DNA of 54,162 bases from Acidothermaceae bacterium (GTDB taxonomy: Bacteria > Actinomycetota > Actinomycetes > Acidothermales > Acidothermaceae), in NCBI GenBank assembly GCA_025934355.1, contig JAICYF010000002.1:1-54162 (forward strand), given 5' to 3'. Numbering within the stretch: position 1 is the first letter of the stretch; each line of letters opens with the position of its first letter. Positions 1 through 54,162 of this stretch are shown piece by piece. The notes beneath the pieces are model-generated. The model made no database searches. It was not told the origin of the DNA and saw nothing but the letters and a program-made list of their open reading frames with translations. The position numbers and the translations under genes were made by a program.

Positions 1-26
1 CGGACGACGGCCTGCGGCCGGCCCGG

Positions 27-257
27 GTGCTGCTGTTGAGCCGACCGGGCTGTCACCTGTGCGACGACGCCCGCGAGGTGGTCGCCCGAGTGACAACCGA
101 GCTCGCCGAGCGGTTCGTCGAGCGCGACATCACCGAAGATCCACCGCTGATGGCCGAGCACGGCGAGTCGATTCCGGTGGTGTTCGTCGACGGCGTCCAG
201 GTCGACTTCTGGCGGGTGTCGGAGCCGCGGCTGCGGGCCGCCCTCGCCCGGCGCTGA
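27..257 (+). CDS. Glutaredoxin-like thiol-disulfide protein
   Basis: A small thioredoxin-fold protein with a redox motif Cys-His-Leu-Cys about ten residues from the GTG at 27. A cis-Pro segment (SIPVVFVDG) and a C-terminal helix follow, matching the glutaredoxin-like family (about 80 residues) that precedes rex in other actinobacteria. It probably reduces disulfides or relays thiol redox state in the cytoplasm; the partner is unknown. The reading frame stays open to the left edge of the window, so the true start may lie upstream and the protein may be longer at its N-terminus. Its position before Rex and the heme genes suggests a redox theme but does not prove co-regulation. Confidence 0.8.
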   Translation: MLLLSRPGCHLCDDAREVVARVTTELAERFVERDITEDPPLMAEHGESIPVVFVDGVQVDFWRVSEPRLRAALARR

Positions 258-269
258 TCGCCCGGCGCT

Positions 270-366
270 GATCGCGGCTGGCCCGCGCCGCTGCTCGGGG
301 CCGATCGCGCGGCTGGCCCGCGCCGCCGATCGCGCGCCGCTGATCGCGCGGCTGGCCGGCGCAGCC
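270..366. repeat. GC-rich degenerate intergenic repeats
   Basis: Three imperfect copies of a roughly 21-25 bp unit starting GATCGCG and continuing GGCTGGCC, at about 270-290, 303-327 and 342-366, lie between the glutaredoxin gene and the rex promoter region. Extra GCGCTGATCGC copies precede them. No reading frame here looks coding. The GATCGCGCGG core also occurs in the resB coding repeat at 12432-12567. Function unknown; it may be a slippage-prone tract. Confidence 0.6.
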
Positions 367-474
367 TCCCAGACAACGCGGAAACTTCCAGCGCTAGGGC
401 GACGAATTGTTTCCGTGTTGAGCGGCGCCGACGGCCGCCGGAGCGGTCAGGGCGAGGTTCCAAGATCGCTATTT

Positions 475-504
475 TTGGCTGGCCCTCGGTGCTGGCCTTA
501 CTCT
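475..504 (+). promoter_or_regulatory. Candidate rex promoter
   Basis: TTGGCT (475-480) and TACTCT (499-504), separated by 18 bp, resemble a housekeeping -35/-10 pair. A transcript from about 511 would leave room for CGGAG (522-526) ahead of the GTG at 532, which is why that rex start is preferred. An 11-bp inverted repeat with one mismatch (375-385 and 409-419) lies further upstream. Prediction only. Confidence 0.35.
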
Positions 505-531
505 GGACTCACCCCCAGATCCGGAGCTTGT

Positions 532-1482
532 GTGCGCGCCAGCAGTCCAGAAGGCCCGACGGGCCAGCCGCGCGGCGCCGGTGTACCCCCAGCCCAGCGC
601 GACCCGCGCGCCGACCAGGACCCGCGCGCCGACCAGGACCCGCGCGCCGACCAGGACCCCCGCGCCGACCAGGACCCACGTACCGACCGCGCCGACCAGG
701 ACCCCCACGACGAGGATTCCCGCGCCGACCAGGACCCACGTACCGACCGCGCCGACCAGGACCCTCACGCCGACCGCGCCGAGCGCGACGATATCCGTGG
801 GATTCCCGACGCCTCGATCGCCCGGCTGCCCCGCTACCTGCGCGCGCTCCAAGAGCTCGCCGAGGCGGGGGTGGCCACCGTGTCGTCGGAGGAGCTGGCT
901 GCCGCGTCGTCCGTCAACTCAGCGAAGCTGCGCCGCGACCTGTCCTATCTCGGCTCGTATGGCACCCGCGGCGTCGGCTATCCGGTCGATTACCTCGTCT
1001 ACCAAATCGAGCGCGAACTTGGCCATGCCCACGACTGGCCGGTGGTCATCGTCGGTGTGGGCAACCTTGGCCACGCGCTCGCCAACTACCGCGGGTTCGC
1101 GACCCGCGGGCTGCGCGTCGCCTGCCTGCTCGACGCCGACGCCCGCCGGGTTGGCGAGATCGTCGGCGGGCTGCCGATCCGGCACGTCGGTGAGCTCGAG
1201 CGGCTGGTGATGAAGCATCGGATTGCGATCGCCGTAGTCGCCACGCCGCCCGCCGCCGCGCAAGAGGTCTGCGACCGGCTCGCCGCGGCAGGCGTCCGCA
1301 GCATTTTGAACTTCGCGTCGGCCACGGTCGTTGTTGCCGACGGTGTGGAGTTGCGCAGCGTCGACCTGTCGACCGAGTTGCAGATTTTGGCGTTCCACGA
1401 GCAGCGGCGGCAATCCGCTCGTGTCGGTGGGCCGGTCGTTCCTGAGCAGGGAGCGAGCGCCGAGACGGTGATGCCCGCATGA
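532..1482 (+). CDS. rex: Redox-sensing transcriptional repressor Rex with repeat-rich N-terminal extension
   Basis: Rex binds DNA when NAD+ dominates and is released by NADH, tuning respiratory and heme genes. After a long extension, a winged-helix domain begins near IPDASIARLPRYL (from about 805) and runs through SSEELAAASSVNSAKLRRD. A Rossmann NAD(H) domain follows with VGVGNLGHALANY, ending in the conserved Rex tail LSTELQILAFHEQRR and an MPA C-terminus as in Streptomyces Rex. Typical Rex is about 210-260 residues; this frame gives 316. The extra roughly 90 N-terminal residues are mostly tandem Asp-Pro-Arg-Ala-Asp-Gln repeats. GTG 532 has CGGAG five bases upstream; GTG 415 is possible but has no visible RBS. 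No start codon lies between the repeats and the winged helix, so the repeats should be translated. The end overlaps hemA by ATGA. Confidence 0.9.
   Translation: MRASSPEGPTGQPRGAGVPPAQRDPRADQDPRADQDPRADQDPRADQDPRTDRADQDPHDEDSRADQDPRTDRADQDPHADRAERDDIRGIPDASIARLPRYLRALQELAEAGVATVSSEELAAASSVNSAKLRRDLSYLGSYGTRGVGYPVDYLVYQIERELGHAHDWPVVIVGVGNLGHALANYRGFATRGLRVACLLDADARRVGEIVGGLPIRHVGELERLVMKHRIAIAVVATPPAAAQEVCDRLAAAGVRSILNFASATVVVADGVELRSVDLSTELQILAFHEQRRQSARVGGPVVPEQGASAETVMPA
601..759 (+). repeat. In-frame 18-bp tandem repeat array in rex
   Basis: Three exact copies of GACCCGCGCGCCGACCAG (601-618, 619-636, 637-654) and one near copy (655-672) are followed by a higher-order pattern. A 27-bp block at 673-699 recurs unchanged at 733-759, with a diverged 33-bp block between. 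All units are multiples of three, so the rex frame survives. The encoded peptide is Asp/Arg/Pro-rich and presumably disordered. Recent slippage is likely because the first copies are identical at DNA level. Confidence 0.9.
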
Positions 1483-2783
1483 GCCTGCTCGTCGTCGGAC
1501 TTTCGCATCGCAGCGCCCCGATGTCGCTGCTTGAGCGGGCTTCATTGCGCGCCGACGCGGCGAGCAAGCTCCTTGATGACGTCGTCGCGTCGCCGGCAAT
1601 CGACGAGGCAATGCTGCTGTCGACCTGCAACCGCGTGGAGTTGTACGCGGCTGTCGAGAAATTCCACCCCGGTGTCGCCGCGATTTCTGACCTGCTCGCG
1701 CGGCACACCGGCGTGGCGTTCGACGAGTTGTCGCCGTTCGTCTACGTGCATTACGAGGACCGCGCCGTGCAGCATCTTTTCGCGGTCACGTCGAGCCTTG
1801 ACTCGATGCTGGTCGGGGAGCACCAAATCCTTGGCCAAGTGCGGTCCGCCTTCAAGACCGCCCAAGACCGCGGCGATGCGGGCACCACGTTGCACGACGC
1901 CGTCGAACACGCCTTGCACGCGGCCAAGCGGGTGCACGCCGAGACCGGAATTGACGCCGCTGGCGCCACGCTCATCGACGCCGGCTTGCGGCTGGGCGCC
2001 GCGGACGGTCTCGCGGGTCGTAACGCGTTGATCGTCGGGGCCGGCGCGATGGCGTCCGTCGCCGCCGCGACGCTTCGGTCGTCCGGGGTGGCCGGCATCA
2101 CGGTCGCCAGCCGCACGTTGCGGTCCGCAGAGACGCTGGCGGCGCGCGTCGAGGGTCGAGCGATCGAAATCGACCGGGTGGAGACCGCCCTGCGTGACGC
2201 CGACGTCGTCATTTCCTGCACTGGCGCTGACGGCGTCGTGCTGTCGCGCGAGCTGGTCGCATGGGCCGTCAGGTCGCGCGCAGGTCGGCCGTTGTTCATC
2301 TTGGACGTCGCGCTGCCGCGGGACGTCGACCCTGAGGCTGCCGCCATTCCCGGCGTCACCCTGCTTGATCTCGAACAACTGCGGCCGGTGTTGGAGAGCG
2401 CGACCGCGGTCGACGACGTTCTCGAGGCCCGCCGCATCGTCGACGAGGAGTTGGCCGGATTCGTGGCGGCTGGCCGCGCGTCCGGCGTGGCGCCGACCGT
2501 CGTCGCGCTGCGCGACAAGGCCGCCCAGACCGTCAACGCCGAACTGCGGCGGCTCGAGCGGCGGCTGCCGGACCTCGACGAGGCCGCCCGCGAAGAGGTG
2601 GCCGCCACGGTCCGCCGGGTGGTCGACAAGCTGCTGCACGCCCCGACCGTGCGCGTTCAAGAACTCGCCGGTTTGGCCGGCCCACAGTCGTATCCGGAGG
2701 CGTTGCGCCGGCTGTTCGACCTCGACCCCGCGGCGCCGGCCGCGATCGTCGCGCCGATGCCCGTCGAGGACGCGACGCCATGA
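1479..2783 (+). CDS. hemA: Glutamyl-tRNA reductase
   Basis: Catalyses the first committed step of C5-pathway heme synthesis, reducing glutamyl-tRNA(Glu) with NADPH to glutamate-1-semialdehyde. The 434-residue length is normal. The catalytic cysteine is Cys50 in LLSTCNRVELYA. The substrate-domain block SMLVGEHQILGQVRSAFKTA, the NADPH-binding VGAGAMASVAA region and the C-terminal dimerisation helices are all present. The ATG overlaps the rex stop (ATGA), so translation is probably coupled and rex-hemA are co-transcribed, as in Streptomyces. The product feeds HemL, encoded about 5.6 kb downstream. Confidence 0.97.
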   Translation: MSLLVVGLSHRSAPMSLLERASLRADAASKLLDDVVASPAIDEAMLLSTCNRVELYAAVEKFHPGVAAISDLLARHTGVAFDELSPFVYVHYEDRAVQHLFAVTSSLDSMLVGEHQILGQVRSAFKTAQDRGDAGTTLHDAVEHALHAAKRVHAETGIDAAGATLIDAGLRLGAADGLAGRNALIVGAGAMASVAAATLRSSGVAGITVASRTLRSAETLAARVEGRAIEIDRVETALRDADVVISCTGADGVVLSRELVAWAVRSRAGRPLFILDVALPRDVDPEAAAIPGVTLLDLEQLRPVLESATAVDDVLEARRIVDEELAGFVAAGRASGVAPTVVALRDKAAQTVNAELRRLERRLPDLDEAAREEVAATVRRVVDKLLHAPTVRVQELAGLAGPQSYPEALRRLFDLDPAAPAAIVAPMPVEDATP

Positions 2784-3754
2784 GCGCGTTGACTTCCACC
2801 GACGTGTTGCGCCTTGGCACCAGGCGCAGCGCTCTCGCGATGGCGCAGGCGTCCGGCGTCGCAGCCGCGTTGCGGTCGCGCGGCCACGGCGTCGAACTGG
2901 TCGGCGTCACCACCGAGGGCGACCGCACCGCCCGTGCCGGAACGCCGGTCGCCGAGACAGGTGCCGGTTCGGCCCAAGGGGTCTTTGTCGCGGAGTTGCG
3001 GCGTCGCTTGCTCGCTGGCGACGTCGACCTCGTCGTCCACTCGTTGAAGGATTTGCCAACCGCGCCAGCTGACGGGTTGGTCGTCGCGGCCATCCCGCCG
3101 CGCGAAGACCCACGCGACGCGCTGGTGTCACGAGATGGGCGGACCCTTGCCGAGCTGCCCCTGGGAGCGCGCGTGGGCACCGGCGCGCCGCGCCGCGTCG
3201 CCCAATTGCGAGTGGCCCGCCCTGACCTCGACGTCCGGCCGTTGCGCGGCAACGTCGACACCAGGCTTCGCAAGCTGGCCGAGGGCGAGCTCGACGCGAT
3301 CGTGGTCGCCGCCGCCGGGCTGGCCCGGCTCGGTCGGCTCGACGAGGCCACCGAACTGATCGAACCGGCCGTGATGTTGCCGGCGCCAGGTCAGGGAGCG
3401 CTCGCGATCGAATGCCGCGCTGCCGACCTCGAGGCGGAAAGTGCTTTCGCACAAGCGATTTCGAGCTTGGACGACGCCGCGACTCGCGCCGCCGTCACCG
3501 CCGAGCGCACCCTGCTCGCTGAGCTTGAGGCGGGATGTACGGCACCGGTCGGTGCGCTCGCCCAGGTCGGCGGCGAGCCCGCCAATTTGCAACTTGTCGC
3601 GACAGTCGTCAACGTTGACGGCGCCACCGCGATCCGTCGGTCGGCGAGCGGTCCGGTCGCGCAGCCCGTCGAGCTCGGACGTCGGCTTGCCGCCGAACTG
3701 CTCGCGGCTGGTGCGGCCGACATCGTCGCCGGCTCGACAACGTCAGCGCATTAA
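2780..3754 (+). CDS. hemC: Porphobilinogen deaminase (hydroxymethylbilane synthase)
   Basis: Polymerises four porphobilinogens into hydroxymethylbilane in the cytoplasm. The N-terminal LGTRRSALAMAQ, the substrate-binding VHSLKDLPT and PREDPRDALVS blocks, and Cys253 in EAGCTAPVGA, which anchors the dipyrromethane cofactor, are visible. Length 324 is typical. It overlaps hemA by ATGA. A 63-bp gap before hemD carries a GGACAGGACGG ribosome-binding stretch. A short insert (ETGAGSAQGVF) replaces the usual tight loop before the enzyme's domain-1 motif and appears lineage-specific. Confidence 0.97.
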   Translation: MSALTSTDVLRLGTRRSALAMAQASGVAAALRSRGHGVELVGVTTEGDRTARAGTPVAETGAGSAQGVFVAELRRRLLAGDVDLVVHSLKDLPTAPADGLVVAAIPPREDPRDALVSRDGRTLAELPLGARVGTGAPRRVAQLRVARPDLDVRPLRGNVDTRLRKLAEGELDAIVVAAAGLARLGRLDEATELIEPAVMLPAPGQGALAIECRAADLEAESAFAQAISSLDDAATRAAVTAERTLLAELEAGCTAPVGALAQVGGEPANLQLVATVVNVDGATAIRRSASGPVAQPVELGRRLAAELLAAGAADIVAGSTTSAH

Positions 3755-3817
3755 CCCCATAAACGAGTCCCCAAAAACCTGCGGTCACGCACGAACCAGT
3801 AACAGGACAGGACGGCG

Positions 3818-5410
3818 ATGAGGTCAACGCCCAAGCCAACGGGCACCGTGGCATTCGTTGGCGCCGGACCAGGCGATCCCGAGCTTCTCACTTTGCGGGC
3901 CGCCGAACTGCTCAGTCGCGCCGACGTCGTCGTCACCGACGTCGCGCCGGTGGCTGAGCTGAGCCGGCTCCTCCGCGACGACGCCACGATCGTGGAGCTT
4001 TCCTCGGACGACGGCGGCGGCGCCCGGAGCACGTCCGAGCGGGTCAAAGCGGTCACCGATCCGGCGAAGGCCGGCAAGTCGGTCGTGCGGCTGCTCGCCG
4101 GCGACCCGTTCTTCGACGCCGACGGCGCCGACGAGGTCGCGGCTTGCGCCAAGGCGAAGCTGCAGTTCGAAATCGTGCCCGGAATCCCGCTGGCGTCAGG
4201 AGTTCCGAGTTACGCAGGCATCGCGGTGTTCGATGCGAAGCATCGCGACGTCCGGGTTGCCGACGCGAGCGGCACGGTCGATTGGGAGAGTGTCGCCACA
4301 ACACCGCAACCGCTGGTGCTCACGAAGGTCGAAAACCTCGGGGCCGCCGCTGAGGCGCTCGTCAAGCACGGTCGTTCCGCGCAGACCGCGGTTGCGGCCA
4401 CTCGCGGTGGCGCCACGACCGAGCAGCACACCGTGGTCTCAACGCTCGCGACGCTGGCCACTGACGCGAAGGCCGCTGGCTTGGTCGGTCCGGCGGTGCT
4501 GGTGGTCGGCGACGTTGTGAAGAGCCGTGCCGCGCTGTCGTGGTTTGAGACCAAGCCGTTGTTCGGTTGGCGGGTGCTCGTTCCGCGCACCAAGGAGCAG
4601 GCTGGCGCGCTGTCGGAGAAGTTACGCTCCTATGGCGCGGTTCCGGCAGAGGTTCCGACGATCGCCGTCGAGCCGCCGCGCACGCCGCAGCAGATGGAAC
4701 GCGCGGTCCGCGGCCTGGTCACCGGACGCTACGAGTGGATCGCGTTCACCTCGGTCAACGCGGTCCGCGCCGTGCGCGAGAAGTTCGAAGAGTACGGGCT
4801 CGACGCGCGCGCTTTCTCCGGCATCAAGGTGGCGGCCGTTGGCGAGCAGACCGCGGCGTCGTTGCTCGCGTTCGGCGTCAAGCCCGACCTCGTGCCGTCG
4901 GGCGAGCAGTCGGCGGCCGGATTGCTCGCCGATTTCCCGCCGTACGACGACGTTCTCGACCCGATCAACCGGGTGTTCTTGCCGCGCGCCGACATCGCCA
5001 CCGAGACGCTGGTCGCGGGCTTGATCGAGCTCGGCTGGGAAGTCGACGATGTCACGGCGTACCGCACGGTGCGTGCCGCTCCGCCGCCCGCGCCCACTCG
5101 CGAGGCCATCAAGACCGGTGGGTTTGACGCCGTCGTTTTCACGTCGTCCTCGACCGTTCGCAACCTCGTTGGCATCGCCGGAAAGCCGCATGCCACAACG
5201 GTTATCGCCTGCATCGGTCCGCAGACCGCGAAGACCGCGGAAGAGCACGGCCTGCGGGTTGACGTGCTCGCCGAGGAGCCGTCCGTCGGTGCGCTAGCCG
5301 ACGCGTTGGCGGCGTTCGGGCTCACCCAGCGGATGGCGGCCGAGGCGGCCGGTGAGTGGACCGGGAAGCCCGGGCGGCCGAAGTCCAACACCCGGCGCAA
5401 GGCGAAGTAA
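3818..5410 (+). CDS. hemD: Fused uroporphyrinogen-III C-methyltransferase-like / uroporphyrinogen-III synthase
   Basis: A two-domain protein of 530 residues, as in Streptomyces HemD. Residues about 1-240 resemble CobA/SumT SAM-dependent methyltransferases: VAFVGAGPGDPELLTLRAAELL, then AGDPFFDADGADE and VPGIPLASGVPSYAGI. Residues about 250-510 are uroporphyrinogen-III synthase, with RVLVPRTKEQAG, PTIAVEPPRTPQQM, FTSVNAV and a C-terminal FTSSSTV block; this domain closes and inverts ring D of hydroxymethylbilane. In the methyltransferase half the canonical GGDPF...RGGEE motif is altered (AGDPFF, DGADE), so its siroheme/cobalamin-branch activity is doubtful. The synthase half looks intact and is needed for heme. 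It lies between hemC and hemB in one operon. Confidence 0.93.
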   Translation: MRSTPKPTGTVAFVGAGPGDPELLTLRAAELLSRADVVVTDVAPVAELSRLLRDDATIVELSSDDGGGARSTSERVKAVTDPAKAGKSVVRLLAGDPFFDADGADEVAACAKAKLQFEIVPGIPLASGVPSYAGIAVFDAKHRDVRVADASGTVDWESVATTPQPLVLTKVENLGAAAEALVKHGRSAQTAVAATRGGATTEQHTVVSTLATLATDAKAAGLVGPAVLVVGDVVKSRAALSWFETKPLFGWRVLVPRTKEQAGALSEKLRSYGAVPAEVPTIAVEPPRTPQQMERAVRGLVTGRYEWIAFTSVNAVRAVREKFEEYGLDARAFSGIKVAAVGEQTAASLLAFGVKPDLVPSGEQSAAGLLADFPPYDDVLDPINRVFLPRADIATETLVAGLIELGWEVDDVTAYRTVRAAPPPAPTREAIKTGGFDAVVFTSSSTVRNLVGIAGKPHATTVIACIGPQTAKTAEEHGLRVDVLAEEPSVGALADALAAFGLTQRMAAEAAGEWTGKPGRPKSNTRRKAK

Positions 5411-5423
5411 GTCAGGAGTCGGC

Positions 5424-6419
5424 ATGGTGGTCGGACCGGAACGGCCGCGCAGATTGCGGCGAACGCCTGCGCTGCGGCGCTTGGTCGCCCAGACGCGGGT
5501 CTCGCCGTCCGACCTCGTGCTGCCGTTGTTCGTCAAGGAGGGCATCGCGGAGCCGGCGCCCATCGCGTCGATGCCTGGCGTCGTCCAGCACACCCGCGAC
5601 TCGTTGCGCAAAGCCGCCGTCGAAGCGGTCGCCGAAGGCGTCGGCGGGCTGATTCTCTTCGGCGTCCCGGAAGAAAAGGACGCCGTCGGATCGGCCGCCG
5701 ACGACCCGACCGGGATCGTCCAGGTCGCGCTCGGCGATCTGGTGTCGGAGGTTGGCGACCAAACCGTGCTCATCACCGATCTTTGCCTTGATGAGTACAC
5801 CGATCACGGTCATTGCGGTGTGCTTGCCCAGACGCCGTCGGGCCAGGTCGTCGACAACGACGCGACCCTCGAACGGTACGCGTCGATAGCCCTCGCGCAG
5901 GCGCGTGCGGGCGCGCACGTCGTTGCCCCCAGCGGGATGATGGACGGCCAGGTCGGAGCGATTCGAAATTCCCTTGACGCCGCTGGGTTTTCGGACGTCG
6001 CGATCTTGGCTTACTCGGCTAAGTACGCGTCCTCTTTTTACGGCCCGTTTCGCGACGCCGCCGAGTGCGCGCCGCGCTTCGGCGATCGGCGCTCCTACCA
6101 GCAAGACGTCGCCAACGGTGACGAGGCGCTGCGCGAGGTGGCGCTCGACCTCGCCGAGGGCGCCGACATGGTGATGGTGAAGCCGGCCATGGCGTATCTC
6201 GACGTGCTGCGGCGGGTTAGCGACTTCGTCGACGTCCCGGTCGGGGCGTACCAGGTGAGCGGTGAATACGCGATGGTCGAGGCGGCCGCCGCAAACGGCT
6301 GGATTGACCGCGAGTCGGTGATCCTTGAGACGGTGACGTCGATCCGGCGCGCCGGGGCCGACTTCGTCCTGACCTACTGGGCGACCGAACTCGCGCGGAT
6401 GCTGCGATCGAAAGTATGA
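5424..6419 (+). CDS. hemB: Delta-aminolevulinic acid dehydratase (porphobilinogen synthase)
   Basis: Condenses two 5-aminolevulinates to porphobilinogen. The two active-site lysines are Lys200 (YSAKYAS) and Lys253 (MVKPAMAY, Schiff-base lysine). The metal-site segment reads DLCLDEYTDHGHCG: the usual cysteine cluster of zinc enzymes is largely Asp-substituted, pointing to the Mg-type class. Start ATG 5424 has CAGGAG seven bases upstream and gives the normal 331 residues; a start at 5352 inside hemD is less likely. Its stop overlaps the next gene by ATGA. Confidence 0.96.
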   Translation: MVVGPERPRRLRRTPALRRLVAQTRVSPSDLVLPLFVKEGIAEPAPIASMPGVVQHTRDSLRKAAVEAVAEGVGGLILFGVPEEKDAVGSAADDPTGIVQVALGDLVSEVGDQTVLITDLCLDEYTDHGHCGVLAQTPSGQVVDNDATLERYASIALAQARAGAHVVAPSGMMDGQVGAIRNSLDAAGFSDVAILAYSAKYASSFYGPFRDAAECAPRFGDRRSYQQDVANGDEALREVALDLAEGADMVMVKPAMAYLDVLRRVSDFVDVPVGAYQVSGEYAMVEAAAANGWIDRESVILETVTSIRRAGADFVLTYWATELARMLRSKV

Positions 6420-7102
6420 CGGCGCCCCGCGCGGTCCTACTCGACGCCGGTGGCGTGCTGCTGCTGCCAAACCCGTGGGTGATCTCGTCGGTGGTTCGGG
6501 CGGCCGGGGGGGAGATCGCGCTCGACGACGTGCGCCGCGCTCACTACGCGTGCACCGCCCTGATGGACGCTCGTGGCGACGCCGACTGGCTGCACTACAA
6601 CCGGCTGCTCGTCGAGCGAGCCCGCGTGCCCGACCGCAACTTCGACGACGCCGTCGCAGCTGTCCGCGCGCTGTACCTCGCTCCGGCCGCAACCCTGTGG
6701 AACGTCGTCCCTGATGGTGTGGCAGATCAGCTCGCTGAACTGCGCAGCACTGGCGTCGCGATCGCGGTGGTGTCGAACGCCGACGGCACTGTTGAACCAC
6801 TGCTGCGAAAGAGCGGCCTAGCGTTTGACATCGTGATCGACTCAGCCGTCGTCGGTTACGAGAAGCCGCAGCCCGAGATCTTCGGTTTTGCGCTGGCAAA
6901 GCTTGGGGTTGAGCCCGCCGACGCTGTGCATGTTGGCGACACCGCGTGGGCAGATGTCATTGGGGCGCGTGCCGCTGGGGTACGTCCCTTACACCTTGAC
7001 CCATTCGGAGATTGCCCGTATCCGGCCGGCGACCACGACCATGTGCGCTCGCTTGGCGATGTCGTCAAACTCTGCGGCGGCGATCGCTCCGTGCGGTCTT
7101 AG
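6416..7102 (+). CDS. HAD-superfamily hydrolase (subfamily IA)
   Basis: A 228-residue haloacid-dehalogenase-like phosphatase. Motif I is LLDAGGVLL (nucleophile Asp, with Gly at the +2 acid/base position, as in YihX-like members), motif II VVSNADG, motif III lysine in GYEKPQPEIF, motif IV VGDTAWADVIGARAAG. The cap domain lies between motifs I and II. The substrate, probably a small phosphorylated metabolite, cannot be told from sequence. It overlaps hemB by ATGA, so it is probably the last gene of the heme operon; a strong hairpin begins at its stop codon. A housekeeping role next to heme synthesis is inference only. Confidence 0.85.
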   Translation: MTAPRAVLLDAGGVLLLPNPWVISSVVRAAGGEIALDDVRRAHYACTALMDARGDADWLHYNRLLVERARVPDRNFDDAVAAVRALYLAPAATLWNVVPDGVADQLAELRSTGVAIAVVSNADGTVEPLLRKSGLAFDIVIDSAVVGYEKPQPEIFGFALAKLGVEPADAVHVGDTAWADVIGARAAGVRPLHLDPFGDCPYPAGDHDHVRSLGDVVKLCGGDRSVRS

Positions 7103-7140
7103 CCGACCGCCCGCTGACGCGATGATTTGCGCGGTCGGCT
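7101..7140 (+). terminator. Stem-loop terminator after the HAD gene
   Basis: AGCCGACCGC (7101-7110) pairs perfectly with GCGGTCGGCT (7131-7140) across a 20-nt loop, starting within the HAD stop codon. No U-tract follows, as is common in high-GC actinobacteria. It probably ends the rex-hem transcript. Confidence 0.65.
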
Positions 7141-7292
7141 GTGAAGATTCGCCATTTCACGCACTTGTAAGGTCCGGCGCGCATCCTCGAGGCGACGACC
7201 TGCCTACGTGTCAGCCAGCTGAGCCGATCAAGCGCGACGAAAGGTTTCCTGTTGATCTCGGACGACGCGCTGCCACTCAACCTCGGGCGGTA

Positions 7293-8372
7293 ATGCGCAA
7301 GATGTGGGACTCCCGACGTGTGGCCGTCGCCGTGGCGACGGTCGGTTTCGTCGGGCTTATGTCGAGCGCTTGCTCCTCGCACTCGAGCAAAAACGCGACA
7401 CGGCCGACGTCCGCGTCGTCGCTTCTCGCGACCGCCTCGACGGCGATTCCGCCTGCGCCTTCGTCGCCGGCGACGTCCGCCCCGTCGTCCACCGCGCCGT
7501 CCACCGCGTCGTCCGCCGCCTCGTCCGGCGGCGCTGCGACCACGACAGGCGCTCAGCCTGATGCCGCACGGCCCTGCGGCTTCGCGTCGTCCGGTGTGAA
7601 GTACGCGCACGTCGTCTGGATCTGGATGGAGAACAAGCCGGTCGGCTCAGTGATGGGCAGCTCGAACGCGCCATACGAAAACGCGTTGGCCTCGCAATGC
7701 GGGCGAGCTGACGACTATCACGCGATAAGCAACCCGTCGTTACCGAACTATCTCGCGGCGACCGGTGGTTCGACGTTCGGAGTCTCTGACGACGCCGGGC
7801 CGTCGTCGCATCGCCTCAGCGGAGAATCGATCTTCGGTCAGCTCGACAGCGCGGGCAAATCGTGGCGGGCGTACGTCGAGTCGATGCCGGGGAACTGCGC
7901 GACATCACCGAAGAGCCCTTACGCGGTGAAGCACAATCCGGCGGCGTACTACACGGCGTTGCGCGCGTCGTGCGAGGAGAACGACGTGCCGCTGGCGGGA
8001 AATCTCGACCGCGACATCACAAACGGCACGCTCCCGTCGTTCGCTTTCATCACACCGAACCTGTGCAGCGACACCCACAACTGCTCGGTGCGCACAGGCG
8101 ACAAATGGCTCGCCGAATGGATTTCAAAGATCCTCGGCGGCCCGAACTATCGCGCGGGTGACACCATGGTGGTGCTCACCTGGGATGAAGGAAACCGCTC
8201 CGACAACCACATCCCAACGATCGTGGTGGCGCCGAGCGTGAAGCCCGGTCTGCGAGTGACGACGCGGCTTGACCACTACGCGCTGCTGCGCGGCACCGAG
8301 GAATTGCTCGGTCTGCCGCCGCTGGGGAAGGCCGCTTCAGCGCCGTCCCTGGCCACTGCCTTTGGGTTGTGA
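7293..8372 (+). CDS. Secreted phosphoesterase (acid phosphatase / phospholipase C-like)
   Basis: A 359-residue exported protein. The N-terminus has basic residues, a hydrophobic segment ([15 protein letters not shown]) and Cys followed by SSHSS, resembling a lipoprotein signal though the lipobox is imperfect. A Ser/Thr/Ala/Pro linker precedes the catalytic domain. The domain carries motifs of the PF04185-type phosphoesterase family: [34 protein letters not shown] and [12 protein letters not shown], holding the metal and phosphate ligands. It probably releases phosphate from extracellular esters. ATG 7293 or 7302 could be the start; neither has a strong RBS. It sits alone between the heme operon hairpin and hemL and appears unrelated to heme synthesis. 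Confidence 0.82.
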
Positions 8373-8407
8373 GCTCCCGACGATGTCCGGCTGGGAGAAT
8401 CAGCGGC

Positions 8408-9727
8408 ATGACCGCGACACCCACGTCGTCCGAGCTGCTTTTCGACCGCGCCCAGCGGGTCACACCTGGCGGGGTTAACTCACCCGTGCGGGCGTTTCGC
8501 GGGGTTGGTGGCACGCCGCGATTCATGGCCAGCGGTCACGGGCCGTACCTCGTCGACGTCGACGGCAACGAGTACGTCGACCTGGTCTGCTCGTGGGGCC
8601 CGCTGGTGCTGGGGCACGCGCACCCGGCGGTGATCGACGCGGTCGCCGCCGCGGCGGCGAGGGGTACCAGCTTTGGGGCGCCCACCCCGGGCGAGGTTGA
8701 GCTTGCAGAGGAGATGGTGCGCCGGGTAGCGCCCGTGGACCAGGTTCGGCTGGTCAACTCCGGCACAGAGGCGACGATGAGCGCGGTGCGGTTGGCGCGT
8801 GGCTTCACCGGTCGCACCAAGGTCGTGAAGTTCGCCGGTTGCTATCACGGACATGTTGACGGGTTGCTCGCCAGCGCCGGAAGCGGAGTGGCGACGCTCG
8901 CCCTGCCCGACACTCCTGGTGTCACCGGCGCGCAAGCGGGCGACACGATTGTGTTGCCGTATAACGACATCGCCGCTGTCGACATGGCTTTCTCCCGCTA
9001 CGGCGAAGAAGTTGCCGGCGTGATCACCGAAGCCGCCGCCGCGAACATGGGCGTGGTGCCGCCGTCCGACGGGTTCAACGCCGCGCTGCGCGACATAGCG
9101 CATCGGCACGGCGCGCTGTTGATACTCGACGAGGTCATGACCGGTTTTCGGGTGTCGGCAAGCGGTTGGCATGGTCTTGAGGGTGTCGACGCCGACTTGT
9201 TCACCTTCGGCAAAGTGATGGGCGGCGGCCTGCCGGCCGCGGCGTTCGGAGGCCGCGCCGACGTCATGCAGCGGCTGGCGCCGGCCGGGCCGGTGTACCA
9301 GGCGGGCACGCTGTCGGGAAATCCGCTCGCCACCGCCGCCGGTCTTGCCACGCTGCGCGAATGCACATCCGACGTCTATGCCCACATCGATGAAGCCGCC
9401 GCCACCGTTGGGAAATTGGTCAGCTCAGCGCTGAGCGACGCGGGCGTGGAGCATCAGCTACAAACTGCCGGAAGCTTGTTTTCCTTCTTCTTCAGCGGCT
9501 CCGCGGTCAGCGATTTCGACACGGCTCGCGGGCAGGAAACCTGGCGTTACCCGCCGTTCTTCCACGCGTTGCTCGAAAGCGGCGTGTACGCGCCGCCGTC
9601 GGTGTTCGAGGCGTGGTTCGTCTCTTCCGCGCACGACGACGCCGCGGTCGAGCGGATCGCGGCCGCGTTGCCGAAAGCCGCGGCGGCCGCCGCTCGAGCG
9701 ACGAAGCCAGGGGAGGGTTCCAAATGA
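8408..9727 (+). CDS. hemL: Glutamate-1-semialdehyde 2,1-aminomutase
   Basis: A PLP enzyme converting glutamate-1-semialdehyde (the HemA product) to 5-aminolevulinate, the HemB substrate. It shows [14 protein letters not shown] at the N-terminus, [13 protein letters not shown], the PLP-binding [11 protein letters not shown] and the Schiff-base Lys269 in [11 protein letters not shown]. Length 439 is standard. ATG 8408 is chosen because the conserved part begins about 12 residues later; the GGGAG stretch upstream can serve as RBS. The stop overlaps the next gene (ATGA). With hemA, hemC, hemD and hemB this completes the route to uroporphyrinogen III within 10 kb. Confidence 0.97.
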
Positions 9728-10359
9728 GCACGCGCACGGTCGTCCATCTGGTTCGGCACGGCGAGGTCGACAACCCGACGAAGATTCTGTACGGACGACT
9801 TCCTGGCTACCACCTGTCCGAGGCCGGGGTCTTGATGGCCAAGCGGGCCGCCGCCTGGTTGGCCGATCGCGATGTTGTCGCCGTCGTGTCGTCGCCACTT
9901 GAGCGGGCAATCGAGACCGCGACGCCGATCGCCGAGACCTTCCAGTTGGCCATTCGCGAAGACGCGCGACTTATTGAAGCGGAGAACCACTTCCAGGGCC
10001 GTACGTTCGGCGTCGGTGACGGCGCGTTGAAGCACCCCGGCAACTGGGCGTCCATCCGCAACCCGTTCCGGCCGTCGTGGGGCGAGCCGTATGAGGAGAT
10101 CGCCGCGCGCATGCTCGGAGCGGTGGCGGCGGCCCGCGAGTCGGCGGTCGGCCACGAGGTCGTCTGCGTGAGCCACCAGCTGCCGATCTGGACCGCGCGC
10201 CGCAAGATCGAGCGCAAACGGCTCTGGCACGACCCTCGGCGCAGGCAGTGCGCCCTGGGCAGCGTCACCAGCCTGGTCTTCGCTGGCGACACCGTGGTCG
10301 AGGTCCGCTACCACGAGCCATCGGGCGCGGCGGGCGCGGGCGAAGTCGGCGGGGCCTGA
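9724..10359 (+). CDS. Histidine phosphatase family protein (phosphoglycerate-mutase-like)
   Basis: A 211-residue member of the histidine phosphatase superfamily. The phosphorylated histidine is in [12 protein letters not shown]; a second catalytic histidine lies in [11 protein letters not shown], and [11 protein letters not shown] supplies the usual Arg. It overlaps hemL by ATGA and is followed by the cytochrome c maturation genes, the same order (hemL, phosphatase, TlpA, CcdA, ResB, CcsB) seen in other actinobacteria. The true substrate is unknown; glycolytic mutase activity is unlikely. A C-terminal Gly/Ala tail is probably disordered. Confidence 0.88.
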
Positions 10360-10465
10360 GAATTTCCTTGGACGACGCTGGGAAGCCGCGGCGCGACGGA
10401 CCTGCAAGAGTCATCCCGCGTCGGCGGCGGCAACCCGCGGAAGGCAGAATGGGCGACGCAGTCTG

Positions 10466-11101
10466 ATGATGGGAAGTCGCCTCGTGCCGGTCACGCGCTC
10501 TAATCGCATGATCGCGACCGTCGCTGCCTCTGCGCTGGCGCTCGGGCTTGCCTTGAGTCTGGCGGGCTGCGCGACGTCCGGTGCCAGCGGCGCGACTACC
10601 GGAGACACCCGTTACGTCGTCAACGGAGCAGGCGTCGTCACCACCTACGCGCCGGGGCATCGCAAGGCCGCGCCCGATATCGCGGGCACCGACCTTGAGG
10701 GCAAGCCGCTCAACCTCGACCAATACAAGGGCAAGGTCGTGGTGCTCAACTTCTGGGCGTCGTGGTGCCCGCCATGCCGGGCCGAGGCGCCCGCGCTGCA
10801 GGCGGTGTCAACCGAGACCAAGTCAATGGGCGTGCAGTTCGTCGGCGTCGACATCAGGGAAAACGGCCCGTCCGACGGCAAGGCCTTTGTCGCGAACAAC
10901 GGCATCGACTATCCGAGCTTCGCCGATCAGTCAGCCAAAATTGCCCTGCAGTTCCGCAGCAGCGGGGTGGTGCCGCAAACGCCTCCGACTACGTTGGTGA
11001 TCGATCGCACCGGCCATATCGCGGCGCGCGGCCTCGGCGAAATGCGGGTCAACCAACTCAAAGCCTTGGTCGAGGACGTCGCAAAAGAGTCGACGTCATG
11101 A
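10466..11101 (+). CDS. TlpA/ResA-like thioredoxin-fold lipoprotein
   Basis: An extracytoplasmic thiol-disulfide reductase for cytochrome c maturation. The N-terminus has a hydrophobic stretch ending in LSLAGC, a clear lipobox, so the mature protein is membrane-anchored outside. The thioredoxin domain carries VVLNFWASWCPPCRAEAP, with CPPC as the redox pair, and a cis-Pro region (VPQTPPTTLVID). Length 211. It probably keeps apocytochrome CxxCH cysteines reduced, receiving electrons from the adjacent CcdA. The start could also be the ATG at 10469 or 10508. Its stop overlaps ccdA. Confidence 0.9.
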   Translation: MMGSRLVPVTRSNRMIATVAASALALGLALSLAGCATSGASGATTGDTRYVVNGAGVVTTYAPGHRKAAPDIAGTDLEGKPLNLDQYKGKVVVLNFWASWCPPCRAEAPALQAVSTETKSMGVQFVGVDIRENGPSDGKAFVANNGIDYPSFADQSAKIALQFRSSGVVPQTPPTTLVIDRTGHIAARGLGEMRVNQLKALVEDVAKESTS

Positions 11102-11877
11102 TGGCCACCGCGTCCGTCGCGACGTCGTTCCAAACCACGGTGCTCTCGGGCTCCTTGCTCCTCGCGCTGCCGGTGGCCGCGATCGCCGGCGTCGTGTCGT
11201 TCCTCTCGCCCTGCGTGGTTCCGCTCGTGCCCGGCTACATCGCTTATGTGACAGGGCTTTCCGGCGCCGACCTCGATAATGCGGGGCGTCGCCGGTTTGG
11301 TCGGGTGCTGGCCGGCAGCTTCTTGTTCGTGCTTGGGTTCTCCGCGGTGTTCGTCTCGTTTGGCGCGCTGTTCGGCAGTGTCGGCGCGAATCTCAAAGAT
11401 CACGTCGACCTTCTCGATCGCATTCTCGGGGTGTTCGTCATCGGGTTCGGGCTCGCGTTCATGGGCCTAATTCCCGGCATGCAAAGGGAATTCCGGTTCC
11501 ACCGGTTGCCAGCGGCGGGCGTCGCCGGGGCCCCAATCCTCGGCGTGCTTTTCGGGGTGGGCTGGACGCCCTGCATCGGTCCGACGCTCGGTGCCGTGCA
11601 GACGTTGGCCTTGGCCGACTCGAACGCGACCGCGACACGAGGCGCGGTGCTGACGCTCGCGTACTGTCTTGGCCTCGGCCTGCCGTTCATGCTGGCGGCG
11701 TTGCTGTTTCGGCACGCGTTAGGAGCGCTCGCCGTCGTGAAGCGACATTACGCGCTCGTCACCAGAGTGGGCGGCGCGTTGTTGGTCGCGGTCGGCATCT
11801 TGCTCGTCACCGGTTGGTGGGCTGACTTCGTGGGTCAGCTGCAGCAGACCATCAACGGATACACGACGGCGGTGTGA
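11098..11877 (+). CDS. ccdA: Cytochrome c biogenesis membrane protein CcdA
   Basis: A membrane protein of 259 residues with about six transmembrane segments. It passes reducing power from cytoplasmic thioredoxin to extracytoplasmic thioredoxin-like proteins. Two conserved cysteines sit in VSFLSPCVVPLVPGY and GVGWTPCIGPTLG, the redox pair of the DsbD/CcdA family. ATG 11098 overlaps the TlpA-like gene's stop, and a second ATG follows immediately. The downstream gene overlaps its stop in turn, so the four maturation genes are probably one transcript. Confidence 0.94.
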   Translation: MMATASVATSFQTTVLSGSLLLALPVAAIAGVVSFLSPCVVPLVPGYIAYVTGLSGADLDNAGRRRFGRVLAGSFLFVLGFSAVFVSFGALFGSVGANLKDHVDLLDRILGVFVIGFGLAFMGLIPGMQREFRFHRLPAAGVAGAPILGVLFGVGWTPCIGPTLGAVQTLALADSNATATRGAVLTLAYCLGLGLPFMLAALLFRHALGALAVVKRHYALVTRVGGALLVAVGILLVTGWWADFVGQLQQTINGYTTAV

Positions 11878-13643
11878 TGAGCGACACCCACGTCGACATC
11901 GACGAAGACGCTCTCAGCGCAGAGGTGTCGAAGCTCGACACCATCCCCGAATCGCCCGACGAGTACGGCACACGACAGCGCGCGCGGCGCACGCCGGGCG
12001 GTTCGGCGATGTCGGTGCTGAGGTGGGCGTGGTACTCGCTCACGTCGATGCGCACCGCGCTCATCCTGCTGTTCTTGCTGGCGTTGGCTTCGGTGCCTGG
12101 CTCGATTCTGCCGCAGCGCGGCGGCAGCGACCCGCTTCGGGTGAGCGACTACTACGCCAAACACCCGACGCTGGCACCGATCCTCGACCATCTCGGTCTC
12201 TTCAACGTGTTCGGGTCGGCCTGGTTCGCCGCGATCTACCTGCTGCTCTTCATCTCACTCGCCGGCTGCGTGTTGCCGCGCAGCCGCCGCCACCTTCGGG
12301 CTATGCGGCTCCGACCCCCCGCGGCGCCGCGCAATATTTCGCGATTGCCAGTCTCCACCTCGTGGCACACCGATCAGAGCCCGGACGACGCGCTTGGGCG
12401 CGCCCACGAATTGCTGCGGCGCAAGCACTTCCGCGCGGATCGCGCGGACAATGTCGACAGTCGCGCGGATCGCGCGGACAATGTCGACAGTCGCGCGGAT
12501 CGCGCGGACAATGTCGACTTCCGCGCGGATCGCGCGGACACAGTCGACAGTCGAGCAGATCGCGGCACCGGCCCCACGTCGTCCGTCAACGCGGAAAAGG
12601 GCCATCTGCGCGAGACCGGCAACCTGCTCTTTCACGTGTCGCTGCTTGTCGTGCTCGTCGGCATCGCGCTCACGTCGGTTTTCGGCTTCACCGGCAGCGC
12701 GTTGGTGAAAGAACATGACGGCTTCACAGACACGACGATCGACTACGACTCGTTCTCGCCGGGACGCTTCGTCAACATCGACAAGCTGCCGCCTTTTTCG
12801 TTCACCCTGAACAAATTCGAGGCGACGTATCAGCGGGGCGGTCCGGCCAACGGCGACGCGAACAGCTTCGCAGCCAATGTCAGTTGGCAACCCAGCCTTG
12901 GCGCGCCGCCGCGCGACTACACCATCGAGGTCAACCACCCGCTGAGCACGCAGGGCACCAACGTCTACCTGGCGAACCACGGCTACGCGCCGCACTTCAT
13001 CGTGCGCGACGGCTCTGGCCACAGCTTCGACGAGACCGTGCCGTTCATCCCGCAGCCGGGCACGTCGCAGTACGACGGCGTGGTGAAACTCCCTGACGCC
13101 AAACCGCAGCAGCTGGGCATCACCGGCATCTTCCTGCCGACCGCGAGCGCGAACCCGGTGAACGGAATGCCCACCTCGATTTTCCCGGCACCTGACAATC
13201 CCGCGGTCGTGATCGGCGTTTTCTCCGGCGACCTCGGGCTCAACAGCGGTCTTCCGCAGTCGGTGTACGCGCTCGACACCGCGAAGATGAGCCGGATCGC
13301 CACCACGACGCTGCGTCCGGGTGACACGCTCACCCTTCCTAATGGCGCGGGCACGGTCACTTTCGTGGGCTACGACCAATGGGCGGCGTTCAACATCACC
13401 CACGACCCCGGCAAGCCCGTCGTGTTCGGCGCCGTGTGCGCGACGGTGCTCGGCTTGGTGATGTCGCTGGCAATTCGCCGCCGACGGCTGTGGGTGCGTG
13501 CGAGTCGCGATGACTCCGGGCGTACCTTGGTCGAAGTTGGCGGCCTGACCCGCACCGACGCGAGCGGCGGCTTCGAGGACGAGTTCAAGCGACTCGTCAC
13601 AGCGCTGCAGTCGGTGGTACCGCCGACTGCGCAGGACGGGTAA
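11877..13643 (+). CDS. resB: Cytochrome c synthase subunit ResB with in-frame repeats
   Basis: ResB (Ccs1) pairs with CcsB/ResC to form the System II heme lyase. Three transmembrane segments occur before the large outer domain (SMRTALILLFLLALASVPG, FAAIYLLLFISLAG, NLLFHVSLLVVLVGIA) and one near the C-terminus (VFGAVCATVLGLVMSLAI), the ResB topology. Between TM2 and TM3, in the predicted cytoplasmic loop, about 45 residues of Arg-Ala-Asp-rich tandem repeat intervene before the conserved AEKGHLRETGN. At 588 residues it is longer than many homologues. Starts at ATG 11877 or the adjoining GTG 11874, both overlapping ccdA's stop. Confidence 0.93.
   Translation: MSDTHVDIDEDALSAEVSKLDTIPESPDEYGTRQRARRTPGGSAMSVLRWAWYSLTSMRTALILLFLLALASVPGSILPQRGGSDPLRVSDYYAKHPTLAPILDHLGLFNVFGSAWFAAIYLLLFISLAGCVLPRSRRHLRAMRLRPPAAPRNISRLPVSTSWHTDQSPDDALGRAHELLRRKHFRADRADNVDSRADRADNVDSRADRADNVDFRADRADTVDSRADRGTGPTSSVNAEKGHLRETGNLLFHVSLLVVLVGIALTSVFGFTGSALVKEHDGFTDTTIDYDSFSPGRFVNIDKLPPFSFTLNKFEATYQRGGPANGDANSFAANVSWQPSLGAPPRDYTIEVNHPLSTQGTNVYLANHGYAPHFIVRDGSGHSFDETVPFIPQPGTSQYDGVVKLPDAKPQQLGITGIFLPTASANPVNGMPTSIFPAPDNPAVVIGVFSGDLGLNSGLPQSVYALDTAKMSRIATTTLRPGDTLTLPNGAGTVTFVGYDQWAAFNITHDPGKPVVFGAVCATVLGLVMSLAIRRRRLWVRASRDDSGRTLVEVGGLTRTDASGGFEDEFKRLVTALQSVVPPTAQDG
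12432..12567 (+). repeat. In-frame 30-bp tandem repeats in resB
   Basis: Four 30-bp units (12432-12461, 12462-12491, 12492-12521, 12522-12551) and a partial fifth (to about 12567) begin CGCGCGGATCGCGCGGACA and contain GTCGAC. Units 1 and 2 are identical; later units differ at a few bases. They encode the decapeptide ADRADNVDSR. Being a multiple of three, they preserve the ResB frame. The RAD/DRAD composition resembles the rex repeat. Confidence 0.92.
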
Positions 13644-13665
13644 GCGCGCGGCAGCGCAAGCGCGC
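13644..13665 (+). other. Intercistronic hairpin between resB and ccsB
   Basis: GCGCGC (13644-13649) pairs with GCGCGC (13660-13665) directly after the resB stop. It is followed by AGGAAGCA and then AGGAGG (13675-13680), the ccsB ribosome-binding site. The left GCGCGCGGC and right GCGCGCAGGA blocks recur in the nuoC-nuoD gap (30672-30700). Confidence 0.55.
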
Positions 13666-13685
13666 AGGAAGCACAGGAGGAGCAC

Positions 13686-14759
13686 GTGCCGGTGGACGTC
13701 GGTCTGGCCAGGCTGTCAAACGACCTCATCGCGGGCGGCATCGTCGCCTATTCGGTAGCGTTCCTCGGTTTCGCGCTCGACGCCGCCTTTGGCGAGGGCT
13801 TTGACAAGAAAGCCTCGGCGTCCGCGGAGCAAGCGGTCGTCCCGGCGCAGGTCCCGGCCTTAGTCGGCGCGTCGACCGCGGGCTCGCTGCCCGAGGGGTC
13901 GACCAGCGCAGATGCCACGGGCGCGGCGGCCGGCGCGGGTGCGGCAGACGGCGCGGGTGCGAGGGGCGCTTCCACGTCGTCCGACAAGTACAAGCTGCCG
14001 AGGCGAAGCGGCCTCTTCGCCGTCGTGTGCACGGTCATCGGGTGGTTGCTCGAGGGCGGGGCGATTTTGAGCCGCGGCCTGTCGGTGCACCGGCTGCCGT
14101 GGGGAAACATGTACGAGTTCACGCTGGCGCTGACGTTCGCGTCGGTGACGGCGTTCTTGGTGCTGATGACTCGGCAGCGGGCTCGGTTCCTCGGCGTGTT
14201 CTTGATGGCGCCCGTCGTGCTCGCCCTCGGGCTGGCCGTGCTCGTGCTGTATGTGCCGGCGGCGCCCCTGATGCCGGCGCTGCACTCGTATTGGCTGGCC
14301 ATTCACGTCACAGCGGCGATCGTTGCATCGGGCGTGTTCATCGTCGGCACCGCGGCGACGGTCATGTTCCTCATCGCCGACCGGTACGCGTTGGCAGCCG
14401 CGGCCGGCAAGCCGGTGCGGTTCACCGGCCTGGCCCGGATGATGCCCGACCGCGACGTCCTCGACCGCACCGCGTACCGGGCGTACGCGTTCGCCTTCCC
14501 GATCTGGACGTTCGCCGTCATCGCCGGCGCGATCTGGGCCGAATACGCGTGGGGCCACTACTGGCAGTGGGACCCGAAAGAGACCTGGGCCTTCATCACC
14601 TGGGTGGTGTACGCGGGCTACCTGCACGCCCGAGCGACCGCGGGTTGGCGCGGCCGCAAAGCGGCCTACGTCGCGATGCTGGGGTTCGCGACGATCCTGT
14701 TCAACTTCTTCGTCGTCAATATCTTCATCAGCGGCATGCACTCCTACGCCGGCGTTTAA
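13686..14759 (+). CDS. ccsB: Cytochrome c biogenesis protein CcsB (ResC/CcsA family)
   Basis: The heme-handling half of the System II cytochrome c synthase. The tryptophan-rich signature is GHYWQWDPKETWAFITW near residue 295, and conserved histidines lie in MYEFTLALT-flanking loops and the C-terminal GMHSY. About eight membrane segments are predicted. After TM1 there is an Ala/Gly/Pro/Ser low-complexity stretch (about residues 45-95, including ATGAAAGAGAADGAGARGA). The GTG start has AGGAGG five bases upstream. It is the last gene of the maturation operon; a strong hairpin follows. Confidence 0.94.
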   Translation: MPVDVGLARLSNDLIAGGIVAYSVAFLGFALDAAFGEGFDKKASASAEQAVVPAQVPALVGASTAGSLPEGSTSADATGAAAGAGAADGAGARGASTSSDKYKLPRRSGLFAVVCTVIGWLLEGGAILSRGLSVHRLPWGNMYEFTLALTFASVTAFLVLMTRQRARFLGVFLMAPVVLALGLAVLVLYVPAAPLMPALHSYWLAIHVTAAIVASGVFIVGTAATVMFLIADRYALAAAAGKPVRFTGLARMMPDRDVLDRTAYRAYAFAFPIWTFAVIAGAIWAEYAWGHYWQWDPKETWAFITWVVYAGYLHARATAGWRGRKAAYVAMLGFATILFNFFVVNIFISGMHSYAGV

Positions 14760-14796
14760 CCGCCCCCCGGGTTGATCACGTTCGGGGCAGTTATGG

Positions 14797-14830
14797 GTCC
14801 GAGGACAGGCCTGTGGAGGTGTCCTCGGAC
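14797..14830 (+). terminator. Stem-loop terminator after ccsB
   Basis: GTCCGAGGACA (14797-14807) pairs perfectly with TGTCCTCGGAC (14820-14830), an 11-bp stem with a 12-nt loop, 37 bases after the ccsB stop. A smaller GCCCC/GGGGC hairpin (14762-14766 and 14784-14788) precedes it. There is no U-tract. It probably separates the cytochrome operon from amtB. Confidence 0.65.
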
Positions 14831-14892
14831 GGGTACGCCGCACCAGGGATCGGCGGGGAGTCCTCCGGCTGGTTCCTGAGTCGCGCCAAGAC

Positions 14893-14940
14893 GTAATCCG
14901 CGTTTTACACAGCAGGACGATCACGTAATGCACCCGTAAC
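14893..14940 (+). promoter_or_regulatory. Candidate GlnR boxes upstream of amtB
   Basis: GTAAT-N6-TTTAC (14893-14908) and GTAAT-N6-GTAAC (14925-14940) fit the actinobacterial GlnR half-site arrangement (gTnAc, six bases, second half-site), and lie 24 bases before the amtB start. amtB-glnB is a classic nitrogen-regulated GlnR target. No wet evidence; the first box is weak. Confidence 0.45.
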
Positions 14941-14963
14941 AGGGTCCGGTCATCCTGACCGGC

Positions 14964-16630
<1,667 letters not shown>

Positions 16631-16789
16631 CGGGATCGCCGCACGTCCGAACCCGAAGCCCGCCGCTCGGCCGTCGGTGATCAAGCAGGAATGTGCGATC
16701 CCGACTCCAGTTCGTGACACATTTGCGCAGACTCGTCGGATCGAGGCTGCCCGTCGTCGAGGGGTCGCGCAGTCGCGGCCGAGGCACGG

Positions 16790-16803
16790 GATACTGATCT
16801 CCA
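16790..16803 (+). promoter_or_regulatory. Candidate -10 element for the UbiD-like gene
   Basis: GATACT (16790-16795) lies seven bases before the ATG at 16803, the distance expected for a transcript starting at or next to the start codon (leaderless). No purine-rich RBS is visible just upstream. No convincing -35. Low-confidence reading. Confidence 0.3.
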
Positions 16804-18245
16804 TGACCTCGCTGCCGGACTTCCTCGACCGCCTTGAGCGCGACGGCGAGCTCGTCCGAATCAAAGCCAAGGTCGACCCGCATCTCGAGATCACCGAAAT
16901 CGTCGACCGGGTGGTGCGCGCGCAAGGTCCGGCGCTGCTCTTCGAAAACGTCGAAGGCAGCAAGCTCCCGCTGGCGATGAACGTCTTCGGCACCGAGGCC
17001 CGCATGGCCAAGGTGCTCGGCGTCAATAGCTTGGACGACGTCGGCACGCGCCTTTCGGAACTGCTGAGACCCGAGTTGCCACACGGCATCGCGGGGCTGA
17101 AAGACGCGATGAGCAAGCTTGGGCAGCTCCGGACGGTCCCTCCGAAGAACGTGCGCAAAGGATCGTGCCAGGACGTCGTCCTCAAGGGCGACAAGGTCGA
17201 CCTCAACGCGTTGCCCGCCCTGCACACCTGGCCGCACGACGGCGGCGCGTACTTCAACCTCGGGCTGACTCATACCAAGCACCCGGAGACCGGCCAGCGC
17301 AACCTCGGTCTCTACCGGCTGCAGCGGCACGACCGCAACACAATCGCGATGCACTGGCAGATCCACAAGGACTCCAACGCGCATCACGCGGTCGCCGAAC
17401 GCCGCGACGAGCGCCTCCCGGTGGCAGTCGCATTCGGGTGCGACCCGGTGGTCACCTACGCGGCGTCCGCGCCACTACCGCCGGACATCGACGAGTACCT
17501 CTTCGCCGGCTTCCTGCGCCAAGAACGGGTCGAGATGGTCGACTGCGTCAGCGTTCCGCTCCAGGTGCCGGCCGACGCGCAGGTCGTGCTCGAAGGCTGG
17601 CTCGAGCCGGGGGAGCGTCGTCCGGAAGGGCCGTTTGGCGACCACACCGGCTTTTACACGCCGGTCGAGCCGTTCCCCGCGTTGCACGTCGACGTCGTCA
17701 CGATGCAGAAGAAGCCGGTCTTCCAGTCGATCGTCGTTGGGCGGCCACCGGCCGAAGACGGCCCGCTCGGCAAGGCCACCGAGCGCATCTTCTTGCCGCT
17801 CGTGAAGTTGATGATCCCCGACATCGTCGACATGGACATGCCGATTGAAGGCGTCTTCCATAACTGCGTGATCGTCAGCATCGACAAGCGGTTCCCCAAG
17901 CACGCGCACAAGGTCATGCACGCGATCTGGGGCGCCGGGATGCTTTCGCTCGCCAAGCTGATCGTCGTCGTCGACGCCGACTGTGACGTTCACGACTACC
18001 GCGACGTCGCATGGCGGGCGTTCGGCAACGTCGACTACAGTCACGACCTCGTGCACGCAGTAGGGCCGGTCGACCACCTTGATCACGCCAGCTACCAGCA
18101 GTTCTGGGGCGGCAAGGTCGGCATTGACGCGACCGCGAAGTTGTCGTCGGAGGGATACACCCGCGGCTGGCCGGACATGATTACCCAAGACCCGGCGATC
18201 GTCGAACGCGTCACCGCGCGGTGGAAGGAGTTCGGGATCTCGTGA
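16803..18245 (+). CDS. mqnL: UbiD-family decarboxylase, menaquinone futalosine pathway (MqnL-type)
   Basis: A 480-residue UbiD-like prenylated-FMN decarboxylase. Family landmarks include ITEIVDRVVRAQGPALLFENVEG at the N-terminus, a central GLYRLQRHDRNTIAMHWQ, EGPFGDHTGFYTP and a C-terminal VVVDADCDVHD. The neighbours encode UbiA- and UbiX-like proteins in the order seen at Streptomyces SCO4490-4492, so it most likely decarboxylates the naphthoate intermediate late in futalosine-dependent menaquinone synthesis. The UbiX-like neighbour would supply prenyl-FMN. It ends in a GTGA overlap with the prenyltransferase. The ATG at 16803 matches the normal family N-terminus; an upstream GTG at 16677 would add unlike residues. 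Confidence 0.9.
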   Translation: MTSLPDFLDRLERDGELVRIKAKVDPHLEITEIVDRVVRAQGPALLFENVEGSKLPLAMNVFGTEARMAKVLGVNSLDDVGTRLSELLRPELPHGIAGLKDAMSKLGQLRTVPPKNVRKGSCQDVVLKGDKVDLNALPALHTWPHDGGAYFNLGLTHTKHPETGQRNLGLYRLQRHDRNTIAMHWQIHKDSNAHHAVAERRDERLPVAVAFGCDPVVTYAASAPLPPDIDEYLFAGFLRQERVEMVDCVSVPLQVPADAQVVLEGWLEPGERRPEGPFGDHTGFYTPVEPFPALHVDVVTMQKKPVFQSIVVGRPPAEDGPLGKATERIFLPLVKLMIPDIVDMDMPIEGVFHNCVIVSIDKRFPKHAHKVMHAIWGAGMLSLAKLIVVVDADCDVHDYRDVAWRAFGNVDYSHDLVHAVGPVDHLDHASYQQFWGGKVGIDATAKLSSEGYTRGWPDMITQDPAIVERVTARWKEFGIS

Positions 18246-19153
18246 GCAGCGCAACCTGGTCGTTCGAAGGGCCGTCCGACCCCGGGCGGGTGCGTGCGTT
18301 CCTCGACCTCGTGCGCTTCGAGCACTCGGTGTTCGCGCTGCCGTTCGCCTACATCGCGGCCCTATCGGCCATGACCGCCGCGAACGGTCACGTGCACTGG
18401 ATCCAGTTGCTGCTTGTGACAATCGCGATGGTCGGCGCGCGCACCTTCGCGATGGCGGTCAATCGGATTGTCGATCGGCACATCGACGCCCGCAATCCCC
18501 GCACTCGAAACCGTGAGCTGGTCACCGGCGTGGTCTCGCTTCGGGCGGCCTGGGTCGGCGCCATCGTCGCCCTCGCGATTCTGTTTCTCGCCGCGTACGG
18601 GTTGAACACTCTCTGCCTGGCGCTTTCGCCCATCGCGGCCATCGTGTTAGCCGGCTACCCCTATGCGAAGCGGTTCACTTGGGCGCCGCACGCGGTTCTC
18701 GGGTTGGCACAGACGATCGGCCCGATCGGCGCCTGGATGGCGGTCACCGGGCACTGGTCCTGGACCTCCGTCGTCCTTGGCGCCGCCGTCGGTTGCTGGA
18801 TCGGCGGCTTCGACATCATTTACGCGCTGCAGGACTACGAGATCGATCGCGAGATCGGCGTGAAGTCGCTGCCCGCGCGCTTTGGCCCGCACGTGGCGCT
18901 GGCCTGCTCGCGTGCTGCGCACTACGTCACCGTTTTGCTGCTCTTGTGGTTCGGCCTGCTCGCCGACCTCGGTTGGGTGTGGACCCTCGGCGTGGTCGCG
19001 GCCGCGTTCGCGTTGGCGTACGAGCAGCGGTTGGTGAAGCCGACCGACTTGTCGAACGTCAACAAGGCGTTCTTCACGGTGAACGGCTTCGTCGGCATCG
19101 GACTGTTCATGTTCGCGCTGGTCGACCTTGTGTCGCGCGGCCTGCGGCCGTGA
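18242..19153 (+). CDS. mqnP: UbiA-family prenyltransferase, menaquinone futalosine pathway (MqnP-type)
   Basis: An integral membrane prenyltransferase of 303 residues that attaches the polyprenyl tail to the naphthoate ring. The two Asp-rich motifs are MAVNRIVDRHIDARNPRTR (near residue 80) and YALQDYEIDREIGVKSLPARFG (near 200), with the usual UbiA-type transmembrane helices around them. The GTG start overlaps the upstream stop (GTGA). Its prenyl donor is probably made by the polyprenyl diphosphate synthase at 45029. The stop lies at the edge of a 20-bp tandem duplication that separates it from the UbiX-like gene. Confidence 0.91.
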   Translation: MSSATWSFEGPSDPGRVRAFLDLVRFEHSVFALPFAYIAALSAMTAANGHVHWIQLLLVTIAMVGARTFAMAVNRIVDRHIDARNPRTRNRELVTGVVSLRAAWVGAIVALAILFLAAYGLNTLCLALSPIAAIVLAGYPYAKRFTWAPHAVLGLAQTIGPIGAWMAVTGHWSWTSVVLGAAVGCWIGGFDIIYALQDYEIDREIGVKSLPARFGPHVALACSRAAHYVTVLLLLWFGLLADLGWVWTLGVVAAAFALAYEQRLVKPTDLSNVNKAFFTVNGFVGIGLFMFALVDLVSRGLRP

Positions 19154-19193
19154 GAACGAGCCTCTAACCGTGAGAACGAGCCTCCAACCGTGA
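19149..19193 (+). repeat. 20-bp duplication of a GTGA stop/start junction
   Basis: Two tandem 20-bp units starting CCGTGAGAACGAGCCTC (19149-19168, 19169-19188; one base differs) are followed by a third CCGTGA (19189-19194). Each unit carries GTGA. The first overlaps the UbiA-like stop and the last overlaps the UbiX-like GTG start. In between lie two tiny frames: GTG 19150 to TAA 19167, and GTG 19170 to TGA 19193. Confidence 0.85.
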
Positions 19194-19831
19194 CCGCTGA
19201 CCGCGTGCCGTGGGTGGTCGGGGTGAGCGGCGCGAGCGGCACCTCATACGCCGCAGCGGTTTTACGCGGTCTGCTAGCGGCTGGCGAGCCGGTCGATTTA
19301 ATCGTCTCGCGCGCAGCGCGGCTCACCTTGCTCGATGAGACGGGCCTGGCCTGGCACGACGATCTCGACAGCCTGACCGCGTGGTTGTCGTCGACGCTCG
19401 ACGCTCCGCTGCCCGCGTTGCCCTCGACGCGGGACGTCGAGTTTTGGGGCGTCGCCGATTTCGCCGCGGCGCCGTCCAGCGGCTCCTATCCCACCAAAGG
19501 CATGGTCGTGGTGCCGGCGAGCGTGGCGGCGGTGGCCGGCATCGCGCTCGGGCTGTCGAAAGATCTGCTGCAACGGGCGGCCGACGTCACGCTGAAGGAA
19601 CGTCGCCGGCTCGTCGTGGTGCCGCGGGAGACGCCGTTCACAACGGCGACGCTTCGGCATCTGGCGTCGCTGAGCGACGCCGGAGCGGTGGTGTTGCCAG
19701 CCAGCCCAGGGTTCTATGCGAAGCCGAAGAATGTGCAGCAACTGGTGGACTTTGTGGCGGGCAAGGTGCTTGACGTCGTTGGGGTGGAGCACGACCTCTT
19801 CACCCGGTGGGCCGGCCGACTCGGAGACTAG
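19190..19831 (+). CDS. mqnM: UbiX-family flavin prenyltransferase, menaquinone futalosine pathway (MqnM-type)
   Basis: A 213-residue UbiX-like protein. The FMN-binding start GVSGASGTSYAAAVLRGL, the middle VVVPASVAAVAGIALGLSKDLLQRAADVTLKERR and the late VPRETPF and PGFYAKPK blocks match the family that makes prenylated FMN for UbiD-type decarboxylases. Its partner is the UbiD-like gene at 16803. The start must be GTG 19190: GTGs at 19150 and 19170 in the duplicated junction run into stop codons within eight codons. It converges with bldC across about 39 bp. Confidence 0.91.
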   Translation: MTADRVPWVVGVSGASGTSYAAAVLRGLLAAGEPVDLIVSRAARLTLLDETGLAWHDDLDSLTAWLSSTLDAPLPALPSTRDVEFWGVADFAAAPSSGSYPTKGMVVVPASVAAVAGIALGLSKDLLQRAADVTLKERRRLVVVPRETPFTTATLRHLASLSDAGAVVLPASPGFYAKPKNVQQLVDFVAGKVLDVVGVEHDLFTRWAGRLGD

Positions 19832-19870
19832 CGGCCGAGCCGGCCGGATCAGCGATCAAGATCCAGCCGA

Positions 19871-20089
19871 TCAGGAATCAGCTACGCCCAATGCGAAGTT
19901 GCCGGCCTCGAACTCCTCTTCGCCGTTGAGCAACGCGCGCACCTCCGACTCACGGAATCGGCGGTGGCCGCCGGGTGTGCGGATGCTGCCAATCCGGCCG
20001 GACGCCGCCCAGCGTGTGACAGTCTTCGGGTCCACCCGGAAGAGAGTCGCGACCTCACCGGGGGTGAGCAGGCGGTCACGGTTTTCCAC
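19871..20089 (-). CDS. bldC: BldC-type MerR-like DNA-binding protein
   Basis: A 72-residue single-domain regulator consisting almost entirely of a winged helix-turn-helix: LLTPGEVATLFRVDPKTVTRWAASG, then SIRTPGGHRRFRESEVRALL. This is close to Streptomyces BldC, which lacks an effector domain and binds DNA direct repeats as head-to-tail multimers. The start is GTG with the complement at 20087-20089 and AAAGGGG just upstream on the minus strand; a longer frame would run through the upstream repeats. Three 18-bp direct repeats lie 26 bases upstream, suggesting autoregulation. Similar genes adjoin ubiX/mqnE in Streptomyces. The Glu-rich C-terminus (EEEFEAGNF) is not DNA-binding. Confidence 0.9.
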   Translation of the reverse strand: MENRDRLLTPGEVATLFRVDPKTVTRWAASGRIGSIRTPGGHRRFRESEVRALLNGEEEFEAGNFALGVADS

Positions 20090-20114
20090 GTCGTCCCCTT
20101 TCCTGGGACACGGT

Positions 20115-20168
20115 GGTCTTTCGAACACTGCGCGTCTTAAGAGCACTGCGGGTCTTTCGAACACTGCG
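20115..20168. promoter_or_regulatory. Three 18-bp direct repeats upstream of bldC
   Basis: GGTCTTTCGAACACTGCG occurs at 20115-20132 and exactly again at 20151-20168. Between them CGTCTTAAGAGCACTGCG (20133-20150) matches at most positions. The array is head-to-tail with an 18-bp period, in the bldC 5' region. BldC family proteins bind direct repeats, so this may be its own operator; a simple triplication is the alternative. Confidence 0.55.
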
Positions 20169-20253
20169 TGGTCCGGTCAACTGCACCGTGTTTTCTCTTA
20201 CGTTCGTGGACCCCATGTGATGTGTACACGCAGATGTGCCGTCCCGTCTCCGG

Positions 20254-20282
20254 TTGACGCGGGATTGTTGTCGAGCGACAAA
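20254..20282 (+). promoter_or_regulatory. Candidate mqnE promoter with embedded inverted repeat
   Basis: TTGACG (20254-20259) and GACAAA (20277-20282) are 17 bp apart. TTGTCG-AG-CGACAA (20268-20281) lies across the spacer and -10, the place a repressor would act. The 5' leader to mqnE would be about 210 nt. The binding factor is unknown. Confidence 0.3.
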
Positions 20283-20503
20283 AAAAGTCGGGGTGGTCGT
20301 CACGAGGGGACCACAGAGAGTGACGATTTTCGGGCTAGCGGCCCTTGGTGCGTGCTTTCCGTCGCTTCGTCGTCACGTTGAGCTATCAGTTGGCCAGCCC
20401 TTGAGCTCGGTCGGCAAGCCCGCTTGCCGCGTCGTCCGAGACCCTCATGCATGCTTGAAGTGGCACGCCGGAAACCGGCATGCCGATTGAGCGAGGGGCG
20501 GAC

Positions 20504-21655
20504 GACGTGGACGCAGGGCTGCAGCGCGAGCTTGAGGCGAAGGTGCTGGCCGGTGAGCGGCTGAGCTACGACGACGGCGTCGCGTTGTACGCCAGTGACG
20601 ACCTCGCATGGCTCGGGGGTCTCGCGCACGAGGTGCGCACGCGCAAGAACGGCGACCGGGTGTTCTTCAACATCAACCGGCACCTCAACCTGACCAATGT
20701 TTGCTCGGCTTCGTGCGCGTACTGCAGCTTCCAGCGCAAGCCTGGCGAGGCCGATGCCTACACGATGCGCATCGAGCAGGCGGTCGAGTTGGCCAAGCAG
20801 ATGGAGCCTGAAGGCATCACCGAACTGCACATCGTCAACGGCCTGCATCCGACGTTGCCGTGGCGGTACTACCCGCGTTCGTTGAAGGCGCTGAAAGAAG
20901 CGTTGCCGAACGTCGCGTTGAAAGCGTTCACCGCAACCGAGATCCATTGGTTCGAGAAGATCTCCGGGCTGTCGGCCGACGAGATCCTCGACGAGCTGAT
21001 TGACGCCGGATTGGAGTCGCTCACCGGCGGTGGCGCCGAGATCTTCGATTGGGAGGTCAGGCGGAAGATCGTCGACCACGCCACCCACTGGGAGGACTGG
21101 TCACGCATTCACCGCCTGGCGCACGCCAAGGGCCTGAAGACGCCGTGCACCATGCTGTACGGCCACATCGAAGAGCCGCGTCATCGCGTCGACCACGTGC
21201 TGCGGTTGCGCGAGCTGCAAGACGTGACCGGCGGATTCCAAGTCTTCATCCCGCTGCGCTTCCAGCACGACGCGAACGGCGACCCGCGCAACCGGTTGAT
21301 GACCCAGCCGATGGCCACCGGCGCCGAGGCTTTAAAAACCTTCGCGGTCTCGCGGCTGCTCTTTGACAACGTTCAGCACCTAAAGGCGTTCTGGGTGATG
21401 CACGGCTTGACGACGTCGCAGCTGGCGTTGTCGCACGGCGCCGACGACCTCGACGGCTCGGTCGTCGAGTACAAGATCACGCATGATGCCGACCACTTCG
21501 GCACGCCCGACACGATGCACCGCGACGACCTGCTCGAAGTCATCCGCGATGCTGGTTTCACGCCCGTCGAACGCGATACGAAGTACAACGTGCTGCGGGT
21601 GTACGACGGACCTGACCGCACCCGTCGCGACACGCCGCAACCGATGCCGGTGTGA
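20504..21655 (+). CDS. mqnE: Aminofutalosine synthase (radical SAM)
   Basis: Joins 3-[(1-carboxyvinyl)oxy]benzoate to the adenosyl moiety of SAM, giving aminodeoxyfutalosine. The radical-SAM cluster is Cys67-x3-Cys71-x2-Cys74 in NVCSASCAYCSFQRKPGE. Further MqnE blocks are ELHIVNGLHPTLPWRYYPR, HRVDHVLRLRELQD, GFQVFIPLRFQ and LSHGADDLDGSV. The GTG at 20504 has GAGGGG five bases upstream and gives the N-terminus seen in Streptomyces; an ATG at 20480 lacks an RBS. Length 383 is standard. It works between MqnA (upstream in the pathway) and the deaminase at 25904. Confidence 0.94.
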   Translation, partial: DVDAGLQRELEAKVLAGERLSYDDGVALYASDDLAWLGGLAHEVRTRKNGDRVFFNINRHLNLTNVCSASCAYCSFQRKPGEADAYTMRIEQAVELAKQMEPEGITELHIVNGLHPTLPWRYYPRSLKALKEALPNVALKAFTATEIHWFEKISGLSADEILDELIDAGLESLTGGGAEIFDWEVRRKIVDHATHWEDWSRIHRLAHAKGLKTPCTMLYGHIEEPRHRVDHVLRLRELQDVTGGFQVFIPLRFQHDANGDPRNRLMTQPMATGAEALKTFAVSRLLFDNVQHLKAFWVMHGLTTSQLALSHGADDLDGSVVEYKITHDADHFGTPDTMHRDDLLEVIRDAGFTPVERDTKYNVLRVYDGPDRTRRDTPQPMPV

Positions 21656-21665
21656 GGTGCTCGCT

Positions 21666-22966
<1,301 letters not shown>

Positions 22967-23062
22967 CCCGCCGAGAGGCCGGGTCGCGCTCTCACACCAC
23001 CCGTTCGGATCAGCATTTCCTATCTGCCCACGGACAGGCGTGCAGGCTGCGACGATCAGTGC

Positions 23063-23488
23063 ATGTCGACGCCCGAGGGGGACACTGTGCCTGCGACCGG
23101 GTCGGCGCGTGCTGCGCACGAGGCGCCGAGACAAGACGTGTACCGCGTGGTGGTTGCGGACGACGCCGCAGGCATCCGCGCGCTGATGAGCACGCTGCTG
23201 TCGCTCGAGCCTGACTTTGACGTGGTCGGGCAGGCCAGCGACGGCGCCGAGGCGGTCGACATGGTTTGTCGGCTCGCGCCCGACCTGTTGGTCATCGACG
23301 TCACGATGCCGGTCATGTCCGGCCTCGAAGCGATCGAGGCCGTGCGGGAGCGTTCGCCGTCCACCCGCGTCGTGGTGTTGACTGGGGAGCGACGTCCGTT
23401 GCCGGAAGGCGCGCGGGCGCAGATCGAGAAGGGCACGCCCAACGAGGTGGTCATCGACACCCTCCGTGACGTTTGCCGCACCGGATAG
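23063..23488 (+). CDS. Stand-alone response regulator receiver protein
   Basis: A 141-residue protein with only a CheY-like receiver domain. It contains the acidic pair Asp33-Asp34 (VVADDAAG), phospho-acceptor Asp79 (LLVIDVTMPVMSG), switch Thr108 (VVLTG) and Lys124 (IEKGTP), so it should be phosphorylatable. There is no DNA-binding output domain and no histidine kinase nearby. About 25 N-terminal residues before the domain are poorly conserved. It lies between mqnA and mqnC in the same direction; a role in controlling menaquinone synthesis is suggested only by position. Confidence 0.85.
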   Translation: MSTPEGDTVPATGSARAAHEAPRQDVYRVVVADDAAGIRALMSTLLSLEPDFDVVGQASDGAEAVDMVCRLAPDLLVIDVTMPVMSGLEAIEAVRERSPSTRVVVLTGERRPLPEGARAQIEKGTPNEVVIDTLRDVCRTG

Positions 23489-23517
23489 CTCAACCGAGGC
23501 GCCGGCCAGACGCGGGC

Positions 23518-23531
23518 TAGGCTTGAGCTTG
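23518..23531 (+). promoter_or_regulatory. Candidate leaderless -10 for mqnC
   Basis: TAGGCT (23518-23523) is seven bases before the GTG at 23531, fitting an actinobacterial -10 whose transcript starts at the start codon. No ribosome-binding site is evident. No clear -35. Confidence 0.3.
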
Positions 23532-24709
23532 TGGCTGACGTGCGCGTGATTCTCGACCGGGCCGCTGATGGCGGCCGTATCTCGCCTGAAGAGGCGCTGA
23601 CCCTTTACACCGAGGCGCCGTTGCACGCGCTCGGGCGCGCGGCTGACGTCGTCCGGCGTCGTCGTTTTGGCGACACCGCCGACATCGCCACCTACCTCAT
23701 CGACCGCAACATCAACTACACCAACGTGTGCGTGACGGCGTGCAAGTTCTGCGCGTTTTACCGCGCGCCGAAGCACGCCGAGGGGTGGACGCATCCGCTT
23801 GAGGAGATCCTGCGCCGCTGTGGTGAGGCCGTTGAGCTCGGCGCGACCCAAATCATGCTGCAGGGCGGCCACAGTCCCGACCTCGGCATCGAGTGGTACG
23901 AGGAGACGTTCTCGGCGATCCGGGCGGCCTACCCCCAGCTGGCGCTGCACTCCCTCGGCGGCTCGGAGGTCGTGCACATCTCGCGGACGTCGGGCCTGAC
24001 CTTCGAAGAGGTGATCCGGCGGTTGCACGCGGCCGGCCTCGATTCGTTCGCCGGCGCCGGCGCCGAGATTCTGGTCGACCGGCAGCGGCAAGTCATCGCG
24101 CCGCTGAAGGAGTCCGGGGCCGTTTGGCTTGAGGTGATGGAGACCGCTCACCGGCTCGGTGTCGAGTCGACGGCGACCTTCATGATGGGCACCGGCGAGA
24201 CGAACGCCGAGCGCATCGAGCATTTGCGGTTGATCCGCGACGTCCAAGACCGCACCGGCGGGTTCCGCTCCTTCATCCCGTGGACCTACCAGCCGGAGAA
24301 CAACCACCTGAAGGGCCGCACGCTCGCGACGCCGCTGGAGTACTTGCGGCTGCTCGCGGTGGCGCGGCTGTTCTTCGACAACATCGCGCACCTGCAGGTC
24401 TCACAGCTGACGTTGGGCAAAGAGGTCGGTCAGCTCGGGTTGCATTACGGCGCCGACGACCTCGGCTCGGTGATGCTGGAAGAAAACGTGGTGTCGTCGG
24501 CGGGTGCTCGCCATCAGTGGAACTTGGCGGAGCTGATCCATCTGATTCGGTCGGCCGATCGGATTCCCGCGCAGCGCGACACGCTCTACAACCACCTGCG
24601 CGTGCACTGGACGCCGGCTGATGACCCGACACCGGACGATCGGATTCACTCGCACGTCGCGTCGACCGCACCCGCGTTCCGCCGCGACCTGCCACTCGTC
24701 GCCAGCTAA
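23531..24709 (+). CDS. mqnC: Cyclic dehypoxanthinyl futalosine synthase (radical SAM)
   Basis: Cyclises dehypoxanthine futalosine in the pathway's second radical-SAM step. The cluster cysteines are Cys67-x3-Cys71-x2-Cys74 in NVCVTACKFCAFYRAP. Other family blocks are QIMLQGGHSPDLGIEWYE, SLGGSEVVHISR, DSFAGAGAEILVDR, FMMGTGETNAERIEHL, FIPWTYQPENNHLKG and LHYGADDLGSVMLEENVV. At 392 residues it is full-length. GTG 23531 may be read from a leaderless mRNA. A repeat-bracketed cassette follows, after which the pathway deaminase and methyltransferase resume. Confidence 0.95.
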   Translation: MADVRVILDRAADGGRISPEEALTLYTEAPLHALGRAADVVRRRRFGDTADIATYLIDRNINYTNVCVTACKFCAFYRAPKHAEGWTHPLEEILRRCGEAVELGATQIMLQGGHSPDLGIEWYEETFSAIRAAYPQLALHSLGGSEVVHISRTSGLTFEEVIRRLHAAGLDSFAGAGAEILVDRQRQVIAPLKESGAVWLEVMETAHRLGVESTATFMMGTGETNAERIEHLRLIRDVQDRTGGFRSFIPWTYQPENNHLKGRTLATPLEYLRLLAVARLFFDNIAHLQVSQLTLGKEVGQLGLHYGADDLGSVMLEENVVSSAGARHQWNLAELIHLIRSADRIPAQRDTLYNHLRVHWTPADDPTPDDRIHSHVASTAPAFRRDLPLVAS

Positions 24710-24758
24710 CGCGACCGCTCCTGGCGAACCTCCGCGCCGTCCCAACCCGCGTCCCGTC

Positions 24759-24790
24759 CGGCGTGCAGTTGCGGGGTTAGAGCCCCTGAA
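24759..24790. repeat. 32-bp direct repeat, left copy
   Basis: This 32-bp element contains GGCGTGCAGTTGCGGG and CCCCTGAA, and matches 25826-25857 at 30 of 32 positions in the same orientation. It lies 19 bases past the stop of the minus-strand gene at 24810. Together the copies bracket a 1.1-kb cassette. A GGGGT/GCCCC mini-hairpin is present in this copy. Confidence 0.9.
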
Positions 24791-24809
24791 ACGTCGGCCA
24801 GCCGAGGCC

Positions 24810-25730
24810 TCAAGCATGGCCAAAGCGCGCGTGCCCTGCGGCCAATTGGGCGATCACCACCTCGGGCAGCAGTCTGATGGCGACCGTCGCGAATCGCAGC
24901 ATCGGTTTACCCGTCACGATGATGAGATCGTTCTGGCGTTCCATGTCGTCCCAGTACGTCAGCGGTTTCAAGTGCACCGCACCGTCGATCTCCGCTGAGA
25001 ACCCGTCGAAGTCCGCGTCGAGCCATCGCCGACGGCCGGCGCGGTCGATCCGAAAGACCTGCCGTCGCGGCGGTGGAATGTGCGCGAGTCTCGCGAGCCG
25101 GCCCAGGTCGATCTCGGCGAATGAATCGGCCCCGCCCTGGATGTCGGCGAGCACATGGTCCAGCAGTCGGTGGTGCCTCGCACGGCTCGCAGCGGCGAGT
25201 TCGGGTCGAAGCCGTTCTGCTGTGGTCAGACCCTGTTGTACGCCAGCCGCCAGGATCGCGCACGCCTTGCGCGGCCAAGGCGTCCACGAGGCGGCGTCGA
25301 TTAGCGCTCGCTCGGATCGTACTGTGGGAATGGACCGGGCCGGATGCACGTCGCTCGGGTCGAAGCGACGCGATTCGTGAATCCGGACGCCTTCGAGCTG
25401 TTGCGCTCGGTATCGGTGAGGCACCAGCAGATGCAGCTGCCCGTCGTCGAACCCCTGAAGCCCGTATTGCTGCGCCGCGGTGATGCCCGCGAGAGCAGCC
25501 GCCGGGTTGGCGAGCACGGCGATCCAGCGACGTTGTAGTTCGGTGGTTGGGCCGTTGTGCAAGACGACAACACCCCTGGCCGGTAGTTGCCATCGGCCGT
25601 TGGACAGCCTTGCGCGGACGACGTCGTCCGAGATACCCAAGTCGTGCAGCTGCTTGCGCCGCACCACGCCGTCCTGATCGGCCGCGAGGATACGCAACGC
25701 GTCGTGGGGCAGCGCGTTGATCCGGGGCAT
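24810..25730 (-). CDS. AbiEi-like winged-helix / DUF559-type nuclease-fold protein
   Basis: A 306-residue two-part protein. The N-terminus (about residues 1-60) resembles the AbiEi/AbiEi_4 winged helix found in type IV toxin-antitoxin antitoxins and related proteins: a start-region helix, then GVVRRKQLHDLGISDDVVRARLSNGRWQ. The middle (LANPAAALAGITAAQQYGL, RALIDAAS) is typical of these actinobacterial proteins. The C-terminus has an endonuclease-like pattern LDADFDGFSAEIDGAVH, then W-x-D-M-x-R-Q-N and MLRFATVAI, reminiscent of DUF559/Vsr-type folds. No AbiEii toxin gene is adjacent. The gene runs opposite to the mqn genes and sits between 32-bp direct repeats, suggesting an acquired unit. Start ATG is complementary to 25728-25730. 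Confidence 0.72.
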   Translation of the reverse strand: MPRINALPHDALRILAADQDGVVRRKQLHDLGISDDVVRARLSNGRWQLPARGVVVLHNGPTTELQRRWIAVLANPAAALAGITAAQQYGLQGFDDGQLHLLVPHRYRAQQLEGVRIHESRRFDPSDVHPARSIPTVRSERALIDAASWTPWPRKACAILAAGVQQGLTTAERLRPELAAASRARHHRLLDHVLADIQGGADSFAEIDLGRLARLAHIPPPRRQVFRIDRAGRRRWLDADFDGFSAEIDGAVHLKPLTYWDDMERQNDLIIVTGKPMLRFATVAIRLLPEVVIAQLAAGHARFGHA

Positions 25731-25825
25731 GCAACCAGCGTTGCCCGAGGCCGCTCGGCCGACGGCCGATCTTTCGCGGGCTGTGCAAGATGCCTTGGCC
25801 ACTTGTGGACGCGGATTCATCCGAT

Positions 25826-25857
25826 CGGCGTGCAGTTGCGGGCTTAGAACCCCTGAA
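25826..25857. repeat. 32-bp direct repeat, right copy
   Basis: Near-identical (30/32) to 24759-24790, same orientation, 95 bp upstream of the minus-strand gene's start and 46 bp upstream of the deaminase start at 25904. Confidence 0.9.
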
Positions 25858-25903
25858 GTGCACGCCGGTCGAACGAAGGCGGCTGGGCTGGCAGGATGAA
25901 CGG

Positions 25904-26884
25904 GTGAGTTACCCGAAGATCGAGCTGCACGTGCACCTCGAAGGCGCGGTTCGCCCTCGCACCTTGCTCGACCTCGCCAGCCGCAACGACCTTCCGCTGC
26001 CCGCCGACACAGTCGAAGGCATCAGCGAGCTGTACGAGTTCACCGATTTCGCGCACTTCATCGAGGTCTGGATCCTCACCACCAACGTGATGCGCACGGT
26101 CGACGACTTTCGACAGATCACCGTCGACTACGCGGCCGAGGCGGCTCGTCATGGCGCGGTTTACCTCGAAGCCATCTTTTCGCCGATCGAGCGGGTCATG
26201 CGCGGCGTTCGCTGGGAGGACATCTTCGAGGGCTATTGCGATGGCGCGCAGCAAGCCCAGGAGGAGCACGGCGTCGTCGTCCGATTCACTCCTGACGCCT
26301 ATCGCGGGGCTGAGGTCGACGCGGTGGAAGAGTTGGCCCGTCGCTGCGTCAAGTATCGCGACCGCGGCGTCGTCGGCTTCGGCATCGGCGGCCCGGAGAA
26401 AGACATGTCTCCCGTGCCGTATGCCAAGGCGTTCGCGATCGCGCGCGATGGCGGTCTCGGCGCAGTTCCGCATGCCGGCGAGGTGTGCGGGCCTGAGTCG
26501 ATCCGCGAGACCATCGAAGCGCTTGGCGCGGACCGGGTCCGCCACGGCATCTCGGCAATCAACGACGCGGCGCTGATCAAAGAGCTGGTCGCCAGGCAGA
26601 TCGTGCTCGACGTGTGCCCGACGTCCAACCTGCGGACGAGGGCCGTCCCTGACCAGACGCAACACCCGCTGCCGCGCCTGATCGAAGCCGGCTTGCTTTG
26701 CACGCTTAACACCGACGATCCGGCGATGTTCAACACCGACCTCGGCCGCGAGCACGAGATCGCCCTCGAGCTGGGCGTCAGCCCCAAAGCCCTGTACGAC
26801 GCGGGTGTTGTCGGCGCCCTCTGCGACGACGCGATGAAGGCTCGGCTGACCGGCATCGGCGAAAGCGCGAGCTGGCCCGCGTGA
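25904..26884 (+). CDS. Adenosine deaminase family; probable 6-aminodeoxyfutalosine deaminase
   Basis: A 326-residue amidohydrolase-fold deaminase. Metal ligands are His9 and His11 (ELHVHLEG), a later His in PHAGEV with the catalytic Glu, and the Asp in LNTDDPAMF. General adenosine deaminases share these. However, the sequence and length match the COG1816 members from Streptomyces avermitilis and Acidothermus that were shown to deaminate 6-aminodeoxyfutalosine, including [20 protein letters not shown]. It lies between mqnC and menG, so it most likely turns the MqnE product into futalosine. GTG 25904 has GCAGGA seven bases upstream. It overlaps menG by GTGA. Confidence 0.88.
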
Positions 26885-27588
26885 CCCGAGCTGACCTGCA
26901 AAAGCAGCCTGCTGAGGTCGCCGCCATGTTCGATGGCGTCGCCGCGCGCTACGACCTGGTCAACGACCTGCTCTCCCTTGGCCAGGACCGCGCATGGCGA
27001 AAGGCGGTCGCCCGCGCCGTCAACGCGAGGTCCGGCGAGCGGGTGCTCGACGTCGCGGCCGGCACGGGCACGTCGTCCGCCTCGTTTGTGTTGGACGACG
27101 CGACGTGCGTCGCCTGCGACTTCTCACTCGGCATGTTGCGGCAGGGCGCCAAACAACGTGGTGGGGCGGCGGTCGGCGGCGTTCGGTTTGTGGCTGGTGA
27201 CGCGCTCCGGTTGCCGTTCGCCGACGAGGTGTTCGACGCAGTAACCATCTCGTTCGGCCTGCGAAACGTGCACGACACCGGCGCGGCGCTCGCCGAGTTT
27301 GGCCGGGTGACCAAGGCGGGCGGCCGGCTCGTGGTGTGTGAGTTCAGCTCGCCGACCTGGTCACCGTTTCGCGCCGTGTACGACCGCTACCTGGCTGTGG
27401 TGCCGCAGGTCGTGAGTCGGGTCAGCTCAAACCCGGACTCTTACGTGTATTTGGCCGAGTCGATCCGGGCCTGGCCGCGGCAGGCCGAACTCGCGGATTT
27501 GATCTCCGCGGCGGGGTGGGAAAGGGTGGCATGGCGCAATCTCACCGGCGGGATCGTCGCGCTGCACCGCGCGACCCGGCCCGTTTGA
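26881..27588 (+). CDS. menG: Demethylmenaquinone methyltransferase
   Basis: A class I SAM methyltransferase of 235 residues that performs the final ring methylation of demethylmenaquinone. The UbiE/MenG signature begins [26 protein letters not shown], followed by motif I ([12 protein letters not shown]), [25 protein letters not shown] and a C-terminal [18 protein letters not shown]. It overlaps the deaminase gene by GTGA, so the last steps of the pathway are co-expressed. The downstream reductase starts 23 bases after its stop. Confidence 0.94.
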
Positions 27589-27595
27589 CACCGCA

Positions 27596-27601
27596 TAGAC
27601 T
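27596..27601 (+). promoter_or_regulatory. Candidate -10 for the FAD reductase gene
   Basis: TAGACT lies ten bases before the ATG at 27612, just after the menG stop. It fits the actinobacterial TAnnnT -10 consensus; an RBS is not evident. A TTGACA at 27585 is too close to be its -35. Confidence 0.25.
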
Positions 27602-27611
27602 TCGACCCTTC

Positions 27612-28970
27612 ATGACGCGTCTCGTAGGCGGTGAATCGGTGAGCCAAGAAACGTCCGGGGGAGCTGCTCCGGTGCGTTCGGCGTCGTCCGTGCGCGGGCT
27701 GCCGGTGACAGAGGCGGACGTCGTGGTGGTGGGCGCGGGGCCAGGCGGATCCGCCACGGCCGCCCATCTCGCACAGGCCGGGCTCGACGTCGTCCTGCTG
27801 GAGAAGAGTGCGTTTCCCCGCGAGAAGGTGTGCGGCGACGGCCTCACCCCGCGCGCGGTCAAGCAGCTGGTCAAGCTGGGCATCGACACCACCGCCGAGG
27901 GCGGCTGGTTGCGCAATCACGGGCTGCGAATCCTCGGCGGCGGGATGCGGCTTGAGCTGCCCTGGCCGGAGCTCGCGAGTTTCCCCGACTACGGGTTGGT
28001 GCGCACCCGGCTCGACTTCGACCAGATGCTTGCCCGGCGAGCGCAAAAACTCGGTGTGTCGCTGCACGAGCAGACCCCCGCGGTCGCGCCGATCACCGAC
28101 GATCGGTCCGGGCGGGTGGTCGGCGTGACCGCGCGGCCCATCGGCGCTGAGCGCGACATCGTGTTCAAGGCCCCGGTCATCGTGGCGGCCGACGGCAACT
28201 CCAGCCGGCTGTCGCTGGCGCTCGGCCTGCATCGCCGTGAGAACCGGCCGATGGGGGTGGCCTACCGCCGGTACTACGAGTCGCCGCGGCATGACGATGA
28301 CTGGCTTGAGTCGTGGCTCGAGCTGTGGGATCGAGTCGATGGGCAAGACCGGCTGCTACCCGGTTACGGCTGGGTGTTCGGGATGGGCGACGGCACCAGC
28401 AACGTCGGCGTCGGCATCTTGAACACCTCGGCGTCGTTCCGCAACGTCGATTACCGCACGTTGCTCAAGCGCTGGGTGGCGCAGATGCCGAGCGAGTGGG
28501 GATTCGACGAGGAGCACGCCCGCGGCCAGATTCGCGGTGCGGCGTTGCCGATGGGCTTCAACCGCAAGCCCCACTACGACCGCGGCGTCTTGCTAGTGGG
28601 CGACGCCGCGGGCATGGTCAACCCGTGCAACGGGGAGGGCATCGCGTACGCGATGGAGTCCGGCGAGTTGGCCGCCGAGGTGATCGCCCAGGCGCTGGCG
28701 CGTCCGGCCGGGCAGGCACGCGAGGTCGCGTTGCGCGGGTACCCGCGGGTGCTGAACGACCGCTACGGCGGCTACTACACGCTCGGCCGGGTGTTCGTGA
28801 CCCTGATCGGCAAGCCGGGTGTCATGCGCACGCTCACCAAACGCGGCCTGTCCCACCCGATGTTGATGCGATTCACGCTGAAGCTGCTGGCCAACCTCAC
28901 CGACCCGCACGGCGGTGACGCGATGGACCGGATCATCAACGCCTTCAGTCGGCTCGCGCCTGCGGCCTGA
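27612..28970 (+). CDS. FAD-dependent geranylgeranyl-reductase family protein (MenJ-like)
   Basis: A 452-residue flavoprotein. The FAD-binding Rossmann motif is ADVVVVGAGPGGSATAAHLA, followed by LLEKSAFPREKVCGDGLTPR (the family's Cys-containing signature) and a second FAD block VLLVGDAAGMVNPCNGEGIAYAMESG. The family reduces double bonds of polyprenyl chains; in mycobacteria MenJ saturates one isoprene of menaquinone. The position between menG and nuoA, as in Streptomyces, favours menaquinone tail saturation. It may start at ATG 27612 or GTG 27639. The first ~35 residues are Ser/Val-rich and not conserved. Confidence 0.88.
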   Translation: MTRLVGGESVSQETSGGAAPVRSASSVRGLPVTEADVVVVGAGPGGSATAAHLAQAGLDVVLLEKSAFPREKVCGDGLTPRAVKQLVKLGIDTTAEGGWLRNHGLRILGGGMRLELPWPELASFPDYGLVRTRLDFDQMLARRAQKLGVSLHEQTPAVAPITDDRSGRVVGVTARPIGAERDIVFKAPVIVAADGNSSRLSLALGLHRRENRPMGVAYRRYYESPRHDDDWLESWLELWDRVDGQDRLLPGYGWVFGMGDGTSNVGVGILNTSASFRNVDYRTLLKRWVAQMPSEWGFDEEHARGQIRGAALPMGFNRKPHYDRGVLLVGDAAGMVNPCNGEGIAYAMESGELAAEVIAQALARPAGQAREVALRGYPRVLNDRYGGYYTLGRVFVTLIGKPGVMRTLTKRGLSHPMLMRFTLKLLANLTDPHGGDAMDRIINAFSRLAPAA

Positions 28971-29001
28971 CCCCATCGAGGGGGCCGCTGATCCGCCCGC
29001 C

Positions 29002-29007
29002 TAGACT
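29002..29007 (+). promoter_or_regulatory. Candidate -10 for the nuo operon
   Basis: TAGACT at 29002-29007 lies in the 99-bp gap before nuoA, followed by a GCGGTT/AACCGC inverted repeat (about 29013-29037) and the RBS GCGAGGAG. The -35 is unclear. I found no TGTGA-N-TCACA Rex site here. Confidence 0.3.
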
Positions 29008-29069
29008 GCACAGCGGTTTGGGGTCTACCTGAACCGCCGAAAACGACGCTTCGAACGCGAGGAGTGGCG

Positions 29070-29441
29070 ATGGTCTTCAGCTACGTTCCGGTCCTCGCGC
29101 TTTTCTTACTCGCTGGCGGCTTCGCGGTCTTCTCGATCATCGCCGGTCGGCTGAGTGGCCCGCGGCGGTACAACCGGGCGAAGTACGACGCCTACGAGTG
29201 CGGCATCGAGCCGACCCCGCAGCCGATCGGCGGCGGCCGGTTCCCGGTGAAGTACTACCTGACGGCGATGCTGTTCATCGTCTTCGACATCGAGATCATC
29301 TTCTTGTACCCCTGGGCGGTCGCGTTTGCCCAGAAGGGTGGCGCGACGGTCTTTCTCTTCGTCGAGATGGTGCTGTTCATCGTGACCGTGTTCATCGCGT
29401 ACGTGTACGTCTGGCGTCGCGGCGGACTGGAATGGGATTGA
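29070..29441 (+). CDS. nuoA: NADH-quinone oxidoreductase subunit A
   Basis: A 123-residue membrane subunit of complex I with three helices. It shows VLALFLLAGGFAVFSIIAGR, the conserved loop YDAYECGIEP, which lies near the quinone site and carries the conserved cysteine, and FPVKYYLTAMLFIVFDIEIIFLYPWAV. ATG 29070 with GAGGAG six bases upstream is preferred over GTG 29064. First of the 14-gene nuo operon; nuoB begins nine bases later. Confidence 0.96.
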   Translation: MVFSYVPVLALFLLAGGFAVFSIIAGRLSGPRRYNRAKYDAYECGIEPTPQPIGGGRFPVKYYLTAMLFIVFDIEIIFLYPWAVAFAQKGGATVFLFVEMVLFIVTVFIAYVYVWRRGGLEWD

Positions 29442-29450
29442 GAACCTGAC

Positions 29451-30005
29451 ATGGGCATCGAAGAGAAGCTGCCCAGCGGCTTCCTGCTGACCACGGTCGA
29501 AAAGCTGGCCGGGCAAGTGCGGGCCGGCTCGCTGTGGCCCGCGACGTTCGGTCTGGCCTGCTGCGCGATCGAGATGATGGCGACGGGCGCGGGCCGGTAC
29601 GACCTCGCGCGCTTCGGCATGGAGGTTTTCCGCGCCTCGCCGCGGCAGGCCGACCTGATGATCGTCGCCGGCCGGGTGTCGCAGAAGATGGCGCCGGTGC
29701 TGCGGCAGATCTACGACCAGATGCCCGAGCCCAAGTGGGTGCTGGCGATGGGCGTGTGCGCGTCGTCCGGCGGGATGTTCAACAACTACGCGATCGTGCA
29801 GGGCGTCGACCACGTCGTCCCGGTTGACATGTACCTGCCTGGCTGTCCACCGCGGCCGGAAATGTTGATGCACGCGATCCTTGAACTGCACGAGAAGATC
29901 AAGACCACCAAGCTCGGGTCGCAGGCGCGCCGGCACGCTGCTGACGTCGAGGCTGAGGCCATCGAGGCGATCCCCACGCACCAGATGAAGGGTCTGCTTC
30001 GGTGA
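29451..30005 (+). CDS. nuoB: NADH-quinone oxidoreductase subunit B
   Basis: A 184-residue subunit that holds iron-sulfur cluster N2, the last electron carrier before menaquinone. The cysteine ligands are visible in [30 protein letters not shown] and [14 protein letters not shown], together with the paired cysteines. The C-terminal helix ends near HQMKGLLR. It overlaps nuoC by GTGA. Confidence 0.97.
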
Positions 30006-30664
30006 GCGATCAACCTGTGGGGCAGCCGTCGGGCGCGCCGCAGCCGTCTGGCCCGCGCGCCGAGACGGGGGAGGCGACCGGAAACTTGCCGGTTAGCGGG
30101 GCGACCGGGCTTCCGTCGTCACCCCGGCCGTATGGCGGTTACTTCGACCAAGTCGCCGATTCCCTCGGGCGCGCGTACGCCGACACGTCGGCGGCGATCG
30201 AGCGCACGGTGGTTGACCGCGGCGAGCTCACGCTGCACGTGCGTCGTGAGCACCTGGCCGGCCTGGCGCAGCAAATGCGCGACGATCCGGAGCTTCGGTT
30301 TGAGTTGCTGTCGTCGTTGTCTGGCGTCCACTATCCGATGGACGCCGGCCGCGAGCTGCACGTCGTTTACGACTTGACGTCGATGACGCACAACCGACGG
30401 GTTCGTCTTGAGGTCGCCGCGCCGGTCGCCGACCCGCACATTCCGTCGGTTACCAGGGTGTGGCCGACCGCGGACTTTCACGAGCGCGAGACCTGGGACT
30501 TGTTCGGCGTCATTTTCGACGGGCATCCGGCGTTGACCCGGATCATGATGCCGGACGACTGGCCCGGCCACCCGCAGCGCAAGGATTACCCGCTCGGTGG
30601 CGTGCCTGTGGAGTACAAGGGCGCGAGTGTGCCGCCGCCCGATGAGCGGAGGCAATATGCGTAG
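30002..30664 (+). CDS. nuoC: NADH-quinone oxidoreductase subunit C
   Basis: A 220-residue peripheral-arm subunit. After a variable Pro/Gly-rich N-terminus (about 40 residues), the conserved region has [20 protein letters not shown], a [13 protein letters not shown] block, then [25 protein letters not shown] and the end signature [20 protein letters not shown] start overlaps the nuoB stop. The gap to nuoD contains a GC-rich hairpin and a small coupled reading frame. Confidence 0.96.
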
Positions 30665-30722
30665 CGACGGAGCGCGCGGCGCTTTTCCGCGCGCGCAGGA
30701 GCAAGCGGGTGCACATGCCTGA
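30657..30722 (+). CDS. Possible 21-codon coupled mini-ORF bridging nuoC and nuoD
   Basis: ATG 30657 lies within the last codons of nuoC in another frame and reads 21 codons to TGA 30720-30722, past the nuoD GTG. It begins Met-Arg-Ser-Asp-Gly and is Ala/Arg-rich. No RBS of its own; possibly coupled translation only, possibly chance. It spans the GCGCGCGG hairpin (30672-30694). Similar coupled frames occur at nuoF/nuoG and nuoK/nuoL. Confidence 0.25.
30672..30694 (+). other. Intercistronic hairpin between nuoC and nuoD
   Basis: GCGCGCGG (30672-30679) pairs with CCGCGCGC (30687-30694) across a 7-nt loop CGCTTTT, seven bases after the nuoC stop. AGGAG for nuoD follows at 30697-30701. It may adjust translation or mRNA stability inside the nuo transcript; read-through is expected since nuoD must be made. 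It shares GCGCGCGGC and GCGCGCAGGA with the resB-ccsB gap. Confidence 0.6.
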
Positions 30723-32046
30723 CACTGTTACGGATCCGTACGCGGGCACGCAGGACGACGGCGCCCGCGTGTACACGGTCAGCGGCGGCGACTGGGACGA
30801 GATCGCCACCGACGCCGCGGAGCAGCACGCGGAGCGAATCGTCGTCAACATGGGCCCGCAGCACCCGTCGACGCATGGCGTGCTTCGGCTGGTGCTCGAG
30901 CTCGAAGGCGAGACGGTCACCCAGGCCCGGGTGGTCATGGGCTATCTGCACACCGGCATCGAAAAGAACTGCGAATACCGCACGTACACGCAGGCGGTCA
31001 CGTTCTTGACCCGGGCCGACTACCTCTCACCGTTCTTCACTGAGACCGCGTATTCGATGGCGGTGGAGAAGCTGCTCGGCATCACCGACGAGGTGCCGGA
31101 GCGGGCGAAGGTCATCCGGGTGCTGATGATGGAGCTCAACCGCATCGCGTCCCACCTGGTCTGGCTTGCGACCGGTGGCATGGAGGTCGGCGCGCTGTCA
31201 GCCATGCTGTACGGCTTTCGTGAGCGCGAGCAGATCCTCGACATTTTCGAGATGATCACGGGTCTGCGCATGAACCACGAATACGTGCGCCCTGGTGGTG
31301 TCATTCAAGACCTGCCGCCGGGCGCGGTCGAGAAGATTCGCGAGTTCTTGCAGATCATGCCGAAGCGGATCGACGAGTATCACAACCTGCTCACCGGTCA
31401 GCCGATTTGGATTAAGCGGTTGAAGGGCGTCGGCTATCTCGATCTGACCGGCGCGGTCGCGCTGGGCACCACCGGTCCGATCATGCGGTCCGCCGGCTAC
31501 CCGTGGGACCTTCGCAAAACCCAGCCATACCTGGGATATGAGACCTACGACTTCGACGTCCCGACGCACCCCGACGGCGACTGCTTCGCGCGCTACCTCG
31601 TGCGCATGGACGAGATGCGCGAGTCGCTGAAGATCATCGAGCAGTGCCTCGATCGGCTCCGTCCGGGCCCGGTGATGGTCGAAGACAAGAAGGTCGCCTG
31701 GCCCGCGCAACTCGCGCTCGGCGCCGACGGCCTGGGCAACTCCCTTGACCACATCCGGCACATCATGGCGACGTCGATGGAAGCGCTGATCCACCACTTC
31801 AAGCTGGTGACCGAGGGTTTCCACGTGCCGCCCGGCCAGGTCTACGTGCCAGTCGAGTCACCGCGCGGCGAACTCGGCGTCCACCTCGTCAGCGACGGCG
31901 GCACGAAGCCATACCGTGTGCACCTTCGCGAGCCGTCGTTTGTCAACCTCCAGGCGGTCGCCGCCATCTGCGAAGGCAGCTTCATAGCCGACGTCATCGC
32001 AGCGGTCGCGAGCCTCGACCCGGTCATGGGCGGGTGCGACCGATGA
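30709..32046 (+). CDS. nuoD: NADH-quinone oxidoreductase subunit D
   Basis: A 445-residue subunit related to the large subunit of [NiFe] hydrogenases; with NuoB it forms the quinone-binding cavity. Landmarks: [50 protein letters not shown] and [25 protein letters not shown], ending in [15 protein letters not shown] and [12 protein letters not shown] 30709 has AGGAG seven bases upstream; ATG 30715 is slightly far from it. It overlaps nuoE (ATGA). Confidence 0.97.
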
Positions 32047-32816
32047 GCAGTGAAGGAACCTCGGTGCCGCAGCAACCGATGTCATCCGACGCTTTGCCGA
32101 TGGTCACGCTCGACCCACGGCTCGGCCCGGCAGCGGTGGCGAGCGACCCGTTGTCGGACGACGCGAGGCAGCGGGTGCGTGAGCTCGGCGCGCACGTGAT
32201 CGCCCGTTATCCGCGGTCGCGCTCGGCGCTGATGCCGCTGCTCTATCTCGTGCAGGCCGAGCAGGGTTACGTCTCTCCCGACGGCATCAAGCTGGTCGCC
32301 GAGATGCTCAACCTCACCACCGCCGAGGTGTCGGCGGTGAGCACGTTCTACACGATGTACAAGCGGCGGCCGTGCGGCGACTACGCGGTCGGCGTGTGCA
32401 CCAACACCTTGTGCGCGATCCTCGGCGGCGACGCGATTTTCGAGTCGCTGAAGGAGCACCTCGGCGTCGGCAACAACGGCACCACGCCCGACGGTAAGGT
32501 CACGTTGGAGCACATCGAATGCAACGCCGCGTGCGACTACGCGCCGGTCGTGATGGTCAACTGGGAGTTCTTCGACAACCAGACGGTCGAGTCGGCAAAG
32601 GAACTCGTCGACCGGCTCCGCGCCGGCGATCCGCCGGCTCCGACGCGTGGCGCCCCGCTCCGCACCCACATGGAGACATCGAAGGTGCTTGCCGGTTTCG
32701 CCGATGGCGCCGTGAACGCCGGGCCGTCTGCTGGTCCAGCCTCGCTGACCGGGCTCGAACTCGCCCGCGAGCGGAATGAAAGCGCGCCGGCGATGCGGCA
32801 GGAGGACGGCCGATGA
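32043..32816 (+). CDS. nuoE: NADH-quinone oxidoreductase subunit E
   Basis: A 257-residue subunit carrying the [2Fe-2S] cluster N1a in a thioredoxin-like fold. Cluster cysteines appear as C-x4-C in [10 protein letters not shown] and C-x3-C in [11 protein letters not shown]. The N-terminal helical part includes [22 protein letters not shown]. The last 60 residues form a low-conservation Ala/Pro-rich tail, longer than in E. coli. Overlaps nuoD and nuoF by ATGA. Confidence 0.96.
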
Positions 32817-34117
32817 GCTTCAACCTCACGCCGGTGCTCACGGCGCAATGGGGCCTCGACCAGTCGTGGACCCTTGGCGCTTACGAGCGGGCCGACGGCT
32901 ACCAGGCGTTGCGCCAGGCGCTCGACATGGAGCCTGACGCGCTCATCCAACTGGTGAAGGACTCCGGCCTGCGCGGCCGAGGTGGCGCGGGATTCCCCAC
33001 CGGCATGAAGTGGGGCTTCATCCCGCAAGGTGACGGCAAGCCGCACTACCTCGTCGTCAACGCCGACGAGAGCGAGCCCGGCACCTGCAAAGACATCCCG
33101 ATGATGATGGCCAGCCCACACACGCTGATCGAGGGCGTCATCATCGCGGCGTACGCGATCCGCGCGAACCACGCGTTCATCTACGTGCGCGGTGAGGTGC
33201 TGCACGTGATCCGGCGGCTGCTCAACGCGGTCGCAGAGGCACGCGCAGCGGGCTACGTTGGCCGCAACATCCTCGGTAAAAGCTTCGACCTCGAGCTCAC
33301 CGTGCACATCGGCGCCGGCGCTTACATCTGCGGTGAAGAGACCGCGTTGCTCGAATCGCTAGAGGGATTCCGCGGGCAGCCGCGATTGCGGCCGCCGTTC
33401 CCTGCTGTCGAAGGTTTGTACGCCTGCCCGACCGTCATCAACAACGTTGAGACGATCTCGTCGGTACCGGCGATCGTGCGTGGTGGCGCCCAGTGGTTCC
33501 GCTCGATGGGCACTGAGAAATCGCCCGGGTTCAAAATATTCTCGTTGTCGGGGCACGTCGCGCGGCCCGGCCAGTACGAGGCGCCGCTCGGCATCACACT
33601 TCGCGAATTGCTCGACGCGACAGGCGGCATGCGCGAAGGCCACGAACTCAAGTTCTGGACGCCGGGAGGATCGTCGACGCCGCTGTTCACCGCCGAGCAC
33701 CTCGACGTCCCGTTGGACTTTGAGGGGCCGCCACAGCACGGCTCCATGCTCGGAACCACTGCGCTTCAGCTTTTCGACGAAACGACATGCGTCGTGCGCG
33801 CGGTCAAGCGTTGGAGCGAGTTCTACGCACACGAGTCGTGCGGCAAATGCACGCCTTGCCGCGAAGGCACGTTCTGGTACGTGCAGATCTACGAACGACT
33901 CGAAAACGGCACGGCCACCGAGGAAGACATCGAGACATTGCTCGACCTCTCGGACAACATCTTGGGCCGCGCGTTCTGCGCCCTCGGCGACGGCGCCACT
34001 AGCCCGGTGACGTCGTCTATCCAGTTCTTCCGCGACGAGTACGTCGCGCACTTCGAGCAAGGCGGCTGCCCGTTCGACCCGGTCGCCTCCACCGTTTTCG
34101 CTGGAGCGAGCGCCTGA
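32813..34117 (+). CDS. nuoF: NADH-quinone oxidoreductase subunit F (NADH/FMN site)
   Basis: A 434-residue catalytic subunit that oxidises NADH. The Gly-rich NADH/FMN segment is [18 protein letters not shown], followed by [16 protein letters not shown]. The [4Fe-4S] cluster N3 has [12 protein letters not shown] and a distant fourth Cys in [10 protein letters not shown]. Length is normal. The stop (34115-34117) overlaps the ATG of a 27-codon mini-ORF that fills the gap to nuoG, unlike the direct overlaps elsewhere in the operon. Confidence 0.97.
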
Positions 34118-34200
34118 TGACCGTACTCCCCGCCGACCCCCGCCGCTGCGCTCCTCGCGCCTGCGGCGCTGCGATGCTCACGTCGGAGGCCGGCTCATGA
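34117..34200 (+). CDS. Possible 27-codon coupled mini-ORF / MIRU-like insert between nuoF and nuoG
   Basis: ATG 34117 overlaps the nuoF stop (TGATG), and the stop TGA 34198-34200 overlaps the nuoG ATG (ATGA), so the frame is coupled on both sides. It reads Met-Thr-Val-Leu-Pro and is Arg/Ala/Cys-containing. The 80-bp segment is bounded by ATGACCGT at 34117-34124 and 34197-34204, as if it entered an original nuoF-nuoG ATGA overlap with an 8-bp duplication. Product function, if made, is unknown. Confidence 0.45.
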
Positions 34201-36683
34201 CCGTCACTGCCAACCCGCCCGCAGGCCAACCGCCCGCGCCGCCGTCCGACCTGGTCACCCTGACCGTCGACGGGTTCGAGGTCTCCGTGCCCAAGGGCAC
34301 GCTGGTGATTCGGGCGGCCGAGCTGCTCGGGATTCAGATCCCGCGATTCTGCGAGCACCCGCTGCTTGACCCGGTCGGCGCGTGCCGGCAATGCCTAGTC
34401 GAGATCGAGGGTCAGCGCAAGCCGATGGCGTCGTGCACCACAACGGTCACAGACGGCATGGTGGTCAAGACGCAGATCACCTCCCCGGTCGCCGAAAAAG
34501 CGCAGAACGGCATCATCGAACTGCTGCTCATCAACCACCCGCTCGACTGCCCGATCTGCGACAAGGGCGGTGAGTGCCCCCTGCAGAACCAGACCATGAC
34601 CAACGGGTACTCCGAGTCGCGTTTTCACGATGTGAAGCGCACGTATCCGAAGCCGATCGCGATTTCCGCGCAGGTGTTGCTCGACCGCGAGCGCTGTGTT
34701 TTGTGCACCCGTTGCACCCGATTCGCGCAGCAGATCGCAGGCGACCCGTTCATCGAAATGCTCGAGCGCTCAGCTCTCGAGCAAGTCGCGACCTTCGAAG
34801 ACCAGCCATTCAACTCGTACTTCTCCGGTAACACGATTCAGATTTGCCCGGTCGGCGCGCTCACCGGCTCGCAATACCGGTTCCGTTCGCGTCCGTTCGA
34901 CCTGGTGTCATCGCCGAGCATCTGCGAGCACTGCGCGTCCGGTTGTCAGCAGCGCAACGACCACCGGCGAGACAAAATGTTGCGCCGACTCGCCGGTGTC
35001 GACCCACAGGTCAACGAAGAGTGGAACTGCGACAAGGGCCGCTGGGCGTTCAACTACGCGTTCGCGGCCGACCGTCTTGACACTCCGTTGGTTCGCCAGA
35101 ACGGCGAGCTGGCGCCTGTGTCGTGGCCCGAGGCGTTACGCGCGGCGGCGGCCGGTTTGGCCGAAGCGCGCGGCAGGGCTGGCGTGCTCGTCGGCGGTCG
35201 CGTCACCACCGAAGATGCTTACGGGTACGCGAAATTCGCGCGGGTGGCGCTCGGCACCAACGACGTCGACTTTCGCGCTCGCGTGCACTCCGCTGAAGAA
35301 CTCGACTTCCTCGCGTCGCACGTCGCGGGCCGGTTCCTCGACGTCACCTACGCAGACCTCGAGACAGCGCCCGCCGTGCTGCTCGTCGGTTTCGAGCCTG
35401 AGGAAGAGTCGCCCATCGTCTTCTTGCGGTTGCGCAAGGGCGCGACCAAGAAGCGCACCAACGTGTTCTCCATCGCACCACTCGCCACCCACGGGCTGGC
35501 CAAGCTCAGCGGCCGATTGCTCGCCGCTGTCCCCGGCGCCGAGGCCAGGTTGCTGATTGCATTGAAGAGCAACAAGCTGGACGACGCTGGCAGCGTGCCG
35601 GCCGGCGCCGACAACGAGGCGTACCGCGCCAACTTCGCTGCTGTCGTTGACGCGCTCGCCAAGCCGGGCACGGTCATCATGGTCGGCGAGCGGCTGGCGG
35701 GTGTCCCTGGCGCGCTGTCAGCCGCGGCCGCGCTGGCCGACGCGACCGGAGCGAAGCTCGCCTGGGTGCCGCGGCGCGCAGGAGAGCGCGGGGCGATCGA
35801 AGCGGGCGCCGCGCCAAGCCTGTTGCCCGGCGGTCGGTTGGTGGGCGACGCCGAATCAGCCGCCCCGGTTGCGCTGCGCTGGGCCACCACCATCGCCAGC
35901 AATCCCGGCCGCGACACCGCCGGCATCATCGCGGCGGCCACCGCCGGCGAACTGGCCGCGCTTGTCGTCGGCGCCGTCGATCCTGACGACCTGCCCGACC
36001 CCGAGGCGGCGCTCGCCGCGTTGCAGGCGGCGCCATTCGTCGTGAGTCTTGAGATCCGTCCCAGTGCGGTCACCCGATACGCCGATGTCGTTTTCCCGGT
36101 CGCCGCAGCGATCGAGAAGGCCGGCACTTTCCTTGACTGGGAAGGACGTTCCCGACCGTTCGACGCGTCGTTGCGCGACACCGGTCAGCTCACCGACTAC
36201 CAGGTGCTCAACGCGATCGCCGACGAGATGGACGTCCACCTAGGACTGCCCGACTTGCGCACCGCGCGCGCCGAACTCGCCGCTTTCTCAAGCGGCTACA
36301 AGGGTTCCGCCCTGGCTCCGACAGTCGCGCCGGCCGCGGTGGTCACAGCGCGGGCAGCTGAGGGGTCGGTCGTGCTGGCCAGTTGGCATGAGCTGCTCGA
36401 CGCAGGCAGCCTGCAAGACGGCACCCCGTTCCTCGCCGCGACCGCGAAGCCGGTGCGCGCGCATCTGTCGCCGGCCACCGCTCGCGCGATTGGTGTCGCT
36501 GACGGAGAGCGGGTCGCGATCAGCACCGAGCGCGGCACCATCACGCTGCCTGTCTACGTCCTCGACATGGTCGATGACGTCGTGTGGGTCCCGACCCGGT
36601 CGACGGGCAGCGAGGTCAATCGCACGCTCGGCGCGGCCGCTGGCGCCGTCGTCCGCATCGCTGTTGCTGGAGGTGTCGGTTGA
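34197..36683 (+). CDS. nuoG: NADH-quinone oxidoreductase subunit G
   Basis: An 828-residue iron-sulfur subunit. The N-terminal ferredoxin-like domain holds the [2Fe-2S] N1b ([22 protein letters not shown] with a later Cys). Then comes the His-ligated cluster N5 ([18 protein letters not shown]), a C-x2-C-x2-C set ([11 protein letters not shown]), and the extra N7-type site (ICEHCASGC and WNCDKGRW). The remainder is the molybdopterin-oxidoreductase-like fold without cofactor, with a C-terminal VSTERG-like domain. The C-terminal half is variable, as is normal. Its stop overlaps a TTG start of nuoH. Confidence 0.96.
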
Positions 36684-38134
36684 CCGGCGCACACGTGATG
36701 GTCGCGCAGCTCACGGCCGCGCAAAACTTCGGTCCGCAAGCAGCGCGCGACCTGTGGTGGCTCATCATCGTGAAGACCGTCGTGGTGTTCGCGTTCCTGG
36801 TCGTCACCACGTTGCTGATGATTTGGGCCGAGCGCCGGGTGGTCGCGCGCATGCAGCAGCGCATCGGCCCGAACCGGGTTGGCCCGCAAGGCTTGCTGCA
36901 GAGCCTTTTCGACGGCATCAAGCTCGCGTTGAAGGAAGACATCATTCCGAGCGCGGCCGACAAGGCGGTGTTCATCCTCGCGCCGATCCTGTCCGCGATT
37001 CCCGCCTTCATGGCGTTCGCGATGATCCCGTTCGGCCCGACCGTCTCGATCGCCGGCCGGCACACGAACTTGCAACTCACCGACTTGTCGGTGGCGGTGC
37101 TGTTCATCCTCGCGATGAGCTCGATGGGCATCTACGGCATCGTGCTTGGCGGTTGGTCGAGTGGCTCGACGTATCCGCTGCTCGGTGGCGTTCGGTCCGC
37201 CGCGCAGATGGTCAGCTACGAAATAGCGATGGGCCTGTCGTTCGTCGGCGTGTTCTTGTACACCGGAACGCTTTCGACGTCCGGCATCGTCGACGCGCAG
37301 GCGCACAGGTGGATCCTGTTAGAAGCGCTGCCGTCGTTCATCATTTACGCGATCGCGATGGTCGGAGAGACCAACCGGGCGCCGTTCGACTTGCCCGAGG
37401 GCGAGACCGAGCTTGTCGGTGGCTTTCACACCGAGTACTCATCACTGAAGTTCGCCCTGTTCTTCCTCGCCGAGTACATCAACATGGTCACCGTCTCCGC
37501 GCTGATGACCACGCTGTTCCTCGGCGGTTGGCGGGCGCCATGGCCGATTTCGTTGTGGGCTTCGGCCAACACAGGCTGGTGGCCGCTGCTGTGGTTCGTC
37601 ATCAAGATCGGCATCGTGTTGTTCGTCTTTATCTGGCTGCGCGGAACGCTGCCGCGGTTCCGGTACGACCAGTTCATGAAGTTCGGCTGGAAGGTGCTGA
37701 TCCCGGTCAACCTGATCTGGATCGTCATTGAGGCCGCGCTGAAGATGACGTCGCGCACCGGCACGTTCGTGGTGGTCGGCATAGCCGTCGCCCTCGTGCT
37801 TATCGCGGCCTACATGGCTGAAGCATTGCAGGAACGCAACCGGAGGCTGGCGGAGATCGACGCTGAGGAGGCGGCCGAGCGGCCGTTCGACCCGTTCGCC
37901 GGCGGTTTCCCGATCCCGCCGATGCCCGGGCAGCAGCTTCCGACTCAACGTCCGGTGCCGGTCGGCGTCGCGACGTCCGGGCATGAGATCACCGGCTCGC
38001 TGCCGCGCGATTTCTCGGGCGACTTCACCAGCGACACAATCAGCGACGACGACATCGACGACATCGACGACCTCGACGACCTCGACGACGTCAACGGTGG
38101 CGAGACCGATGAGCCCGATGGAGGCCGCTCGTGA
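36680..38134 (+). CDS. nuoH: NADH-quinone oxidoreductase subunit H
   Basis: A membrane subunit of 484 residues at the junction of the peripheral and membrane arms. It shows [33 protein letters not shown], a VNFL-like matrix loop around [27 protein letters not shown] and [19 protein letters not shown]. The TTG start (36680) overlaps the nuoG stop and has GGAGG six bases upstream; GTG 36695 and ATG 36698 are alternatives. The last ~100 residues are an extra cytoplasmic tail ending in a repeated Asp-Asp-(Ile/Leu) run (38044-38095), absent from E. coli NuoH. It overlaps nuoI (GTGA). Confidence 0.94.
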
Positions 38135-38742
38135 CTAACTTCCTGCCCCCGTCTTTGCGCGGATTCGGCGTCACGTTCGGCACTATGTTCAAGCCGGTCA
38201 ACACCGAGCTGTACCCCGACGTGAAGAAGCCGACAATGCCGCGCTTCCACGGTCGTCACGTGCTCAATCGGCACCCAGACGGCTTGGAGAAGTGCGTCGG
38301 CTGCGAGCTGTGCGCATGGGCCTGCCCCGCCGACGCCATCTACGTCGAGGGCGCCGACAACACCGACGAGGAGCGCTACTCGCCAGGTGAGCGGTACGGC
38401 CGCGTCTACCAGATCAACTACCTGCGCTGCATCTTGTGCGGGTTGTGCATCGAGGCGTGTCCCACTCGGGCGCTCACGATGAGCAACGAATACGAGCTTG
38501 CCGACGACAACAGGGCCGACCTCATCTTCACCAAGGAACAGCTGCTCGCGCCGCTCGCGCCGGGCATGGAGCTGCCGCCGCACCCGATGCGGCTGGGTGG
38601 TCCGAAGGACTACTACCGTGGCACTCCGGCCGCGCACGTGATGAGCGGCGACGTCGAAGATGGCAGCCTCGCCACGAGCGTTCTGCGGCAAGGGCAGGCG
38701 CACTCCGACGTCCAAGACAAGGCAGAGGGAGTCGACCGCTGA
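38131..38742 (+). CDS. nuoI: NADH-quinone oxidoreductase subunit I
   Basis: A 203-residue subunit with two [4Fe-4S] clusters (N6a, N6b): [18 protein letters not shown] and [16 protein letters not shown], both C-x2-C-x2-C-x3-C. The N-terminal amphipathic helix ([14 protein letters not shown]) attaches it to the membrane arm. GTG 38131 overlaps nuoH. The last ~45 residues are a lineage-type extension. Ends one base into the nuoJ ATG. Confidence 0.97.
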
Positions 38743-39587
38743 TGCCGACTGCCATCCTCGCGTCAGGCCTGAACGCCAGCGGTCCTGAGACCGCGGTGTT
38801 CTGGATCCTCGCGCCGATCGCGGTCATCTTCGCGCTGGGCATGGTGTTTTCCCGACACACGGTGCATGCCGCATTGATGCTCGGCGGCGTGATGCTGATC
38901 CTCGCCGTGTTCTATGCCGCCCAAGACGCGCCGTTCCTCGCCTTCGTGCAGGTGATCGTCTACACCGGCGCGGTGATGATGCTTTTCTTGTTCGTGTTGA
39001 TGCTGGTCGGCGTCGACACTAAAGACAGCCTCGTCGAGACGCTGCGCGGTCAACGTTTCGCCGGCGTGGTCGCCGCGATCGGCTTTTTGCTGCTGCTGTT
39101 CACCGGCATCGTCAACGCGGGCATCCACGGCAGCAAGGGGTTGCACGCCGTGAACTTCGCCGATGACCAGCCCGCCCGCGGAGTTGAGAACGCCGGCGGC
39201 AACGTCTATCAGATCGCCAAGCTGCTGTTCGACCGCTACGTGTTCGCTTTCGAAGCGACGTCCGCGCTGCTCATAACAGCGGCGCTCGGCGCAATGGTGC
39301 TCGCGCACCGACAGCGGCACACGCCAAAACTGACCCAACGCGAGCTCATGCAACAGCGATTCAAATTCGGCACGCATCCGGCGCCGCTACCCGGCCCGGG
39401 TGTGTACGCGCGGCACAACGCCGTCGACACGCCGGCGCTGCTGCCCGATGGCTCGCCGTCGCCGCTCAGCGTTTCGCTGTCGGTCGAGTTGGTCAGCCAA
39501 AAGCACGGTCGCGCGCCACGGCCCGCGGAGCTCGGCTCGTCGGCCGCCGCGCACCACCCGGCCTCAGGGAAGGGACAAAGCGAATGA
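38742..39587 (+). CDS. nuoJ: NADH-quinone oxidoreductase subunit J
   Basis: A 281-residue membrane subunit with five helices, including [18 protein letters not shown] and the broken helix region [27 protein letters not shown] 38742 shares its A with the nuoI stop (TGATG). A long soluble C-terminal tail (about 95 residues) after the last helix extends beyond the E. coli protein. It overlaps nuoK (ATGA). Confidence 0.95.
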
Positions 39588-39883
39588 GCCCGACCTTTTA
39601 CCTGTACCTCTCCGCGATCCTCTTCACGATCGGCACCCTCGGCGTGCTGCTCCGCCGCAACGCCATCGTGGTCTTCATGTGCATCGAGTTGATGCTCAAC
39701 GCCACCAACCTGGCGTTGGTCACCTTCTCGCGCATCAATGGCACGCTCGACGGCCAGGTGATGGCCTTTTTCGTCATGGTGGTGGCCGCGGCGGAGGTCG
39801 TGGTCGGGCTTGCCATCATCGTGTCCGTGTTCCGCACCCGCCGATCGGCCTCGGTCGACGACGCGAACTTGCTGAAGTACTGA
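39584..39883 (+). CDS. nuoK: NADH-quinone oxidoreductase subunit K
   Basis: A 99-residue, three-helix antiporter-related subunit. It shows [41 protein letters not shown], containing the conserved membrane Glu (CIELMLNA) thought to take part in proton pumping, and [17 protein letters not shown] with the second Glu. The stop TGA overlaps the ATG of a 21-codon mini-ORF before nuoL. Confidence 0.97.
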
Positions 39884-39948
39884 TGACTCCGGAAAGGCAG
39901 CCAGCAGTGACTCGCGCGCGCAGCACCCGTGACGGTGGCCGGTCGTGA
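39883..39948 (+). CDS. Possible 21-codon coupled mini-ORF between nuoK and nuoL
   Basis: ATG 39883 shares its A with the nuoK stop (TGATG), and its TGA (39946-39948) overlaps the nuoL GTG (GTGA). The frame therefore bridges the gap exactly. It starts Met-Thr-Pro-Glu-Arg and is Arg-rich. No known family. It has the same architecture as the nuoF-nuoG element but unlike sequence. Confidence 0.4.
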
Positions 39949-41882
39949 CCCACGCCGCGCTTCACGCCGCCGCAACACTCACCCCGACCATGCACACCAC
40001 CGGGGCCTTCTCGTTCACCTGGTTGCTTGTGGTCATCCCGCTCACCAGCGCGACCGTGTTGTTGCTCGGAGGGCGACGCACGAACAGCTGGGGCCACCTG
40101 CTCGGTGTCGCGGCGCCGGTGGCGTCGTTCGTGCTGGGCCTGATTTTGTTCGCGCAGTTGATCGGCAAGCCGGCGTCCGAGCGAAGCTTCGACAACCACC
40201 TGTTCAGCTGGACGTTCGTCGGAAACTTCAAGGCGCCGGCCAACTTCCAGATCGACCCGTTGTCGATTTCGTTCGTGCTGCTCATCACCGGGGTCGGTTC
40301 ACTGATTCACGTCTATTCCGTCGGCTACATGGCGCACGACCCCGGACGGCGACGGTTCTTCGCGTACATGAACCTTTTCGTGTCGGCGATGCTGCTGCTC
40401 GTGTTGGCCGACAACTACCTGGCGCTCTACGTCGGGTGGGAAGGTGTGGGTCTGGCGTCGTACCTGCTCATCGGTTTCTGGTACCACAAGCCGTCGGCGC
40501 GAACAGCCGCGACAAAGGCGTTCGTCGTCAACAGGGTGGGCGACTTCGGCCTGTCGCTCGCCGTCATGCTGATGTTCGCGACGTTCGGCAGCTTCACCTT
40601 CACCAACGTCTTCGGCGCCGCAGGTAGCGCCGACCACGCGACAATGACCGCGATCGGCCTGCTGTTGCTGCTCGGCGCGTGCGCGAAGTCCGCGCAGGTG
40701 CCGCTGCAGTCATGGCTCGGCGACGCGATGGAAGGCCCGACGCCGGTCTCCGCGCTCATCCACGCCGCGACGATGGTCACCGCCGGCGTCTACCTGGTCG
40801 CGCGCTCGGCGCCCATCTTCAACGTCACGCCGACGGCGCGGCTCGCTGTGACCGTCGTTGGCGCCGTGACATTGTTGTTTGGCGCGATCATCGGCTGCGC
40901 CAAGGACGACATCAAGAAGGCGCTGGCCGCCTCCACCATGAGCCAGATCGGATACATGATGCTGGCCGTCGGGCTCGGCCCGGCCGGTTACGCGTTCGGC
41001 ATCGCGCACCTGCTGACCCACGGCTTCTTTAAGGCCGGACTCTTCCTCGGGGCGGGCTCGGTCATGCACGGCATGAACGACGAGGTCGACATGCGGCGCT
41101 TTGGCGGGCTCGGCAAGTACATGCCCTGGACGTTCGCCACCTTCGGCCTCGGGTACCTCGCCATCATCGGGTTTCCAGGACTGTCCGGGTGGTTCACCAA
41201 GGACGCCATCATCGAGGCGGCGTACCACAAGGGCGGCACCTCGGGTTACCTCCTCGGCTCCGCGGCGCTCGTTGGCGTCGTCCTCACCGCGTACTACATG
41301 ACCCGTGTCATGTTGATGACGTTCTTCGGTGAGAAGCGTTGGGCGGAGGACGCCCATCCGCACGAGTCGCCCGAGGTCATGAAGTGGCCGATGGTGATTC
41401 TCGCCATCGGATCGGTCGGGTTGGGCTACCTGCTCGTGCTGGGCAGCCGGTTCGCCGACTTCCTCGCTCCGGTCGTCGGCAAGGCCGAAGACACCGCGTT
41501 CAAGCCCATCGGTCTCGTGGGCATCTTGACGTTCGTCGTGATGCTGGCGGGTATCGGCGTCGCGTACCTGCAGTACGGACGACGTCGCGTGCCGGCGGTC
41601 GCGCCTGTCGCGGGTCCGCTCGTCGTCGCCGCTCGGCACGACTTGCTCGGCGACGCGTTCAACGAGTCGGTGTTCATGCGACCTGGCCAGTACCTCACCC
41701 GGTTGCTCGTGTTCTTCGACTATCGGGGAATTGATGGCTTCGTCAACGGCTTCGCGGCGTTTATCGGCGGCACATCGAGTCGCTTCCGGCGGGTGCAGAC
41801 AGGTTTTGTGAGGTCGTACGCCCTGTCGATGTTCGGCGGCGCCGTCGTGTTGGTCGCCGCTCTGCTGCTGGTGAGGGGCTGA
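39945..41882 (+). CDS. nuoL: NADH-quinone oxidoreductase subunit L
   Basis: A 645-residue antiporter-like proton pump subunit with about 16 helices. It includes [20 protein letters not shown] (conserved Glu), [23 protein letters not shown], the lysine-bearing [23 protein letters not shown] and [19 protein letters not shown], then the C-terminal lateral helix region. GTG 39945 may be coupled to the mini-ORF; an ATG at 39990 is a possible later start. nuoM begins seven bases after its stop. Confidence 0.96.
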
Positions 41883-41889
41883 TATCGCG

Positions 41890-43419
41890 ATGAGTTTCCC
41901 CTGGCTCACCGTCATCGGTGCCGTCCCTCTCGCGGGGTCGATCGTCCTCGCCGGGTTGCCCAGCGCGCGCACCAAGCTCGCGAAGCAGGTCGCGCTAGGC
42001 ACCACGCTTGTCACACTTGCGCTCGCCATCGCGATGGCGGTGCAGTTCGCGCCGAAGGGCGACCGCTTTCAGTTCACCGAGCAAGTGAGCTGGATCTCGT
42101 CGTTCGGCGTGCACTACGCGCTCGGCGTCGACGGCATCGCGTTGGTGCTGCTGCTGATGACTGTCGTCTTGTGGCCTGTCGTCGTGCTGGCTTCGTGGCA
42201 CGAGTGCGAGAGCACCAGGTTTAGCGCGAAGTCCTACCTCGCGTTGATGGTGTCGATGGAGACCCTGCTCATCGGCGTGTTCGTCTCGACCGACCTTTTC
42301 TTGTTCTACGCGCTGTTCGAGGCGATGTTGGTGCCGATGTACTTCATCATCGGCTCCCATGGCACCTCCCGGTCGTCGTACGCGTCGATGAAGTTCTTGC
42401 TGTACAGCCTGTTCAGCGGCTTGCTGATGCTGGCTGCCGTGATCGCGCTGTACGCGGTCGGCCCAGGCGGCAAGGACGCGTTCTTGTACTCGACCTTGCA
42501 AAACGTCGACTTACCGGTGAACGACGCGCGCTGGTTGTTCCTCGGCTTCTTCTTCGCCTTTGCGGTGAAGGCGCCGCTGTGGCCATTCCACACCTGGCTG
42601 CCCGACGCCGCCGCAGAGTCACCGGTGGGCGGCACGGTGCTGCTCGTCGGCGTCCTCGACAAGGTTGGCACCTTCGGGTTTTTGCGTTACTGCCTCGGCA
42701 TTTTCCCCGGCGCCTCGCATTGGTTCACGCCGGTTGTGTTGGTGCTCGCGGTCGTCGCGGTGATTTACGGTGCGCTGCAAGCCATCGGCCAAAAAGACTT
42801 GCTGCGCCTCATCGCGTACGTGTCGGTGTCGCACTTCGGCCTCATCACGCTGGGCGTCTTCGCCTTCACCAGCCAGGGGCAGTCGGGCGCGACGCTTTAC
42901 ATGGTCAACCACGCGTTCTCCACCGGCGCGCTGCTCCTCATCATCGGTTTCATGATTCACCGCCGCCGCTCGCGCGGTGTGAGCGACTTTGGTGGCATGC
43001 AGAAGGTCACGCCGATCCTCGCTGGCACCTTCCTGGTGGCCTGCATGTCGGGCCTTTCGCTACCGGGTCTCAACACCTTCGTCAGCGAGTTCCTTGTGCT
43101 CGTCGGCACTTTCACCCGCTACAAGGTCGCCGCCGGCATCGCCACGATCGGCATCATTTTGGCGTCGGTCTACATGCTGTGGATGTACCAGCGCACCATG
43201 ACCGGCCCAGTCGCACCCGCCGTCGAAGGCGCAAAAGACTTGTCACTGCGTGAAAAGCTCGTCATCGCGCCGATGGTGGCCGTTATCGTGTTCCTCGGCT
43301 TCTACCCGCGGCCCGTCCTCGACGTCATCAACCCAGCGGTGGGCGCGACATTGCAACACACGGGCAACAGCGACCCACCCCCCGTCGTCCAGACTGCAAC
43401 TAATGGAGGAGCGTCGTGA
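41890..43419 (+). CDS. nuoM: NADH-quinone oxidoreductase subunit M
   Basis: A 509-residue antiporter-like subunit. The conserved Glu is in FYALFEAMLVPMYFIIG, and the pump lysine region is FAFAVKAPLWPFHTWLPDAAAESPVGGTVLL. A later block, IGQKDLLRLIAYVSVSHFGLITLG, carries the second lysine. About 14 helices are predicted. Overlaps nuoN by GTGA. Confidence 0.97.
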   Translation: MSFPWLTVIGAVPLAGSIVLAGLPSARTKLAKQVALGTTLVTLALAIAMAVQFAPKGDRFQFTEQVSWISSFGVHYALGVDGIALVLLLMTVVLWPVVVLASWHECESTRFSAKSYLALMVSMETLLIGVFVSTDLFLFYALFEAMLVPMYFIIGSHGTSRSSYASMKFLLYSLFSGLLMLAAVIALYAVGPGGKDAFLYSTLQNVDLPVNDARWLFLGFFFAFAVKAPLWPFHTWLPDAAAESPVGGTVLLVGVLDKVGTFGFLRYCLGIFPGASHWFTPVVLVLAVVAVIYGALQAIGQKDLLRLIAYVSVSHFGLITLGVFAFTSQGQSGATLYMVNHAFSTGALLLIIGFMIHRRRSRGVSDFGGMQKVTPILAGTFLVACMSGLSLPGLNTFVSEFLVLVGTFTRYKVAAGIATIGIILASVYMLWMYQRTMTGPVAPAVEGAKDLSLREKLVIAPMVAVIVFLGFYPRPVLDVINPAVGATLQHTGNSDPPPVVQTATNGGAS

Positions 43420-45014
43420 GCCCGGCGATCGCGCATGTCGCCGCGGCGTTGTTGCCCGGCGCTGCTGACCCCACGACGAGCTTCCCGACGCCGCACCTCG
43501 ACTATCGCGCGCTGCTGCCGATGCTCATAGTCGGCGGGGTCGCCACACTCGGCGTGCTTGTCGAGGCGTTCGTGCCGCGAGGCAAGCGCGGCATCACGCA
43601 GACCGTGCTCGCGCTTGGCGGTCTGGTCGCGGCGATGGTCGCGGTCGTCTCCAACACGTCGATCCGCAACATCACGGCCGAGGGCGCCATCTCCGTCGAC
43701 GGCCCCACGCTGTTCATCCAGGGCACTGTCATCGCCGTCTCGATCGGCGCGCTGTTGCTGATCGCCGACCGCGCCCTCGCCAGCGACGCCGACTTCGCCG
43801 CGCAGGCCGCCGACGTCCCCGGATCTGCGGCCGAGCAGGCCAGCGTGCGCGCGGGCTTCGTGCACACCGAGGTGTTCCCGCTCGCGATGTTCGCCGTGGC
43901 CGGCATGCTGCTGTTTCCGGCGGCGAACGACCTCATCACCATGTTCGTCGGCCTCGAGGTGCTGTCGTTGCCGCTGTATCTGCTGGCCGGCATGGCGCGC
44001 CGTCGTCGGTTGCTCTCGCAAGAAGCCGCCCTGAAGTACTTCCTGCTCGGCGCGTTCTCGTCGGCGTTCTTCGTGTACGGCATGGCGCTGGTCTACGGAT
44101 ATGCGGGCAGCGTGAAGTTCGCCGACATCGCAACCGCGCTGTCGTCGTCCACCCACGGCGACCCGCTCATCATCGTCGGCCTGGCATTGCTTGGCATCGC
44201 GCTGATCTTCAAGCTGTCCGGCGCGCCGTTCCATTGGTGGACACCAGACGTCTACCAGGGCGCCCCGACGCCGATCACCGCTTTCATGGCGGCGGGCACC
44301 AAGATTGCCGCGTTCGGCGCGTTGATGCGGGTGCTGTTCGTGGCGTTCGGCGGTCTGAGCTGGGACTGGCGCCCGATCATTTGGGGCGTCGCGATCGTCA
44401 CGATGGTGGTCGGCGCGGTCATCGGTGTGACGCAGACCGACGTCAAGCGTCTACTCGCCTACTCGTCGATCGCACACGCGGGCTTTCTGCTCACCGCGGT
44501 GGGCGGCATCACCGTCGGCACCGCCGACAGCGAGTCGAGCGTGCTGTTCTATCTCGTCGCGTACGGCTTCATGACGATCGGGGCGTTCGCGATCGTGATG
44601 CTGGTGCGCGACGCCGACGGCGAGGCGAATCACCTGTCCCGCTGGGTCGGCCTCGGACGCCGTTCGCCGCTCATCGCCGGCATCTTCGCGTTCTTCCTGC
44701 TGGCGTTTGCCGGGCTGCCGCCCACGAGCGGACTGTGGGCCAAGGTGGCCGTCTTCAAGGCCGCCTACGAGGGTGGCGCGGCGCCGCTGGTGATCGTGGG
44801 CATGTTGGCCAGCGCGGTCACCGCGTACTACTACGTCCGCATCATCGTGTTGATGTTCTTCCAGGAGCCAGCTGTCGACGGGCCGACCGTTCTGGCGCCC
44901 ACGGTGTTCACCTCGGCCGCCGTCGTGATCGGAGTTGCGGCTACCTTGGTGTTGGGCATCGTGCCGCAGCCCCTGCTCGACCTGGCGGGCAAGGCGGTTC
45001 CGTTCCTGCGCTAG
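43416..45014 (+). CDS. nuoN: NADH-quinone oxidoreductase subunit N
   Basis: The last nuo gene, a 532-residue antiporter-like subunit. It shows MFVGLEVLSLPLYLLAGMAR (conserved Glu), LGIALIFKLSGAPFHWWTPDVYQGAPTPITAFMA (pump lysine), TQTDVKRLLAYSSIAHAGF and FAGLPPTSGLWAKVAVFKAAY. With this gene the operon has all 14 subunits A-N in canonical order. The prenyl synthase gene follows 14 bases later and may be in the same transcript. Confidence 0.97.
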   Translation: MSPAIAHVAAALLPGAADPTTSFPTPHLDYRALLPMLIVGGVATLGVLVEAFVPRGKRGITQTVLALGGLVAAMVAVVSNTSIRNITAEGAISVDGPTLFIQGTVIAVSIGALLLIADRALASDADFAAQAADVPGSAAEQASVRAGFVHTEVFPLAMFAVAGMLLFPAANDLITMFVGLEVLSLPLYLLAGMARRRRLLSQEAALKYFLLGAFSSAFFVYGMALVYGYAGSVKFADIATALSSSTHGDPLIIVGLALLGIALIFKLSGAPFHWWTPDVYQGAPTPITAFMAAGTKIAAFGALMRVLFVAFGGLSWDWRPIIWGVAIVTMVVGAVIGVTQTDVKRLLAYSSIAHAGFLLTAVGGITVGTADSESSVLFYLVAYGFMTIGAFAIVMLVRDADGEANHLSRWVGLGRRSPLIAGIFAFFLLAFAGLPPTSGLWAKVAVFKAAYEGGAAPLVIVGMLASAVTAYYYVRIIVLMFFQEPAVDGPTVLAPTVFTSAAVVIGVAATLVLGIVPQPLLDLAGKAVPFLR

Positions 45015-45028
45015 GGAGACTCGACCGG

Positions 45029-46027
45029 GTGACAAGCGTCAGCCAGCTCGGCTTGGTGGTCCCCGACCCAGAACTGGAGTCGGAGATCTCGGCCGGTGTC
45101 GGCGCGGTCGAGCAAATGTTGCGCGACGCGGTGAAGAGCGACTATCCGTTCGTCACCGAGACCTCGCGGCACCTGGTCGAAGCCGGCGGCAAGCGGTTCC
45201 GTCCGTTGCTTGTGCTGCTCGCCGCTCAGTTCGGCGACCCGTCCGCACCTGGCGTGCTGCCGTCAGCCGTCGTCGTCGAGCTCACCCACCTGGCCACTCT
45301 GTACCACGACGACGTGATGGACGAAGCGCTGGTGCGGCGCGGAACCGTCAGCGCGAACGCCCGGTGGTCCAACACGATCGCGATTCTCACCGGTGACTTC
45401 TTGTTCTCCCGGGCCTCCGACATGCTGGCCGACCTCGGCCCCGACGCGGTGCGGATTCAGGCCCGCACGTTCGAGCGACTCGTGCAGGGCCAGATTCGCG
45501 AAACGGTCGGCCCTGAGACCGGCGTCGACCCGCTCTCACATTATTTGCAAGTGGTCGCCGACAAGACCGGGTCGCTTATCTCGACCTCGGCCCGCTTTGG
45601 CGCGATGTTCGCCGGCGCGCCCGACCAGGTCGTCGACGTGATGATTCGCTACGGCGAGCGCATCGGCGTCGCGTTCCAGCTCTCCGACGACCTGCTCGAC
45701 ATCACCAGCGACTCGCACGACTCCGGCAAGACGCCGGGCACCGACCTGCGTGAAGGCGTCACCACGCTGCCAGTGCTGCACGCCCGCCGGTCGACCGACC
45801 CGTCCGACGCACGGTTGCTCGAGTTGCTCGGCGCCGACCTGTCGGACGACGACCGGCACCGCGAGACCCTCGCATTGCTGCGCGCCCACTCCGCCATCAC
45901 GGCCACGCGCGCCGACGTCGAGAAGTGGGCGCAAGACGCCCGCGACACGCTGCGGCCGCTGCCCGACGGCCCGCCCAAGCGCGCACTTGACGCGATGTGC
46001 GATTACGTGATCGCCCGCACTTCCTGA
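45029..46027 (+). CDS. Polyprenyl diphosphate synthase (menaquinone side chain)
   Basis: A trans-isoprenyl diphosphate synthase of 332 residues, building the menaquinone tail from IPP. First Asp-rich motif: LYHDDVMDEALVRRG; second: FQLSDDLLDITSD, with GGKRFRPLLVLLAAQ at the allyl-binding end. The chain length cannot be read reliably from sequence. GTG 45029 with GGGAGA upstream; the frame is open further back inside nuoN but lacks family residues. Position after nuoN, as in other actinobacteria, links it to the UbiA-like prenyltransferase. Confidence 0.92.
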   Translation: MTSVSQLGLVVPDPELESEISAGVGAVEQMLRDAVKSDYPFVTETSRHLVEAGGKRFRPLLVLLAAQFGDPSAPGVLPSAVVVELTHLATLYHDDVMDEALVRRGTVSANARWSNTIAILTGDFLFSRASDMLADLGPDAVRIQARTFERLVQGQIRETVGPETGVDPLSHYLQVVADKTGSLISTSARFGAMFAGAPDQVVDVMIRYGERIGVAFQLSDDLLDITSDSHDSGKTPGTDLREGVTTLPVLHARRSTDPSDARLLELLGADLSDDDRHRETLALLRAHSAITATRADVEKWAQDARDTLRPLPDGPPKRALDAMCDYVIARTS

Positions 46028-46098
46028 TTCGGCGCGCCGATGCGCGGCCCGGCGGCGGACGCGCGCAAGTTGGCGGCCAAATTTACCGGCCAGGCTGA

Positions 46099-46112
46099 TG
46101 ACAACGGTTACA
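46099..46112. promoter_or_regulatory. Candidate LacI-family operator upstream of lacI-type gene
   Basis: TGACAACGGTTACA matches the LacI-family pattern TGnAAnCGnTTnCA at 9 of 10 fixed positions when read on the minus strand. It is about 95 bp before the regulator's start, suggesting autorepression. A related site lies at 47477. Confidence 0.45.
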
Positions 46113-46206
46113 AATTGGCTATCGTTCTCTCTTGCGCACGTCCTGGCGCGCGCCTGGCCCAGCCGCAGCGCTGCCGATGTAACGGCGTAACAGGGAGGAC
46201 GCACCG

Positions 46207-47247
46207 ATGGGCGCGGTCGAAAGTCCAGCGCTTGGCGGCATGACGATTCGCGACGTCGCCCGCGAGGCCGGCGTCTCCACCGCCACTGTCTCGAGGGCGT
46301 TGCGCGGTCTGCCGAACGTCGATCCCATCACCCGTGAGCACGTGCGCCGCGTCGCCGACCGGCTCGACTACGTGATCTCGCCGGCCGCGTCCCGGCTGGC
46401 GAGTGGTCGGGCCGGCAGCATCGCGGTCATCACGCCCTTCATCGCCCGGTGGTACTTCTCCAAGGTGCTCCACGGCGTCGAACGCGTGTTGCAGCGCTCG
46501 GATTTGGACCTGCTTCTTTACAGCACGGGCGATCTCAGCGAGCCGCACCGGATGCCGCCGCATCGTCGGCTGCGTCGACGGGTCGACGCGGTGCTCGTCA
46601 TAGGGTTGCCTGCCGACAGCCCGGAGATGCGCGAGCTATTTGAGCTCGACCTCCCGGTCACGCTGATTGGGTCGCACGCGGTTGGCGCGTCCAGCGTCTC
46701 CATCGACGATGTCGAGGGCGCCCGCATGGCCACCCAGCACCTCATCAACCTCGGTCACGAGCGGATCGGCCTTATCTCCGGCCGTCCGTTGCCCACGCCG
46801 TACTTCCCCGAGATGGATCGGCTGGCCGGCTACCTCGACGCGCTTGCGTCGTCCGGAATCACCGCTGACCCCAACCTTCGGGTGCCCGGGTTCTTCACGA
46901 TCGAGGGCGGCGAGCACGCGATGACCGCGCAGCTCGCGCAGCGCACGCCCCCGACCGCGGTATTCGCAATGTCCGACGAGATGGCCTTTGGGGCGCTGCG
47001 GGCGTTGCGTCGGCACGGCCTTCGGCCCGGCGAGGACGTCTCGCTCGTGGGCTTCGACGGCCACGAGATGGCCGACCTGCTCGACCTGACAACGGTGTGC
47101 CAGCCGGCCGAGGAGTTGGGCGCGCTCGCCGCTCGCTGCCTGCTTGACCTGCTTGACCAGCCGAACCGCGAGCCTCAGGAGCTCCGGCTTCCGATTCAGT
47201 TGTACGTGCGCGGCTCGACCGCGGCGCGCCGCCGCGACGACGGCTGA
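46207..47247 (+). CDS. LacI-family transcriptional regulator
   Basis: A 346-residue sugar-responsive repressor. The helix-turn-helix is MTIRDVAREAGVSTATVSRAL and the hinge RRVADRLDYVISPAASRLASGR. The effector domain follows with SIAVITPFI, IDDVEGARMATQHLINLGHERIGLISG and a late DVSLVGFDGHEMADLLDLTTV. GGGAGG lies eight bases before ATG 46207. It is placed upstream of, and same-direction with, the ABC importer, so it most likely controls that operon in response to its sugar, perhaps an alpha-glucoside. Confidence 0.93.
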   Translation: MGAVESPALGGMTIRDVAREAGVSTATVSRALRGLPNVDPITREHVRRVADRLDYVISPAASRLASGRAGSIAVITPFIARWYFSKVLHGVERVLQRSDLDLLLYSTGDLSEPHRMPPHRRLRRRVDAVLVIGLPADSPEMRELFELDLPVTLIGSHAVGASSVSIDDVEGARMATQHLINLGHERIGLISGRPLPTPYFPEMDRLAGYLDALASSGITADPNLRVPGFFTIEGGEHAMTAQLAQRTPPTAVFAMSDEMAFGALRALRRHGLRPGEDVSLVGFDGHEMADLLDLTTVCQPAEELGALAARCLLDLLDQPNREPQELRLPIQLYVRGSTAARRRDDG

Positions 47248-47317
47248 CCGCTACCGCAGACAATGTCGGACGACGTCGCACGTGGGGCCAGTTAAGCGGC
47301 TTACTTCTTGACCTTTT

Positions 47318-47329
47318 CGTTAGCCAACG
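47318..47329. promoter_or_regulatory. Near-palindrome in the ABC importer promoter region
   Basis: CGTTAGCCAACG is symmetric at 10 of 12 positions. TTGACC (47308-47313) lies just before and CCTAGA (47332-47337) 18 bp further, so it may sit between promoter elements. Weak evidence. Confidence 0.3.
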
Positions 47330-47476
47330 GACCTAGACGGGGTGCCGGGGCCGGTCGTAATGTGCCCTGCAACGCGCCCGGCGTGGGAACGTGACCATTG
47401 AGATCGTTCCGATGCCAAACCGTAACCGCGTACATCGTCCGTTTACCGACTAAGACCTTGATCTCGCTTGAGTTAG

Positions 47477-47490
47477 GGGCAACGATGTCA
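47477..47490. promoter_or_regulatory. Candidate LacI operator upstream of the binding protein gene
   Basis: GGGCAACGATGTCA shares the CAACGnTnnCA core with the site at 46099-46112. It lies 54 bp before the binding-protein ATG and could be where the LacI regulator represses the importer. Confidence 0.4.
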
Positions 47491-47543
47491 GCGTTTGCAT
47501 CCGGCGCATCCGGGCGGACCGCCCAATCGCAGAGGGAGAGAAC

Positions 47544-48986
47544 ATGACCTTGAGTAAGGCTTACGGCACGCGACGCCGTGGCTTTCTCGCCGTTGGCTCG
47601 GCGATGGCCGCCGTCGCGCTGCTCGCTGCCGCGTGTTCGAGCAGCAAGACCAAATCGTCGAACACGCCGACGGCTACTGGCGGCGGCTCGTCGCCATCCT
47701 CGGCCCCTTCGCCATCCAGCAGCGGTGGTGGCGGTTCAGCCGCGCCCGCTGGCTGCGACGCCTACAAGGACTACATGGGTCACTCGGGCACGACGGTCAC
47801 CATGTTCGGCTCGATCCTCAGCCCAGAGTCCGACTCGCTCAACAAGTCGTGGGCCGAGTTCCAGCAGTGCACCGGCATCACGATCAAGTACACCGGCTCC
47901 AACGACTTCGAGTCGCAGCTGCCGGTGCAGGTGCAAGGTGGCACCCCGCCCGACCTGGCGATCATCCCGCAGCCCGGTCTGCTGCAGCAGATGGTGAAGA
48001 CCGGCGCGGTGAAGAAGCCGCCGCAGGCTGTGGTCGACAACGTCGACAAGTACTGGAACAAGGCGTGGAAGCAGTACGGCTCGGTCGACGGCACGTTCTA
48101 TGCGGCGCCGCAAAGCGCCAACCTGAAGTCGCTGGTGTGGTACTCGCCTAAGGCGTTCACCGCCGCCGGCTACACCGTGCCCACAACGTGGACCGACCTG
48201 ATGGCGCTCAGCGACAAGATCGCCGCCGCGGGCAAGGGCAACGCCTGGTGCGGCGGCATCGGTTCCGGCACGGCCACCGGCTGGCCGGCCACTGACTGGC
48301 TCGAGGAGGTCGTGCTCGGCAAGTACGGCGGCGACGTCTACGACAAGTGGGTGAGCCACGACATCAAGTTCTCGGACCCCCAGATCATCGACGCGATGAA
48401 CGTGGTCAAGAACTGGATGCTCAACCCCAAGTACGTCGGCGACGTGAAGGCGATCGCCTCCACCACCTTCCAAGACGCCGGCAAGGGCATCCCGACGAGC
48501 AAGTGCTGGATGTTGCAGCAAGCGTCGTTCTACGAGGCGCAGTGGGCCAGCATCGACAAGACCCTCAAGGTTGGCCCGGACGGCGACGTGTTCGCGTTCA
48601 AGTTGCCGCCGGTTGACCCGAGTGTCACGCAGGACGAGGTCGAAGGTGGCGGCGAGTTCACCGCGGCGTTCTCCGACCGTCCTGAGGTGCAGGCCGTGCA
48701 GACCTACCTCTCCTCCCCGCAGTGGGCGAGCAGCCGGGTCAAGGTCGCGCCAGGCTGGGTGTCGGCGAACAGCGGTGTCGACAAGAGCCTGTACACCGAC
48801 CCGATCGACCAGATCTCAGCCAAGTACCTGACCGACCCGAACGCGACGTTCCGGTTCGACGCCTCCGACCTCATGCCGGCAGCCGTTGGCTCTGGTGAGG
48901 AGTGGAAGCAGATGACCGCGTGGTTCGCCGAGGGCAAGTCTGTCGAGGCGGTGGCCAAGGCGATCGATGCGGCCTGGCCGTCCTGA
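47544..48986 (+). CDS. ABC importer sugar-binding lipoprotein
   Basis: A 480-residue extracellular binding protein. A signal with twin Arg (RRRGFLAVGS), a hydrophobic stretch and the lipobox LLAAACSSS is followed by a Ser/Pro/Gly linker. The mature part looks like family-1 extracellular solute-binding proteins: VTMFGSILSPESDSLNKSWAEFQQCTGI, ESQLPVQVQGGTPPDLAIIPQPG and TWTDLMALSDKIAA. The overall gene set resembles AglE-F-G alpha-glucoside importers; the exact sugar is unproven. ATG 47544 has GAGGGAGAG upstream. A strong hairpin follows in the gap to the permease. Confidence 0.9.
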   Translation: MTLSKAYGTRRRGFLAVGSAMAAVALLAAACSSSKTKSSNTPTATGGGSSPSSAPSPSSSGGGGSAAPAGCDAYKDYMGHSGTTVTMFGSILSPESDSLNKSWAEFQQCTGITIKYTGSNDFESQLPVQVQGGTPPDLAIIPQPGLLQQMVKTGAVKKPPQAVVDNVDKYWNKAWKQYGSVDGTFYAAPQSANLKSLVWYSPKAFTAAGYTVPTTWTDLMALSDKIAAAGKGNAWCGGIGSGTATGWPATDWLEEVVLGKYGGDVYDKWVSHDIKFSDPQIIDAMNVVKNWMLNPKYVGDVKAIASTTFQDAGKGIPTSKCWMLQQASFYEAQWASIDKTLKVGPDGDVFAFKLPPVDPSVTQDEVEGGGEFTAAFSDRPEVQAVQTYLSSPQWASSRVKVAPGWVSANSGVDKSLYTDPIDQISAKYLTDPNATFRFDASDLMPAAVGSGEEWKQMTAWFAEGKSVEAVAKAIDAAWPS

Positions 48987-49052
48987 TCCGCGCCGATCGA
49001 ACACTGATGCAATCGCAGACCGGTCAGGTTTTACCGGGCTGAACTAACGACG

Positions 49053-49086
49053 CCGTGGTCCGGAGGGAGTAGCCTCCGGGCCACGG
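49053..49086 (+). other. Strong intercistronic stem-loop after the binding-protein gene
   Basis: CCGTGGTCCGGAGG (49053-49066) pairs with CCTCCGGGCCACGG (49073-49086), a 14-bp stem with one G-U and a 6-nt loop GAGTAG. It lies 66 bases past the binding-protein stop and 49 bases before the permease start. Such hairpins commonly protect or attenuate so that binding protein is made in excess over permease. Confidence 0.8.
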
Positions 49087-49135
49087 TCGTCTCCACATCC
49101 GCAAGCGAGCGGAGCCACCGAAAGGATGGGACTCG

Positions 49136-50140
49136 GTGTCGGTGTTGGCTTCCAGCGGCATAGTGACCGCCTCGACTTTCTCTGACTCTGCGAGCAAGCT
49201 CGGCAACGTCATCGAGGTCGTCGCCGTCTTCTTCGCCGTCATCCTCATCATCTTCTTCGCCGCCGGTCGGGCCACCGGGCGGCTGCAGCGACCATTGGCG
49301 ATTCTCGTTTTCCTTGGCCCAGCCATCGTGCTGCTGCTCATCGGCTTGGTGATACCGGCGATTCGCACGTTCTATCTGAGCCTGCACGGGGCCGACCTCG
49401 TCGGCGCGAAATACGTAGGGTTGAAGAACTACACGTGGGCATTCACCAATCCAACCGAGCAACAGGTGTTGCTTAACACCCTGCTCTGGCTCATCGTCGC
49501 TCCCGTCGTGTCGACCGCCCTCGGCTTGTTGATCGCAGTCGGCGTCGACCGCATGAAGCGGCAGAACTTGGTCAAGTCGCTCATCTTCATGCCGATGGCG
49601 ATCTCGTTCGTGGGCGCCGGCATCATCTGGAAGTACGTCTACGACAAGGCGCCCGACGGTCTGCTCACCGCCATCGTCACCGCCCTCGGGTGGAAGCATC
49701 CGCCGCTGTGGATACTGAGCCACCCGCTCAACAACTTCCTTCTCATGGTCATCATGATCTGGATCCAGACCGGCTTCGCGATGGTCGTGCTGTCCGCGGC
49801 GATCAAAGCCGTTCCGGACGACATAATCGAGGCGGCCCGAGTCGACGGCGCGCATGGCTCGCGGCTGTTCTTCAGCGTGCAAATTCCGATGATTCGCTCG
49901 ACTCTGATCGTCGTCCTCACCACAGTGATGATCGCGACTCTCAAAATCTTCGACATCATCAAGGCGGTCACCGGCGGCAACTTCGGCACGAACGTTCTCG
50001 CGAACGACATGTGGAATCAGACGTTCGTCCAGTTCAACGTGGGCCGAGGTAGTGCGCTCGCGGTCATCATCTTTGTTGCAGTCGCCCCGCTGCTCGCCTA
50101 CAACATCGTGCAGTTGCGGAAGGAGCGTGCGACGCGATGA
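49136..50140 (+). CDS. ABC sugar importer permease (AglF-like)
   Basis: A 334-residue inner-membrane permease. The N-terminal helix (IEVVAVFFAVILIIFFAAG) precedes the usual six, with PAIVLLLIGLVIPAIRTFYLSLHG. The EAA loop that contacts the ATPase is EAARVDGAHGSRLFFSVQIPMI. The N-terminal extension and spacing fit the AglF-type alpha-glucoside permeases. GTG 49136 has AAAGGATGG upstream. Overlaps the next permease by ATGA. Confidence 0.9.
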   Translation: MSVLASSGIVTASTFSDSASKLGNVIEVVAVFFAVILIIFFAAGRATGRLQRPLAILVFLGPAIVLLLIGLVIPAIRTFYLSLHGADLVGAKYVGLKNYTWAFTNPTEQQVLLNTLLWLIVAPVVSTALGLLIAVGVDRMKRQNLVKSLIFMPMAISFVGAGIIWKYVYDKAPDGLLTAIVTALGWKHPPLWILSHPLNNFLLMVIMIWIQTGFAMVVLSAAIKAVPDDIIEAARVDGAHGSRLFFSVQIPMIRSTLIVVLTTVMIATLKIFDIIKAVTGGNFGTNVLANDMWNQTFVQFNVGRGSALAVIIFVAVAPLLAYNIVQLRKERATR

Positions 50141-51093
50141 CGGCCACCACGGAAGTCTCCGATACGCCCGTCATCAAGCCCGGCGGCGCGAAGGAAGTGC
50201 GTCGGGCCTTCAGCAGCCGGACCGCGTCGATCCTCATCATTGTTCTGACGATTCTTTGGACCATCCCGACGTTCGGCGTTTTTGTCACGTCGTTTAGGCC
50301 GGGGCATGACGTTGCCAACTCTGGCTGGTGGGAGTTCTTCGTCCACCCGAAGGCGACGTGGGAGAACTACCACACCGTGCTCTTCGTCGGTGGCAGCGGC
50401 GTCACCGGCGGCATCATCCCCTACCTCGTCAACTCCCTGGTCATCACCATTCCGGCAACACTGATCTCGTTGACGATCGCCGCGATGGCGGCGTACTGCA
50501 TCGCGTGGATCCGCTTCAGGGGCAGCGATTCCATCTTCTTCTTCATCTTCGCGCTGCAGGTCGTGCCGCTGCAGATGTCGCTGATCCCGCTCCAGCGTTT
50601 CTACAACCTCGGCGCGCACATCGGCACGGTGCCGATATTTCCGGCGTTGCATCTTGGACAACACCATCCGATCGTGCAGATCTGGATCTCGCACACGATG
50701 TTCGCCCTGCCGCTGGCGGTGTTCTTGCTGCACAATTTCATTGCGCAGCTGCCACGTGACCTTATGGAGGCAGCGCGCGTCGACGGCGCCAACCACTTCC
50801 GCATCTTCCGCACGATCGTGCTCCCGCTCATCACGCCTGCGCTCGCGTCGTTCGCAATCTTCGAGTTCCTCTGGGTGTGGAACGACCTACTGGTCGCGCT
50901 GACGTTCGGTGGTTACAACGTCAAGTCGACGCCGGTGACGGCACGGCTGCAGCAGATGATCGGGCAGTACGGCGCCAACTGGCAGCTGCTCACGGCAGGG
51001 GCGTTCGTCGCGATCATCATCCCGCTGATCGTCTTCTTCGCCTTGCAGCGATTCTTCGTGCGCGGGTTGCTCGCGGGCTCAGTAAAGGGTTAA
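50137..51093 (+). CDS. ABC sugar importer permease (AglG-like)
   Basis: A 318-residue second permease. Membrane segments begin with SILIIVLTILWTIPTFGVFVTSF; the EAA loop reads EAARVDGANHFRIFRTIVLPLI; FALQRFFVRGLLAGSVKG ends the protein as is typical of the MalG/AglG family. It heterodimerises with the upstream permease. No ATPase gene follows; the next gene is convergent five bases away. The importer therefore probably uses a shared ATPase encoded elsewhere, as with MsiK in Streptomyces. Confidence 0.9.
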   Translation: MTATTEVSDTPVIKPGGAKEVRRAFSSRTASILIIVLTILWTIPTFGVFVTSFRPGHDVANSGWWEFFVHPKATWENYHTVLFVGGSGVTGGIIPYLVNSLVITIPATLISLTIAAMAAYCIAWIRFRGSDSIFFFIFALQVVPLQMSLIPLQRFYNLGAHIGTVPIFPALHLGQHHPIVQIWISHTMFALPLAVFLLHNFIAQLPRDLMEAARVDGANHFRIFRTIVLPLITPALASFAIFEFLWVWNDLLVALTFGGYNVKSTPVTARLQQMIGQYGANWQLLTAGAFVAIIIPLIVFFALQRFFVRGLLAGSVKG

Positions 51094-51098
51094 CCGGC

Positions 51099-52031
51099 TC
51101 ACGGTATCTCCGCGGCTAGCAACGCGTCGTCGCTCATGTCAGCGGCGGCGCGTTGCCGGTTACGCCACTGCCCGAGTTCGCTCCCGCCGAGAATAAGCAG
51201 CGCCACCCAGACCAGGCAAAAGCCAATGAGCTCGGACGACGGAAGCGGTTCATGCCTGATGAACACGCCAACCACGAACTGCAGCACCGGCGTGATGTAT
51301 TGCAGCAGGCCCATGACGGTCAGGGGGACGCGTCGCGCGGCCGATGCGAAACACAACAGAGGGACTGCAGTGACCGCCCCCGCCGTGACGAGCAACAGGT
51401 TGGTGCCCAGCGCCACATGCCCAAACGCACCTGTGCCGCGAATCCCCACGATGACAAGGAAAATCAGCGCGAAGGGCGCCATCACCGCGGTCTCGACGGC
51501 GAGACTTTCGACAGCAGGCACGCCTACGATCTTTTTCACAAAGCCGTAGCCCCCGAAGCTGAACGCCAATGACAAGGCGATCCACGGCAGCCGACCGTAA
51601 TCGACGGTGATGACCACAACAGCGGCCGCTGCCGCTGCGACCGCGAACCACTGCACCGGCCGCAGTCGCTCCCGTAGCACGAGCACGCCCAACGCGATGT
51701 TGACTAACGGGTTGATGAAGTAGCCAAGCGACGTCTCGACGACGTGGCCGGCGTTTACTCCCCAGATGTAGACGCCCCAGTTGACGCTCACGAGCACGGC
51801 GGCCAGCACTAAGAGCGACACTCGCCGGCGGTCGTGGCGCAGCTGAGCGACGAACGCCCAACGCCGACGCACTAGCAACACGACGGCGATGAAGATCAGC
51901 GACCAAAGCATCCGATGGGCAAGGATCTGAATCGCGGGCGTCGGCTCAAGCAGCGGCCAGTAAAGTGGAAACAGACCCCACATTGCGTAAGCCGCAAGCG
52001 CATAACCCAAGCCGCGCCGCGTCTCCCGCAC
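51099..52031 (-). CDS. rarD: EamA-family transporter RarD
   Basis: A 310-residue drug/metabolite-superfamily protein with ten predicted helices in two EamA halves. It has RarD landmarks: GLGYALAAYAMWGLFPLYWPLLE at the N-terminus, HRMLWSLIFIAVVLL, NWGVYIWGVNAGHVVETSLGYFINPLVNI and LLQYITPVLQFVVGVF. RarD proteins are linked to chloramphenicol sensitivity, but the native substrate is unknown. GTG start complementary to 52029-52031. Transcribed from the minus strand, convergent with the sugar importer. Confidence 0.92.
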   Translation of the reverse strand: MRETRRGLGYALAAYAMWGLFPLYWPLLEPTPAIQILAHRMLWSLIFIAVVLLVRRRWAFVAQLRHDRRRVSLLVLAAVLVSVNWGVYIWGVNAGHVVETSLGYFINPLVNIALGVLVLRERLRPVQWFAVAAAAAAVVVITVDYGRLPWIALSLAFSFGGYGFVKKIVGVPAVESLAVETAVMAPFALIFLVIVGIRGTGAFGHVALGTNLLLVTAGAVTAVPLLCFASAARRVPLTVMGLLQYITPVLQFVVGVFIRHEPLPSSELIGFCLVWVALLILGGSELGQWRNRQRAAADMSDDALLAAEIP

Positions 52032-52071
52032 CCCGCCACGCTAACGCAGACGGTTCGCGAACCGACCCGAT

Positions 52072-53238
52072 TTACGTCTGCACTCCGGGCTCGGTCGCCT
52101 GCGGGTTGGCAAGTGGACCGCCGCCGGTGCCCGGTTTGCCGGCCGCCGCCTCGGCCAGCAACTTCGCCGAAGTAGCGCCGAGCCGAGCTGCCACGTTTTG
52201 CACAGCCGCGGCGTCGGTGCCGTACACGTAGACGCCCGAGAAGTAGTCGCCGTCGAATTGATAGACGACAGCAGTCGACTCGTGCACGACGCCGCCGATC
52301 CCGGTGAACGTCGAGGTGAACGACACCGCGGCGCTGTTCTTGGCAAGGCCACTCAGGCCGGTGAGTCGACGGATGTCGCTTACCTGGCCGCCAGACTCGT
52401 TGTAGGACGAAGGACAGCCGGCGATCGCTTTCTGCAGTTCGCCAAAGGCGGACGCGGCGCCGCCGCTGCGGTATCGGACGAACTCGTTGCTGGCGCTCTG
52501 CCCGCCCCCGACGTATTGCACCTGCACCCGGTCGACCCGCAACCGCTCGCTCGTGTAGTTGAAGTTGCAGAAGTCCAACGTGGCCTGGTCGCTGACGCTT
52601 CGGCCGCCCGGGATCAGGGCCATCAGCGCGCCGCCGCCGATTGCGGTCGGCGGCAGCAAGTAGCCGTCGAGCGGACCAGCGCTCGTGTCTGGCGCGACCC
52701 CGCCGGATGGCCCCGGGCTCGTCGCGGGGCCGGGCCCGGTCGATCCCTGCGGCGCCGTGGAGCCTTGCGGCGCTGTCGAATCCTGTGGTTGCGGCAACGC
52801 GGACGCGCTCGCTGCGCCACTCACCCCGGGGGTCGAATGGCCGGTGCTGGTGGAAAGCAGCCCGAACCCCGACCCGATGAGCGCGAGCACCACTAGCACA
52901 CTCGCGATGATGATCGCAGGCGACCGTCGGCGAGCTGGCGACTCAAGGTAGTCAACGCCGTAGGGGCTTTGCGCGCCGTCCGGGTAAACGAATCCACCGC
53001 TCGGGGGTGCGTTAAAGTCGTTGGGCGCTTGTGAACCGCCGGCAGGTTCGGACGTCGAAGGTGCTGCCCCCGTCGGCGGCGGCCCGTACGCAGGCGCCGC
53101 CCAGGACGGCTCCGGCGGCGTCTCCCGTGTTGCTTCAGGTCGCGGCGACGGCTCGGCTGGAGTCGGCGGCGTCGGTTCGGGCACGACCGGCTGATCGGCT
53201 GGCGGTTCCCACTGGCCAGAGGTGGCGTCGTCAGTCAT
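52072..53238 (-). CDS. Membrane-anchored secreted protein with Pro/Ser-rich linkers
   Basis: A 388-residue protein of unrecognised specific function. The N-terminal ~100 residues are Pro/Glu/Ala-rich and probably cytoplasmic. One membrane helix follows (IIIASVLVVLALIGSGFGLL), then a Ser/Thr/Pro linker with three STAPQG-like 18-bp repeats, and a ~190-residue outer domain with two cysteines (DFCNFNY, AGCPSS). The outer domain loosely recalls the PknH-type extracellular sensor fold of actinobacteria, but there is no kinase domain here; this is only a resemblance. No near partner is evident. Confidence 0.7.
   Translation of the reverse strand: MTDDATSGQWEPPADQPVVPEPTPPTPAEPSPRPEATRETPPEPSWAAPAYGPPPTGAAPSTSEPAGGSQAPNDFNAPPSGGFVYPDGAQSPYGVDYLESPARRRSPAIIIASVLVVLALIGSGFGLLSTSTGHSTPGVSGAASASALPQPQDSTAPQGSTAPQGSTGPGPATSPGPSGGVAPDTSAGPLDGYLLPPTAIGGGALMALIPGGRSVSDQATLDFCNFNYTSERLRVDRVQVQYVGGGQSASNEFVRYRSGGAASAFGELQKAIAGCPSSYNESGGQVSDIRRLTGLSGLAKNSAAVSFTSTFTGIGGVVHESTAVVYQFDGDYFSGVYVYGTDAAAVQNVAARLGATSAKLLAEAAAGKPGTGGGPLANPQATEPGVQT
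52742..52795 (-). repeat. 18-bp degenerate triplication in the secreted protein gene
   Basis: Three 18-bp units (52742-52759, 52760-52777, 52778-52795) encode Ser-Thr-Ala-Pro-Gln-Gly-like hexapeptides in the linker after the membrane helix. Diverged at several positions; frame maintained. Confidence 0.75.
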
Positions 53239-53262
53239 GACAGCGGAATCGGCGGACGGCCG

Positions 53263-54162
53263 TCAGGAGATGGTCCAGGTGTCGCCGCCGCCGAGCAACG
53301 CCGCGAGATCACCTGGCCCTTGCTTTGCGACCGCCTGGTCGAGTTGGTCAGACATCAGGTCGTCGTAGACCGGACGCTCAACATCGCGGAAGACTCCGAT
53401 CGGGGTGGCCCGCAGATCTGCCTGCGCTAGCCGCGACAGCGCAAAAGCGAGCGACGGGTCGGCGGCGTGCGCGTCGTGCGTCAGCACGCCGGGGTCATCG
53501 CCAGCGCAGAACTCAAGCGACCCGTTCGACCCGCGGCGAACGCCGCGGGCGGCGTCCTTGCCAAAGGTGATCGGCTGACCGTGCTCAAGGCGCACGAGAT
53601 AGTCGTCCCGCGTCTCCGGCGACTTCAACACCTCGAACGCCTCGTCGTTGAAGATGTTGCAGTTTTGGTAGATCTCCACGATTGAGGTGCCGCGATGCTC
53701 CGCCGCCGCCTGCAACACGGCGGTGAGGTGCTTGCGATCGGAGTCGATCGTGCGGGCGGCGAAAGTGGCCTCGGCGCCGAGCGCCAACGACACCGGGTTG
53801 AACGGATAGTCGAGCGAGCCCATTGGCGTCGACTTGGTGATTTTGCCGACCTCAGAGGTGGGGGAGTACTGACCCTTCGTCAACCCGTAGATGCGGTTGT
53901 TGAACAGCAGGATGGTGAGGTTGACGTTGCGGCGCAGCGCGTGGATCAAGTGGTTGCCGCCGATGGACAACGCATCGCCGTCACCCGTGACCACGAAGAC
54001 AGCGAGATCGGGGCGCGACACCGCCAGGCCGGTCGCGATCGCCGGCGCGCGACCATGAATCGAGTGCATGCCGTAGGTCTGCAGGTAGTACGGGAAGCGC
54101 GACGAGCAGCCGATGCCCGAGATGAAGACGATGTTTTCGCGTTTCAAGCCGAGGGCCGGCAA
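53263..54162 (-). CDS. korB: 2-oxoacid:ferredoxin oxidoreductase, beta subunit (5' end outside window)
   Basis: The thiamine-diphosphate-binding beta subunit of a 2-oxoglutarate/2-oxoacid:ferredoxin oxidoreductase, which makes an acyl-CoA and reduces ferredoxin. Visible parts: FISGIGCSSRFPYYLQTYGMHSIHGRAPAIATGLA, the TPP/Mg motif VVTGDGDALSIGGNHLIHALRRN with the NNRIYGLTKGQYSPT segment, and a C-terminal tail. 299 residues lie inside the window; the start is beyond 54162, so about 40-60 residues are probably missing. The alpha subunit would be expected upstream, outside the window. The exact oxoacid cannot be told. Confidence 0.93.
   Translation of the reverse strand: MPALGLKRENIVFISGIGCSSRFPYYLQTYGMHSIHGRAPAIATGLAVSRPDLAVFVVTGDGDALSIGGNHLIHALRRNVNLTILLFNNRIYGLTKGQYSPTSEVGKITKSTPMGSLDYPFNPVSLALGAEATFAARTIDSDRKHLTAVLQAAAEHRGTSIVEIYQNCNIFNDEAFEVLKSPETRDDYLVRLEHGQPITFGKDAARGVRRGSNGSLEFCAGDDPGVLTHDAHAADPSLAFALSRLAQADLRATPIGVFRDVERPVYDDLMSDQLDQAVAKQGPGDLAALLGGGDTWTIS

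Follow-up and report, generated by a model that had tools for sequence, protein, structure and literature searches.

The window, the whole 54,162-nucleotide stretch analyzed here, carries a single reverse-oriented gene bracketed by two copies of a repeat and located between two genes assigned by synteny with relatives, mqnC and an aminodeoxyfutalosine deaminase gene. The features predicted in this region are as follows:

23531-24709, forward strand: mqnC homologue, the 3' side of which is a repeated landing place of the family (5/20 genomes)
24759-24804, no strand: left palindrome, downstream of the cassette gene, with 24759-24790 as its 32-bp direct-repeat part
24810-25820, reverse strand: cassette gene encoding an AbiEi-like DNA-binding region and an EDxHD/Vsr-like nuclease, probable start codon at 25730
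24822-25136, reverse strand: nuclease domain, residues 229-333 (alignment, profile, and Foldseek)
25167-25745, reverse strand: AbiEi-like part, residues 26-218 (PADLOC and Foldseek)
25826-25867, no strand: right palindrome, upstream of the cassette gene, 42 bp
25904-26884, forward strand: aminodeoxyfutalosine deaminase homologue, intact, on the far side of the cassette

The sequences at 24759-24790 and 25826-25857 are identical at 30 of 32 positions, with an offset of 1067 bp, and the sole ORF between them (24810-25820, reverse strand) encodes 336 amino acids. Repeats of this identity flanking one reverse gene had been reported in a preliminary description of this DNA, and both were found again at these positions. 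The description of the repeat as direct held for the 30/32 match but not for its simplicity, as the right copy forms part of a longer, 42-bp palindrome (25826-25867), and the two repeats are copies of one 42-bp hairpin-forming palindrome. The right palindrome folds strongly as single-stranded DNA (z -4.0, 0/200 shuffles). The left palindrome keeps its outer arm and centre, while its inner arm on the gene side has decayed, and its fold is not significant (z 0.2). The tetranucleotide GTAG/CTAC is absent on either side of 25826-25867, in a check confined to the window palindrome. No AbiEii or recombinase gene was identified next to the cassette gene, which is flanked by the homologues of mqnC and of the deaminase gene; both the flanking genes and this absence agree with the preliminary description. 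A small helix-turn-helix ORF near the menaquinone genes (19871-20164, reverse strand), the sequence of which includes TPGEVATLFRVDPKTVTRWAASGRIGSIRTPGGHRRF, presumably resembles the developmental regulator BldC.

The family alignment suggests that the true start of the cassette protein is Met31, at 25730. The PADLOC AbiEi model matches residues 26-218 with an E-value of 3e-24, and the Pfam AbiEi_4 match (E 6e-4) lies under the family cut-off. The AlphaFold model of the protein has a mean pLDDT of 90. In Foldseek searches, the AbiEi-like part matches the AbiEi antitoxin 6y8q (E 7e-6) and Rv2827c (1zel; E 4e-6), and the C-terminus more weakly resembles the homing endonuclease I-Bth0305I (3r3p), with a probability of 0.87, a TM score of 0.67 by target, and an E-value of 0.58. 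A family profile search also reaches the endonuclease-like structure 3hrl (E 3e-7). In an alignment of 45 diverse relatives sharing 25-62% identity, E236, D268, E277, G280, H283, and D292 are invariant, indicating that the nuclease is under strong selection; the pattern in the window protein reads E277xDG280. The AbiEi-like region and C-terminal nuclease proposed earlier were thus both recovered. DUF559 was not matched in the window protein at the Pfam gathering score and was found in 11 of the 45 relatives, with E-values up to 0.01. PADLOC AbiEi models match 43/45 family members, although these are nuclease fusions. The fold of the cassette protein differs from that of Y1/HUH enzymes.

Five further family genes are encoded in the genome that contains the window (G000). 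Paralogues with the same kind of flanks had been anticipated, and most of these genes do have matching upstream and downstream palindromes, but the palindrome sequence is different for each gene. Compared with a null built from mismatched upstream/downstream pairs, 50 of 76 relatives in the class had flank matches beyond its 99% level; the window cassette, C203, and C33a entered this count on the wrong strand, and the window cassette, whose flanks do match, is not among the 50. A second set, comprising 67 named loci from Frankia, Micromonospora, Actinoplanes, Planosporangium, Aeromicrobium, Mumia, and uncultured Frankiales and overlapping the first by about eight, gave 41/67. About 60-65% of the actinomycete relatives are therefore bracketed by matching palindromes, and approximately 35-40% have no detectable matching flanks. 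Among control genes, that is, other genes at the same loci, flank similarity exceeds 16 in 2/192 and never reaches 20, indicating that the window repeat is no chance match.

A cassette may have two identical palindromes, as at loci L221 and L228, and little is shared between the palindromes of paralogues. The relative orientation of the two end palindromes is not fixed (21 inverted, 22 direct), and no target-site duplication was seen at resolved junctions, so these cassettes fit no standard transposon. Dozens of divergent paralogues occur per genus. Protein similarity is a weak predictor of similarity between palindromes (Mantel r 0.17, 45/2000), and a tight co-divergence of protein and palindrome was therefore dropped. 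A four-arm comparison of homing into a solo palindrome versus end-to-end transposition gave 0.80-0.85 for all arm pairs, with no signal. At one locus (L080; G057:C23:21503-25360), the family gene is bracketed by a near-identical inverted duplication of 170 bp, which includes a palindrome and is longer than in other cassettes. Carriage of the family by plasmids or phages was rejected, as a search yielded just one weak plasmid match and one short phage-collection record. The latter, a 35%-identical relative at MT837139.1:3682-4536, is the sole phage-collection match and lies in an unannotated record of 7.6 kb, labelled 'Bacteriophage sp.' and derived from human faeces.

Genomic comparison within genus g39 (12 genomes) indicated that cassettes at other loci align with positions 1076 to 2185 of locus L112. 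These two positions are the outer edges of the left and right palindromes, and the alignment mostly stops there. At a second g39 site, between convergent genes, the cassette is present in five species (G059, G065, G067, G068, and G061). G064 and G062 have a different cassette there, in inverse orientation and with different palindromes, and the site is empty in G063, G066, and G042, with neither gene nor palindrome. The empty sites indicate that the palindrome travels with the gene. The mobility of the cassette is well supported, and these comparisons show the linkage of palindrome to gene. An origin of the palindrome as a pre-existing feature of the site, duplicated on insertion, is ruled out at the observed empty sites, where the palindrome is absent. 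In G061 (L272:2540-2850), the left palindrome of the cassette is interrupted near its centre by an insert of about 236 bp that has short CCTGTTGCG/CGCAACAGG termini and resembles a miniature element targeting the palindrome.

The site behind mqnC was compared across 20 genomes that have a true mqnC. Five of them, namely the window genome and G001, G011, G017, and G023 (loci L052, L056, L065, and L084), carry a family gene there in the same orientation. Conservation of the gene here throughout the relatives, named earlier as an outcome that would speak against an inserted cassette, is thus not observed. In G002 and G057, mqnC directly adjoins the deaminase gene. Together with the palindrome-to-palindrome alignment in g39, this empty junction bears out the earlier view of the cassette as inserted; the expected empty site with one repeat was found in part, as the junction is empty in both genomes but has no palindrome. 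In the trees, the closest grouping of the window gene is with C203 and C33b, paralogues from its own genome, and the gene of G001 groups with others. The AU test rejects a single origin both for the window/G001 pair (p 2.7e-4) and for all five genes at this site (p 1.8e-32). The trees and AU tests thereby reject vertical descent of the window gene behind mqnC, so that genes must have arrived here independently or been replaced by paralogues. The recurrent landing region corresponds to positions 24709-25904 of the window, just downstream of mqnC.

Palindromes without a gene, hereafter solos, were counted with a BLAST-type search. In G000, the paralogue palindromes have approximately 15 (C33a), 6 (C216), 5 (C235), 2 (window), and 1 (C33b) solos. 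The two gene-less copies of the window palindrome are located at C67:25741 and C305:26985, and across 60 related genomes only single background-level matches to it were found outside G000. Of the REP-like families found in G000, that of C33a (G000:C33:6746-7672; solos L177-L189) has the most copies, and a single family in G059 has about twenty visible solos. Judged with a simple GC-based gene caller, 0/35 solos lie inside predicted genes, 17 lie between convergent genes, and none lies in a divergent gap. Divergent gaps make up 14/62 of the gaps at solo loci, so that about 7 of the 31 classifiable solos would be expected in them. One solo in G059 is cleanly absent from G069 and G065, where the 4-kb flanks are 88% and 86% identical. 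The arms of G059 solos covary, with 31 double changes versus 13.6 in shuffled sequences; in the smaller set of C33a solos, covariation was not above shuffles. Repeats scattered without such genes, which had been put forward as evidence against a cassette, do therefore occur in G000, but they do not count against it, as the solos are gene-specific and polymorphic, which argues for a REP-like mobile palindrome.

Collectively, we regard the window cassette (24759-25867, about 1.1 kb) as probably a selfish one-gene mobile unit with a cassette-specific palindrome at each end. The fusion of an AbiEi-like region to a nuclease and the 42-60-bp palindromes private to each paralogue suggest that each protein recognizes its own palindrome. 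The AbiEi-like part would bind the palindrome of its cassette, just as promoter palindromes are recognized by AbiEi proteins (PMC11062541), and the fused EDxHD/Vsr-type nuclease would nick or cut DNA at or near it. Repair or strand transfer would then copy the whole cassette, or the palindrome alone, to sites just downstream of genes. In the window, either this cassette or a paralogue that replaced an earlier one would have landed behind mqnC, and the upstream palindrome may double as the operator of the cassette gene. We infer from domain content and palindrome specificity that the nuclease drives movement by this route of recognition, cutting, and copying. Another, unrecognized recombinase could be responsible for the spread of solos and cassettes.

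Among known systems, the window cassette works most like a REP/RAYT (TnpA-REP) system, or REPtron, with a nuclease replacing the HUH transposase. REP-like palindromes are common in bacteria. Their spread has been connected only with HUH transposases, and for REPs of the CGTC class no enzyme is known (PMC3733652). Both systems have one gene bracketed by palindromes plus many gene-less copies in intergenic DNA (PMC3733652; PMC8266576). In both, one genome has several gene-specific palindrome families, which lie at the 3' ends of genes in unidirectional and convergent gaps. In contrast, the enzyme here is an AbiEi-nuclease fusion rather than a Y1 HUH transposase, the palindromes are longer (42-60 bp), many paralogous cassettes occur per genome, and the ends of the window palindrome lack GTAG. 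Since neither a HUH enzyme nor a GTAG tag is present at the window, the cassette is not a REP/RAYT system. The nuclease resembles EDxHD homing endonucleases such as I-Bth0305I, as well as Vsr/DUF559 nucleases, in its fold, in its E-D-x-H-D residues, and in having a DNA-binding extension. The target on which I-Bth0305I dimerises is nearly 60 bp long (PMC3943268), close to the palindrome length here. Unlike homing endonuclease genes, the cassette lies outside any intron or intein and is bracketed by palindromes. The empty sites in G063, G066, G042, and G002 have no palindrome, indicating that the cassette did not insert within a pre-existing recognition site and is not a standard homing gene. 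The N-terminal two-thirds match AbiEi of the AbiE type IV toxin-antitoxin system (AbiEi; Rv2827c) by profile and fold, but the cassette has no AbiEii nucleotidyltransferase toxin, has this part fused to a nuclease, and is mobile alone; lacking AbiEii, it is not an AbiE toxin-antitoxin system. It also differs from DDE insertion sequences, as its ends are not fixed in orientation and no target-site duplication was seen.

The palindromes might instead be operators and hairpin terminators of an autoregulated defence or housekeeping nuclease, with the solos as its regulon and ordinary horizontal transfer as the only movement. The binding of AbiEi proteins to own-promoter palindromes (PMC11062541) accords with this, as do the upstream palindrome directly preceding the cassette gene and the solos with strong hairpins at gene 3' ends, in terminator position. 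However, a regulon would favour promoter regions, and no solo lies in a divergent gap. Neither the matching downstream copy and the paralogue-specific sequences, nor the exact palindrome-to-palindrome homology at unrelated loci, nor the solo insertion polymorphism and the repeated landing at one site would be explained, and we consider this reading unlikely.

A slightly smaller chance is given to the cassette being a passenger, with the nuclease as cargo and an unrelated hairpin-recognizing transposase or recombinase of the REP/RAYT or IS200/IS605 style acting in trans. The hairpin ends, REP-like dispersal, and 3'-end preference do resemble those of REPs (PMC3733652; PMC8266576), and the cassette itself has no recombinase. 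However, no Y1 transposase (PF01797) was identified in G000, G001, G014, or G059 in a search that detected positive controls such as E. coli, the G000 and G001 assemblies being 84% complete. The catalytic residues of the nuclease are invariant, and each nuclease paralogue has one palindrome family, pointing to recognition by that paralogue rather than by one common enzyme. Mobilization in trans, suggested in the preliminary description, is weakened accordingly. The defence or addiction role suggested there, as a small single-gene anti-phage cassette related to AbiE, is very improbable: the AbiEi similarity with its nuclease fusion and the variable occupancy typical for defence genes would fit, but the AbiEi domain name is the sole pointer to it, no AbiEii partner toxin is present, the cassettes examined occur alone amid ordinary host genes, such a system has no use for dispersed palindromes that lack a gene, and dozens of divergent paralogues occur per genus.

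The window cassette belongs to a large, apparently undescribed actinomycete family of palindrome-bracketed mobile one-gene cassettes; no report linking DUF559/AbiEi nucleases to dispersed palindromes was found in the open-access literature, which was the scope of the search. We tentatively propose that the family may constitute a new class of actinomycete mobile element, in which an AbiEi-EDxHD fusion spreads both the palindrome-capped gene encoding it and palindromes without a gene, no recombinase of the HUH, DDE, tyrosine, or serine type being involved, and each paralogue makes its own REP-like family. Many 'orphan AbiEi' defence annotations in actinomycetes would then be selfish elements. 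As PADLOC-style searches score the family strongly as AbiEi (43/45), mobile elements may inflate the counts of defence genes in actinomycetes. Gene-specific palindromes tied to an enzyme family unrelated to the first would mean that the spread of palindromes arose more than once, with different enzymes.
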